Assembly (NCBI GenBank): GCA_020055645.1
Contig: CM034548.1
Coordinates: 26,214,201 to 26,278,200, forward strand
From: Tomocerus qinae
Taxonomy: Eukaryota > Arthropoda > Collembola > Entomobryomorpha > Tomoceridae
Direction of reading: 5' to 3'
Length of the DNA stretch: 64,000 bases
The notes below the pieces were generated by a model, which searched no databases, was not told the DNA's origin, and was given only the letters and a program-made list of their open reading frames with translations. The first letter of the stretch is position 1. Each line of letters begins with the position of its first letter. Below, piece after piece: positions 1 through 64,000 of the stretch. A program made the translations under genes and the position numbers.

Positions 1-3000
1 ATTCTAAATATTTATCATAATGTGTAGCTTTATTTATTTGCTAGTAAATGTTTAATTTGATTGCATAGCATTATTGTAGGGTATATTTAACCCCAGGGCA
101 TTTGATACATTTACATGTAGAGTAAAATCGTATATAGTCATAAGTAAGATGGATGGAGTTGGATGAAAAAAGAATAAAAAGATGGAATGCAGACTTATGG
201 AGGATGGATTCTTCGGTGGAAAAGTAATTAAATCTAACGATAATGTAAAGCAGTAATATAGAGATAGAAGGGAAGGAGGAAAGGGTAAAAGAATATAAAG
301 TAGAGCAGATAAGGTATGCACTGCAATGACTTGCTCCCACTGCACAGATGGGTAAGTATGCATAAAAGTAAAAACAGTTATTTTATTAGAATGAAAGTCG
401 GGTCTGTCTTGATTTGCTTTGGCTCCATCCTCTCTCAAGCACTCACTCTTTCCATATAACTTTACTAATAATGAAATCAAATCATGAATGCCATACCTCT
501 GGAATCAAAAGGAGAATTCATATATCTGATAAATAGTAGAGAAAAAAGGAGATAAATCCGATAGTTATTTACTAACCCGGGCCATGTAAAGCACACAATC
601 ATATTTTATCTCTACTAATCTCCATCGCTCGACTCTATGTAAATATAGAAGGTACAACTAATAAAATATCATCATAAGAATGAAAGACCAAACCAGATAT
701 TAAACGTGATAGTTTAACCAACCATCTCCCATTCTGAGCTAAAACGGAACGATGGCGAAATGTTTCCTTTCCTTCTTTTTGGTTTACCCACGAACAATAA
801 GATATCTAATACACTTATTGCTCTACTTCTCTAAATACTTAAATATGCATAGTATACAGATTTACACTATACAATTATATATAAGCTATACCAATCTCGA
901 ATAAAATTAAAAAATGTGGAATATAATTGTAAATATTATAACATGAATAACTGAATTTGTAATTTTCCCTATTCTTAGAATTATTTTGGGGTAAATTTCC
1001 CATTGTACCCCATAAAAAGTAATGAGGTACGTTTCGACATTTTACATGATATCTACGTAACCCAGATCTAGTAGTCAAGTAGTCCCTGATAAAATTACAT
1101 TGTGATGGAAAGCAAATAGGAAGGAATATCTGATATTAGTTAGGGAAGTATGAGTGTTGGTATGTTTCTAAAAGGTTTTGGTATACGGCTGTTTCAGCAA
1201 TGTCGGCATGCTATTTCAGTTTTCAATTAAGTAGGCATATCTCGAGATAAAAGTCAGATATAGTGATTTGAGTTGTAAAGGGGGACTAGTAACTAACTAT
1301 TAGAGCTCCCACGACCACTAGGAACATAAAATGTTCTTTTTAGCTTAATGTACGGCTTAATATTGGTTTTAATACGGCAAGAAAGACAAAAGTTTGAAAG
1401 CATAATAGAATTGTTCAATCTGCTCTTTTCTGAATGTAGTGAGTGGAGTCGGCGGTGGAGACGCACGTACAACTACTCATTTCATTCTCTTGTGTTATTT
1501 CACGTTGTGTTGTTATGTCCGCATATTGTATTGCATTATCTACAGATATTATGTCATATCAGCACTACTCCACATAATACAATATTCTAATACATGCCAC
1601 TAAACATACACCCCATTCTATATAATCCTAGAGATAATATCTCCAGTCTCGATTTCACTATATTTTATACTCGATGAGATAGAAAGTGTGTTTAGTCTGC
1701 ACTTTCTCTATCCCTCCTTCTATATCAAACATAAATAGGAACACTCTAATATCTGTCTGTATCTGTAATTTAGCTCTGCTAATGTAGAATAATAGAAATA
1801 CTATTGTGAACTGAAACGAACAGACGTGACGTGAAACCCTCTCGTCTTATAATAACTTGGTAATTACCGACATAATTTTGTCAATTTACAAGCTTTCTAT
1901 ACTTTCAAACTTCTCATTTTCCATCAATATTTCCGTAATTATTACCATCTTAGCCTTTCATTCCTGTCTATCTCCCTGCTTATTCTATTACACTGAACTT
2001 TAACCGAAAACATAGCGTCGTACACTTATAACTCTATCATTTCCTAATCAATCCACTCATCTAATATAATTCTCCATCTCTCTCTGTCTTGTGCCTGCCA
2101 CTCTGTTACCAAATGGCCACATTATAATTTATCCACTACCTTATCAGGTTTTATTTTCCATTCCATCACTAATATTTAGTTTCATCCTACAAAGCTGCTT
2201 CCACAGCTATAATTATATACAAAGTTTTGTATGATTTGCATTCTTGGTCATAATTATATATTAATTTCATAATATATAACCGAAATAATATTACTTTAAA
2301 TTATTAACTTCTTTATCAGAAAATAATTTTGTTCCAACTGCAAAAATTATAGTAAGTACTTATTTAATAAAAATTAAGAACCTAATTATATCTACGAGCA
2401 ATAAACTCACCATAATGTATATGTTAAGTATACAATGCACAGTGCATGTTGAGAGTTCTGTTGTGTTGATTTCTCACATAAAAACAAATATAACTAGTAT
2501 AAGTGATTAATGTAAGCAAATATGTAAATACGTGCGTATTATGTGCCAATGTGGTGAAAAAGCACAAAAATAATAATAAGGGAACGTTGTAAAGTAACAT
2601 GCCAACATACTAGAGTGCACACAGGATTGCAAAAAGTAGTTTTACTCCAACCGAAGCGAAATTAAAAGATAATAAGTACATGTGACTGAAATGGAATAAA
2701 AATTCTTTGGTATGTAATGTAAAAAATTATTAGTTACATACCCATCCTAAGATTACATTTGTGTTGTTGTAAGATATAATTTTTTGTCTTATTTGTAAAT
2801 AGACTGCTAGTGCTGGCTGCACCTATATACTTATGAATATCATTATAATATACACATTGTGAATATGCAATAGAGTCTACATGGAAATTTACTAGGCAAG
2901 CTTCATTTTAATAACATTTATTGTATCTTATCAGGTAAAATAATAATAACGAGTAGAAAAATGGTTAGATTTGAGAAATAAGGGTTCGTTGGAACGCAAC

Positions 3001-4409
3001 AGAAAAGAATTTAATTGTGATATATTTACTATGCGTTAAATTAGTATTAGTGGATGTTGATGCACGGCGGAATAGAATTGTGCAGTTTGGTATCATGGAA
3101 TGGTGAGTCGGTAACGTGAACCTATTCAGTGGCAGTTATAGGTACACACCATATATTTAGTGCTGAGTTAATACCTCAATGTAAAACAGTAGAAGATCAT
3201 CTTGAGTTCCGTTTGTGCCTCTACCACTTTTTGTGCTCCTTTTGATCATCCTTTTTGCTGGCCTTCCCATTATTTAAAAGGTAGGATGATAATTTGAGAG
3301 AGAGCAAGTGGTTAGAAATCAAAGTACTATGTTTCAGAAGAATGATTATGCTTCAAGAGCACTGTGGTGTGGTTAGTGCATAGTCAATCAATACTAATAA
3401 TATATATTCTGGAGCAAAGGAGCAATCAATTAGACAGCTGAACAACAGTGACTATTTTCCATAATAAAAGAGTAGCCTGATTTCTATGCTCAGATTACTA
3501 TGCAATGTATCTACAATTTAGCTGCAACGTGCATTTACTTATCTATGCAACGCTATGTATTTAATACTAACTTGTATTTAGAAAGACACATAACACTTAT
3601 TACTATAAATAGCATGCCCGTCGTGCAAGAATTAACAATATTTACAAAAGGTAAAATCAGCAGCATTTAGGGTGGAAGCATTTATAATTTTACGCAAGCC
3701 TTGTTGCTTCCTGTTTTTGTTATGCAAATTTTCTTGTAGAGCAAATATTGTCAAGTAATAAATCACCAAGGAAAATATAATACTTATAAATACATAGATT
3801 GGTAAGCTGTAATCAGTAGTTTTTCCATGCAAATATTTAAGTTACTATTGAAAAAGCGAAAACTGTCTAGATTGATGAAGCGCCACAATGTATTCAATGG
3901 CAAACAAAAGAATAATAATTTTCTTTATGAACTAGTATGTTATTAATTATCAATAAAAATAAAAAGTTGTTTTGCATATTTTTAAATGAGTAGACATTTA
4001 ATTCTAAATGAATTTTACTAAGAATATCGAATAAAAAGAATCAATATGAAAATGAGGGAGGTTGAAGTTTATTAATTGTTACGATATGTATATAGTATAT
4101 AGAATGTGAATTTGACGTTATAAGGAAATAAAGGATATTTATACAAAGGTATAGGAGTAATTGCAAATGAGTGTAAAGCAAGTAGTGCAATATATTTGGG
4201 AGGAAAGTGGAAGGAGAGAAAAGAGACATAAGAAAGCTGATTATGGGAGTGGAGGAGGACAAGTTAGTTAGGTGAGGATCCCGAATAGGAAATAATAGGA
4301 GGAATGGGGACGGGAGAGAAATAGGAAAATGAGTTCGTAATAATAAGAGTGAAACAGAAGAAGAGTGAGTTGGGAGATTGAAGAAGTCTGACTGAGTGAC
4401 TGCTCTGAT

Positions 4410-4424
4410 TGTGTGTGTGTGTGT
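4410..4424. repeat. (TG)n microsatellite
   Basis: This is an uninterrupted TG run of 15 bp, at the edge of a purine-rich tract (about 4040-4400). Confidence 0.9.
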
Positions 4425-5671
4425 TCGGAAGAGTCAATGTATAATGCCTTGGTTGTTTTCAATTAAGAAAGACAGGGAAGGAGGATTTGTTAAGTATCAA
4501 AGTCGCAATTTTATTATGTGCACCTTCCTGATTCAATTTCGTTGGCTATTCAATTTCCAGTTGCTCAATACTTGGTCTTGGTCCCTGCTTGCTGTTGATG
4601 TTTAATAGTTAATATTTTGTGGAATTAATTTTCATGCCTGGGGAGGAAATATGAGAAGTTCATCTTTGCAAATGGAGCAAACTACCTTAGAGTCCCTTTC
4701 TTTCCATGCACAACTCTACCAGACCTCATATCATAGCACAACTCGTAAGAACTGTGCGATACCTACTTATTTTTACATATTCCCTCTATATGCGTCTACA
4801 TTTCTATGCAATCTTTATCTCCCTATACTCAGATAGTATAGAATTTATAATCCACAAAACATTTTCAAGTCAGAAGTAACAGTAAGAAGTAGTAAGGGAT
4901 AGAGATTGGCTATTTTGTCTATCCACCTACGTAGCTTATAGTGGGACTCTGGCTAATATTACTCTTTGCTGGCTGTCTATGTTTTCTTGTCTTGGCTTGT
5001 CATCGCTTCCATAATGTTTACTTATTATTCGCTTTTCTTATAAACAATGTCTACCTCTTCATGAAATTAATAAGTAGTCGTCATTTGTCTATTACACGTA
5101 TACATATGTATACAATTCATTCATACATATATATAAGTACTTCCGTCCCAGCTTTATCCTTCTACAGACACTAAGATTTCCTCTTCTTCGTACTAATGTT
5201 AATTAGAGAATGGAAAGAAAGATTAGAGCTCCTTCCGTAGTAGGTTTGGAGGAAACTGGAGATAATATGTATGTATGACATGACACCATTCTATCACTAC
5301 AAAAGTAATTCAATTATTATAGCAATTTATTAAGGATTTTGCTGTTAGCATTCAAATATTATGTACACATTAATCGAAATTGGAAATTGAGAAGCTATTC
5401 AGCAAATTAACTTCCAAAATAAGTACATAGAAAACTACAAAGAAGCTAAAGAACAATATACCTTATAGTAATTTATACAATTTATACGGATATGGAGAGT
5501 AGGCGTTTAAGCTGTAGTAATACGTTAAGTAGCTATTCTAGAAATTTTACTTTGGAAAAGAAATCCCCTTTCTGCTATGATAAATATGCCTATTATATGA
5601 ATGTAATTACCATTTAAAATGCTCCATTACAGTAGATGTAATTATATAGTTATAGTGTTTGTAATTTAAAT

Positions 5672-6256
5672 CAGTGTACAAAATTTACCACTTTTTAGCC
5701 TTTTTTACCATCACAGTGGTAAAAATGCACTTAATGGTAATAATGCATTTAATGGTAAAAATGGTAAATTTTAGTGATTGATTAGACAGCTGAGTACAGA
5801 TACAGTAGACTTCCTAAAATATAAGGTTTAAAACTTTATTTTCTATGAAATATTTCCAATTAGCCCCTTAATCAATTAAATTAATCATATTTATTTGATT
5901 ATATCCTAAAAGTTATAAAAAATGAAGAAAGATTGTATTTGGTATCGCCCATTTAAAATTGATGCTAATTTAATTGCAATTAATTTCTCAATAGGCAAAT
6001 AACGGCTATTAGTGAATCCAATTCTGATTGTTGAACACTTATCAATTTGTGACAACAATGACCATCTGCTAAGCTATTTCATACTTTGGCACCGAATTTT
6101 ATTCAAAATTCTAACACGAAATTTAAATGAAACTATTTTTTACCATTTTTACCATTTATACCACTTACCACTACTTTTTAGGTAGTGGTATTTAACGTTA
6201 AATACCATTAAAAACCACTTACCACTGGTAAGTGATAAATGGTATTTTGTACACTG
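5672..6256. mobile_element. non-autonomous hAT-type DNA transposon (MITE)
   Basis: Both ends begin with the same 13 bases, CAGTGTACAAAAT, in inverted orientation (left end 5672, right end 6256). The element is flanked by a perfect 8-bp direct duplication ATTTAAAT (5664-5671 and 6257-6264). An 8-bp duplication and a CAGTG-type terminus are hallmarks of the hAT superfamily. Inside each end is a dense set of TACCAYTT / TGGTAA motifs (about 5690-5775 and 6139-6245), the sort of subterminal repeats that hAT transposases bind. The 585-bp body has no transposase frame, so it must have been moved by an enzyme encoded elsewhere. The intact duplication suggests a fairly recent insertion into dac intron 1. 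Confidence 0.88.
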
Positions 6257-9200
6257 ATTTAAATGAATGTTCTGGAGTTAAGTTGTTATTACGTGTGTAT
6301 GCATAGTTAGCGTAATAATATTATATAGAGTTTTGGTTGAGAAAAGAGAAGTGATTGGGAGTGAAGGGAACTAAACACTTTCTACTGTATAGTTTTGATG
6401 GCTCCTTGTAGTGAAGTCGTCAGAAAGAGAAAGAAGCTGAGTGAAGGGAAAGATCTAAATAACTACTTCAATTCAAGTGAAGAGGATTGAGTTTAGAACT
6501 GGAGTGAAAGGAGAGTTTTAGTTGGAGTCAAAGTGGTTAACATAACATAACACACAACTACTTATGCACACTTACAAGTTCCTCATACATATGATATGGA
6601 ATAAAGAGAAAAGGAAATGAGAATATTAGACTTGTGTGAAAGTATCTAAAACTCCGACGTATTTACCTTGGTACTTAGATGTATACAAGAATTGGAGGAC
6701 CAGAAATATTAGTATATATTATGGAGGGAGTAGTTGGATAGATACATGCATAGATTATAAGTGTGAGCATTTATACATAGTTTGAATAGGAAGGATAGTT
6801 GATACGAATCCGGATGAAGCTCGATTGCCTCGGCACTCGGCTAAACTGATCCTTTGAGAACGGTTTGATGCCGTTTCGTTTCTGAATATTACAACACTTG
6901 CAAATGCCATGGAGCTCAGGGAACATTTACACAATATTCCCAAACCCATCAACACCATACGGAGAAAATTAATGCTACATCCATTCTGCCTTTGTGGCTT
7001 CATCAAAAGAAACTACCAAATGAGACTTCAGACCCAAATACTACCTTTAAAATATTTACCGTATCTTTATTTTCTGACCTTTATCATCGCTCCGGATCCT
7101 TTTCTACGAACAAACACTCTCCTTGTAACTAACACTGCTTTATTTAATATCACACATTCTGTCGGTTCCTTCCTCCTCCTCCAACTTTGACTACTTCCTA
7201 ACTAACTATTGATACTACATACGCATCCGGATATAACGTATACTATAACACACTCTATCTATGTACATACGCCAAGAAGACAATTGCATGCATCCATTTC
7301 ATAATTTTATGCCCAAATCCAATAGTAGTCTAGAAATCTTCACTTTGTGTAGTAATATAAAATGCAGAGTATTAATAAGCTATATCATATAAAATGTGTC
7401 TAGTGCAGGAGAGGGAAAGAGGCAGATCTTCAGTACATAAATACATGGGTAATGCAGAGCACGGGTACTTACACTCATGTCTTTCCCTCCCTCTGACAAC
7501 CTTCAATTTAATTCCCTCGACTTACAACTACAATTCACATGCATAAAATTAATATAGAAATTCAAGAACAAATCCACTCTCACCCACCTTTCATCTATAT
7601 AATGTTGCAGAACATCTAAAAACTCTATCTTTGTGTATTATACATCATAAGGCCTATCATCCTATGCAAATAAATCCGTAAGGATGTCATAAGCATTCCT
7701 ATTAAACTCTAACATTTTCTTACCCTTCTGTAATAAAATTCAACACTCAGAAATAACATTCGACTTTATGCTTCTCCCTTTTATTGTTCAATTCATGGAT
7801 GAGACAAAATCACTATCGTTCTACAGTCTCAACTGAAATGTTTCATTCTATCTGTTAATGTGCATTAAAGTACCTGTCATCACTGTAGCATAATAAAAAG
7901 GTATAATTTGAGACACAATAAATAGACGTGTGTAGGAACTGAAGTGATTGGAAACTAAGGATTTTGCAATTGAATGTACGTGGAGACAGAAAGACATCCG
8001 TAATGAGAAAATTGGTGAAGCGGAAAAGAGATTTTTTATGGTAAAATGTTTGACTTAAACCAAGCGATTTAAAGGATTGTTATTGTTTGTTGTGATGTTG
8101 GGGGTTGATGGGAGATGAGACAAAAAGAGTCGTATCTCCTACGAAAAGAGAATTGAGATCAGTGTTAGTGTTGGTTGGTTGGTGGTCACTTTGGAATGAC
8201 AGAGAGATTTTGTTTAAGTGATGTTTCTGAATAGAGATCAATGAAGCGGTAATTCGAAAGAAATGATGAGAATTGATTTTCGTTTTTGTAGTCTTCAACA
8301 GACAGACAGACAAACAGTCAGTCAGACAACATCTGTTTCAATACCATTCCAACCATTTAACTATTTCCTTGGGTTGCCAATAATAGCTCTGCTTTACATA
8401 TTTTTTTCTTCTCACGACGCTAAACAAGGTACTTACAATCTACCTCGTTTTAACTATATTATTATGTGCAATCATATTGGATTGAGAGACACGACAGTCG
8501 ATTAAAGTGTAACCCATGTTAATGTGATTCTATTATTCAGCCCTTTGTACACGTACACTTCTTGCTAGAATTCTCTTCTTAAGCAGGCAGGTACTACTTT
8601 GAACATACATTATCATTACCTTTGTTATTCATATAACCCTGTAGGATAAATTACATAGGTACCACCTTTTAACATTAATACATTACACTGTCGTTCGTTG
8701 CTGAGCGCACATGACTAATTGTGCTGTGAGCATTGAACAGAAAAATGAATTCGTTCTCTGAGAAAATACTCTTTTACTATTCATCATGAGATGTGATGTG
8801 ATCTAATGTAATATGATGTAATGGCAACCTAAGTAATTTAGTGCAGCATAATGAGAGGAGTGGAAGTCTCGCCCGTCAGACCAAGTCAGGTTAGACTACA
8901 TTTAAATCCTATACATTCTCAAACAATGCCAGACATAAGAATTTACATTCGTTACAATTAGCTCTTGTGCCCATGTACTTCTATACAAATCAAGACGGCA
9001 CTAGTCGTTAGCTCATGCTCCTATGCAAATAAACCATATATAAGCTGTATATACCCGCATGACATGTAAAAATTAAATCGTAATTATAAAATTATTAATT
9101 GACGGACTTAAAATTTCTGCCAGGATTTTAAATTTCATTATAGTCGACCACAATATTTAAACCATTTAAACAGCAATACAAAATGATACATAAAGGTATT

Positions 9201-12200
9201 TTTTCGTGAATTTTTTGTTATATATAATGACACGCTGAGGAATACTCACAAAAGTAATGTAATAATATAGGATAGTATTTACATGGTTACAGTGCGTAGT
9301 AATTATAGCTTAGGAAAGATGTTCATTGTACTAGCGGAGCGTAATCTGATGAAATGTTGTATACACAGCACTCATTAATTGGATCGCTATCTTATTGGGC
9401 AATGTGTCCCAGCATGGAATACGGAATGTTGTATTAGATAGTAAATAGACTACGCGTGAATGCAAATGTGATATTGTTCAGGCATGCATATGAAGGTGAA
9501 AATTAGTGAGAATGTGTTAATGGTCAAGTTTTTGAGTCTGATAGCAATTTCACGGGCTGGCTTGAGTAAAATGCTTTCGATTTCCATGAATCCAAAGCCA
9601 ATCATCATGAGTCAGTAAATTTCTCTGTGATTTTGCCGCACAAATAAATGGTGTCGGCCCGAGACAGCCCTTGTTGCAACACATAGTGTACATACATATG
9701 AAATCAACAGAACCAAATAGATATCTACAGAGTAGAAATAAAGGGTTGATAGATAATAATATATTGTTACTAATAGCTGTTGAGTTCTACTCCTAAAGTG
9801 AGTAACCATAGCCAACTGTCCTGTGTGAATGCGCCTACTAATAACTATAATGAAATCCTTGATACAAGAGAGAATATGCATTAGTGACTATTTGTCGCAT
9901 TTGACGGAGTGTATAGTGCAGAACTTAATGTAAAAACGAAACATTAGAAATACGTAACGAGAGTGTCGACTTCGCTATCCTTTTTTCTCTACTGACTCTT
10001 CTATGTATTAACAAACACAATTCGATTGCTTTTCTTATATCATGCGGAAAAATAGAAACAGAAGGTAGACGGAAGGGTAGAGCCAAAGTAAAGTGGAAAG
10101 AAACTTTTGTGCACATTAATATATGCATCCACCTTTTGTAGTTTTCCGAATAACTAATATCTGGTTTCCATTTGTGTCCTCTTCTATTCCGTAATGCACT
10201 TTTGTACTCATAAGGATACATGCATTTATGTGTTTCATATTACTAGATGGAATTATGTATTATGTAATCATTTCATTACCTCCTCCCACCGGTTACGCAT
10301 TTCATCTCTATCAAGTCTACTCCGTAGTGCCATACAGACTTCTACCATAATGTGTACTCTCCACCTCTTGTTCAATGTTATATTTCTCAATCTAAAGTAA
10401 CGGAACAACTTGAAATGCAAAACATAATTTACTACATTGCTAATCTATAGCGTATATCAATTTCTTATCTAGATTATAACCTGTCTTAATGAACTATTAA
10501 TGATGTCGTTATATCAATCAATATTCCAAGTCTTTCTTAAAGAGCTAAATTTTAGTTAATTAATTCGCATAATTCAATTTGAGAATAAATAACATAATGA
10601 TCACAATTTGCATCTCATCATGATGAAACTTAGGAAAGAGAGATGACCTTTTGAAAGCTTCGCAGTGTGTTTATGTTAATGTGATTTATTGGAGAAAAGT
10701 GATACTGATTGGTACACTGCACAATTTAGACGGTTAGACGTCCCTAAAGAATCCGAAAGCAAATAACATGACTAGTAATTCTTAACCTTCTGAGTCCATA
10801 TCGATTCTTTGGTGTACTTATTTACGAGGCATATAGCCATAGTCATAGGAATGGCCTTTAACTATTTTGAAATGGTAGATCTCCATGTTACACAACGATG
10901 TATCATCGGATCACACACACGCACGCTCTTGCTGACATTGTATGTATATACTTGTAATACAAAGTTATGCAGACATCGCGAAAAAACTATGCGTAAGATT
11001 AACTGCGTTATTATGATGTGATGTGTAGGCAGTGCAATGTATATAGCTGGTAGCTATTCTTCTGCTTATGAATGTATTAGTTTAGCCTGAAGCCTACCCG
11101 GTTTAGGTTCCTTCTACGATATAGTATCAACCTACATAATATTGTTACATGCCTCTTACGTTGACGTTACTTACTTTATTTCACGATGCTGTGCATAATA
11201 AATCTATAAAAGCATAAATATATTTCCTACCTATCTTTTTACATTTTAAAATACAATAGAGCATGAAAATGCGATAGAATAGGACTCTACTAAGAATACC
11301 TACATGAAACTAATTGTAAGAGATACCTCTGAGTGTAACGTGACTAGATCTATATGTATTTATCTATATCTCATATGTAAGTAAACGACGTATTGGTTGT
11401 TGTTCCAAAGCCTCGAGTTGGCTTGGCGGAGAGGAAGATAAATCGGGGTGGTATTGTGCAAATCTTCTTTACCCGCACACTCTTACGTTCTCCGGATTAT
11501 GGGAATGGAATCGAAAGGATTGAGAGGAGCTGGCTTAGCTCCTATAGAGGTAGGTATCCATGGAGGAGAAGTAAGTAAGTAGGTATACATTTCCTATCTT
11601 GGCCTAGCACGAGACGGATAAAAGGGGGAAACAAACGTGAGCCCATTGCACAGAAAAGCCAAATCCATTTTTCTGTAGGGCACGAAAAATTTAATTTATT
11701 CCAAGTGATAACAAAGCGATTTCCTCTTACTGTCTAAACTTTAAGAATCAAAAGCAAACATTTCGTCCGAGAGAACAGGAATTCATTATAATCTTATGTA
11801 TTTTTACTTAGTTTCCCAATACTAATACAATTTAGCTCCGCTACAACTTTGGAATAGAAACGTATCAACAACCTTGCTATTTACTCTACTTACACAATAG
11901 GCACAAATTCAAAATATAATAAAGTTATATATAATGCTATCACTCATCTTTAGGCTGCGCACTTTTTTCTGATAAGGATTCCGAATCTTCTTCCTAGATT
12001 GTTTAAACTGTATTATACCACTATAGCTACACAAACAAGCACGTAATTTAGTTTGTATTACTATACTAAGCAAGAGCTGACTATATTTTCAACTCACCCC
12101 ATAAATACATTAGTAGAATTGTAGTATTTATATGTAACACGGATATTGCGGAGACAGACAAACTAGCAGATAAGCACACAAACATTAGATTGTATTTTAT

Positions 12201-13085
12201 CCATCTAATTTTAACCGGTTACGTCGATGCTCTGAAGTTACTAAGTCTAAAATAAACTAAAGTGGAAGGTAGCTAGTGTAACATTACTTATAGTTAGTTA
12301 CTCACATGATACTTTATGATACATAGTTACCAATCTGTCTCACATATATTCTTTCCTTTACTCTATAATCACATTTCCACAACCGCCCATTTTCTACGCA
12401 TTCAACAACCGGATCGTGCTCTCGCATAATCACCCCCAGCCCAGACTCAATTCAGTTCACTACAGACGATAAAATACAATGCTCAATCCTATCCCATCCA
12501 AATCCAATTCACTAACACACTACTACTATGTACTACTGCTGCACAGCTACTTACTGACTTGAGATTTAACTACTAGACCGTACCAGCCAAAAACTAACCA
12601 ATATATGTAATAGCTGCATAAAAGCTAGATAAATAATAAATAATAATATCTACCTATACAACAATGTTATATGACACAATAATAATAAGAACACGTAGCT
12701 AAGAGTATAAAATGCATCCCTGGCAATGGACAATGAATAACGGCAGCCTCATTCGATCGCATTGTCTTCCCATCACATAGTAGTGCATCAAAAGCCACAC
12801 CATGACCAAGATTCTATTTATTCTCCGGATCATCTACTTCAATTCAACCCAAAATCTATACTTACGTATGATTTCTCTTTTCTCAAACCAACTCAAATCT
12901 AATCAAGGTTAAGGGCATCTTAAATTATACTTATCTTCTACAAACCCCAACCAAACTCCCTACCGAACTAATGTCTGAACTTTCATGTAGCTACCTACAT
13001 AATCCATTTTGTGATGAGCAAGTCTTTGTTCACATTTTTTCTAACTTTCTCACGACTGTTGTATATTTTACTAATCCTACAAATT

Positions 13086-13421
13086 ATCAACTTCATGAAC
13101 TGACTTTATACTTTAAAACCAGTGGATTTCATTTTCAGCACAAAGAGATCGTTTTCTGATCATGATCTGAGTGTTAAATCAAGGGATATTATTATTCAGT
13201 TTGTATTTTAAATCAATAGTCGTTAAATGTATTAAATTGTTTTTTAGCCTAATCTCATGAAAAATACAACTTTTTACATTTTGACGACAATTGCTTTTAA
13301 GTATAAACTGAATAATAATATCTCCTTAGTTAACATTCAGATGATGGAGAGTAAAGAATTTCTTTGTGCTAAAAATGAAAATTATTGGGGTTAAAGTATA
13401 GTGTCAGTTTATGCGGTTGAT
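13086..13421. repeat. long inverted repeat (foldback), arms about 160 bp
   Basis: The left arm (13086-13245) and the reverse complement of the right arm (13262-13421) align end to end at roughly three-quarters identity with only small gaps. The best-matched block reads GATATTATTATTCAGTTT in both, and another reads AGCACAAAGA. The loop is only about 16 bp. A transcript from either strand could fold into a long hairpin. It could be a foldback transposon, an inverted duplication or a hairpin-RNA locus. No clear target-site duplication was seen. Confidence 0.85.
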
Positions 13422-13432
13422 AGTGTGATTTC

Positions 13433-13497
13433 TCACCTCATCATATTAAAAATAACAATTTTCTATGTTTTAACGACAAATTAATTTAAAATAAAGA
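13433..13497. repeat. degenerate direct copy of the foldback's inner arm
   Basis: The sequence CTCATCAT...TTTTAACGACAAATT repeats, in direct orientation about 183 bp downstream, the inner right-arm sequence CTCATGA...TTTTGACGACAATT (13254-13292). It suggests that the foldback arose from, or spawned, a short tandem duplication. Confidence 0.55.
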
Positions 13498-14413
13498 CGA
13501 TAGTTTAGTAGATATGACTAACCGTACCGCAATAATTACGAATACGATGATTGTGTTATTTTTATTAACGTGCAGTGAAATATGAATGAAATAAAAATAA
13601 TTCCATTGATCAAAACATCAATTGCTATTAATATTTATAGATGGTAACCAGTAGTATCAATATACATGTACACATAAAATAGCAGTGGATATAATATAAT
13701 AGTGGCATATGATAATCAATAGAAGGAGTTAAGCTATTCCTAAGCTGGTGCACATTTATTTTATGCATTATAAGGTCTTGTTGAAGGATGCCATGATATG
13801 AGTTAGTGTTATACACACACACGATACATCCTTTTAGTGGAAGAAAAGTGTTTCATCTATTTCCGTAGCAAAAAGGTCAATCGTCTCTTGTGTTCTCTCC
13901 CCCTCAGCAACTTTCTTTTCCTCGTAGTGTACACAAAACGCTATGCTTAGTAATCCATCCATACTTATCGTTAGCTACTTATAATCTCTGTGCATGCATC
14001 CCTCTATATTGACGCATGCATATTACAATTCTCCTCTTTTTTTGTATTTGACTAAATGATTTTTCTCGGAAAGGGAAGTCAAGTCAAAGAGAAATATTAT
14101 TATAACAATGTTAAACTCTAGTTGGAACCTGGGCATCATTACTACTACTAGATTCCATTTAATTCAAAGAGCAATATCTCCTGCACTAGATATTTATGAA
14201 GTATAGATACATATATTTAGGTATATCGATGGGAGGTAGTATGAAAATATAAAGCAAAGTAAGTGGTAAGGAAGAATGGGCAGGTGTCCTGCTGTACTCA
14301 TCCCCTTTTCCAATTTTGCTTACGAAGCTTTTCTTTCTTTTCCTTGGCCTGCCTTCTGTTCTTTTGAATTTGAGTGCTGAAAGAAGTTGAGTGAGATTAG
14401 CGAAAAGCAATGC

Positions 14414-14515
14414 GATACAAGTAAGTATAGTACACACAATTCAGATACAAGTAAGTATAGTACACACAATTCAGATACAAGTAAGTATAGTACACACAAT
14501 TCAGATACAAGTGAG
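14414..14515 (+). repeat. 30-bp tandem repeat, 3.4 copies
   Basis: Three identical 30-bp units start at 14414, 14444 and 14474, and a partial fourth at 14504 diverges after GATACAAGTGAG. Each unit contains CAAGTAAGTATAG, which matches a strong 5' splice donor (CAA/GTAAGT) on the plus strand, antisense to dac. The unit length is a multiple of three, so it reads as a repeated peptide in one frame; I see no reason to think it is translated. Confidence 0.93.
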
Positions 14516-15645
14516 AGATAGACAGATCCCTAAGGTAGGCTTTCTTGAACCACCATCCACCACCACGACTACTACGTAGTAGTATCTGTATCTAGGACAG
14601 AGTATAGAACTATCCTTTTAGTCGGCCGTGTGCATTATGGAAATGGAATCGAATTGCGATGGAGTTGAGGCGAAAGAGTACCTTGCTGACTCGGTACTAG
14701 TCTGGAGTGTGGCGTACACATAAATAGGTAGTAGTAGGTAATGATATTAGTAGACGGTGGAGCAGGAGAGTAGTGGAGTACTAGTGGAGATATGTGAAGA
14801 GAAATGAACACACCCGATTCGTGCAGAAGGAATTCGGAGAGTTGGTTGTGCGACTACTTTTAGTAGTCCTTTCCTTCGTTTCGTTTCGTTTTCGTATGTA
14901 GTTGTTGCAGCAGTCGCAGAAATAGTAGGAGTTTTACGTATTAGTCTTCCAATAGTCTGCCGCTTTTAGCGTCGTTCTCAACGCAAGCTCAATGGCAAGA
15001 CTACTAAGATTGCGTACAAGTGACTGACCTATTGGATTCCTCACCAAAAGTCTCCTCCACTTATCCGCATTCTACTTTCCGCCAGAATTACTCTTCTAAA
15101 TACAAATTACGACTATTACACGCTCCACATTTATCTACAGTGACATCATTACTCAGCATATTACTCCTATTCTTATACCTTTAAAAGTATTTGCAAAATT
15201 CATTCTATTCTTCTCCTTTGAGTAGCGTATAAATATAATTAACTGTAGATACAGAGTTTACTTTTATTTGTAAAAGAATGAGGTGGGCATAAGTAGGTAA
15301 TTTGTCGAAATGCTTGAGCATTAAGAAGTCAGAGGATGTGAATGTAATAAAAGAGGGGAGGATTATCAAACAAAACACCACCAGGCAAATGCTGAGATAG
15401 GGTGAAAGAGATGGGCTTTAAATTACATCAGACAGCGTCTGTAATTCTAATGTGGAAAAGACCGACAGTAGTATAATAGTTGCCACCTAGTATTTGAATT
15501 GACCCCATATACACAGATACCTAGGAATTAAATATAAATACCTACAATTGTGTAGTAGGTAATCTGTAGCGGATTGCATGCAGAGAACTTTTCGAATGAA
15601 CTGTGCAAACAGAAAAAACTCTGTGGGTTTTAATGAGGGTCGTGT

Positions 15646-15662
15646 GGCATGGCATGGCATGG
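15646..15662. repeat. (GGCAT)3 short tandem repeat
   Basis: There are three perfect GGCAT pentamers followed by GG. Nothing functional is evident. Confidence 0.85.
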
Positions 15663-18600
15663 TAGCTAACAATAAGTTTGATTGAATGGTCAGGAGAAAG
15701 GTAGATTTGTTTGGTCTCTCTGTCGGAACGTGTGATTTGCTCACGTCGTCCTCTTTTCATTGCGTTGTCAGTTTTATTTAATAAGCCACAGAGAGATGCT
15801 CCAAGTGAGTCCACTCTACAATAATAATGTGGGATGATGACAATAAAAATATTTTCTTTGCATTTAGCCGAGGACGGGTGGTTTGAGTGCACGCAGAGAT
15901 TCACTGGGTGTAACAAAACATCTCACAGGAGAAATCCATCGGGGTCCTTTCACACAAACTCCTATAATGGCATTAGTATATATTATTGTATGTCATGTCG
16001 TGCCATGCCAGGTATAGCTGAACTACTTCTTCTTTAATATATCTGTATGCCTAAGATTTCCTCGACTCTCACCTCACCCTCTCCCTGCATGGATATCCCT
16101 TTCTGGGCTCCTTCCTCCGTATCCTTGTTAAGCTCCTAAATAGATACTTACTAAATGTGTGTGTGTAGCAACATAAAATATCCTTCCGTCCCGTCGTGGG
16201 CTTCGGCTCCTTGTATTGTGTTATTGTTGAACAAATCCAATTGTAATGTAGTGACTTGACTTGATTTGGCTCGGTTTGACTACTGCACTGACACAATGGA
16301 AATAAAGCTGAGCAAACTCACAACTCAAGTTTAATTCATGAACACAATACTCCCAGTGAGACAGATACAAATATCTTTGCCTAGAGATATTCACAGTTAA
16401 TATGCTTCCTAATGCTCCCCGAGTTACTTATTCCACTGACAAATGTTTCTAGCCTTAGCTCAGGTATATTTATTACTTACAGATAGCTAATGAAAAGTAC
16501 AGATGAGTAGCGAGCGAGGCTCTCGACTCTATTACGCTCCGTTTGTCTACACAAATGAATAAATTAAATTCACAATGAGCATTGACTGTAAACTCATTCG
16601 ATTAATCAAGAACGTCTCACTCTCACCCACCCATTCAAATCCTACTATATCAACAATATGCTCCACAATCTTACACCCATTCATTCTATACAGTTTTTTA
16701 TGCATGTGTACATTTCACATTAAGCACACATATATTATTCTCTATGTATTTGGAGCAGATTACGTTAACAAGTCCAGTCCAGCATTCAAACGGACATTAA
16801 TTCAAATCAAATGTTTACTATAAAGTATAACTACTTATTTCAAGAATCAACTTGTCCGGTATAACAGCTCACGGGGTTTATAATGTATCTTGATTGTAGC
16901 TAATGCTTATCTTCAATCTACAATACATACACATATTTTTCTAAGACAGAGTAAATTATATTTACATAATATGCATTAATATGTATCTGCATTATTATTT
17001 TTCCTGGTGGATTTTGCGCTACATAAATAAATGAAATTACATCGAATAAATTCTGTGGCATAATTAACAGGAATTCAACAATAGAACGTTCTACATGGAC
17101 TTGTATATATTATCGCTGGTGGATTTCGTGGTAACGGCACGTATGTGTCAAGTCCTTCTGTCTGTTATCTTGAATTGTTCCTTTTAATTGGAATATTTAA
17201 TCATTGGATTTTCTGAGCGAGCATTAATTGATCTATATAATAAGTGTATAACGAACAATTTTTAAGGGGAATAAGGGCGAGTTTTTCATGAGAAGTCAAA
17301 AGAGGGAGAAACACCTGAGATTTAGATCATCACAGAAAATAATAGGATTGCCTATGTATTATAGGAGTGTGTAGTATTAGAGTCGCAGAGTTGAACAGAT
17401 AATTCAGAAGGTGACCTGAGAGAGAAATATTATGTACTAGTGATGTAAAATGTGAGCAATGCAGTTGTGGAGAGTTGTAATTCAGAGATATCTAATGTAA
17501 TGTTGGTGGCGGTGGCACTGACCTGCACCTGTGGCATCTCACAATGTGTAATTACAATAGGCGAAGTAATTGATGCATGGTAGTAAAATGAATCCGTGGC
17601 CCTTGGTGATGTTCTGTGGAAAAAGAAGATAGCTCGGACTGTGAATAGAAATATAGAATTGCAACAACATTTCGAGTTCGGTTGATGATGATGGTGTGTG
17701 TGACGTGAGTTAAGCTCGACTCTCGTAAGTAAGCTAAGCGATTTGACTGAAGGCACAGGTAAAACAGTAACTGCAATTCTAAACGAAATGGTGAGTTTTG
17801 CATGGAAGGATTGAGTGAGTGAGTCTCGGGGGGAAATAAGAAACGGCGAGTTGGCTGATTAGTATTCCTAGTAGAATGGATGGAACTGATCGTGGGCAGT
17901 TGTTTAGAATATTGAATACCTTCGATTCAACTTCATTTAAAACGAGCAATTACACTACACATGTCCGTATTCTTATTATGTCAACAGAGAGACCTGCACT
18001 TATCATTGCGTTCCTTGTGATACCCAGAGGAGTGCATAATTTCATAGGGCAGAAAAAACTCCATTGGAACAATCTTGTTTCTCTGGCTTAATGCTACAAG
18101 TTTATCATATCCAATGCCATTCTGAAGAGATATAAAATATTATTATGGTAGATATTACGAGATTGAGAATAGCCGTGTACAACCAACTCGTCTTTGGTGG
18201 GCGTGTCTCATTGAACGAGAATTTTCAAACTACCACTATATACACACCAGCAGCACTACTGAATATTCCAACAAATGTGTAGTACTAATCTAGAGGAGAG
18301 ATATCATTTCATGACAGTTCCTATAGATTTACAATTAAAAGCGTAGGTTTATAGTAAATAATGCATAGAATTAATTAACAGAGAAGGTATGTATGGGGAT
18401 GGGATCCTTTTCTGTTTTTTATTCGATTGAGTGGTGATACTTCACATTTATTTATTTGACTCATCGTGCGGGGTATTTTTGCATTGGGGCTATAGGCGTA
18501 GTGCAGAGGCAATGATAATTCCCCACATTGTAAGTCAGACAAAAGATACCATAATCAATAAACAAACCATTAATAGCAATTTAACAAAAGGATAAATGGC

Positions 18601-21600
18601 AAAGCATCTTCTTTTGATGAGCAAATAAGAATCCTTTTATTCCCAAGACTTATTTGAATACAAGAACTGAAATTACATCCTATTAGCCCGGACTAACTAA
18701 TTGTGAAGGAATATTTCTCAAGAAGATACCTACTTGGTTTCTATTATAGAAGACGGAGATTAGTTTGCCGTAAACAAACGTATTGTTAGATGGTTTCTAG
18801 TCGGTTGATTTGATGTACACGGACTTGGAGTCAGGAACATCATGGTTTTTTATGAGTGTAATGCGCCTAGAATTTCTTGTCTGGTGGCTAGTACACTTTC
18901 ATTGCATAGCTTTGGCTCGGCCTTCTCTAAAAAGTGTAATTATCTGAAAAACTCCCAAAGCTTGAATTCCGTACAACAAACGTATTAAATATCCTCCCCT
19001 TCAAGGATAAATGGATCCTTTGTTCATTTCATTTCATCTTTTCTCAAACAGATACAATATTATATATTAGTTACTACTTCCATTCTATTCTTTTTTATCT
19101 TTTTCTCTATTTTCTGTCTAATCTCATCTTTACAGGAATATCAGCAGTAAACACAACGGCAAGGCACACAGAAACCAAAGAATTTCTCTTAGCCCTCCTA
19201 TATTAATATTATTATAAGTACCTACCACATACTTATCACTGTTATATTTCTAGGTATCTATTTCTAATATCTATGCTTCCCTCCTCCTCTCCGTCCTACA
19301 CTTGAATAATATCGAGAAATAAAGCTATTCTTCTAGACCCATCATGTCATCCGCCACCCGCAACAGAAAAAAAGAAATCCCTTCAAGACCATCCTTAAAT
19401 ATTAAAAATCCACTCGGTTTTAGTTACTCCACATAATGTCATTTTATATCATTTCCGCTTCTGTGATTTTTCCAATGTTCCACTTTTCAGTTTTCGTCTG
19501 TCTATTTTCACTCAACTCATCTTACAAATTCATGCCGTCTGTTCCACAGGTTACAATCCGTACCTGTACTGTTACTTCAAACATATCTGCCAAATGTAAT
19601 CACAGCAGAGTAATTCGAGCCCATAGTTTAGCTAACCTAGCACAACTAATGTAATATAAAATATTTTTTGTCTGAGTTTTTATACCTTTTTCTAAGGTGT
19701 ATACATTATCACTTTGATGCGGTATAGAAACCAGAATATACTTACGGTAAGGTCAGTATCATTTTCTTCTCCGAAAGTGTCTCTCTGTATTCACTAGTCA
19801 ACCGTAAACCTTATAGCCATTCAAATACCGAAACCACTTGCATCCTTAATACCTTCTTAATATTGACTACGTAAACATGCAGTTACTAGAAAAATAGTGA
19901 GGTTGATACAATTTGGGATATAACCTTACTATGGATCAAACGGTATATCTGACATCCTACCTTCACTCGACTACTCACATCAGTTCACCTTAGCTCGTTA
20001 ACTCTCTTTCGGAGGAGCTCTCCACATTTTAGAAAGCCGAACCGAACAAACGATGAGACTCTGACCCGTCAACTCCAGATCACCCTCACTCAACTTCTCT
20101 CTCCGTATACCGAATATAATATTTTGTGGGACACGTTCATATACTGTGAGCGAACCTGTTCCGGCGTTTAGATTTACGTTGACTCAAAATCAGTTCCCTT
20201 TCAATAACATGCATCTATAGCACAGCTGAGCATAGCAATTGATGTCTGATGGGATATTACGTCATTATGTCTTAGCTTAAGTTTTGACCTTCCTTTTGTC
20301 ATAGTTTACTGACACATAACTGAATGTATGTACCAACATGAGCATTATGCAAATTTTTTTGCTAAGGCATCTCTATATTTTATGTAGTTTATATAAGATA
20401 TACTGTAATATTATTTATTATGTACCTAAGATATGAAAAATCATAACAGATTTGTATTAGCTGCATATAAGAACTCGTGTGCGTATACTTAGGTACAATG
20501 AATAATAAGCAAGTAAAATGCACCATTAAATTCTCTCTTGATTAGACAGCATGCTGGTTATGTGCTTCAAATTATCCCAACAGCTTAAGAGATGTCTGTG
20601 TAAGTAGGTACCTAAGTATATTTGATTGAAATCAGAGAGAAAGAGTACCTACCCGTGTAACTTGTTATATACTACATGGAGATTATAATAAACAACTAAA
20701 ATAAATTGCTAATTGATTTCATCAAGTCAAAAATCAAGTCAAGTCAAGGATGGGAGTTGTTGATAACCTTAACATTTCTGTATTAATTAAATACATGGCT
20801 TTAAGTAAGTATATATATAGAATTGGAATGAATGATGTTTCTTTGCATAAGACTCTGGACGGGAGGTATACTAAGCATAATATTATACATACTTGTATAG
20901 CTACTTATATATCCTGTGTAAATAAAAATGTAACTAAAGGTTCTCCTTATTCTGACCTATATATCTTTATACTTGTACTATTTGTTGGCAAATAAGAGCA
21001 AAAAACTGAGTCAGTGAGTAGGTTTCGTACGACTTCATTAAACTCGTTTTTGATAATCGAAAGCTGCTAATTTCAACTGGAAATGGTGATGAATGGACAC
21101 ACTAATTCGTTTGATAGTGGAGAAACAGAGCATAGAAAATAATTTCTCAGAGGTTGTCAGCAGTCATGTTTGCGAGTGTATTTTTCAGGTGAGGAGAGGA
21201 AGGTGAGAAAAGACGGTACGGGAGCAGCGATGGCATGCAGAGGAAAGAGACCAGAATGGACCGGTATGCATTACATCTCATCTCTACTTAAGGTACATAC
21301 CTACTGCAACCTTTACCTCAACCAACGTGGCGAGGTCGAGTCAAGTGCAGCGCGAAGCATATCTCAGATATCTCTGTCTGTCTGTGTGAACCGTAGAAAT
21401 TAAAAAGAATGGGAAGAGTAAATAGAATGCAATGGGATGTAATACTTTCATCTTGTCTTTGTAATAGGGTAGAAAATGTATTTCTACTACTTATATGGTG
21501 TAATCTAACTAAATAGTTATGTTCTTATGTGTATGTAGATTTAGTGAACCTATAGCTGCCCCTTTTAATCTACAAGATTAAATACAGACAATTGTCTGTC

Positions 21601-22930
21601 AGCCAAGACCTGTTTCAGGGGTGGAGAAACAGTTCTTCATATTAAGTAGATACATAGTACATAATAAACTCTTATGCAATGCGTAGTAGAATCTTCACTC
21701 GACTCGAGATTTGAATTGCCTATAGGTATTTATGAGTTCTCCCTTTATGTAACTACTTGGAAATTATAACATAGTATAAAGGCTCGCTTATAAGTACAAT
21801 GCAATTTTTATTCTGTACCACATAATATGGTTAGCCATTAAAATAATATTTACAGCTAACAATAAGATAGGTTACAAGCTAATTGTATTGTAAGTGCACC
21901 GTGTGTGTGAGGTGTTTAGACTTAAACAGAGAGTAACCAATTTATTACTAATTTATGGGTAGGAAGTGATGTGTGCTATTGTATGTAATGTACGCACACA
22001 ATATGCATAGCAGCAATATGTACAACGATAAAATAAAATATGTTTACAATGAAATGTAATGTGCTGCTGAATTGGTTTACAAGACAAGTGTGTTGTCTCT
22101 ACCTACCTGCCTACCTTCTGTATGACATGAATGCAATGAACACACTTGTACAATAAAGAAATACATTGTAGACTAAGTAAGTAATAGGCCAGTATTTATG
22201 TAGTTGGAATGGATGTAGGTGGTAAAGTCATGGACGGAGGTGAGTGATTTGTGAAATGAATAATTATGATGATTGGTATCTTTAATTCTCTACGTAGTCT
22301 AGCCCTATTGTGTTGAATTAATTAGTTATTTTAATCTCTTCTCCGTTGCTCAAGAAAAAGTCGAGAACTCATAAATGAAATGGTTAGAGGATGGAAGGAA
22401 ATAATTGAGGCACCAGGGGAAAATGAGCAATATCTCCCTCTATTCTTTCCACGAATCTACACAAGATGAGTATTACACACTCATCCTCTCCCTTTACATG
22501 CTTTTAATATATATTTACCTGTGATCAATGTATCTACCAAAAGAATTGTAACTATATTTATAATATGACTATTACTTATCTCTCCTAAATTTCATTTCGT
22601 TAAGTACAAGTCTTATTCTTAATACTAATTGCACTCACTGTTCAAGCATTTAATGTACGGCATAAATGCCGGAAAAGAGTAATAGTAATAACTAATAAGT
22701 AACATTTTCCATGTACATCTTTATGGAGCATAAAGGAGGAAAACATCTCTGCGTATATTTAAACTACACGTACATTAGTTGTGAAGAGAGTCAGATGAAA
22801 AAGAGTGGAGTAAAGATAAGTAGTGATACCCCAGAGTCCATATTTAAAAGAAATCAAGTCTTGCTTATTTTAATATCCAATTTTTAAGGATGGGGAAAGG
22901 CAAATGCGATATTAAAGCAGGGAGATTGAA

Positions 22931-22949
22931 GAGAGAGAGAGAGAGAGAG
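22931..22949. repeat. (GA)n microsatellite in dac intron 1
   Basis: This is an uninterrupted GA run of 19 bp, about 2.2 kb inside intron 1 from the splice donor. GAGAG is the core site for GAGA-factor-type proteins in insects. The run alone does not show that it is regulatory. Confidence 0.9.
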
Positions 22950-25154
22950 GACGAAGGTATTATGCAAAGTCAGTCAGATAATTTGGAGTTCTTTTTTCTT
23001 ATACAGACCTAATATCTACATGGCTAAATAATATTTAGCTTCCTCCCAAGCTTCTAATACCTTTTTTTCGTTTGTGTATTCGAATGCATATACATAGTAG
23101 TAGTTTGTGTACATACCTACATTGCATAAATATGAGTGTGGGTAATATGAATTCCTACTGATGAGAAGATGAGATTTATCCCATTTGGACTCTAATTTCA
23201 TATGCGACAGTGCCTAAACATAAGTCGTGTGACAAATGTAAGGGAAACTTATTTTTAACCATCTACTACGTTTATCTATATGCAAATAATAATATCCTTA
23301 TAAGGAATTGGTGTTTGAATTTGTTTCAGTGGTGGATGTGTAAGATATTTGTAAAAATCAAAGGAGTAAGTATATGGATATAATAAATAAGTAATCTATG
23401 TGCATATAGTATTAATGATAGTGCTTAGAGGAAGTTGGCTAACGGTGGTTGGAATAGAGAGTCATAAGACACACTTTAATGTCTGTTGTATTACTACTCC
23501 TTCCTCCTCAGTCTTGACGATATGAAACAAAACGTTTTTATATTTTTTCTCCTGCTACATACAACATTCAACATTTAGAGTTTGAGATTTTGAGAGTCAA
23601 GACTGGGAGCAACTTGAGTATTTAGAAAAGCACTGGGATGCATACCAAATCCACCAAAACTAAACCGACGCTCATTCTCTCGATGAATTTTCTCTCCTCC
23701 TTCTTCAATCTCATCTTACTTTAGCTAACTTCACTCGAACGAGATATACGCTATTATGTACGGGCATAAGGCTACTACTCATGTACTTTTCCTCCTTTAT
23801 TTGAGTCCCTTGCTACTTTTCTTGCTCTGGTTTCTTTTGCTTTAGTTTACTCTCTTACTTTTGCTTACAGTTTTACAGCTTACAATATAATACTATGCTA
23901 TGAGTATTGTATGCAGCAACTTTTCTACATTAGCAACTTCTGTCCTGTCCAATATTTTATTATTGCACGCTAGTTGTACATGTTTTTATATGAAATGGAA
24001 CATTAGACATGTTTAATGTATGATTCCATCATCAGATTCGAGATTTTCCTTCCACGCAACAATCTTCAATCGTACGACACTTGAATTATACAAAATGAAC
24101 GTGAGCAGTCTCTTTTGGGATGAGACACTTATCTTATAATGTTTCTAATGCAGTTCGTTTCTCCTTCGGCTACAAAATGTTGCCCACATTTATCTACACG
24201 TATCAACTCCAATGGTTTCTGCATCCACACAATGTAAAGAAAAAGAACGATGCAGACGGAAGAGATATTGACATACCAGTCATGAAAGGAAGTGTGCGTA
24301 TAAATACATGGCATTTCTTGTCTCTTCCCCGTTTTAATATTCTGTTCTCTGCACGCCGCGTCATTTTATCATCATAAACATATGGCATCTGCGACATAAG
24401 CTATGACTTTTGACTTTCAAATCCATTTGTCTCCGCCGCAATAAATTATGGACGGCAACTTCAGCCACGGAAAGAAATTGTCAACATTTGGTCATACTTT
24501 GTATTCTTTTTTATACATCAACACAACACGCACAACCAATGCGGGGATCTATAATGATAATGCTCGATGAGTGCCTTCCTCTGCATCCACAATTAACTCG
24601 TGTCTCATTGCCCGCTGTGAAACTAAATCTTTTATAATTCCTACCCTAATAAAGACACAAATGCAAGCAGTCACTACACAACATTAAATAAAATCATACA
24701 TTCCCTAACAATTTTAATCATAAAAAATCTCCCAGGATGCAAACTAATTGCTAAAATCACACACCTATTAATAAATCCGTACTGTATAAATTATAACTAA
24801 CATAAAACTCAATAGATTTGACTCAATCAAGGAAATAGTAAATCTTGTTGTTCCAAATAATATAAAATTGATATATACATGGTTTCTATTTGCGTCTGAT
24901 GGTTTTTAAAGGTTATATAGCAACTGCACTCATGAATCTCAATTCATACTAAGCATATACCATAGAGTGTATTTATTTACGCAAGACGCATTTCTGCTGG
25001 AACTGGATTGAGAAGATAAGTCTCACGTATATGAATGGGTCATTAAAGAAAAGGGTGATAAGTACATTACATTAGCTAATAACACTAATTAAAGGAATGA
25101 CTGAGTGGATGTTCCCATGTGATGCGTATTTGAGAGAAGGAAATAATGTAAAGG

Positions 25155-25164
25155 TAATACCTGG
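25155..25164 (-). other. 5' splice donor of dac exon 1
   Basis: On the minus strand the exon ends ...GGCCAG and the intron starts GTATTACC, with the GT at 25160-25159. The split falls after the second base of a codon (AG plus one base, Arg or Ser). This is where the recognisable family similarity (CTTA) stops and the downstream translation becomes unfamiliar. The open frame continues only 33 codons into the intron, to a stop at 25087-25085. Confidence 0.85.
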
Positions 25165-25840
25165 CCGTCGTGCAGTCTTTATAGAGAACGTCAAAGTCCT
25201 TGCAAGAGAGGAGTTTGCATCGGTTGACCCCAGGTTGTATGGCACCGAGACCGCGTAGGATGCGCACTTGCTCCACATTGCAGACAATTGGGACAATGTC
25301 AAGTCTTTTCAGTTTCGTGTACACAGTGTGGAGACCCCCGACCAAGTGTTTGAGGAAGAGTTCAAACGCTTGGGGCAAACATAGCATGGTGTCTCCATTG
25401 ATTACAAAAGCGGCGACTTTCTGCCCGCGGTAGTCGACCAACTTGCATTCGTTCGCACTCGGGTCGTTTGTAGGGACGACTGGAGCAGGCGGGCTGCCGT
25501 AAGGATGGCGGTCCAGTCCGCGGTCTCCTACGAAGGAGGAATTGCTCCCGCCAAAGTCATGGTGGAAGGAAGCCGCAGCTGCCGCGGAACTCATTGCATT
25601 CAGAGCACTCAAACTGGCCAAAATGCCCGGAGTCATTTTATTGGCCGAGGAGGCGGCAATGGAGTTGATCATGTGTTGAGCGGCCAGAGAAGTCGGTGGG
25701 CCCAATGGGGAATTTCTGTCAATTGGGGGACTGTACGGGGCTTTGGAGCCACGGCTGGACAGAGGAAGGGCCATGGGAGACAACGAGCCGCGAGAGGGTG
25801 GAGATGTCACGTCTTCACCGCTTGACCCTCCGGATTCCAT
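25161..25840 (-). CDS. dac: dachshund, first coding exon (DACH N-terminal domain)
   Basis: Dachshund is a nuclear co-regulator of the Ski/Sno/Dac family that works with Eyes absent and Sine oculis in eye development and patterns the middle of the leg in arthropods. Reading from the ATG at 25840, the exon encodes 226 codons plus 2 nt. Residues 1-129 are low-complexity (Ser/Pro/Ala-rich, with a five-Ala run and an SLAAQHMINSIAAS stretch). Residues about 130-226 are the DACH box-N domain, with the family signatures CLPQAFELFLKHLVGGLHTV and RILRGLGAIQPGVNRCKLL and the closing CKDFDVLYKDCTTA. The frame stays open upstream to a stop at 26015-26017, but the only ATGs are at 25864, 25858 and 25840. 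The ATG at 25840 has the best context (A at -3, G at +4), so I chose it; the others would add 6 or 8 residues. The exon is GC-rich against an AT-rich background. The C-terminal part of the protein lies outside the window. Family identity is very secure; the exact start is not. Confidence 0.97.
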
Positions 25841-26014
25841 CGTCTGATCTATTTTCATCAACATTGGGCGTTCAGCTGAGAGATGATTTGACCCTCCGAG
25901 TATGTAGGAGTTTAGGTGTGCGATTAACACACTGCTCAAGTTACAAGTACCAATTTTGTACCGGAGTCCTTCACACACTCTTTCACACAGATCCCACCAC
26001 GAATCTCTTTCCAA
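25841..26014 (-). other. probable dac 5' UTR (open but ATG-less N-terminal frame)
   Basis: This stretch is in frame with dac and free of stops, but holds only the two weak-context ATGs at 25864 and 25858. Its translation has no resemblance to dachshund that I recognise. A possible splice acceptor (CATCTCTCAG, minus strand, about 25877-25886) lies just before the first ATG, so part of it may be a 5' intron. Whether it is all leader or partly intron cannot be settled from sequence. Confidence 0.5.
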
Positions 26015-29000
26015 CTAGTCTTCCCACCTTTGTCACTGTTCAAAGTTTCGAGTTTTCGAATTCTCTACTCTTCTGACAAGATAATATCGTATATTCGACG
26101 AATTGAAGTGTTGGACCGCAGATTAACAAACATAGCAGAGTCTCGATTGCGGAGCATAGTAGTTAGGCTCATACTAGTATGGATAGATGTACAAATGGCT
26201 TTATGGGAACGCTTGAGACGAAATGATGGAAAGGATTAGTCGCGAGAATGCAATCAAATACAGTACTGCTACTGATTCACAAATGATATTTCTTCTTGAG
26301 TATTGACTTGAGTGCGGTAAGAGGGATTAGCTGAGGAGGGGTGACACTTTGTCTCTGCAAGACTTTTCTTTCGCTCGAATCTGTTTATGTAGCAATCACA
26401 AAGATTAACAAGTGTATAATTAGTAGTAGTCGTTCGTTGGGATAAAACGTTTTTCGAGTCTATTTAGAGAATTTCCATTAGTGAGAGGAGGGTGTGGCAC
26501 TAATCCTCATCAACACATGTGCATACACTTGATTTAAACAATACTCAAACACAATCCATTCAATTCAGGTAATACACTATAGACGTATCTAGAGCAAGTT
26601 GTTTTCCATAAGTGGCGGATTGGACCAATGTTCTCTTGTCTGATTCTGTGTCGACAGATATTCAATTAATTTGATTTCACTGGGTTGGTTTGTTGGACTG
26701 TGAGTGAGAAACCGGATATCATACGACGTTCGCTGTTTGTTTTAACAGATAACCGGCTGTCCACGACTGGAGTCGATCTTTCTGTTCACTACCCCAATGA
26801 TGCACTCACTGCATTCAAATCCTGCTCAAAATCATAACAATACAATGACATTACTTAATAAGGAAACCCTATTGCATTTAATTAAACTTTCTTATACTTT
26901 TGGGGTAAGCTAAACAAAACACAAGCTACTATTTCAGAGGGAAGTGATTATAATTATTATCAACCCAATTTATAACTAGTTTTTTAGTAAATGTGTTCCT
27001 ACGCATAGAAAATGTCACTGCTTACTTCATAAAGGATCTATTATGTAGTATTTAAGTGTGATATCTATACGTATGTATACTGATTGATAAAATCCTATAT
27101 TTTTCAGTTCTAAACTCACAATTTATATTTGTGACTGAGATATTATTATGTTCTGTCACTGGTAAAAAAATCTTGTAATGTCAACGCAGAAGAATTGCAC
27201 AGGATTTTTAATAAATTGGGAAGAACACGTATTAGTAGAGCACAAAAGAGTTTTATATTTAATTGTCGATGAGGTAGGTAGGTATAGGTAGGTTGCCGAA
27301 GAAATGCGAAAGGGCAGTGAGGGTGTCTTTTTTCCGGTAGAGTCCAGGTATGTGTAGAGTGTGGAGTGGAGTACGGCAGTATCGTATTCTATAGAATAGA
27401 AAACTGAACTGAACTGGATGACGGAGTGGCTTTGGTGTTGATGTGTTCTGTTGTTGAGTCTGAAGTGGTGCTTGCAGAATTTCTTCTTTCGAGTTGTTAT
27501 TACTGCAAGAGATAGTGGAGGAGTAACCGGGTATGCTCTATTGTGTTCTTACATATCTCTCTGGATTGATACAGATACATATATATGTTGTCTTATCGAG
27601 TGAGTGAGGAGCTCCTACCTGAGCTACTACCAAAGGGAATACAAGACAGGACAGGTAACTTATTCTCAGTGCTTCTGAGTTCTTCGAGCTTGAGCTGATT
27701 GTAATGCAGTGTGAGCTTACTTAGTTATCTGACTGATGAGTCTACCTGGTTTGGTTTGCCTTCGTCTCGCTCCTCTTCTTTCCTTACTATTGTTAGGGAG
27801 ACTTGTCTGTCCAGTCTACTCTCCTTATCCTAGCAATGCTAAAACACAGGTACATAGACCATTTAGTACACGACAGGTAGGTAAATACATTTATATGTAC
27901 CAATACATGTCGGCTACATACGTTTACGTTCTGACTAACGCAGGATGTGTATCATATTATATCTACATGTACACACTACATGGAGAGGTACATATTTACA
28001 AGTACAGATTAGAAGATTGGGAGAGTTCTTCTGTTGTGTTACGTTGTTTGTTATGAAACTGGTGGATGTATATTTGTGTTAGAGTACGAGTACAAGTTAA
28101 GTGAGGAGATGGGTTGAGATTTCCAGATTCAGCCAGGCGAACACGTGCATCTCAAACTGAACAATGTAACATTATGTAACTATTGTGTTTGTGTATCTAC
28201 TGTCAAATATCATCATCCTTGTCCATTCAAATACACTAAACGTGATTACCTTTTCCTGAAATGCTCTAGTTAATATTTAATTACAAAATTACTAAATTCT
28301 TAGCTCTAGTTAGTACAAACTGAGATTTATTTAATTTTCATGCAAAATTATAACTTTTATTTTACACACACCCTTTAACGCTGAATTGAGTCTCGAGTCA
28401 CTGAGGATAAAAATCTATAGAGTCTTTGGCATTAAAATTGTGCTGAAAGTGACTTATGTTCTGAGAAGTCCTTGTTCGTTGTTGGGAGATTTTTCAAACA
28501 GAGATTAAAACGTTATTAGTGTAGATTGAAACCGGAATTGCTTAGAGGCCCGTTTATACAACGATTTTGCCGGAACTTGTGACTTAAGTAGATTTCAATT
28601 CGGGAGCACTAGGTAGAAAAGTTGTAATGTTCCTGGTGTTAATTGAGAAAGTGTTTACTTATAGTAAGTAATTGTAGTAAGTAGTTGTCTTGTGGGGCTG
28701 ACTCGTTGGATTGACTAAGTATAGTAGAGTGTGAGAGTCAGAGATTGGTATTTGGATTGGTGTGTAGGCAGAGAATGCAGAAGTGATTGTCAGTCATTTG
28801 AGTCGGTGAGTTTAAAAGAGAGTTTGTGGAGTGTGTGTATGTGCAGAGATGTAGTAGTAGCAGTAGTGGTGAGTGTGTATAGGTATAATAGGTAAGGCAG
28901 AGAACAGGAGAGGACAGTACTCAGGTCGACAGCAAATATCAAATTACAGTGGCAAGAAGTAGGTATGAACAAAAGCAACAACAATCGAATTGGAGTTGAA

Positions 29001-29182
29001 TTGGACTAGAATGAAATCTGTGAAGTCAAATCCTTTGCGCAACCCGAAGACTCATTGGTTCTTGTTCTTCAGACGTAACGCCTCGATTTGGTTCCATTGG
29101 GTAAGGAGCAGTGGAACAACACCAAAAAAGCGATGACAAAAAGTTAAAAATTACTTATCACAATTGAAGGCGGATTCTTGAC

Positions 29183-29362
29183 TGATCTGTCCTCTCCTAT
29201 CTTCTCCTCCACCATTTCATTCCATTCTATCGACTCAACTCTCTCTGTCTCTGTCTCTCTTTATCTATTGTATTCTCTCCCTCTCTCTGTATGTATGTCT
29301 CTTCTACTTATTCTGTCTCTCTTCTCCCTGTCTTTACTTTAACTCACTCACTCTGCTCTATT
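29183..29362. repeat. polypyrimidine tract (GA-rich on the dac sense strand)
   Basis: There are about 180 bp of almost continuous C/T on the plus strand, dominated by CTCT and TCTGTCTC. On the minus strand, the direction of dac, it reads GAGAGACAGAGACAGAG, a cluster of GAGA-type motifs about 3.4 kb upstream of the predicted start codon. Confidence 0.75.
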
Positions 29363-29475
29363 ATCATACTTAAGACTCGCCTCTATATATACTCACACGA
29401 CACGATCACTCACATTCTACTATCCACACACAGAAGATAGTCACAGGAGCACACCACCACAAAATACAAACTACT

Positions 29476-29489
29476 ACACACACACACAC
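29476..29489. repeat. (AC)7 microsatellite
   Basis: This is a perfect dinucleotide run inside a longer CA/CT-rich stretch (about 29400-29760). Confidence 0.9.
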
Positions 29490-32400
29490 GTTTACTTCTT
29501 CAGAGTCAACTCAATACATCCCATCATCGTCCGTCCGTGTCTACATACTAGAGCAGTATCTATACATTCTGCTGAGACACACGCCACACACACCAGTACA
29601 CTCTCACAATCTCCACACTCCCCGTACTACTTGCTACTACTACTCTGCAATACTTAATATTAGGTACATATTCTACTCCACAACACTCGCTCATTTCCAC
29701 TCTTCTGACTACTCCTTCCCATCTTACCTAATCTATTATGTCTTCTTCGCCTCACTTCACTTTACTTTTACCTATTTGATGTCAACTCAACTAACTGACG
29801 ATAAGCTCTTCAAACTCACTTTCGTTCTCAATATTTACCATACACGGCTAACGAATTTAGATCCATGCTATATTTATCTAAGTATATTATTATATTTTTG
29901 GAGGTGTTATACCATTTACTCATCTTCGCTATTTTTATGTAATAATAAAAATATGAACACACCTTTAACTAAATCACTTTCAATATTGGGTTACCTTGAG
30001 ATTGAATTCAAGAGTGAGTGCATATATCCTATGCATATGCACTTGCAATAATTTTCTACAGCACATACGCATCTTTTTATCTTAACGATTTAGCGTGGCG
30101 TCAGTTTGTTGTCCTCTCTTGCTTAGTATAGATAGGTGCTTATTTATTAGCTATAGATCCTCTTCTGTGTAAAGCGTGTTGTCTATACTTTGATGTTCTC
30201 TCTGTCCCAATCATGTTCAGTTCAGCACAGCACAAGAGTTACTCACTTTATGCAATTTGCATTTTGAATTACACTGAATTGGTTTCCTTCAGCTCTTGCC
30301 TTCCTTTTCTTAACTATGGCTTGCCATGACACCCGTCTTCTGATGCTTACCTCTTCCTTCTTAAATGATTACATCACACCCTCATCACACAATTTTATGT
30401 TGTTATACCTATCTCTATTACATTGATTTCTTCAATCTATTCTACATGGCACATATACCTACATACTAATATTAAAATAACAAGTCCCTTCACCTTTTGT
30501 AATTCATACGCAATTCTTTAACGGATGCATCAATAGAAAGTCATTATAATATTATCATTAAGGTAACATTTGGAGCTTGAAGATAAGTGATTTTAATCGT
30601 AGATTTTTAACCACCTATTCACTAACAATGCGATTTTAGCCCATTTCATAACTCAACCCTCTCTGAACCATTTATATTATTGGCTACTTATTTCAATCTA
30701 AGGTAAGAACAGCGGATGCCAATGCATATGTCAAATTAAGTATGCATTTACACAACATTTTGAAATAGTCTCAAGGTTGAAAAAGTTTTACTGCCGTCAC
30801 CGTCATCCCTAAAATATTGTCTATACCAATCAATGCATTCATTTTATAGAATGGGGTGGATTTTGTAGCTTTTTTAAGAATGGCAAATGATTTTAGGCTT
30901 ACCTCACTCACTTGTACAGCACAGACGGACAGTCTATTATTTCCAGATGACGTGACTAAAGGTATAAGTTTACATAATAGCATTTGTCCTGCTTGGAATG
31001 GAGCTGTTCGTTTCTGTTGTGTGGAGAAGCGGTAATCAAAGTGTTAGGTGTGAATGTGATATTTTGATACGATAAGGTTTTTATAGGCTGCCACACTGTC
31101 ACCATGAAAGAAATGTCAATTTGTCACTGCCGTAGTAGCCACTGGTCACTGTCAAACCAATCTCAGATTTATACAATGGGGAAGCGTAATTTTTGTCTAT
31201 TATTTTTCTTCTGTTATCAATATTTGACAGAATGACGTTCACGAAATGTCTAAAACTGCCAAGTTGAATTTCCCTGAGACGAAGATGGGTTTTATACATA
31301 GAGTATAAAATGGTATAAGGTGTAGAAACGCCACGTATGTAGATTGCAATGGGATTGGAGTAGTATGGAAATAACTGGATGCTAATCTCACTTTACTTTA
31401 TTGTATGTTATGCGTATGAAATGAAGGAAAGAGCCGAGTGAAGAGGAGACCGGGAAAGGCAGGCAGGAGAGGAAAAAAGCTGTTGAGCTGATGTTGATAG
31501 AGTTTGCAATAAGCGAGCCTTACAGAAGTAGTAGTACTAGATTTACTTTTTTATGTTACGTTAATGCAGTGTAATGCTGGAGCCTGGTCTTGCTAGTGTA
31601 GTGTGAGTATTGGAGCACGTACGAAAAAAGACTGAACTTCAGTTTCATTTCCTAACTTATTGTGAGGAGATTCATCCGAACCGAAGAGAATACTATAAAG
31701 TAACACTCTGTGTAATCTTATGATGTAATATCTATATGGACATACATACACACTAAAAACACATGTAGGGACATACATGAATACACACATTCACAACTAT
31801 ACGACCCTACCAAACCACAACTTGGATACTATGCAACTCCTATACTACTATATTATTATAAACCCTCTAATATACTACGGCTACACTCTGCATGTCATAT
31901 CATGGCATTTTGATGTGAAGTATGCATCGCCAACAATGAGAGATGCCCTACACACTATCCATCATAGCATATGTAGCTAGAGGTTTATTGCATGCATTAT
32001 CTATGTAGACATGAGCTACAACCCGATGTAATACATGCATGCAATTACATACTATATCTGTACGTCACCGTCCAGAGGGGATACCCGACTACTATAATAC
32101 TTTCCAATATCCCAACTCATATGCCATAATTCTACCTATTTTTTAATGAAGTAAAAAATCAAAATTAATTCAAAAATTAATAATTACTTTTCTGCATTTA
32201 AAGATTCAAAAATGGAAAAAGATGCATAGTATGTGAGTGAATTGTAAACCGGGAGATTTTCTGAGTATTATATCTTCAAATTTCAATTCGTGTTTGCAAT
32301 AGTTTTATTTTACACTTTACATGTGCCGTTTAATATGCGAATATTTATCTATAGATTTAGCTATTGTTTAAATAAATCGGTTATGTTCAAGTGTGCATGT

Positions 32401-33000
32401 GAGTATTAAGTAGCATAACGCAATGTAAAGAGTCAAAGGGATGAAGGAGTGGATATCTGCATACTTGTGATGCACTTTAGTAGATGTACGTACGTCTGCT
32501 TGGCGTTGAGAGACATTGGAGATGTGTGTGCATAGGAGGCAGGCAGGGTAGTTTGGCTTAGTTTTCGATGAATTGTATTATTGTGGATGTGTACAAAGTT
32601 AAAAGGTAAGGGAAAAGGAACGTGAGCCAAAGATGGTACAAATACTCTTGATAATAGATGCAGTGGGAAATAAAGGCTTGACAAATGGCTTTACGTAGTC
32701 TCCATAACAGATTTGTGGCTTGGGGCGAGTGGAATAATTCCAGTTTTTGGATATCAACTAGGTATGCAAATAACATAATTACACAGTCTATTTCTCTTTT
32801 TTAGTTGACTTCGTCGAGAGTTGAGAGACTGTCTGTAGTAGTGGAGTGAGTGGAGCAAAAAATCCCTTGCCACCTATATTTAGAGATATAAAAATCATTT
32901 CGGACCGACCGCTCTCTTCTCAATTCTCATCGGTCAGCTCTTTTACTCTTTTTGATGCAGAGTGAGTGTAGGGGATTGAGGTCCTTCTCTCTTCACTTAC

Positions 33001-33019
33001 TAGTAGTAGTAGTAGTAGT
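33001..33019. repeat. (TAG)6 microsatellite
   Basis: This is a perfect TAG run of 19 bp with no sign of coding. Confidence 0.92.
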
Positions 33020-36000
33020 CGATTAATCCCATTGGATATTCATAATATTTAATAATACATTATGTAGGTACCTATGTAGGTATCCACTAATTCAATTCAT
33101 GAGTCCAGTCCAGTTCAGATTCACGACACATCATTTATTTCCCTTCAATAATACATGGATGTGTATTATACTAATATTTTATTATGTATGTAGAATCACG
33201 TATTAAATAGTCAGATCGCTTATTGACTCCAGTGAGAGTTAGAGCCCAGTCCTAATGCACAAAATAATAAATGTATATAGTTAACTACATAAGTACACAT
33301 ACCAACAGATCCTTGAGCAGGTTGCTTACATTTTATCTGTCGATAATATTCCTTTTCAAGAGAACATACTTATCTGCTGCCTGTCTGATCTTTCCATCCA
33401 TCTGTATATTATTTTATAAGTATTCTTTTATTGTCTGTCTGTGTGGATTTGGATAGGTACCCAGACCCACCTAGGCAGAGTCAGCCAGTGGAAGTGAACT
33501 CAAGTGAAATAGACTCGACTCTCTCGTCATCCCAAGTTTCGCTGATTTATTGCTCATCACATTCGTATCTCATCGAAAAGTATAGACTGAAGACACACTC
33601 CATGAAGAAATTTTATGAGCCCTTTGTATCCCCTGGAGCATTCTCTCTTCTGCCCCGACTGATGCGAATTAACTTCTCACAATGTTCACCTTGAATGGCC
33701 AGTGAGTCCTGCCTTTCAGACCATTGTCGATTCTCATTTACCATTTCTTAGTCTTCCCACCTTTGCATTGCTCATCTACAGACTTACCTATTATTATTAC
33801 GGCCCTACTACTCCTAGATAGATACACCGAGACTCCTACTTATCAAAAACCATCCATACTTCTTCCCATAACACATTCAGGCTCGTCAACGTTCTCAGGA
33901 CCTTTCAAATGGGAATCTTCTCCGTCACTCCGTCTGAGTAATACCTTTCCCAATACAGCACAGTGATCCCTCCATAACCGGACCACAGTTGGCAGGGGGA
34001 ATATTGGCCGTTAAAACCGAGCAGTTAAAATGGATAAATATTTTCAATAAAATCCTTATCTTCTAAAAAAAATAGACATTAACGTTTTTCATTGAGGGAA
34101 TATCACCACACATATTACCATATCTAACCATGTTACATATCTAATATATTTCCCATTATATTTTAATTAGCAAATAGTAACTACTTAATCGGTTTTTTGG
34201 TATTTTCACCACAAAAGTTTTACTTTTTTTGTATAATAATTTAAATTTTAAGCTTCATCCAATTTTGTATGCATTTTTTGACCTGATAAATAATAGATCA
34301 GAGATTTGACGTTTAACTGAGGTACAATTTGGGGTAAGATAATCGACTTCGCCAGCAGCTTATATAGGTGGTCCAATGCAGAGGAAGAACTGTACTACTA
34401 TTATGCTAACATTCATTAAGACGCATAATATTTATGTGTTAGCTAAGTATGTAGGAAAGATCCATCAAACTACATTAATCCTTTGACTCTACCGAAGTAC
34501 TAATCTGTCTATTTGTCAATTAATTAATTGGCAAATAGTTATTCATTGTCATTCATAGTACCTACACTAGTCAATTTTGCATTGCAGTACAATTCCAATC
34601 AAAAGAGAAAAGCAAGGCTGCTGAGTTAAAAGTAATTTAATGTTAATTATCCTGGAAATGTCACTTAAATAGCCGAATATACCAATGTAGCTTAGGATTT
34701 TAATTACTTTTCAAACAGGTACTTAGCAAATAAATAAATAATTGTATTTTGTCGTGTCTTGAATGTTGATCTCCATTTTGTATGTTCAATTTTTATGCTG
34801 TTTACTATTGTGATATAGTGTAGTAGTACGTATTAGGTAGGTAATGGCAATTTGGTTGGAGTGCGTTGAGATTTTTCTCGAGCCTTGGGTTTTACCATTC
34901 AACCCCTGATATGATGTCACAAAAGTCAAAAGGTAACGAAACCGGTCTTTATCTGGCAGGACGTTGAAAGCGCAAAAGCTAATTGTAAGTGTACCTATAA
35001 AGTAAACATGTTGTCTTTAAAATAATCTTAAGAAACAATAAATAAACTGACAAAAGAAGTGTATTAGTAAATGCTGAATGAACGGATCTGAGACTAGTAG
35101 AGGTAATAAACTGCTAAGTTTATCCACATAATAAGTGAGTATAAATAAAGGTGGACTTATGCCTAGATGTAAGTAGTAAATGGTATTGTATGTAGGTAGG
35201 GATCGGTGAGGTATTGTTCTAACAATAAGTGAGTCTCGCACATGGCTAAAACGATAAATGCATATTATCCATTTGTTTAGGTATAGACCACAATAGTAGT
35301 GAGTGTAGTAATGCAATGCTGGACTGCAGACAAGTGAGAATGAGCAGTCAAACACCACACAGGCAGTATTTTATTATCATCGAAGATATACGACCCATTT
35401 GCAAAACGCTGTGTGTATTTAATGTGAGTACTTACGGATAGTCTATGATTTCCATCGTTTGTGTGTACTTTGTAAGGTAGAGACAGATTGGTAAGGACAA
35501 TAGGAACTTTACTGTTTTGCTCTGTTCCATTAAATGTTGGCATTGGTTGACTAACCTCTTGAGAGCTATACCTATCCATTTACTGCCTAAGTAGTGTTTT
35601 TTGTTACATCAATTTACATCATATATCCTTAGATGATCGCATTGTCTTATTGTCTAGAGTAAATATGCGTATATAGATAGATATTTGAGGGCATATGCTT
35701 TACATACTTAGGCACATGTAAATATGTCGAGAACAAAAAAAACTGAAGAGTTTCTTTTGGTGGAGCACTTTCCGCTTTTCAAATTTTAATAGACTCAACT
35801 GGGAACACCTGTAATTATCTTGTAGAAATTTCTTGTCTTGTCCATGTATCTCTATGACCAATGAGTTTGTAATGGAAGGAGCCCATTTGTACATCAGTAC
35901 TAAATCCTCTGCACCCACCAACATCCACCAGACCCAACCAAACAAAGTAGTTTCATTATTTCACTTACTTCTTACAAGCTAAGCTTCGTTGCCCAACGTA

Positions 36001-37693
36001 ACCCTTCACTCATACATACTTCCACAAATACATAGACCACATAAAATTATATCCTATCTTCTTCCTACACGGATAGCTACACTTCACAATACTCAAGTAG
36101 ACAACATAAACTAAACTAATCGTCGTAAACGGACAGAACTGACAGAGATAGTCATGTCATATCTCATGACTCTTGTCTAAAATATCTTTGCTTTTCCGTC
36201 ACGTTTTTCACTTCTTCTGCAATTAAAAACTTTAATCAAAATCATATTTGAGAACCCAATCTTCTCCTGTTCTACTAAATACCACTCTCTGTGGTGCTCT
36301 CCTCAATTTATCTCTAACCTGATTCATGACATTAATAGTAAAATAAATAAGATACTTTTCCTTCAAACCGTGCCCTACCATTTCTCAGCGTAAATTCTAG
36401 AACAAGTTATTAAGAATAACTATAAACACTTCCACCTACCAATTCCTCAAGTAAAACTACATTTAGTATCTAAAAATTGCTTGTTAATTTTACAGGTACT
36501 CAATCCCGTCCCGTTACCAATCCTCTGCAAATCGCAACATGCATAGGGAGTTGCAAAATATTAATTATACTAATGCCAACATTTGCCAACTTTAAAAATA
36601 GAATTAATATTTTAAATGATAAGAATAGTTTATATCGTTTTGAGTACTTTTTGAATGACATTAAATGCATTAATTAAACCGGTCTTTATATAAATTTTTC
36701 TGCAATGTCGGTAATAATAATTTTTATTTTATTTTATAAAAGGTTATTTTCTAATTAAAGTTTAAAGATTTAATGGTATACACATTTACTATTTAAAGAG
36801 TAAGATACGTTCCATGAATTACTCTTACTGCATGAATATATTCTCATATTTCCCATTTAGCCGCTATTCTGGAATTTTATCAACTGTGTATGTAATTGCA
36901 GTTAGTTACAATTCATTTCACTCAAAAAACAATTCTAAGAATTGGATTATTGTTTGGAAAATTATTAATCAGATATTAAAAATATTCTCAATTTTTTCAT
37001 TAAGCCATTACCTAGTATAATTAGTTAATTTTAAGTTAAAACATTAAAACTTTTGGAATGAAAGTGAAGATATTGTCAATTTTGCAAAGTGCATTACTGT
37101 GTAAATATGGAGGTGGCCAGAGTAGTTTTAGCTCCCACTGCTTGTATATGACATATCAATTACAATCTCAAATGCCATGAGCAATGCCATGACCATCCCA
37201 CAACTGCATTCACACCTTCCTACTTATTCTTGTGCATTCGCACTTTCGCACAATGAAGACAGTTTCCAACAGTGAGACAGACTCTGTCTGGTCCGATCTT
37301 TGCTGAGTACACATACAGAGATGTGCAACCTCCTTCGTCCGAAAATCCGAATGGGTACGGGAAGCTAAGTACGACTCCGATTGTTTCTTCCTGTTCTTCT
37401 GCATCTTCCACGTAGTCTCTGCTCCTGGGGTATGTAAGTATCTACTCCCTCTCACCCACACTCCACAATAGAGTGCCAAAAAGGGCCTCCGGTTTCTAAC
37501 AAAATGCATCTTCTCAATTCAGCCATCATCCGCCCGTTACACAGCTTACATGCAAAAATTTCTCTTGTTCTTTTATTTTTTAACTGAACGCTTGCTTTTA
37601 TTATTTCCAATCCAAAAATTCAATTAATAATTTTTAAAATTAAAATGTCAATTTATAATCAAATTACCAATCAGTAAGAAATAGCTCTGTACT

Positions 37694-37828
37694 TGACAAT
37701 TTTTTCAATTATTTTTTAATTTTATTAGAGATAGCAACTGACGAAAATAATTTTGCTTCATTTGCAATTTTTCGTAACTTAATTAGCAAATTTTTACGAT
37801 TTTGCTGCATTTCCCTAAAAAATTGTCA
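37694..37828. repeat. short inverted repeat in AT-rich DNA
   Basis: TGACAATTTTTT at 37694-37705 is matched in inverted orientation by AAAAAATTGTCA at 37817-37828, a perfect 12-bp pair bracketing about 110 bp of very AT-rich sequence. No target duplication was seen. It may be a decayed MITE or coincidence, given the composition. Confidence 0.3.
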
Positions 37829-40800
37829 TGAGATTATTTATTTTGAAATATTTTACGTCTGAATTACATATAGAATGAAATCGTGTCAACTTTTATGTAG
37901 ATCATTCTCCCCATCTGCAACAGTACCACTATATTCCATGTGATCATTAGATTTTAGTAGAATTCGTAATTTTAAATTCAAATCATAAAATGTGTTAGTA
38001 TTTATAACAGGTACTAGAATTCTCGTGCTGATAGTATAACAGATAGACAGATGTCAATCTTTTTGTTTAATAAGGATAACACTACAAGAGTAGGGATAAT
38101 AGGTGACAGTAAGTTGACAAAGGAATAAAGGACATAAACGGCTTTTGAAAATATGACAACAATTGCTCAAGTGTTCATAATAGTATGAATATTTACATGA
38201 ATGGCATTGGTAGCAGTGTAAATTGAAGTTGATGATCATGTCAGATGTAATATTTGGGGATAAGTAATAATACGTTTATAGGATTTAGGATGATTGTGTT
38301 GATAAGAGGAACAAGATGATTTCAGCAGAAACCGTTTTGACAAGACCGCAGCTGAGTAAGTGGAGCACAGTAGATAAAATAGAAGGGGTCTTGCAATTGT
38401 GTGTAACTGTTGCTGACATGATTTTGTTTAGCATAAAAAGTCAAAGCTCTGTTGCTTTGTCATACACTGCTTGCCATAAGGAGATTACATTTGGAAAGAC
38501 TTAAATTGTTTGGAAAACTTGGGTCGCATCAGATCTCATCAGATTGTGAGAATGCAAATGAAAATGGTCTATAAGGAGAAAAAGAGTGATGTGAATATAG
38601 CCAGACTATATTTATATATTATTTCCATTTAGTGGCATAAACTCCCAACGATCGAGTCATCCGCAATCACAATCAACATCATTTCATTTTCGACGTGCAC
38701 GGCTTTGTTGGCGTCGTGTGGCAGTTTGTTTGGCAAGCCCAGAGAGCACTCGGCCTATGCGCTAAGGTCGTCTAATGATATAGAACTATTATATCTTTAC
38801 GTTTATTCAAAAGCTTATACCAATATTCTCCTTTAATTACAGTGTATACCTACTCTAAATATAAAAAGCATAAAGATAGTAGCAATATTACATTACCTAT
38901 CTATAATGTGTTCTATTTAGTATAAGTATCCAAATATACAAGTTAGGGCAGACGGAGACAAGAGTATCAAATCCCTTAATGTGTGCGTTTAATGCTACAA
39001 TACAATAATCCCCAGATCTTTTTCTTGTCCTTATATTCATTCTACCATAAACATGCATGAAAACACATGGAAGATTTTTTATTTCCTGACAATACCATAA
39101 AGAGCCACATCCATAATGAAAAAATGCTAAAAAAGAAACTGCCTTGTAATGCAAGCATCATTTTTCTAATTTGATTTTAGATGAAAATGCTTCTAATTCT
39201 TGTGATTTGCTGTTGAGTGCTTCTGCAGACTCTCTATATACGTTAACTCTGTCTGATCTGTTCATTTTATCGCGTCATGCGTTCTTCAGTTCAACTGATG
39301 ATTTTTCATCCCATCCATGCAAGTGTTCATACTCTCCTTTTTTCGCCTAGGTAGAATGCATTCTCCGTAAGACCATTTTTCACAGTAGGGCACACTAGAG
39401 CAAACAATCGTTTCGATTGTGTATCTTATTACTATTTATTTTGTACCGTGTCATTTCACAATAACAAATTCAGTGACTAATTCTGTATTTATTATTGAAA
39501 GACTGAAATTCATTATTACAAGCAGTCCTAAATGTATTTATTAGCAAAAAAGCAGAAATGTTTATATACTTACGATGGATAAGTATTTATAATCCTGAAT
39601 TTAATACTTCAATTGTATAAATTGTATAAATACTAATAAAACATGCATAAGAAGGATAATAAATATTAAGTAAAACGTCAAGTATATTTGGGTCGCATTT
39701 TTTTCAGGAGATAATCCCATTAAGTACCTACAGTCTCAATATACACCGCTCAATCGAATGTAAGTTTGAGATTAGAAATATGTGTACACGATAAAAGATG
39801 ATATCGGATAAATATTTCTGAGAAGTGAAACGAAAGGTTTGTGTCCTTTATGTATTTCATTAGGATATTTCCTCCGTGCCGATTGGAGATAAACTGGAGA
39901 TGTAGTAAAACATTATTAGGTCTTAATGGAGCTGAGTGGGTTTCCAATTTCCTCTAGTTAAAATTTACCGATAAAGGGTGGCTAGGTTTACTTGTTGTAA
40001 GCCAGTAAGCATGAAAATGGAATGAATGTGATTTGATAGTCTAGAGTATTTCAAATAGATTCGAGAGTGAGGAGTGTGTGTAGGTACATGATATTATGTA
40101 TCTTTGCATTTATTCATTTTACATAGATGATACATATGAATAGTAGATGTAATAATATTGGAAAGGGTAGGTAGCATTTATGTGTAAATCTAAATATGTG
40201 AGGTACGGAGAGGCAAAATAGGAAGGCTTTAAAACGGATAGGGGATGAATGCAATCATTACACAAAACCGTCTCTCTTGATTCTCTTTTCTTCACAAATC
40301 ATGCTTTCATCTATTGATTTTATCTATGTGTATATGACTCACGTTGTATGATTATTGCACAGGATAAATCTGCATACCACACTTTTTTTAAACATTATTA
40401 GGTAGATGATGAGGTATCCACCTCTTGTTCTTTTATATTATTCTTTCTCCCTCTTCTGCCTGCATTATTGCCTTCACTCCTAACTAAATGTTTCTCTCCA
40501 TCCTCATTCCAATCCGTCTATCTATATAGCCAGCCCTGAGTTTGTCGGTATATCTGAAACCAAAATCCCCATCCTACTCCAATATCTCGTCCCAAAGTAC
40601 CAATCTCACCACCGCACTATTATAAAATAACATAGCGTACCGTGCCATGATAGCACTGGCTCACTGAACTCAAATACGTAATATTATCTGTTAACTAGTG
40701 CAGCCAGAAGAGTTACACTTACAAACAACAAAATGCTAAACATTAAACACGTAATAATACAATCTGCTAATACGAACAAACTCGATATAATAATACCAAC

Positions 40801-41648
40801 GTCTAAATCTTGAATCAAACCAACCAAAGGTACGAGATAAGCCCATCTTCAATTTCCTTTGAAGAAGCCACCATCTCGTCCGTCCGACCAATTCCTCACT
40901 ACTTTATACTCTGTGTGAACTCCAACTTTTCCTATGCCGCTTCATGCAGTTAGTCAGTCACTCCAATTCGAATCATTGCCTCCCATTTATTTACGTATGT
41001 CTAATATCTTTTACTTTATAGTCATATCCCAACTCACGTCACGTCAGCTCATCCTCAGCATTCTTCCTAGCATGATCTGTCCGTCGGGGGAAATTCTTTA
41101 GGCTAACTTTTTTTATACCTACCAGCATCACTAGCAAAACAGCTATTGTCTCCATTTTACTAGAATAATAAATCCACATCATCAATAATGATACTATACT
41201 ATATTTACCTACCTAAGCTAATAATCTCACAGCATGGAAACAAAAGAATATACTTCTATCTGCAAGGTCAATTCATTATACTTATTTCGACACAATACTC
41301 TGCAAACAATCATCTGACACTTTTTACACTCTGCTATGGTGGAATGGCAATTCAACATTTGTAATTATCTGATAGGATGTAAATAGTATAAATGCAATTC
41401 TAAAACTTGCATGCATATAAGTACTGCATAGGTAATTAAACTCATAGATACAGACAATGCTACATTTTACCTTGCACTACACATCTTAGTAAACATTTAA
41501 CAGAAGCACACTTAAAATTACTAAGTTACAATAAATATTAGCATATTATAAGTATACTTGTGGTTAGTTGCCCATGAATTAGTATTTAATATCTGTTATT
41601 CCTACCTGCAATAATAACATAAATTAACTTTTCCTTCGTGCCTCATCA

Positions 41649-42340
41649 CATTTTAATAAACCAGCGCTCTGTATTTGTTACTATTCTCTTACAATTATTG
41701 TTATTACATCTTGGAAATAACGTGGTTCTTTATCAATATCATTTCAACGTAGAACGACTTTTTATTCACCTATTCATAAGTTCATTACATACTAAGTTTG
41801 TACTAAATAAGATTAATTGCGTTGAAATAATATAGAATTGTTTTGCGTCTAGTAATATTTTCATAGCAAATTATTATTTTATTTCTGCTAAAAATTATGT
41901 GTTTAAGTATTCTTTCTACCCCATTTTAATAAACCAGAGTTCTGCATTTTTTGTCTTCTTCTTTAGAAAATAGCGTGGTTCATTATCCATATCATTTCAA
42001 CGCTTAAACTATATTTTATGCATCTAATGAATACCTAAATTTTTAAAATGTTTTTACTAAATACATATTAGTGACGTTGAAGTGCGTAAGAATTTAGAGT
42101 ATAGCAGTACTTTAATTTTTCAGTTTCCTTGTATTCTTGTACTCGCCTTACAACAATTTTTATTAGATGTATAAAATAACCTGGCTGTTTATCAATAACA
42201 TTTCAACGTTAAAATACATTTCATACATCTAATGATAATTACATGATTTTACTAAATAAATATTAATGACGTTGAAATGCATAAATTTTATTTGTTTAGT
42301 AGTACTTTGATTTTTCAGTTCGGTTAAGATAGTTCAATAA
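41649..42340. repeat. three tandem copies of a unit of about 200-270 bp with an internal dyad
   Basis: Copy A starts at 41649, copy B at 41922 and copy C at about 42131. A and B share CATTTTAATAAACCAG at their starts. All three share a CGTGGTTC..ATCAATATCATTTCAACG block (41721, 41975 and about 42181), though it is diverged in C. B and C share AGTACTTT.ATTTTTCAGTT at their ends. In every copy ATTTCAACG is mirrored 60-75 bp later by CGTTGAA (41820, 42075 and 42270). Copy C has a second dyad, ATTAGATGTATAAAAT against ATTTCATACATCTAAT. The copies have diverged considerably. The family is unknown. Confidence 0.8.
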
Positions 42341-42837
42341 TTCTATGATCAAATACGCCCGAATTGTCAAGTAAATTATTTGTAGTCTGTTTCTGTTAAA
42401 AATAATAGTAGATTACATGTTTGGTTTATCATAGTATTCATACAGGTATTCATTAATTTAGCTTATTGTTCTTGTATGAACGTATAGAGTCTTGGATTAA
42501 TAAGTAAACGTGTGGTTTTCCATCTTTGATTTTGTATTATTATTACAGATACTACAAAATGTTATCATGCATAAGTATTATGTTAATACATCTAGATTCT
42601 GATGCCTGGAAAGTATAATGTATTACTGTGGGGGAAGTATACTATTATGGAGGACGATCAATTGTGTTTGATTTGATTTCCTTCATTTGTTTTAAATTAT
42701 AGTAATCGTGTTTGCAAGAGGTATACTATTAGTAGACATACCCACCCAGATACCCTGTTTTATTTAAAATCGGCAGATTTTTAGTATTTACTATTTAATA
42801 CACAATGAAAAGGAGCCAGTGGTGGGAAAGACCAATG

Positions 42838-42861
42838 GTGAGTGAGTGAGTGAGTGTGTGT
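42838..42861. repeat. (GTGA)4 with (GT)n tail
   Basis: Four GTGA units run directly into GTGTGTGT. Confidence 0.88.
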
Positions 42862-45800
42862 CTAATATTTTGATTTAGAGATTGGACAGTGAGCTACATT
42901 AGCATTAGAGACAAGGTAGAGGTACTGATAAGTTTTACATCCCAAGTTTCATATAGATACTTATTCTAAATGTTATCTTCAGAAATGAAAGAGCAAGCAA
43001 CCCGTTCATCTGTCGAGTCACTCACTCTATCTCTGCATATAAACACAAAGCTATCCATTACTTACTACTACGCTGATGCTCTTTCTATTTAGTTTCCCAG
43101 ATACACATCATTTCTTTATACTATTTATCTATCTTCTATTTTATCCGTATTGGTAGGTATGTATCTTCTTATTGTTAGTTAATCGTGAGTTATTTTGTAA
43201 TTTATATCTGGCTGAATAGAGTGACTGAGCTAAAGCTTAAACAACTTTCCATCATTTTCTACGCGTAGTAGAGTCAGTTTTACCCTTGAATACTTTCTGC
43301 CTGCCTATCATGTCCTACAAAACAATACTAGGTGCATAAGTATTACGTGCATACTTAGTTAGTACAGCAGTGTTCAATTTACGACGGCAAAATTAATGCA
43401 GTTGGTTTTTACCATAGAAATAAACATTTAAAATTTACTCTTTTGTATTTTTAGTAGGAAAATTCAATTGTAAATAAATTTTTATTATACGCTCTCTATA
43501 ACTATTCACTTTAAATTTAAATATTAGTAGTTTTTTATATTAATTGAAATATATAGATAGTTTTTAATATTCACAAATTTTTCTGTTCGGATGGACGGAA
43601 CCTTGACTGAGCTAGGGTATCGAATGCGCATCTGTATCTATCTACCACTTTAGTTCTTCCAAGAGTATGAAGAGAACGTGTCGTTGCCTTTCCGTTTATT
43701 ATTATATTGTGCTCTTCAATTTCACCAGTATATTCTTTGCCATATTCCATTCTATTCGAAAGGTCAACTTCCTTTATGCAATTCCAGTCCATTCCTCTGT
43801 CAGCTATATACAATCAGCTTAACTACACCGAATAGAAAATGGGAATGTGTATACAGATAAACTCATATTTTGCAACTCATCTTCTCTTGTCTTCTTTCCT
43901 CTGTAATGTGCACATAAAAGACACGTAATTATTTATTCATGGAAAGGCCGTTTGTTTGCAGAATATACTAATCAAATTGTTATGTTCATATTATGCTATA
44001 AGCTGCATGCACAATAATATTATATAGTATAATGGCTAACTCCTAATTATCCATACCTACCACTTTGCAGACTCTCATAACTTTCTATTAAATAAGATAT
44101 AAACAAATATTTCTTCGCACATGCTTTACATGGAATAAATATTTTCAATCTCATTTATCATGCCTGGAGGAAATTTGGCAATTTATTTAGACATAGTATT
44201 AGCATTGCTATAAGCACGCTAAAACTTCGTTTACATAATATTCACATGTAACTGTAGTAAATGTGTTTTGAGGAAATAAAAATAAAACATTTTCATCTCC
44301 ACAAAAATTAAACTGTACAAATTAAACAAAAAAGTTTATTTGGATCAAATAATAACCTGTACATAAAAATATTAACTTTTCTATGTAAAGTAATGCATAA
44401 GAAGAAAGGCTGTTGGGTAGATACGTAGAATCAATAAAAAACGAGGGAATTCTTTGTATGCATTAAATTTGTAAGTTTATGGAATGAAACCGCTCGACGA
44501 TCTGTAATCCATAATTACGTGTAATAGTATAATTTGGTAGAAGGAGAGTCCTATTTCCCAAAGTGAAGATACATAGAAATACAGACGGACATTCAGTAAT
44601 GGGTTGTTGAAGCGTATCTTGCACACTGTATTTTGAAAACTAATATTTTAATTTATTTGCAACGATATCGATGAGATTCTTTTCTTCGTGTCTTACAAAT
44701 ATTACTTGTACTATTACGGGTAAGATAATAGCGGAGATAATAGTAGACAAGAGAAGGAACCTTTGAGAAAGCCAATAAATCATTCTTCGCTGTACACCAT
44801 GACGGGCATCTATCTACATATAAGCGTTTAAGATGTAGGCGCATTCATTTTACTTTGCTGTTTCACTTTTGTATTTTCTCTGTGATTAAGGATAGGTGAG
44901 CTAAAGCTTCCATGACAGAAACTTCAAACTAAGCACCTAAATACTAATGCGTACTTGAATGAATACTTATAAATATCTGTAGCTGTAGGTAGCTATTTTA
45001 CTTGTGAGGTATTTCCTTCAAAGAATTTCCTTATTGAAGTCTCTGCTGTATTTTTTATACCCTCGCACAGATTAAAAATATTACTCCATTGAAACTTTCA
45101 AGTTTACTCACATACGAAGCATACACACAACATGCCACATGTATCCAACTTCCTATTGCAATAGTTTTCTGTTATGTTGTGTAGATAGGTGCCATATCAT
45201 CTTAAGTGATAGTAAACAGAAGCGATGAAACGGAACAGTATTTCCGTACATGTAACGTGTTTAATGTACCACGTATACTAAGAAATATAAAGAAATGAGC
45301 AGATGCTCCAGAAAAAACTTTTACTCTCTCAACTCTTTTGAAGCAAAACTTTGCAAATAATTATTTTCGATATATTCAGTTAGTAAATGTGACTATCCCA
45401 CGCAACTAAATTTATTTTCCATGTTTTTGTTTGGAAAACTACTTTGGCAGAACATCACCCTATTATAACTAGTTTTCATTCACACTTTTTCCATTTAAGA
45501 CATAAATTGCGTAGCAACTTGTATCTTACCATAAGAATTAAATAATGGATTTTTTATTAAACCAGTGCTTCCCTCCAAGCTGAAATGATTTTTATGACAT
45601 GAACAAAATAGAAAAGAAAATGGACAAAAGATACATAAATGAATTTTGTTACATAAATACATACATAATGATAGGATACAAAAGTTTCTAGAGATAAAAT
45701 CATGGAATAAATGATGACACCATAACATTTTTCATATTGTTCAATCGAATTCTGTCTCATCATATTATTCCTATACATAAATGTACTTAAACTGTTGAAG

Positions 45801-47155
45801 AGGCAACGATATCATTCTTAAAATATCAAATCGGCTTATGGAAAAAAACCATTTCTAGATTTCAGATCAATACATTTGTCATTTTTATTATTTGTCAAAA
45901 GATGCCTATACTTATAAATGTATATCTTTATCTGATAGAATATTGTTACTGTTTTGGGTATACTTCTACTCCCAAATAGATTCAGAGATAGAAAGGTGGT
46001 ATTAGTTTGTAGCCACAGTAAAAAGTAAAACCAGTTCAGTCGAGTAATAATGAATTCAATACATAAATACATCATAAATAATCGAAGCAGCAGTAAGCAC
46101 TTCTCAATGGGCAAAGAATGGAGTTTGTGTGCTATGGCATTCTGCATGAATATGGGATATTGTAGTTTCATACTGTCGTCGTGTACATACACAGTACTGT
46201 ATTCATGTAGCATAAATGTATTAAGTGTGAACTATAATGTAATGGTTGCGGTTTGGATTCAATCTAAAGATTGTGGTCAGAGATAGAGGAGCGAGAGAAT
46301 CTTGTTCTGTTCGTATAGTTTAATGCTTGAGATTCGTTCAGTCTCATCCTGGCTTGTCCAATAAAGAACCTTAAGTAATGTATAAATACTTGGATATATG
46401 TTTATCAAAGTGAATATACAAATAGAGTTTGATTTTGCATTATAGTATATGTACAGTTAGCTCGGCAAGCAGATTTTTGATAGCTACTTACTCACTTCAG
46501 TTGCCTTTATTCGTAAGATTTATGTTTAACTCGCATTGTAGCAAGGTTCTCTGTAGTAATTGCACACTACATTAGTGCTAAACACTATTCCAGTTTATTC
46601 AGCAAGAAGTCCATCTATTCTATTGAGTAACTATATAGATCTACTACACTATCTATTCCATCATACTTCATTCCACTTGAATCCACTCTATTCTATTCTA
46701 ACGCTGAGCTTCACTTTTTCTCACTGGATCACAATCTGATCAAGAAGATGATAATAACGACCAGAATGATGACAATGTGCTCGGCTATTGAACCCCGTGG
46801 AGTCCAAGTGACCGCTTCAATCTCAGTCTTTCTTTTCTTCTTTACATACACCGTATCGACAGATAGAGAATATCCCTATGCATTCATAACCATTCAAGTC
46901 TATACCAACCACTATATAAATAGATTTCAACCAAAATCTATCTTTAGTATACAATACCATCTCTTTACCTAATTACAATCCATTTCTTATATCTATATTG
47001 TTTTTTGAGTCTTTTTATCTGCATGTACCTGTATCTATATAGTATCAAAAGAAATACTTTATTTATATTTACCCTGTTATTAGGCGATCTCCTGAAATTA
47101 ATGGATACTACTCTAAATTAATAATGCTTTGTATCGTAAAGACTATTTTACAACG

Positions 47156-47194
47156 TCATAAACACATACTACCAACGTATATTTTAGTCAATAA
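47156..47194 (+). repeat. possible fragment of the array-flanking repeat
   Basis: ACATACTACCAACGTATATTTTAGT resembles the right end of the second flanking copy near 57874 (ACATACTACCATGTATATTTGAGT), at roughly 80% over about 36 bp. It is short, so homology is tentative. Confidence 0.3.
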
Positions 47195-49884
47195 AAGTCA
47201 ATATACAACTTTGCTTGCTATACTTTTTCCAATTTCCAATGTGCAAAAAGCTTGGCCATACTATTATTATTATGACATAATTATGGCTGCATTATTACTA
47301 TTAGCCATCTTACAAATGCATTCATTGCAAACCTAAGTGGCACAATGCATTTTTCAAAAATAAATAAGATGTAGGTTTGAGATTTAGTAGTTCAGATACA
47401 TTGACTAGTATGTCCTTCAATTTTTCAATCAGAGCATCAGAAGGAATAGGATGAGTATTGGGTTTTACTGCAATGACTGTGTAAATAATTAAGTGAATGG
47501 CTATATACATCGTTCCTTTTTGTATTGGATGGAGTAAACTGACTGACATTGTCATTACATTTAAAAGTATCCTGATTTTGTAGGATAGTTAGAAGGTTGT
47601 AGTATTGAATCGAATGAAATGACGTTAAGTACACGTATTTATTTATAGTTAGTTATTTTTACGGGGGTACTATATGAGCGGAACTCATTAAACGGCTGAG
47701 GATAATGATAGAGAATGTAGTTTAGTGTAGTTAATATGTAATGTAGAAGGACACTTAGTTATTATTGAAGATGGTAAGATAGTAGAGCGAAGCGTGGAAA
47801 GGAGACGCGTGTTTGTACAATAGAAATGCAGCCATTCAAATAGTACTTATAGTTGATGACAGCAATAGTAATAGTAATAGCAGTTGTAGGAGTCTGTGCC
47901 GAAGCCACAAATACTAAAGAAGAAGAGGAATCAGAGACAGCCCCTTTTCTTCCTTCTCTGTAATGCTAGTCGTAAGAAGTCGTAATGCTCAGAGAAGACA
48001 CAGTTAGTCAGTCACATCACATCCACATGAATATCTCTGCCATTCCATTTGATTGCTACTCTTCTTCCTCTCTCCAGCCGTGCACTCGCCCTCGCAGTCC
48101 AAGAAGTAGGAGTTGAAGAAGGAGTCGCCTAAACGCAAGACTGCATCTTCATGTGCAAGAACATACACAATAGTATTTACATAGCTTCTTATATAATAAA
48201 ATTCCCTATCTCTATCTAATTTGTCTAAGAGTTACGAGCGAATATATTTAAAGTGCTTGACGTATAAATGTATTATAAAATGAATTACCTTAGTTTATCC
48301 AACAGGAATAAGAGGAAATAATACAGGTGTAATATTGTATGGATGGTGTATGAAATAATCCAGGAGGAGATCAGCAAAAGAAATCGTGTGTGAACATTTA
48401 GAGATAGGTAGCAAAGATAGGGAAACACACACAGCAAGGGTCAGAGCATATTGTACGAGTGTATAAAGTCGGATGAGTAAATATTTCTGCTGTAGCGCAA
48501 TGCAAAAGGGAAGAGCGACTTATGGTAAAACATTAAGTAGTATGTGTAGTTAAGGTTTGTAGGAGACAAAGTTGAGACGGATGGGGGAGTCTCGCACCCT
48601 AAGGAGACCCAGAAGAAGAAGCAAAAATAAATGAGGAATAGAACATACGTTGAGCAGAGTAGACAAGTCTTCAGTTCAACTCACTCCATAAACTTATCTT
48701 TAGACATCCCATCTCTAATGAATATTGTCTCATTTGGAATCAGATTAAGTTAACACTAAAAAATAACGAGTGTGAAAGCTTGGCAACTGCACTGAACGAA
48801 ACGAAAGAGACAGACGTGAGCAATGCAAAGTAAAGTCAAGTGGAGCGAAGGAAACATTCACTTCAGTTCCGTTTGGATGAACCTAACGTTCAGTTGAGGT
48901 TATGCAATAAACGATTATGGAAATTTTCTCCTCTCTCCGTCTTGTGTATAAATAGTCAAAACTTCTTCCAACTTCCTACACAAAAATTAGAGACATTGTT
49001 TCGTATTAGTACAGAGTCTGTCGCCCAACTTCCTCTCTCATTCCATCTGTCTCCAAACTCATTATGATTACTATCCCCTTATTATTATTATTTTTCACTA
49101 TGACCTTCTTACCTATCCCAAACTAATTAAAACCACACACTCCACATTTTCTGCATTATCATTTTTACTCATTTATTTCATATGCTAATTTTATTAATTT
49201 CATACTGCACACATGAACAACGGAGGATTCATTGATTTACTTTTATTATTCTTACCAAGAATCTACTACTCGAGTACTCTAAGTACAGTAAATTCATTCA
49301 ATAACAATGCAGGAAGATACAAATACATAAGTTCAACAGATAAACATATTTAAGGTGATATTACTTTATGCCCTTCCCATGCCGACAACTGGCAGACCAA
49401 TCATAGAAAGGGTTTGAGCTCTCAGCTCGATTTTCTCTGACTACTACTGAATGACATAAGTAAATTCACACTCTCAATGTTAACTCACAACTCTGTAGAC
49501 ACTCCGTCTAGTACAAAACACGTCCGGAATAATGCAACTCTCATACCATTGTATTTCTTTGCTTTCATGCTAAATGTATTGTACAATGTTCCTTTTGCCA
49601 TTATTTCTTTTATTAAAACCTAAAGAATCACATCCACTACATTACAATACAAAATACAATATACCATTGTCTAAAAAGGCATTTTTTTGGTTTTTGTTAT
49701 CAAAATGAGTTCAGAAATATTAATGCATAAAATTATAACCTAAATTTTATCTGAACGAGTTTGCCTGGGAATCTATGCAGTTTATGCTTACAGGGCCATT
49801 ATACGTTTCATGTAAGTAATATATAACAACAGGTTTGATAATTTTAAATATACAAATAGTAATCATTATAATATTACTCTAATG

Positions 49885-49940
49885 ATGAAAATAATAATCT
49901 ACCCGTCTTTTTTCTTGTGACAAATAGCAATATACTACCC
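49885..49940 (+). repeat. truncated left copy of the 236-bp flanking repeat
   Basis: AAAATAATAATCTACCCGT and ATACTACC here match AAAATAATTATCTACCCAT and TACTACC in the right-hand copies (around 57549 and 57639). The segment between them is shorter by about 50 bp. It runs directly into the first 10-mers of the array, which are of the CCGAATTCTT type. Confidence 0.55.
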
Positions 49941-52900
49941 TCCGAATTCTTCCGAATTCTTCCGAATTTGTCCCAACTCTTCCGAATTCTTCCGAATTCT
50001 CCCTAATTCTTTCGAATTCTTCCCAATTTGTCCCAATTCTTCCCAATTTGTCCTAATTCTTCCCAATTTGTCCCAATTTGTCCTAATTCTTCCCAATTTG
50101 TCCCAATTCTTCCAAATTTGTCCCAATTCTTACCAATTTGTCCCAATTCTTCCCAATTTGTCCCAAATTCTTCCCAATTTGTCCTAATTCTTCCCAATTT
50201 GTCCTAATTCTTCCCAATTTGTCCCAATTCTTCCCAATTTGTCCCAAATTCTTCCCAATTTGTCCCAATTCTTCCCAATTTGTCCCAATTCTTCCCAATT
50301 TGTCCCAATTCTTCCCAATTTGTCCCAATTTGTCCCAATTCTTCCCAATTTGTCCCAATTCTTCCCAATTTGTCCCAATTCTTCCCAATTTGTCCTAATT
50401 CTTCCCAATTTGTCCCAATTCTTCCCAATTTGTCCTAATTCTTCCCAATTTGTCCCAATTCTTCCCAATTTGTCCCAATTCTTCCCAATTTGTCCCAATT
50501 CTTCCCAATTTGTCCCAATTCTTCCCAATTTGTCCCAATTCTTCCCAATTTGTCCCAATTCTTCCCAATTTGTCCCAATTCTTCCCAATTTGTCCCAATT
50601 TGTCCCAATTTGTCCCAATTTGTCCCAATTCTTCCCAATTTGTCCTAATTCTTCCCAATTTGTCCCAATTTGTCCTAATTCTTCCCAATTTGTCCCAATT
50701 CTTCCCAATTTGTCCCAATTCTTCCCAATTTGTCCTAATTCTTCCCAATTTGTCCCAATTTGTCCTAATTCTTCCCAATTTGTCCCAATTCTTCCAAATT
50801 TGTCCCAATTCTTACCAATTTGTCCCAATTCTTCCCAATTTGTCCCAATTCTTCCCAATTTGTCCCAATTCTTCCCAATTTGTCCCAATTCTTCCCAATT
50901 TGTCCCAATTCTTCCCAATTTGTCCCAATTCTTCCCAATTTGTCCCAATTCTTCCCAATTTGTCCCAATTCTTCCAAATTTGTCCCAATTCTTACCAATT
51001 TGTCCCAATTTGTCCTAATTCTTCCCAATTTGTCTGTCCCAATTCTTCTCAATTTGTCCTGTTCTTCCCAATTTGTCCTAATTCTTCCTAATTCTTCCCA
51101 ATTCCAATTTTCCCAATTTGTCTTCCTAATTTGTCCTCAATTTTCCTAATTCGTCCCAATTTGTCCTAAATTCTTCCCAATTTGTCCTAATTCTTCCCAA
51201 TTTGTCGTCCTAATGCTTCCCAATTTGTCCCAAATTCTGTCCCAATTTGTCCCAATTCTTCCTAATTCTTCCAATTTGTCCCAAATTCTTCCCAATTCTT
51301 CCCAATTTGTCCCAAATTCTTCCCAATTTGTCCCAATTCTTCCCAATTTGTCCCAATTCTTCCCAATTTGTCCCAATTCTTCCCAATTTGTCCCAATTCT
51401 TCCCAATTTGTCCTAATTCTTCCCAATTTGTCCCAATTCTTCCCAATTCGTCCCAATTTGTCCCAAATTCTTCTCAATTTGTCCCAATTCTTCCCAATTT
51501 GTCCTAATTCTTCCCAATTTGTCCCAATTCTTCCCAATTCGTCCCAATTTGTCCCAATTTGTCCCAATTCTTCCCAATTTGTCCCAATTCTTCCCAATTT
51601 GTCCCAATTCTTCCCAATTTGTCCTAATTCTTCCCAATTTGTCCCAATTCTTCCCAATTTGTCCCAATTCTTCCCAATTTGTCCCAATTCTTCCCAATTT
51701 GTCCCAATTCTTCCCAATTTTACCCAATTCTTCCCAATTTGTCCCAATGCTTCCCAATTTGTCCCAATGCTTCCCAATTTGTCCCAATTCTTCCCAATTT
51801 GTCACCAATTCTTCCCAATTTGTCCCAATACCTCTTCCCAATTTGTCCCAATTCTTCCCAATTTGTCCCAATTCTTCCCAATTCGTCCCAATTTGTCCCA
51901 AATTCTTCCCAATTTGTCCCAATTCTTCCCAATTTGTCCCAATGCTTCCCAATTTGTCCCAATTCTTCCCAATTTGTCCCAATGCTTCCCAATTTGTCCC
52001 AATTCTTCCCAATTTGTCCCAATTCTTCCCAATTTGTCCCAATTCTTCCCAATTTGTCCTAATTCTTCCCAATTTGTCCCAATTCTTCCCAATTCTTCCC
52101 AATTTGTCCCAATTCTTCCCAATTTGTCCCAATGCTTCCCAATTTGTCCCAATTCTTCCCAATTTGTCCCAATTCTTCCCAATTTGTCCCAATTCTTCCC
52201 AATTTGTCCTAATTCTTCCCAATTTGTCCCAATTCTTCCCAATTCGTCCCAATTTGTCCCAAATTCTTCCCAATTTGTCCCAATTCTTCCCAATTTGTCC
52301 CAATTCTTCCCAATTCGTCCCAATTTGTCCCAAATTCTTCTCAATTTGTCCCAATTCTTCCCAATTTGTCCCAATTCTTCCCAATTTGTCCTAATTCTTC
52401 CCAATTTGTCCCAATTCTTCCCAATTCTTCCCAATTTGTCCCAAATTCTTCTCAATTTGTCCCAATTCTTCCCAATTTGTCCTAATTCTTCCCAATTTGT
52501 CCCAATTCTTCCCAATTTGTCCCAATTCTTCCCAATTTGTCCCAATTCTTCCCAATTTGTCCTAATTCTTCCCAATTTGTCCCAATTCTTCCCAATTTGT
52601 CCCAATTCTTCCCAATTTGTCCCAATTCTTCCCAATTTGTCCTAATTCTTCCCAATTTGTCCCAATTCTTCCCAATTCGTCCCAATTTGTCCCAAATTCT
52701 TCTCAATTTGTCCCAATTCTTCCCAATTTGTCCTAATTCTTCCCAATTTGTCCCAATTCTTCCCAATTTGTCCCAATTCTTCCCAATTTGTCCCAATTCT
52801 TCCCAATTTGTCCCAATTCTTCCCAATTTGTCCCAATTCTTCCCAATTTGTCCTAATTCTTCCCAATTTGTCCCAATTCTTCCCAATTCGTCCCAATTTG

Positions 52901-53916
52901 TCCCAAATTCTTCCCAATTTGTCCCAATTCTTCCCAATTTGTCCCAATTCTTCCCAATTTGTCCCAATTCTTCCCAATTTGTCCCAATTCTTCCCAATTT
53001 GTCCCAATTCTTCCCAATTTGTCCCAATTCTTCCCAATTTGTCCCAATTCTTCCCAATTTGTCCCAATTCTTCCCAATTTGTCCCAATTCTTCCCAATTT
53101 GTCCCAATGCTTCCCAATTTGTCCCAATTCTTCCCAATTCTTCCCAATTTGTCCCAATTCTTCCCAATTTGTCCTAATTCTTCCCAATTTGTCCCAATTC
53201 TTCCCAATTCGTCCCAATTTGTCCCTAATTCTTCCCAATTTGTCCCAATTCTTCCCAATTCGTCCCAATTTGTCCCAAATTCTTCCCAATTTGTCCCAAT
53301 TCTTCCCAATTTGTCCCAATTCTTCCCAATTTGTCCCAATTCTTCCCAATTTGTCCCAATTCTTCCCAATTTGTCCCAATGCTTCCCAATTTGTCCCAAT
53401 TCTTCCCAATTTGTCCCAATTCTTCCCAATTTGTCCCAATTCTTCCCAATTTGTCCTAATTCTTCCCAATTTGTCCCAATTCTTCCCAATTCGTCCCAAT
53501 TTGTCCCAAATTCTTCTCAATTTGTCCCAATTCTTCCCAATTTGTCCTAATTCTTCCCAATTTGTCCCAATTCTTCCCAATTCGTCCCAATTTGTCCCAA
53601 ATTCTTCTCAATTTGTCCCAATTCTTCCCAATTTGTCCCAATTCTTCCCAATTTGTCCTAATTCTTCCCAATTTGTCCCAATTCTTCCCAATTTGTCCCA
53701 AATTCTTCCCAATTTGTCCTAATTCTTCCCAATTTGTCCCAATTCTTCCCAATTTGTCCCAATTCTTCCCAATTTGTCCTAATTCTTCCCAATTTGTCCC
53801 AATTCTTCCCAATTTGTCCCAATTCTTCCCAATTTGTCCCAATTCTTCCCAATTTGTCCCAATTCTTCCCAATTTGTCCCAATGCTTCCCAATTTGTCCC
53901 AATTCTTCCCAATTTG

Positions 53917-54631
53917 TCCCAAATTCTTCCCAATTTGTCCCAATTCTTCCCAATTTGTCCTAATTCTTCCCAATTTGTCCCAATTCTTCCCAATTCGTCC
54001 CAATTTGTCCCAAATTCTTCCCAATTTGTCCCAATTCTTCCCAATTTGTCCCAATTCTTCCCAATTTGTCCCAATGCTTCCCAATTTGTCCCAATTCTTC
54101 CCAATTTGTCCCAATTCTTCCCAATTTGTCCCAATTCTTCCCAATTTGTCCTAATTCTTCCCAATTTGTCCCAATTCTTCCCAATTCGTCCCAATTTGTC
54201 CCAAATTCTTCTCAATTTGTCCCAATTCTTCCCAATTTGTCCTAATTTGTCCCAAATTCTTCCCAATTTGTCCCAATTCTTCCCAATTCGTCCCAATTTG
54301 TCACAAATTCTTCCCAATTTGTCCCAATTCTTCCCAATTTGTCCTAATTCTTCCCAATTTGTCCCAATTCTTCCCAATTCGTCCCAATTTGTCCCAAATT
54401 CTTCCCAATTTGTCCCAATTCTTCCCAATTTGTCCCAATTCTTCCCAATTTGTCCCAATGCTTCCCAATTTGTCCCAATTCTTCCCAATTTGTCCCAATT
54501 CTTCCCAATTTGTCCCAATTCTTCCCAATTTGTCCTAATTCTTCCCAATTTGTCCCAATTCTTCCCAATTCCTCCCAATTTGTCCCAAATTCTTCTCAAT
54601 TTGTCCCAATTCTTCCCAATTTGTCCTAATT
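53917..54631. repeat. higher-order duplication in the array, offset 384 bp
   Basis: Positions 53917-54247 recur at 54301-54631 with only a few differences. Three separate rare variants keep exactly the same offset: CCCAATG at 54070 and 54454, the AATTCGT variant at 53997 and 54381 (its G), and the TTCTC variant at 54211 and 54595. This shows block duplication rather than independent mutation. Confidence 0.85.
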
Positions 54632-55940
54632 CTTCCCAATTTGTCCCAATTCTTCCCAATTTGTCTCTGCAATTCTTCCCAATTTGTCCCAATTCTTCCC
54701 AATTTGTCCTAATTCTTCCCAATTTGTCCCAATTCTTCCCAATTTGTCCCAATTCTTCCCAATTTGTCCCAATTCTTCCCAATTTGTCCTAATTCTTCCC
54801 AATTTGTCCCAATTCTTCCCAATTCGTCCCAATTTGTCCCAAATTCTTCTCAATTTGTCCCAATTCTTCCCAATTTGTCCTAATTCTTCCCAATTTGTCC
54901 CAATTCTTCCCAATTTGTCCCAATTCTTCCCAATTTGTCCCAATTCTTCCCAATTTGTCCTAATTCTTCCCAATTTGTCCCAATTCTTCCCAATTCGTCC
55001 CAATTTGTCCCAAATTCTTCCCAATTTGTCCCAATTCTTCCCAATTTGTCCCAATTCTTCCCAATTTGTCCCAATTCTTCCCAATTTGTCCCAATTCTTC
55101 CCAATTTGTCCCAATTCTTCCCAATTTGTCCCAATTCTTCCCAATTTGTCCTAATTCTTCCCAATTTGTCCCAATTCTTCCCAATTTGTCCCAATTTGTC
55201 CCAAATTCTTCCCAATTTGTCCCAATTCTTCCCAATTTGTCCCAATTCTTCCCAATTTGTCCCAATTCTTCCCAATTTGTCCCAATTCTTCCCAATTTGT
55301 CCCAATTCTTCCCAATTTGTCCCAATTCTTCCCAATTTGTCCTAATTCTTCCCAATTTGTCCCAATTCTTCCCAATTTGTCCCAATTTGTCCCAAATTCT
55401 TCCCAATTTGTCCTAATTCTTCCCAATTTGTCCTAATTCTTCCCAATTTGTCCCAATTCTTCCCAATTTGTCCCAATTCTTCCCAATTTGTCCCAATTCT
55501 TCCCAATTTGTCCTAATTCTTCCCAATTTGTCCCAATTCTTCCCAATTTGTCCCAATTCTTCCCAATTTGTCCCAAATTCTTCCCAATTTGTCCCAATTC
55601 TTCCCAATTTGTCCTAATTTGTCCCAAATTCTTCCCAATTTGTCCCAATTCTTCCCAATTCGTCCCAATTTGTCACAAATTCTTCCCAATTTGTCCCAAT
55701 TCTTCCCAATTTGTCCTAATTCTTCCCAATTTGTCCCAATTCTTCCCAATTCGTCCCAATTTGTCCCAAATTCTTCCCAATTTGTCCCAATTCTTCCCAA
55801 TTTGTCCCAATTCTTCCCAATTTGTCCCAATTCTTCCCAATTTGTCCCAATTCTTCCCAATTTGTCCCAATTCTTCCCAATTTGTCCCAATTCTTCCCAA
55901 TTTGTCCTAATTCTTCCCAATTTGTCCCAATTCTTCCCAA
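54241..55940. repeat. long-distance duplication in the array, offset 1372 bp
   Basis: Positions 54241-54459 match 55613-55831 base for base, including the variant TCACAAATTC (54301 and 55673), which I saw at only these two places. Similarity continues for at least another 100 bp (CCTAA at 54534 and 55906). Confidence 0.85.
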
Positions 55941-57453
55941 TTCTTCCCAATTTGTCCCAAATTCTTCCCAATTTGTCCCAATTCTTCCCAATTTGTCCTA
56001 ATTCTTCCCAATTTGTCCCAATTCTTCCCAATTTGTCCCAATTCTTCCCAATTTGTCCCAATTCTTCCCAATTTGTCCCAATTCTTCCCAATTTGTCCCA
56101 ATTCTTCCCAATTTGTCCCAATTCTTCCCAATTTGTCCCAATTCTTCCCAATTTGTCCTAATTCTTCCCAATTTGTCCCAATTCTTCCCAATTCGTCCCA
56201 ATTTGTCCCAAATTCTTCCCAATTTGTCCCAATTCTTCCCAATTTGTCCCAATTCTTCCCAATTTGTCCCAATTCTTCCCAATTTGTCCCAATTCTTCCC
56301 AATTTGTCCCAATTCTTCCCAATTTGTCCTAATTCTTCCCAATTTGTCCCAATTCTTCCCAATTTGTCCCAATTTGTCCCAAATTCTTCCCAATTTGTCC
56401 CAATTCTTCCCAATTTGTCCCAATTCTTCCCAATTTGTCCCAATTCTTCCCAATTTGTCCCAATTCTTCCCAATTTGTCCCAATTCTTCCCAATTTGTCC
56501 CAATTCTTCCCAATTTGTCCCAATTCTTCCCAATTTGTCCCAATTCTTCCCAATTCTTCCCAATTTGTCCCAATTCTTCCCAATTTGTCCCAATTCTTCC
56601 CAATTTGTCCCAATTCTTCCCAATTTGTCCCAATTCTTCCCAATTTGTCCCAATTCTTCCCAATTTGTCCCAATTCTTCCCAATTTGTCCCAATTCTTCC
56701 CAATTTGTCCTAATTCTTCCCAATTTGTCCCAATTCTTCCCAATTTGTCCCAATTTGTCCCAATTCTTCCCAATTTGTCCCAATTCTTCCCAATTTGTCC
56801 TAATTCTTCCCAATTTGTCCCAATTCTTCCCAATTCGTCCCAATTTGTCCCAATTTGTCCCAATTCTTCCCAATTTGTCCCAATTCTTCCCAATTTGTCC
56901 CAATTCTTCCCAATTTGTCCTAATTCTTCCCAATTTGTCCCAATTCTTCCCAATTTGTCCCAATTCTTCCCAATTTGTCCCAATTCTTCCCAATTTGTCC
57001 CAATTCTTCCCAATTTGTCCCAATTCTTCCCAATTTGTCCCAATTCTTCCCAATTTGTCCCAATTCTTCCCAATTTGTCCCAATTCTTCCCAATTTGTCC
57101 CAATTCTTCCCAATTTGTCCCAATTCTTCCCAATTTGTCCTAATTCTTCCCAATTTGTCCCAATTCTTCCCAATTCGTCCCAATTTGTCCCAATTTGTCC
57201 CAATTTGTCCCAATTTGTCCCAATTCTTCCCAATTTGTCCTAATTCTTCCCAATTTGTCCCAATTCTTCCCAATTCGTCCCAATTTGTCCCAATTTGTCC
57301 CAATTTGTCCCAATTTGTCCCAATTCTTCCCAATTTGTCCCAATTTGTCCCATTTTGTCCCAATTTGTCCCAATTTGTCCCAATTTGTCCCAATTCTTCC
57401 CAATTTGTCCCAATTCTTCCCAATTTGTCCCAATTCTTCCAAATTCTTTCGAT

Positions 57454-57648
57454 TTACATTGTAACGTGTATCTATCGATGTCTTAACCTGTGAAGTTGCC
57501 TTTTACTATGGTAGTAGTATATTTCCAGTTTTTACTTAACCTATTAATAAAAATAATTATCTACCCATTCCATTTCATGTGAAAAGTGAATTCATGATTC
57601 TAGGAGACCTTAAAAATCATTATTGAACAGTAAAACAAATTACTACGC
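57454..57648 (+). repeat. 236-bp-period flanking repeat, copy 1
   Basis: It begins TTACATTGTAACGTGTATCT directly after the array and ends near ACTACGCC. It is about 90% identical to the next copy, 236 bp to the right. No coding potential or known family is recognised. Confidence 0.9.
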
Positions 57649-57669
57649 CTATTTTAGGCTTCAAAAGAG

Positions 57670-57689
57670 TTCATCCGAATTCATCCGAA
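57670..57689 (+). repeat. two-unit 10-mer repeat between the flanking copies
   Basis: Two perfect TTCATCCGAA units sit immediately before the TTACATTG start of copy 2, the same position the giant array occupies relative to copy 1. They match the array's left-edge units (TTCTTCCGAA) at 9 of 10 bases. Confidence 0.85.
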
Positions 57690-57888
57690 TTACATTGTAA
57701 CGTGTATCTATCGATGTCTTAACCTGTGAAGTTGCCTTTTATTATGGTAGTAGCATATTTCCAGTTTTTACTTAACCTACTAATAAAAATAATGATGTAC
57801 CCATGTCATTTCATATAAAAAGTGAATACATGATTCTAGGAGACCTTAAAAATCATTCTGGAACATTAAAACAACATACTACCATGTA
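57690..57888 (+). repeat. 236-bp-period flanking repeat, copy 2
   Basis: This is the second copy of the unit described at 57454. The first 50 bp are identical to copy 1 and the rest differs by scattered substitutions. It ends at ATACTACCATG without a following 10-mer run. Confidence 0.9.
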
Positions 57889-59907
57889 TATTTGAGTAAT
57901 ATCACATTTTGCAATTCATCTTTTAGGTTTGGATAAGTTGTACTCTTTTACATTGAAATGACTGTACGTACAAACATTTCGGGCACGGCTGAATGGAAGT
58001 GAAAAGTTTTGATGGATATTTAAAGTACGGATCTAGAGCTCGGACTCACGGCTCTTACATTTTCAAAATGTGGCTTGGTGACCGAGGGATCGGTACTGAC
58101 ATTTTTGAGCCTGAACTAGTTTATGTGAGGCCCTGGACAAAATTTTAAATAGCCTTATGCGATATTAACAGCAACAGCCAGTGTTGAAGCATTGTGGATC
58201 GCAAATTGCCCACAACATTGTTTGGAGTCAAATCTATTTGGCATTCTATAAATAAGTGTAAATTTTTTAAAACAATATCTAAAAAATGTAAAGCCAATGT
58301 ATATTTTAAATATTAGAAATTGTCCACAAGCAACATTATATTTAACGAGATAATATTGTTATATTGCAAAACACAAGCTAGTTCAAGTTTTGTTAATATT
58401 TTCTTTTAGGAGGCCACATTACTTTCTATTCATTTAGACAATAAAAGGATGATACACATTCCTATCTTGTATTCCTAGAAGGATTAAGCACGGAATTTAC
58501 ACTAGCAAATGTGGTACGTTACAGTTAACAAGACTCAATTCCGATGATGCAATTACTATGCTTCATGCATTAGTATTGTGATAAGTGTCCAACCAAACTG
58601 AGGGTGTAAAAGGTAAAATTATAAGTACACGTACTGATCGAGAGAGAGAGTTATATTTGTTCTGAGGCATTACATACAAGAATGGACACATAACATCAGA
58701 TATTAGATACGAGTTGCGGTAGAAATAGAATATAGGAGGCAAGACAAAAGCATAAAGGGTCAGATGAGATTTGTAAAATGTTATGTTTAGAAACATAAGA
58801 TTCCCATGGTTGATATTATTTGGCCTTGAGGGGAAAACAATAGATTCCATCGATGTTTTTGTTAACGATTAGCTCAGTAGGGATCTTTGTCGGCTCGCTT
58901 TACCTCCCTTGTTATTACTCCAATACACAGTACATCAATAATTATTTTTGTCAACAGGAAAAATCACTCACTGTTCAGTTATAACATTCGGTTATCTATA
59001 ACCATTGGATGTTGGGTACTTCACTTTAACACAACACAATTATAAATACATACTACGCTATACCCTTATCATTTAATCTTTTTTATTATGATGATTGTAC
59101 CCTCAAATACATTTACAAATTATAAACAGAAGCAATAACGGATGGGGAAAATTGTAGGCATTACAAAATATCTATCCGATTTAATAAACTAAGTACATTT
59201 TATTTCACCTTATAGCTTTTTCTAATCCTTACTTTTACTTCAAATAGTAGAGCACGTCCATTACGCTTTCATAACCTTGTACAAAATTGTATTGGAATTC
59301 TTCAGTTAGTCTTCGAAATTTGGTCATATTAAAATTGGAGTTTAATATTTGGTGTAATTTTCATAGAAATATTAGAGCAATATGCGATAAGTAATGTTGA
59401 GGCTATGCCTGGTCGATGCGCAAAAATTAATCAGACATCCTTATGGAAATTCGTTTTCCCTAAAACGTTCATCTGATTTTCAAATCTAAATGTGTTTTGG
59501 AGTGCAAAAAATGCATGTTTATATTTATTTACTAATTTAAGTGCAATTTAAAAGTATTTCAGAAACTAAAAAAGAATGCCAAAAATGGGCTAACACGGAT
59601 TATATAATACAGCGAACTACAAATATAGTTTTTGCTAGTTATTCATTAAGTTTGTACAGATATTACAATACCAACTGTCAAAACAGCTTAATTCTAGCTA
59701 CAATTCAGCCACTACAGCACCATTAATGCCAAAAAAGTCCACTTTATTTAATTCCAAAGAATTATGCCAATTTAATAGACTATCATTTTTGAGATATGTA
59801 TTAACGATATTATCGAAAACCAGAAAGAAAGCTTCCCAATTTCAAAAAATGCTGCATATTCAATTTACAAATAACGTCATTACCTATAGGTATGTCAATT
59901 AAAATAA

Positions 59908-60262
59908 AATAATACAGACTTACTATGCAAAAAGATTAATTTAAGTGTGGCTGTTGATTTTGGCTTAAATTGTAGTGTTCATAATATGAATAAAGTTTAT
60001 GAAATTGTGAATCTGGAGAAAAACGGATTAGATTTCTCATTTACAGGCGTAATTGTCGGTTTGGTTATAAATGGTTCCACAATTATACATCAGTTATTAG
60101 AAGAAACTAAAGCGCTAGCAATAGCATATAGATCTTCTAGTCCACCACTCAGAAATGTCAGGCTGCAGTCTTATTACAATCAAAGTAAAACATTACGTGC
60201 CATTGCATTACCTTCACATTTAATTGTAGAAAAATTACTACTGGTGGATTACCTTGCTATGT
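59908..60262 (+). other. unrecognised 118-codon open stretch, possible transposase relic
   Basis: The frame is open between stops at 59905 and 60260. Its first ATG (59986) lies well inside, so it has no normal start. The translation ends ...KTLRAIALPSHLIVEKLLLVDYLAM. A run of charged residues followed by LPS and a Leu-rich helix loosely recalls the middle of hAT transposases, but the Thr-Arg-Trp motif expected there is not visible. A second open frame overlaps its end and runs to 60580; I recognise nothing in it. Coding status is doubtful. Confidence 0.2.
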
Positions 60263-61350
60263 AATCTTGGTTTGTACGCTGTAGATAATTATATAGAGAA
60301 AAAAAGTGAATTTAGAGTTTATCGATGCCTGGTGGTTAGCCGAGAACATATTGTGATTTTCATTTTGTGTGGCTTTCCTTTTTTGTTCAATACACGTAAA
60401 GGATGTGCTATACAGGTGCACTATGTTGCAGTAAGCTGCCTCAAACGGTCGTCAGCAAAAGAGGGGGCGGGGCTTAACTTTGAATGTTCCTATACTACCA
60501 ATGCTAAATATGCTATTTTAAAATCGCTATATCTAACGCTACGGGCGCAGCCGGTCCTTATTACTAATTACATTTATTAATTCGAATGTGACGATTCGAA
60601 TGATGTATATGTCAATGCTCTCTGTCGTTAGTGTCTGTATTAAAAATGAATTGTAAAAATATGAGTAGGAGTTTCAATGTAAAATTGAAGAGAACTAACT
60701 CAGCTTTTAGCTTCCACTTCGATACATGTATTGAAAACACCGTGAGGTGCAGTGATAGTGGTGTAGAGCAAAGTCTGTTGTTAAGAGGGCTGTAATGTTG
60801 TGAAGAATGGAATTGAGCTTGTCAACGAACCCTCATTTTGAACTGTATAAGATTTGAGTGTTTGAGATTTCATCGTAGCGATGCTCGCCTTTTCTCACTC
60901 ATTTATCTTATCTTTGCTTTACTTTATTTTGGTTTGCCTCTATTTATTGTGATGCAATAATTCTTTTCTTCCTTTTACCAAACAAGTCAGAATAATTGCT
61001 GACCTTTTACTGTAGTACTCATTTCACATCAGTTATCAGCGGCGTAGATGCATCTGTATATAGGACGGTGCTATGAAAGCAAGCACAATTAGGTGGAATT
61101 ATGTATGTATTGTTAAATTACATGAAATATGTTATGTGAATAGAGACACCACCCTTAGAGAAATAAGTAATAACATTAGCCGATAACATTGTATAGCACT
61201 GTACAGAAGAGATAAGTACGGGAGAATATTATTACAGTCCAACTCTTTCACTCAACTTTTCTAGGATCTGAGCATTTAATGTTTGTAATTTAATGGATGA
61301 CTACAACTAGGTATCATCAGAAGCAAGAAACGCCTAGAAAAGCCCATTCA

Positions 61351-61374
61351 AATAATAATAGTAATAATAATAGT
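61351..61374. repeat. (AAT)n-type imperfect microsatellite
   Basis: AATAATAATAG is repeated with AGT interruptions over 24 bp. Confidence 0.8.
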
Positions 61375-62600
61375 ACAGTCGATGCTTATTAAATGCAAAG
61401 GTTAAGTTGAGAAAGAATGGAAAGTATACCCCTCGCCTTCATTCCCTTTTTACTCAATATCTTCTAAGAGTATTATTTTCATGGCAAATGTATGGTATGT
61501 TTCTAATTGAATTATGGGAAGCACTATGAAGGAGCTTATTATAAACGAAATTCTTGGAACAAAATATTCATACTCCTACATGTACAGTCTCTCTGAACAT
61601 TTGGTGTAACAATACAAGACATTGCCATATAGACACTATGTCATGCATTTATAGGTGCCTGAAAATACAATACAATTGAATGAATTGCTATTATTATAGT
61701 ATCAGGGAGGCATGACTAAATCGTGAGTGACTCATAGTCATGATCAAAGCATTCAAGATTTTAATATGCTTTCTATATTATACCTATTTCCGTTCTAATG
61801 TACTTATGTTTGATTAAATAACAAGTAAAATATACTTTTTCTGCAGTAACGAATAAAAGTAGTTAGCATGCTCATTTAATTAATTCTTTTAGTCATCCGA
61901 AATATCTTTATGGGCATGAGAGAGAATATAAAAATATTATCTATACAACTGCATAATATAGAAGCTACTACATCTATGAAGGAATGTAAAGACATACAAT
62001 GAGAATTCCTCCGATAATCTAGATAAGCGTATGTAGCATCCTGATAAAATGATTGTGCCTACTACATATACGAATGTCAAGACGAATTAATAATTCCAGA
62101 AAGGTAGAAAAATTCCGAATAGAAGGTCGTCGGGCGCAGAGAGCAGGAATAATCGGATTGTAATTTGTTAGCGTTCTTTGTTGCCTAAAATACATTTAGG
62201 TATGCTACCCAATAAGTGTTATAATAGAACACAGAGGAGAGTGCCAAGCGCAAAGAAAGCAAATACAGGTAGATCTCAAGCATGAGAATAAGGCTGGTAT
62301 CTATCGAATTGCAGTGAGATAAGAGATGCGTCGAGAGACGGAACAAAGCCTATTTCGTTTCATCTCGAATGAATGAAATTAAAATAACTGATAATCATCA
62401 GGAAACTTAATTAGAAAATTTGAAATTACAACAGAGTCTGTCTACCTGAGATTAAGGGTACTCCCTCCTTAAGTCCCTCCCATGAATGTACCTTCGTTTC
62501 TTCAACGGCGAGCTGGTCGTGAAGAACCAATAATATTTTATACAGAGGCAAAGACTAGATCAGTTATTGTTACTACGATCGTTGTTGTGGATCTATCTCG

Positions 62601-62625
62601 ACTTGACTTGGCTTAACTTGACTTG
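62601..62625. repeat. degenerate (ACTTG)n pentamer repeat
   Basis: ACTTGACTTGGCTTAACTTG and following bases are five ACTTG-like pentamers. Similar short runs occur near 16255 and, in the opposite orientation, near 20725-20747, so the motif recurs in this genome. Confidence 0.7.
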
Positions 62626-63402
62626 TCTCGGCTCGCTAATAGATAGAAAAGAATAGACAAGAACACAAAAAGCAAAGTAGTATATTATTGAAAGCGAGCA
62701 ATTGCTTTGACTCTGCCGAAAAGAAAAGAAGGGCAAGGATTGAAATGGTTTCTATCATTATAATGGTTATGGCACGGTGGATTTGCTTTGCTTTTCTTGC
62801 TTTGAATTAAAGTTCCTCCAGGTACATTACACAACACAACACTTTTAATATACATACATAATACATAAGCAAGACAAACAGAAATTGTCGACTCTTGTGT
62901 AATGCTCTGCACGATAATGTCTATAGCAGCCGGAATAAGTACATACTCTCATAACTTAACCACTCGACACTCAACACAATCAACAATACATTTGCTATGA
63001 TCTAAACTAATACAATATGAAGCCAAAGGAATTGAATCCACATTACATTTATTACATTACAAACAATGCAAACACAAATACCTCCATGAGAATGTCCAAC
63101 ACAATGCAACTACTATAATGTAAATAGGTGCCTCGTATTCACTAAGACTTGTCTATTTATAGATATACCTATCATTACCGTACCTGTCTTCCATACCTTC
63201 CGACTATACTAGTACGTACGTGGCTACACGAACCAAGCACTTGCTTCACTACTCACACCGCCTTTCATCTACACATCCACTTAATAGCCTCACACAGAAT
63301 TTAATCTGTCACATCATATTATCTACAATTCTTATTTTACAAAAATTATTGTCAACCTAATCAAAATTATTTTAATATCGTTGTATACTCTTTCATCACA
63401 AG

Positions 63403-63785
63403 CAGAGTATAAATTCGGCATGCCGTAAACTATTTTTCAATGCCGCATGCCGTAAACGACGTAAACGCGGCAAAAGCCGTAAACTACTTTAAACACAGGA
63501 AGATAACATATTTCGTAAATTTTTATTTTTTATGCTGAACCAATGAATTTATTTGTTCTTTTAAAATCAAAAATAGTTTCGCCAATTAAAGTCATAATTA
63601 ATAGAAAGTAGACATTATTAACAATATTTCTGACATTATTATTGCAAGGAATGACAAATAATGCATCGCATTATTACTAAGTACTTTAGGAAACAACTGT
63701 TTCTTGTGGCTTAAAAATAGTTTGGGGCATTTACGGCATGTCGTAAATTCAATTTACGGCATCCTGCATTTACGGCATTTACATG
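63403..63785. mobile_element. probable non-autonomous DNA transposon with GCCGTAAA subterminal repeats
   Basis: Three GCCGTAAAC motifs (63422, 63449, 63476) on the left face three TTTACGGC motifs (63730, 63753, 63769) on the right, about 250 bp apart. The left edge reads CAGAGTATAAATTCGG, a hAT-like beginning. No matching right terminus or target duplication is seen, so the right end is probably lost or lies elsewhere. Inverted clusters of a short motif near both ends are typical of transposase-binding subterminal regions. No coding sequence lies between. Confidence 0.6.
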
Positions 63786-64000
63786 CTAATTTAGTAAGTA
63801 ATTTATGGGATGATCCAACTGAGTCTGAGAATTTGGCAAGTTTATCTGAAAACTAAGACAATGGAAAATTGAAAATATGAAGAAGACAAGTAGAACAGAG
63901 TAATAAATGGCAAAAAGAAAACCTCCTAGACAGTTGGTTAGAACAAACCATATTTTTAAGTCTAAAATGTGAAGCCTCACAAACTTCAGGCGTGATTTTC

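Follow-up and report, generated by a model that had tools for sequence, protein, structure and literature searches.

A tandem array of 7.5 kb within the window (the whole stretch of 64 kb of DNA that was analysed) is a real, ordinary minisatellite. Very probably, it is non-coding, lies in the 5' region of a dachshund (dac) orthologue of an animal, probably an arthropod, and expanded locally from a short seed, its openness in all six reading frames being accidental. The features on which this reading is based are the following.

49941 to 57452, no strand assigned: minisatellite array (TRF, half-unit count and half-unit decomposition).
49942 to 50014, + strand: left edge of the array with the relic seed-like half-units AATTCTTCCG and AATTCTTTCG (CCGAA positions, half-unit list).
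49843 to 49923, + strand: probable third copy, in decayed form, of a 236-bp repeat, bordering the array on its left side (a 45-bp match at 75.6%, E 0.002-0.005).
57450 to 57646, + strand: copy 1 of the 236-bp repeat, directly adjoining the array (92% identity with copy 2 across 196-197 bp; TRF period 236).
57670 to 57689, + strand: seed (TTCATCCGAA)2 in unexpanded form where copy 2 starts, presumed to be the state before expansion (alignment of the 236-bp copies).
57686 to 57882, + strand: copy 2 of the 236-bp repeat (TRF, comparison with copy 1, alignment of both copies).
25161 to 25864, - strand: coding part of an exon of the dac orthologue with the SKI/SNO/DAC homology domain (PF02437, E=1.7e-37).

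TRF placed the array at 49951-57445, with a period of 20, 382.9 copies, 88% matches and the consensus unit TCCCAATTCTTCCCAATTTG; the borders 49941-57452 of the sequence-only reading agree with this once the edge units are included. Decomposition resulted in approximately 745 half-units with a mean length of 10.06 bp, and the 20-bp unit is a dimer of two diverged 10-bp halves that both contain TCCCAATT. The right edge terminates in CCAAATTCTTTCGATTT, and an irregular stretch is found in the interior at ~50.9-51.4 kb, where 23 of 47 half-units are canonical. As a repeat, the array is far beyond chance, and it is the only long array of this kind that TRF identified in the 64-kb window; satellite DNA in the strict sense is marked by abundant arrays in heterochromatin. 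Minisatellites are recognized by head-to-tail units of ~10-100 bp in a kilobase array, seen here as a period of 20, 383 copies and 7.5 kb, and by diverged or ancestral edge units around a homogenised interior, which the array also has. In the passages of PMC8122249 that deal with them, minisatellites are described with ~15-bp units and arrays of 0.5-30 kb in the euchromatin of vertebrates, fungi and plants. The loci of the minisatellite/VNTR type covered in parts of PMC6947457 and PMC8122249 share with the array a unit of 10-20 bp, a kilobase length and a short direct-repeat seed; they differ in that two 10-bp halves alternate as a dimer in the unit of this array, the only difference seen. Elsewhere in the window, at 14414-14512, about three perfect copies of the 30-bp unit GATACAAGTAAGTATAGTACACACAATTCA were observed (TRF score 198).

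The array is located 24 kb upstream of the dac exon. Of the 77 stop-to-stop ORFs listed, nine outside the array were scanned with Pfam (E up to 0.01), and this exon was the sole one to match; the window may contain other genes. The solved structure nearest to the exon is that of Dachshund (PDB 1l8r, E=3.2e-49). The putative start ATG of the exon at 25864 and the donor-like site CCAG/GTATTA after 25161 were both read by eye. Neither an Rfam family at gathering score nor a tRNA was found in the window, and a structured RNA or ncRNA was rejected on these grounds.

The flanks of the array point to its origin. Copy 2 of the 236-bp repeat starts with (TTCATCCGAA)2 at the position where copy 1 starts with the array, and within the array the motif CCGAA occurs only at 49942, 49952, 49962, 49982 and 49992, that is, in the first 56 bp. 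The decayed copy on the left is a modest match: its local score was 50, compared with 29.4 ± 5.1 in 500 shuffles, none of which reached 50, and 248 further stretches of the window scored 45 at most. The 236-bp unit (57450-57882, with a trace at 49843-49923) is possibly an old interspersed element. The idea that the array sits inside a transposon bounded by terminal inverted repeats was rejected, as no convincing inverted pair was found between the 3-kb flanks (best E 1.1). Within the array, 735 maximal exact repeat pairs of at least 100 bp were identified, the longest of 310 bp, and rare half-unit variants recur at a lag of 9 half-units (19 seen, 6.4 expected, z 5.7) as well as at lags of 37 (z 4.1) and 18 (z 3.5), these being the best of 78 lags tested. 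Edge relics, unexpanded seed, internal duplications and variant recurrence are as expected if a seed first underwent slippage and unequal exchange came afterwards.

Judged from these sequence features, slippage and unequal exchange most likely made the array out of a (TTCATCCGAA)n seed, located where a duplicated 236-bp sequence has its joint. A 236-bp sequence with the short (TTCATCCGAA)n seed at its joint would have been duplicated, after which the seed would have expanded through slippage in one of the copies. The expanding seed may then have gained the changes A>T (TTCATCC to TTCTTCC) and G>C (TCCGAA to TCCCAA), and the repeat would have split into two alternating 10-bp types, ending in AATTCT and AATTTG, respectively. 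Finally, the 20-bp dimer, and with it variant blocks measuring roughly 90 to 370 bp, would have spread and been homogenised, either via gene conversion or via unequal exchange. The birth of minisatellites from very short repeats via slippage or unequal crossing-over is described in the relevant part of PMC6947457. We infer that the array expanded, since a single sequence forms the basis of this reconstruction; the opposite history, a contraction of the array in copy 2, would give the same picture, and the 236-bp copies are no proof of which state came first.

The consensus contains no stop codon in any of the six frames, and it bears out the view that each strand encodes one 20-residue cycle, shifted among its three frames, because neither 10 nor 20 is divisible by 3. 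The two cycles are SQFFPICPNSSQFVPILPNL and QIGKNWDKLGRIGTNWEELG. Inside 49941-57452, the longest stop-free runs comprise 410, 413 and 459 codons in the three frames of the + strand and 413, 410 and 321 codons in those of the - strand, so that the earlier value of about 425 codons for the longest open frame was too low. The recurring CCTAA variant had been proposed as the only element that closes a frame. This holds for the + strand, where all 64 stops are TAA within CCTAA, but not for the - strand, where 64 of the 82 stops are TAG opposite CCTAA and the other 18 (14 TGA and 4 TAA) arise from other variants. Start codons are scarce, with 11 ATG on the + strand and one on the - strand, and six ATG-initiated ORFs overlap the array by >100 bp (292, 215, 147, 90 and 67 aa on the + strand and 37 aa on the - strand).

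Six-frame openness of the array is unremarkable and not beyond chance. Among random pieces taken from the window outside the array and cyclised, 5.6% of 20-mers and 21% of 10-mers were open in six frames, and the same was true for 2.3% of shuffles of the 20-bp unit and 10.6% of shuffles of one 10-bp half. Order-1 Markov sequences with the dinucleotides of the array had a mean maximum open run of 775 codons (100 simulations), compared with 459 in the array. A repeat of the seed TTCATCCGAA is open on the + strand and closed on the - strand by TGA, whereas TTCTTCCGAA, which differs from the seed by one A>T change, is open on both strands, as are both derived halves. The A>T change alone opened the - strand, and six-frame openness is therefore a by-product of one substitution and an accident. 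Repeats of base oligomers with a length not divisible by 3 were reportedly proposed by Ohno as frame-proof coding sequence. The array resembles these in that a 10- or 20-mer repeat gives one periodic peptide in all three frames, but differs in that its sequence carries no sign of translation or of selection as protein. The literature searches on minisatellites open in all frames returned nothing on point in the excerpts covered.

Among the alternative explanations, the one that survives best, although it is unlikely, is that the array is a selected structural DNA element. Phased AATT/CCC would then bend the DNA upstream of dac and either position nucleosomes there or give rise to a heterochromatin-like block prone to G-quadruplexes. 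Of the 730 intervals between successive AATT in the array, 669 measure exactly 10 bp, and this phasing leads to a predicted curvature. The WW period is 10.05-10.1 bp, with a median power of 37 in 147-bp segments of the array versus 4.5 in segments of the left flank. In a wedge model with assumed angles, for which both the positive and the negative control repeats gave the expected outcome, the ratio of end-to-end to contour length was 0.70 in the array versus 0.957, and none of 2808 other segments lay at or below the median ratio of the array. Shuffled 20-bp repeats were as bent as the array in 1.1% of 1000 cases, but among 1000 repeats made from a shuffled 10-bp half this share was 9.5%, and, taken alone, the half TCCCAATTCT is only weakly bent (0.873). 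The seed is not bent in this model (0.95). Curvature predicted from phased A/T tracts is also described for insect pericentric satellites in the part of PMC8122249 that covers them, which is a point in favor of a structural element; the array differs from these in its very short unit, its position 24 kb from a gene and its occurrence as one array in the window.

GGG occurs every 10 nt in the array. Quadruplex-type patterns, defined as four C runs of 3 or more with loops of 1-7, start at 382 positions and cover 70% of the array, and none was found on either strand of the other 56.5 kb. However, the predicted gain from quadruplex folding is small (0.66 kcal/mol in 80 nt of RNA), and hairpin folding of the DNA was no better than that of shuffles (z 0.05 and -1.21). 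The distribution of changes over the unit speaks against selection on the AATT core. Raw counts were suggestive, with 17 of 277 substitutions in 8 of the 20 columns. After removal of half-unit exchanges and clonal copies, 41 changes were left which are unevenly distributed over the unit (chi-square p=1e-8): 30 fall in the six C columns, 8 in the eight AATT columns (16.4 expected) and 3 in the six linker columns (12.3 expected). AATT is depleted in changes, yet no more than the linker; a protection of AATT is not borne out, and selection on the core was rejected. The modelled curvature is therefore treated as a by-product and not as a demonstrated function of the minisatellite.

That the array is a real repeat-protein gene, read from one strand in one frame and encoding for instance a silk-, glue- or mucin-like protein, is extremely improbable. 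The open runs of up to 459 codons and the ATG-initiated ORF of 292 codons on the + strand are in line with such a gene, but they are set against 64 stops on the + strand and 82 on the - strand. Wraparound alignment of the array to the consensus gave 277 substitutions and 96 indel events, which are not independent because variants copied within the array were counted repeatedly. Counting each such copy, only 6 of the 96 indel events are a multiple of 3, and the substitutions are spread evenly over the three phases (103/85/89, p=0.38). Counted in the same way, synonymous changes number 61-85 and stop-creating changes 17-26 in each of the six frames, and the non-synonymous counts are alike as well. 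A protein-coding repeat gene is expected to have frame-keeping indels and a synonymous bias in one frame, and the array has neither; the frame-by-frame comparison of synonymous with non-synonymous changes favored no frame and hence revealed no gene signature. A coding frame was rejected on the basis of the frame-blind indels, the flat phase and the six alike frames, and these results support the non-coding interpretation that the sequence-only reading had given to the open frames.

Matches to Pfam can be cited for a gene. Of the array translations, 4 of 11 (1 of 1 in one scan and 3 of 10 in another) exceeded a Pfam gathering score, the families being Decapeptide (45.1 vs 45), Thioredoxin_9, Thioredoxin_8 and DUF7495. 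The Decapeptide repeat region (PF25296) was only just passed by the translation of 55907-57139 of the window on the - strand (45.1 against a gathering score of 45); three further - strand translations matched it below the cut-off (31.6-34.7), each with 2-3 single stretches at an E limit of 10, and it was unlisted for the remaining seven. However, the matches above the cut-off are without any single stretch within this E limit and name different families in different frames, and control proteins from shuffled units also passed Pfam in 3 of 6 cases (Vitelline_membr, NADH-G_4Fe-4S_3 and UBA_4). As the controls were 200 aa long and perfectly periodic and the array translations 275-458 aa and imperfect, the two pass rates are roughly comparable at best. 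The annotation hazard is generic and common to control repeats. It had been predicted that an annotation pipeline would call many false repetitive proteins in the array; at the domain level this hazard is real (4 of 11 pass Pfam), but "many" is overstated because ATG is nearly absent from the array.

Other protein matches were weak. The best E values of PDB sequence matches for two array translations were 0.0037 and 0.00091, and these are treated as composition matches. A tblastn search of plasmids with one - strand translation gave 41 records, all with <60% identity; the best 20 of the 41 have 21.5-27.6% identity and 15 of these 20 stand under pentapeptide-repeat proteins. They are likewise taken as composition matches. 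In prokaryote contigs, a peptide-pattern search with one - strand translation matched three stretches, none of which was confirmed as an encoded relative, and no stretch of four successive AATTNNTCCC half-units was found. Viral contigs contained neither an exact 29-mer of the array nor a 35-mer of the 236-bp unit. Three successive AATTNNTCCC matched two IMG/VR viral contigs (L001, 10443-10491, and L002, 1040-1087), each with ~5 copies of the 10-bp unit TGGGAGAAAT, which when turned reads AATTTCTCCC and is one base away from the array half AATTTGTCCC. Because the pattern fixes eight of ten bases and the viral arrays are ~50 bp, this similarity probably reflects convergence.

An interstitial telomeric repeat can be dismissed as hardly credible: the array shares the ATTGGG core with the chalcid-wasp telomere repeat TTATTGGG (in the part of PMC8977481 concerned) and contains 64 copies of CCTAA, the insect telomere repeat, but its edge units and the seed (TCCGAATTCA) are without the GGG/CCC core, the CCTAA copies are always at least 10 bp apart and never form a tandem 5-mer, so that a tandem telomeric motif is missing from the array, and 'TTGGGA' and 'AATTGGG' are absent from the main text of PMC8977481 and PMC9841428.

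For annotation, the minisatellite gives reason for caution, as a stop-free tandem repeat with a unit length that is not a multiple of 3 has three frames open at once, and the long, repetitive proteins read from it can exceed curated Pfam thresholds by adding up weak matches. Members of PF25296 may merit a check for being translated minisatellites. For dac, it is conceivable, albeit very unlikely, that the array, if located in a 5' intron, acts as a curved, phased 7.5-kb block carrying GGG at 10-nt intervals on the strand copied by dac transcription, and that its length could tune dac. If this were true, array RNA transcribed with dac could stall the polymerase or seed heterochromatin, or 20-residue repeat peptides could be made from it with starts other than ATG. 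As far as the excerpts of the literature describe RAN-translated expansions such as C9ORF72 GGGGCC, the array shares with them few ATG, a G-rich strand and open frames, but has a longer unit and a weak predicted quadruplex gain. Since seed, edge relics and unexpanded duplicate stand side by side, the locus illustrates rather cleanly how a minisatellite may come into being.
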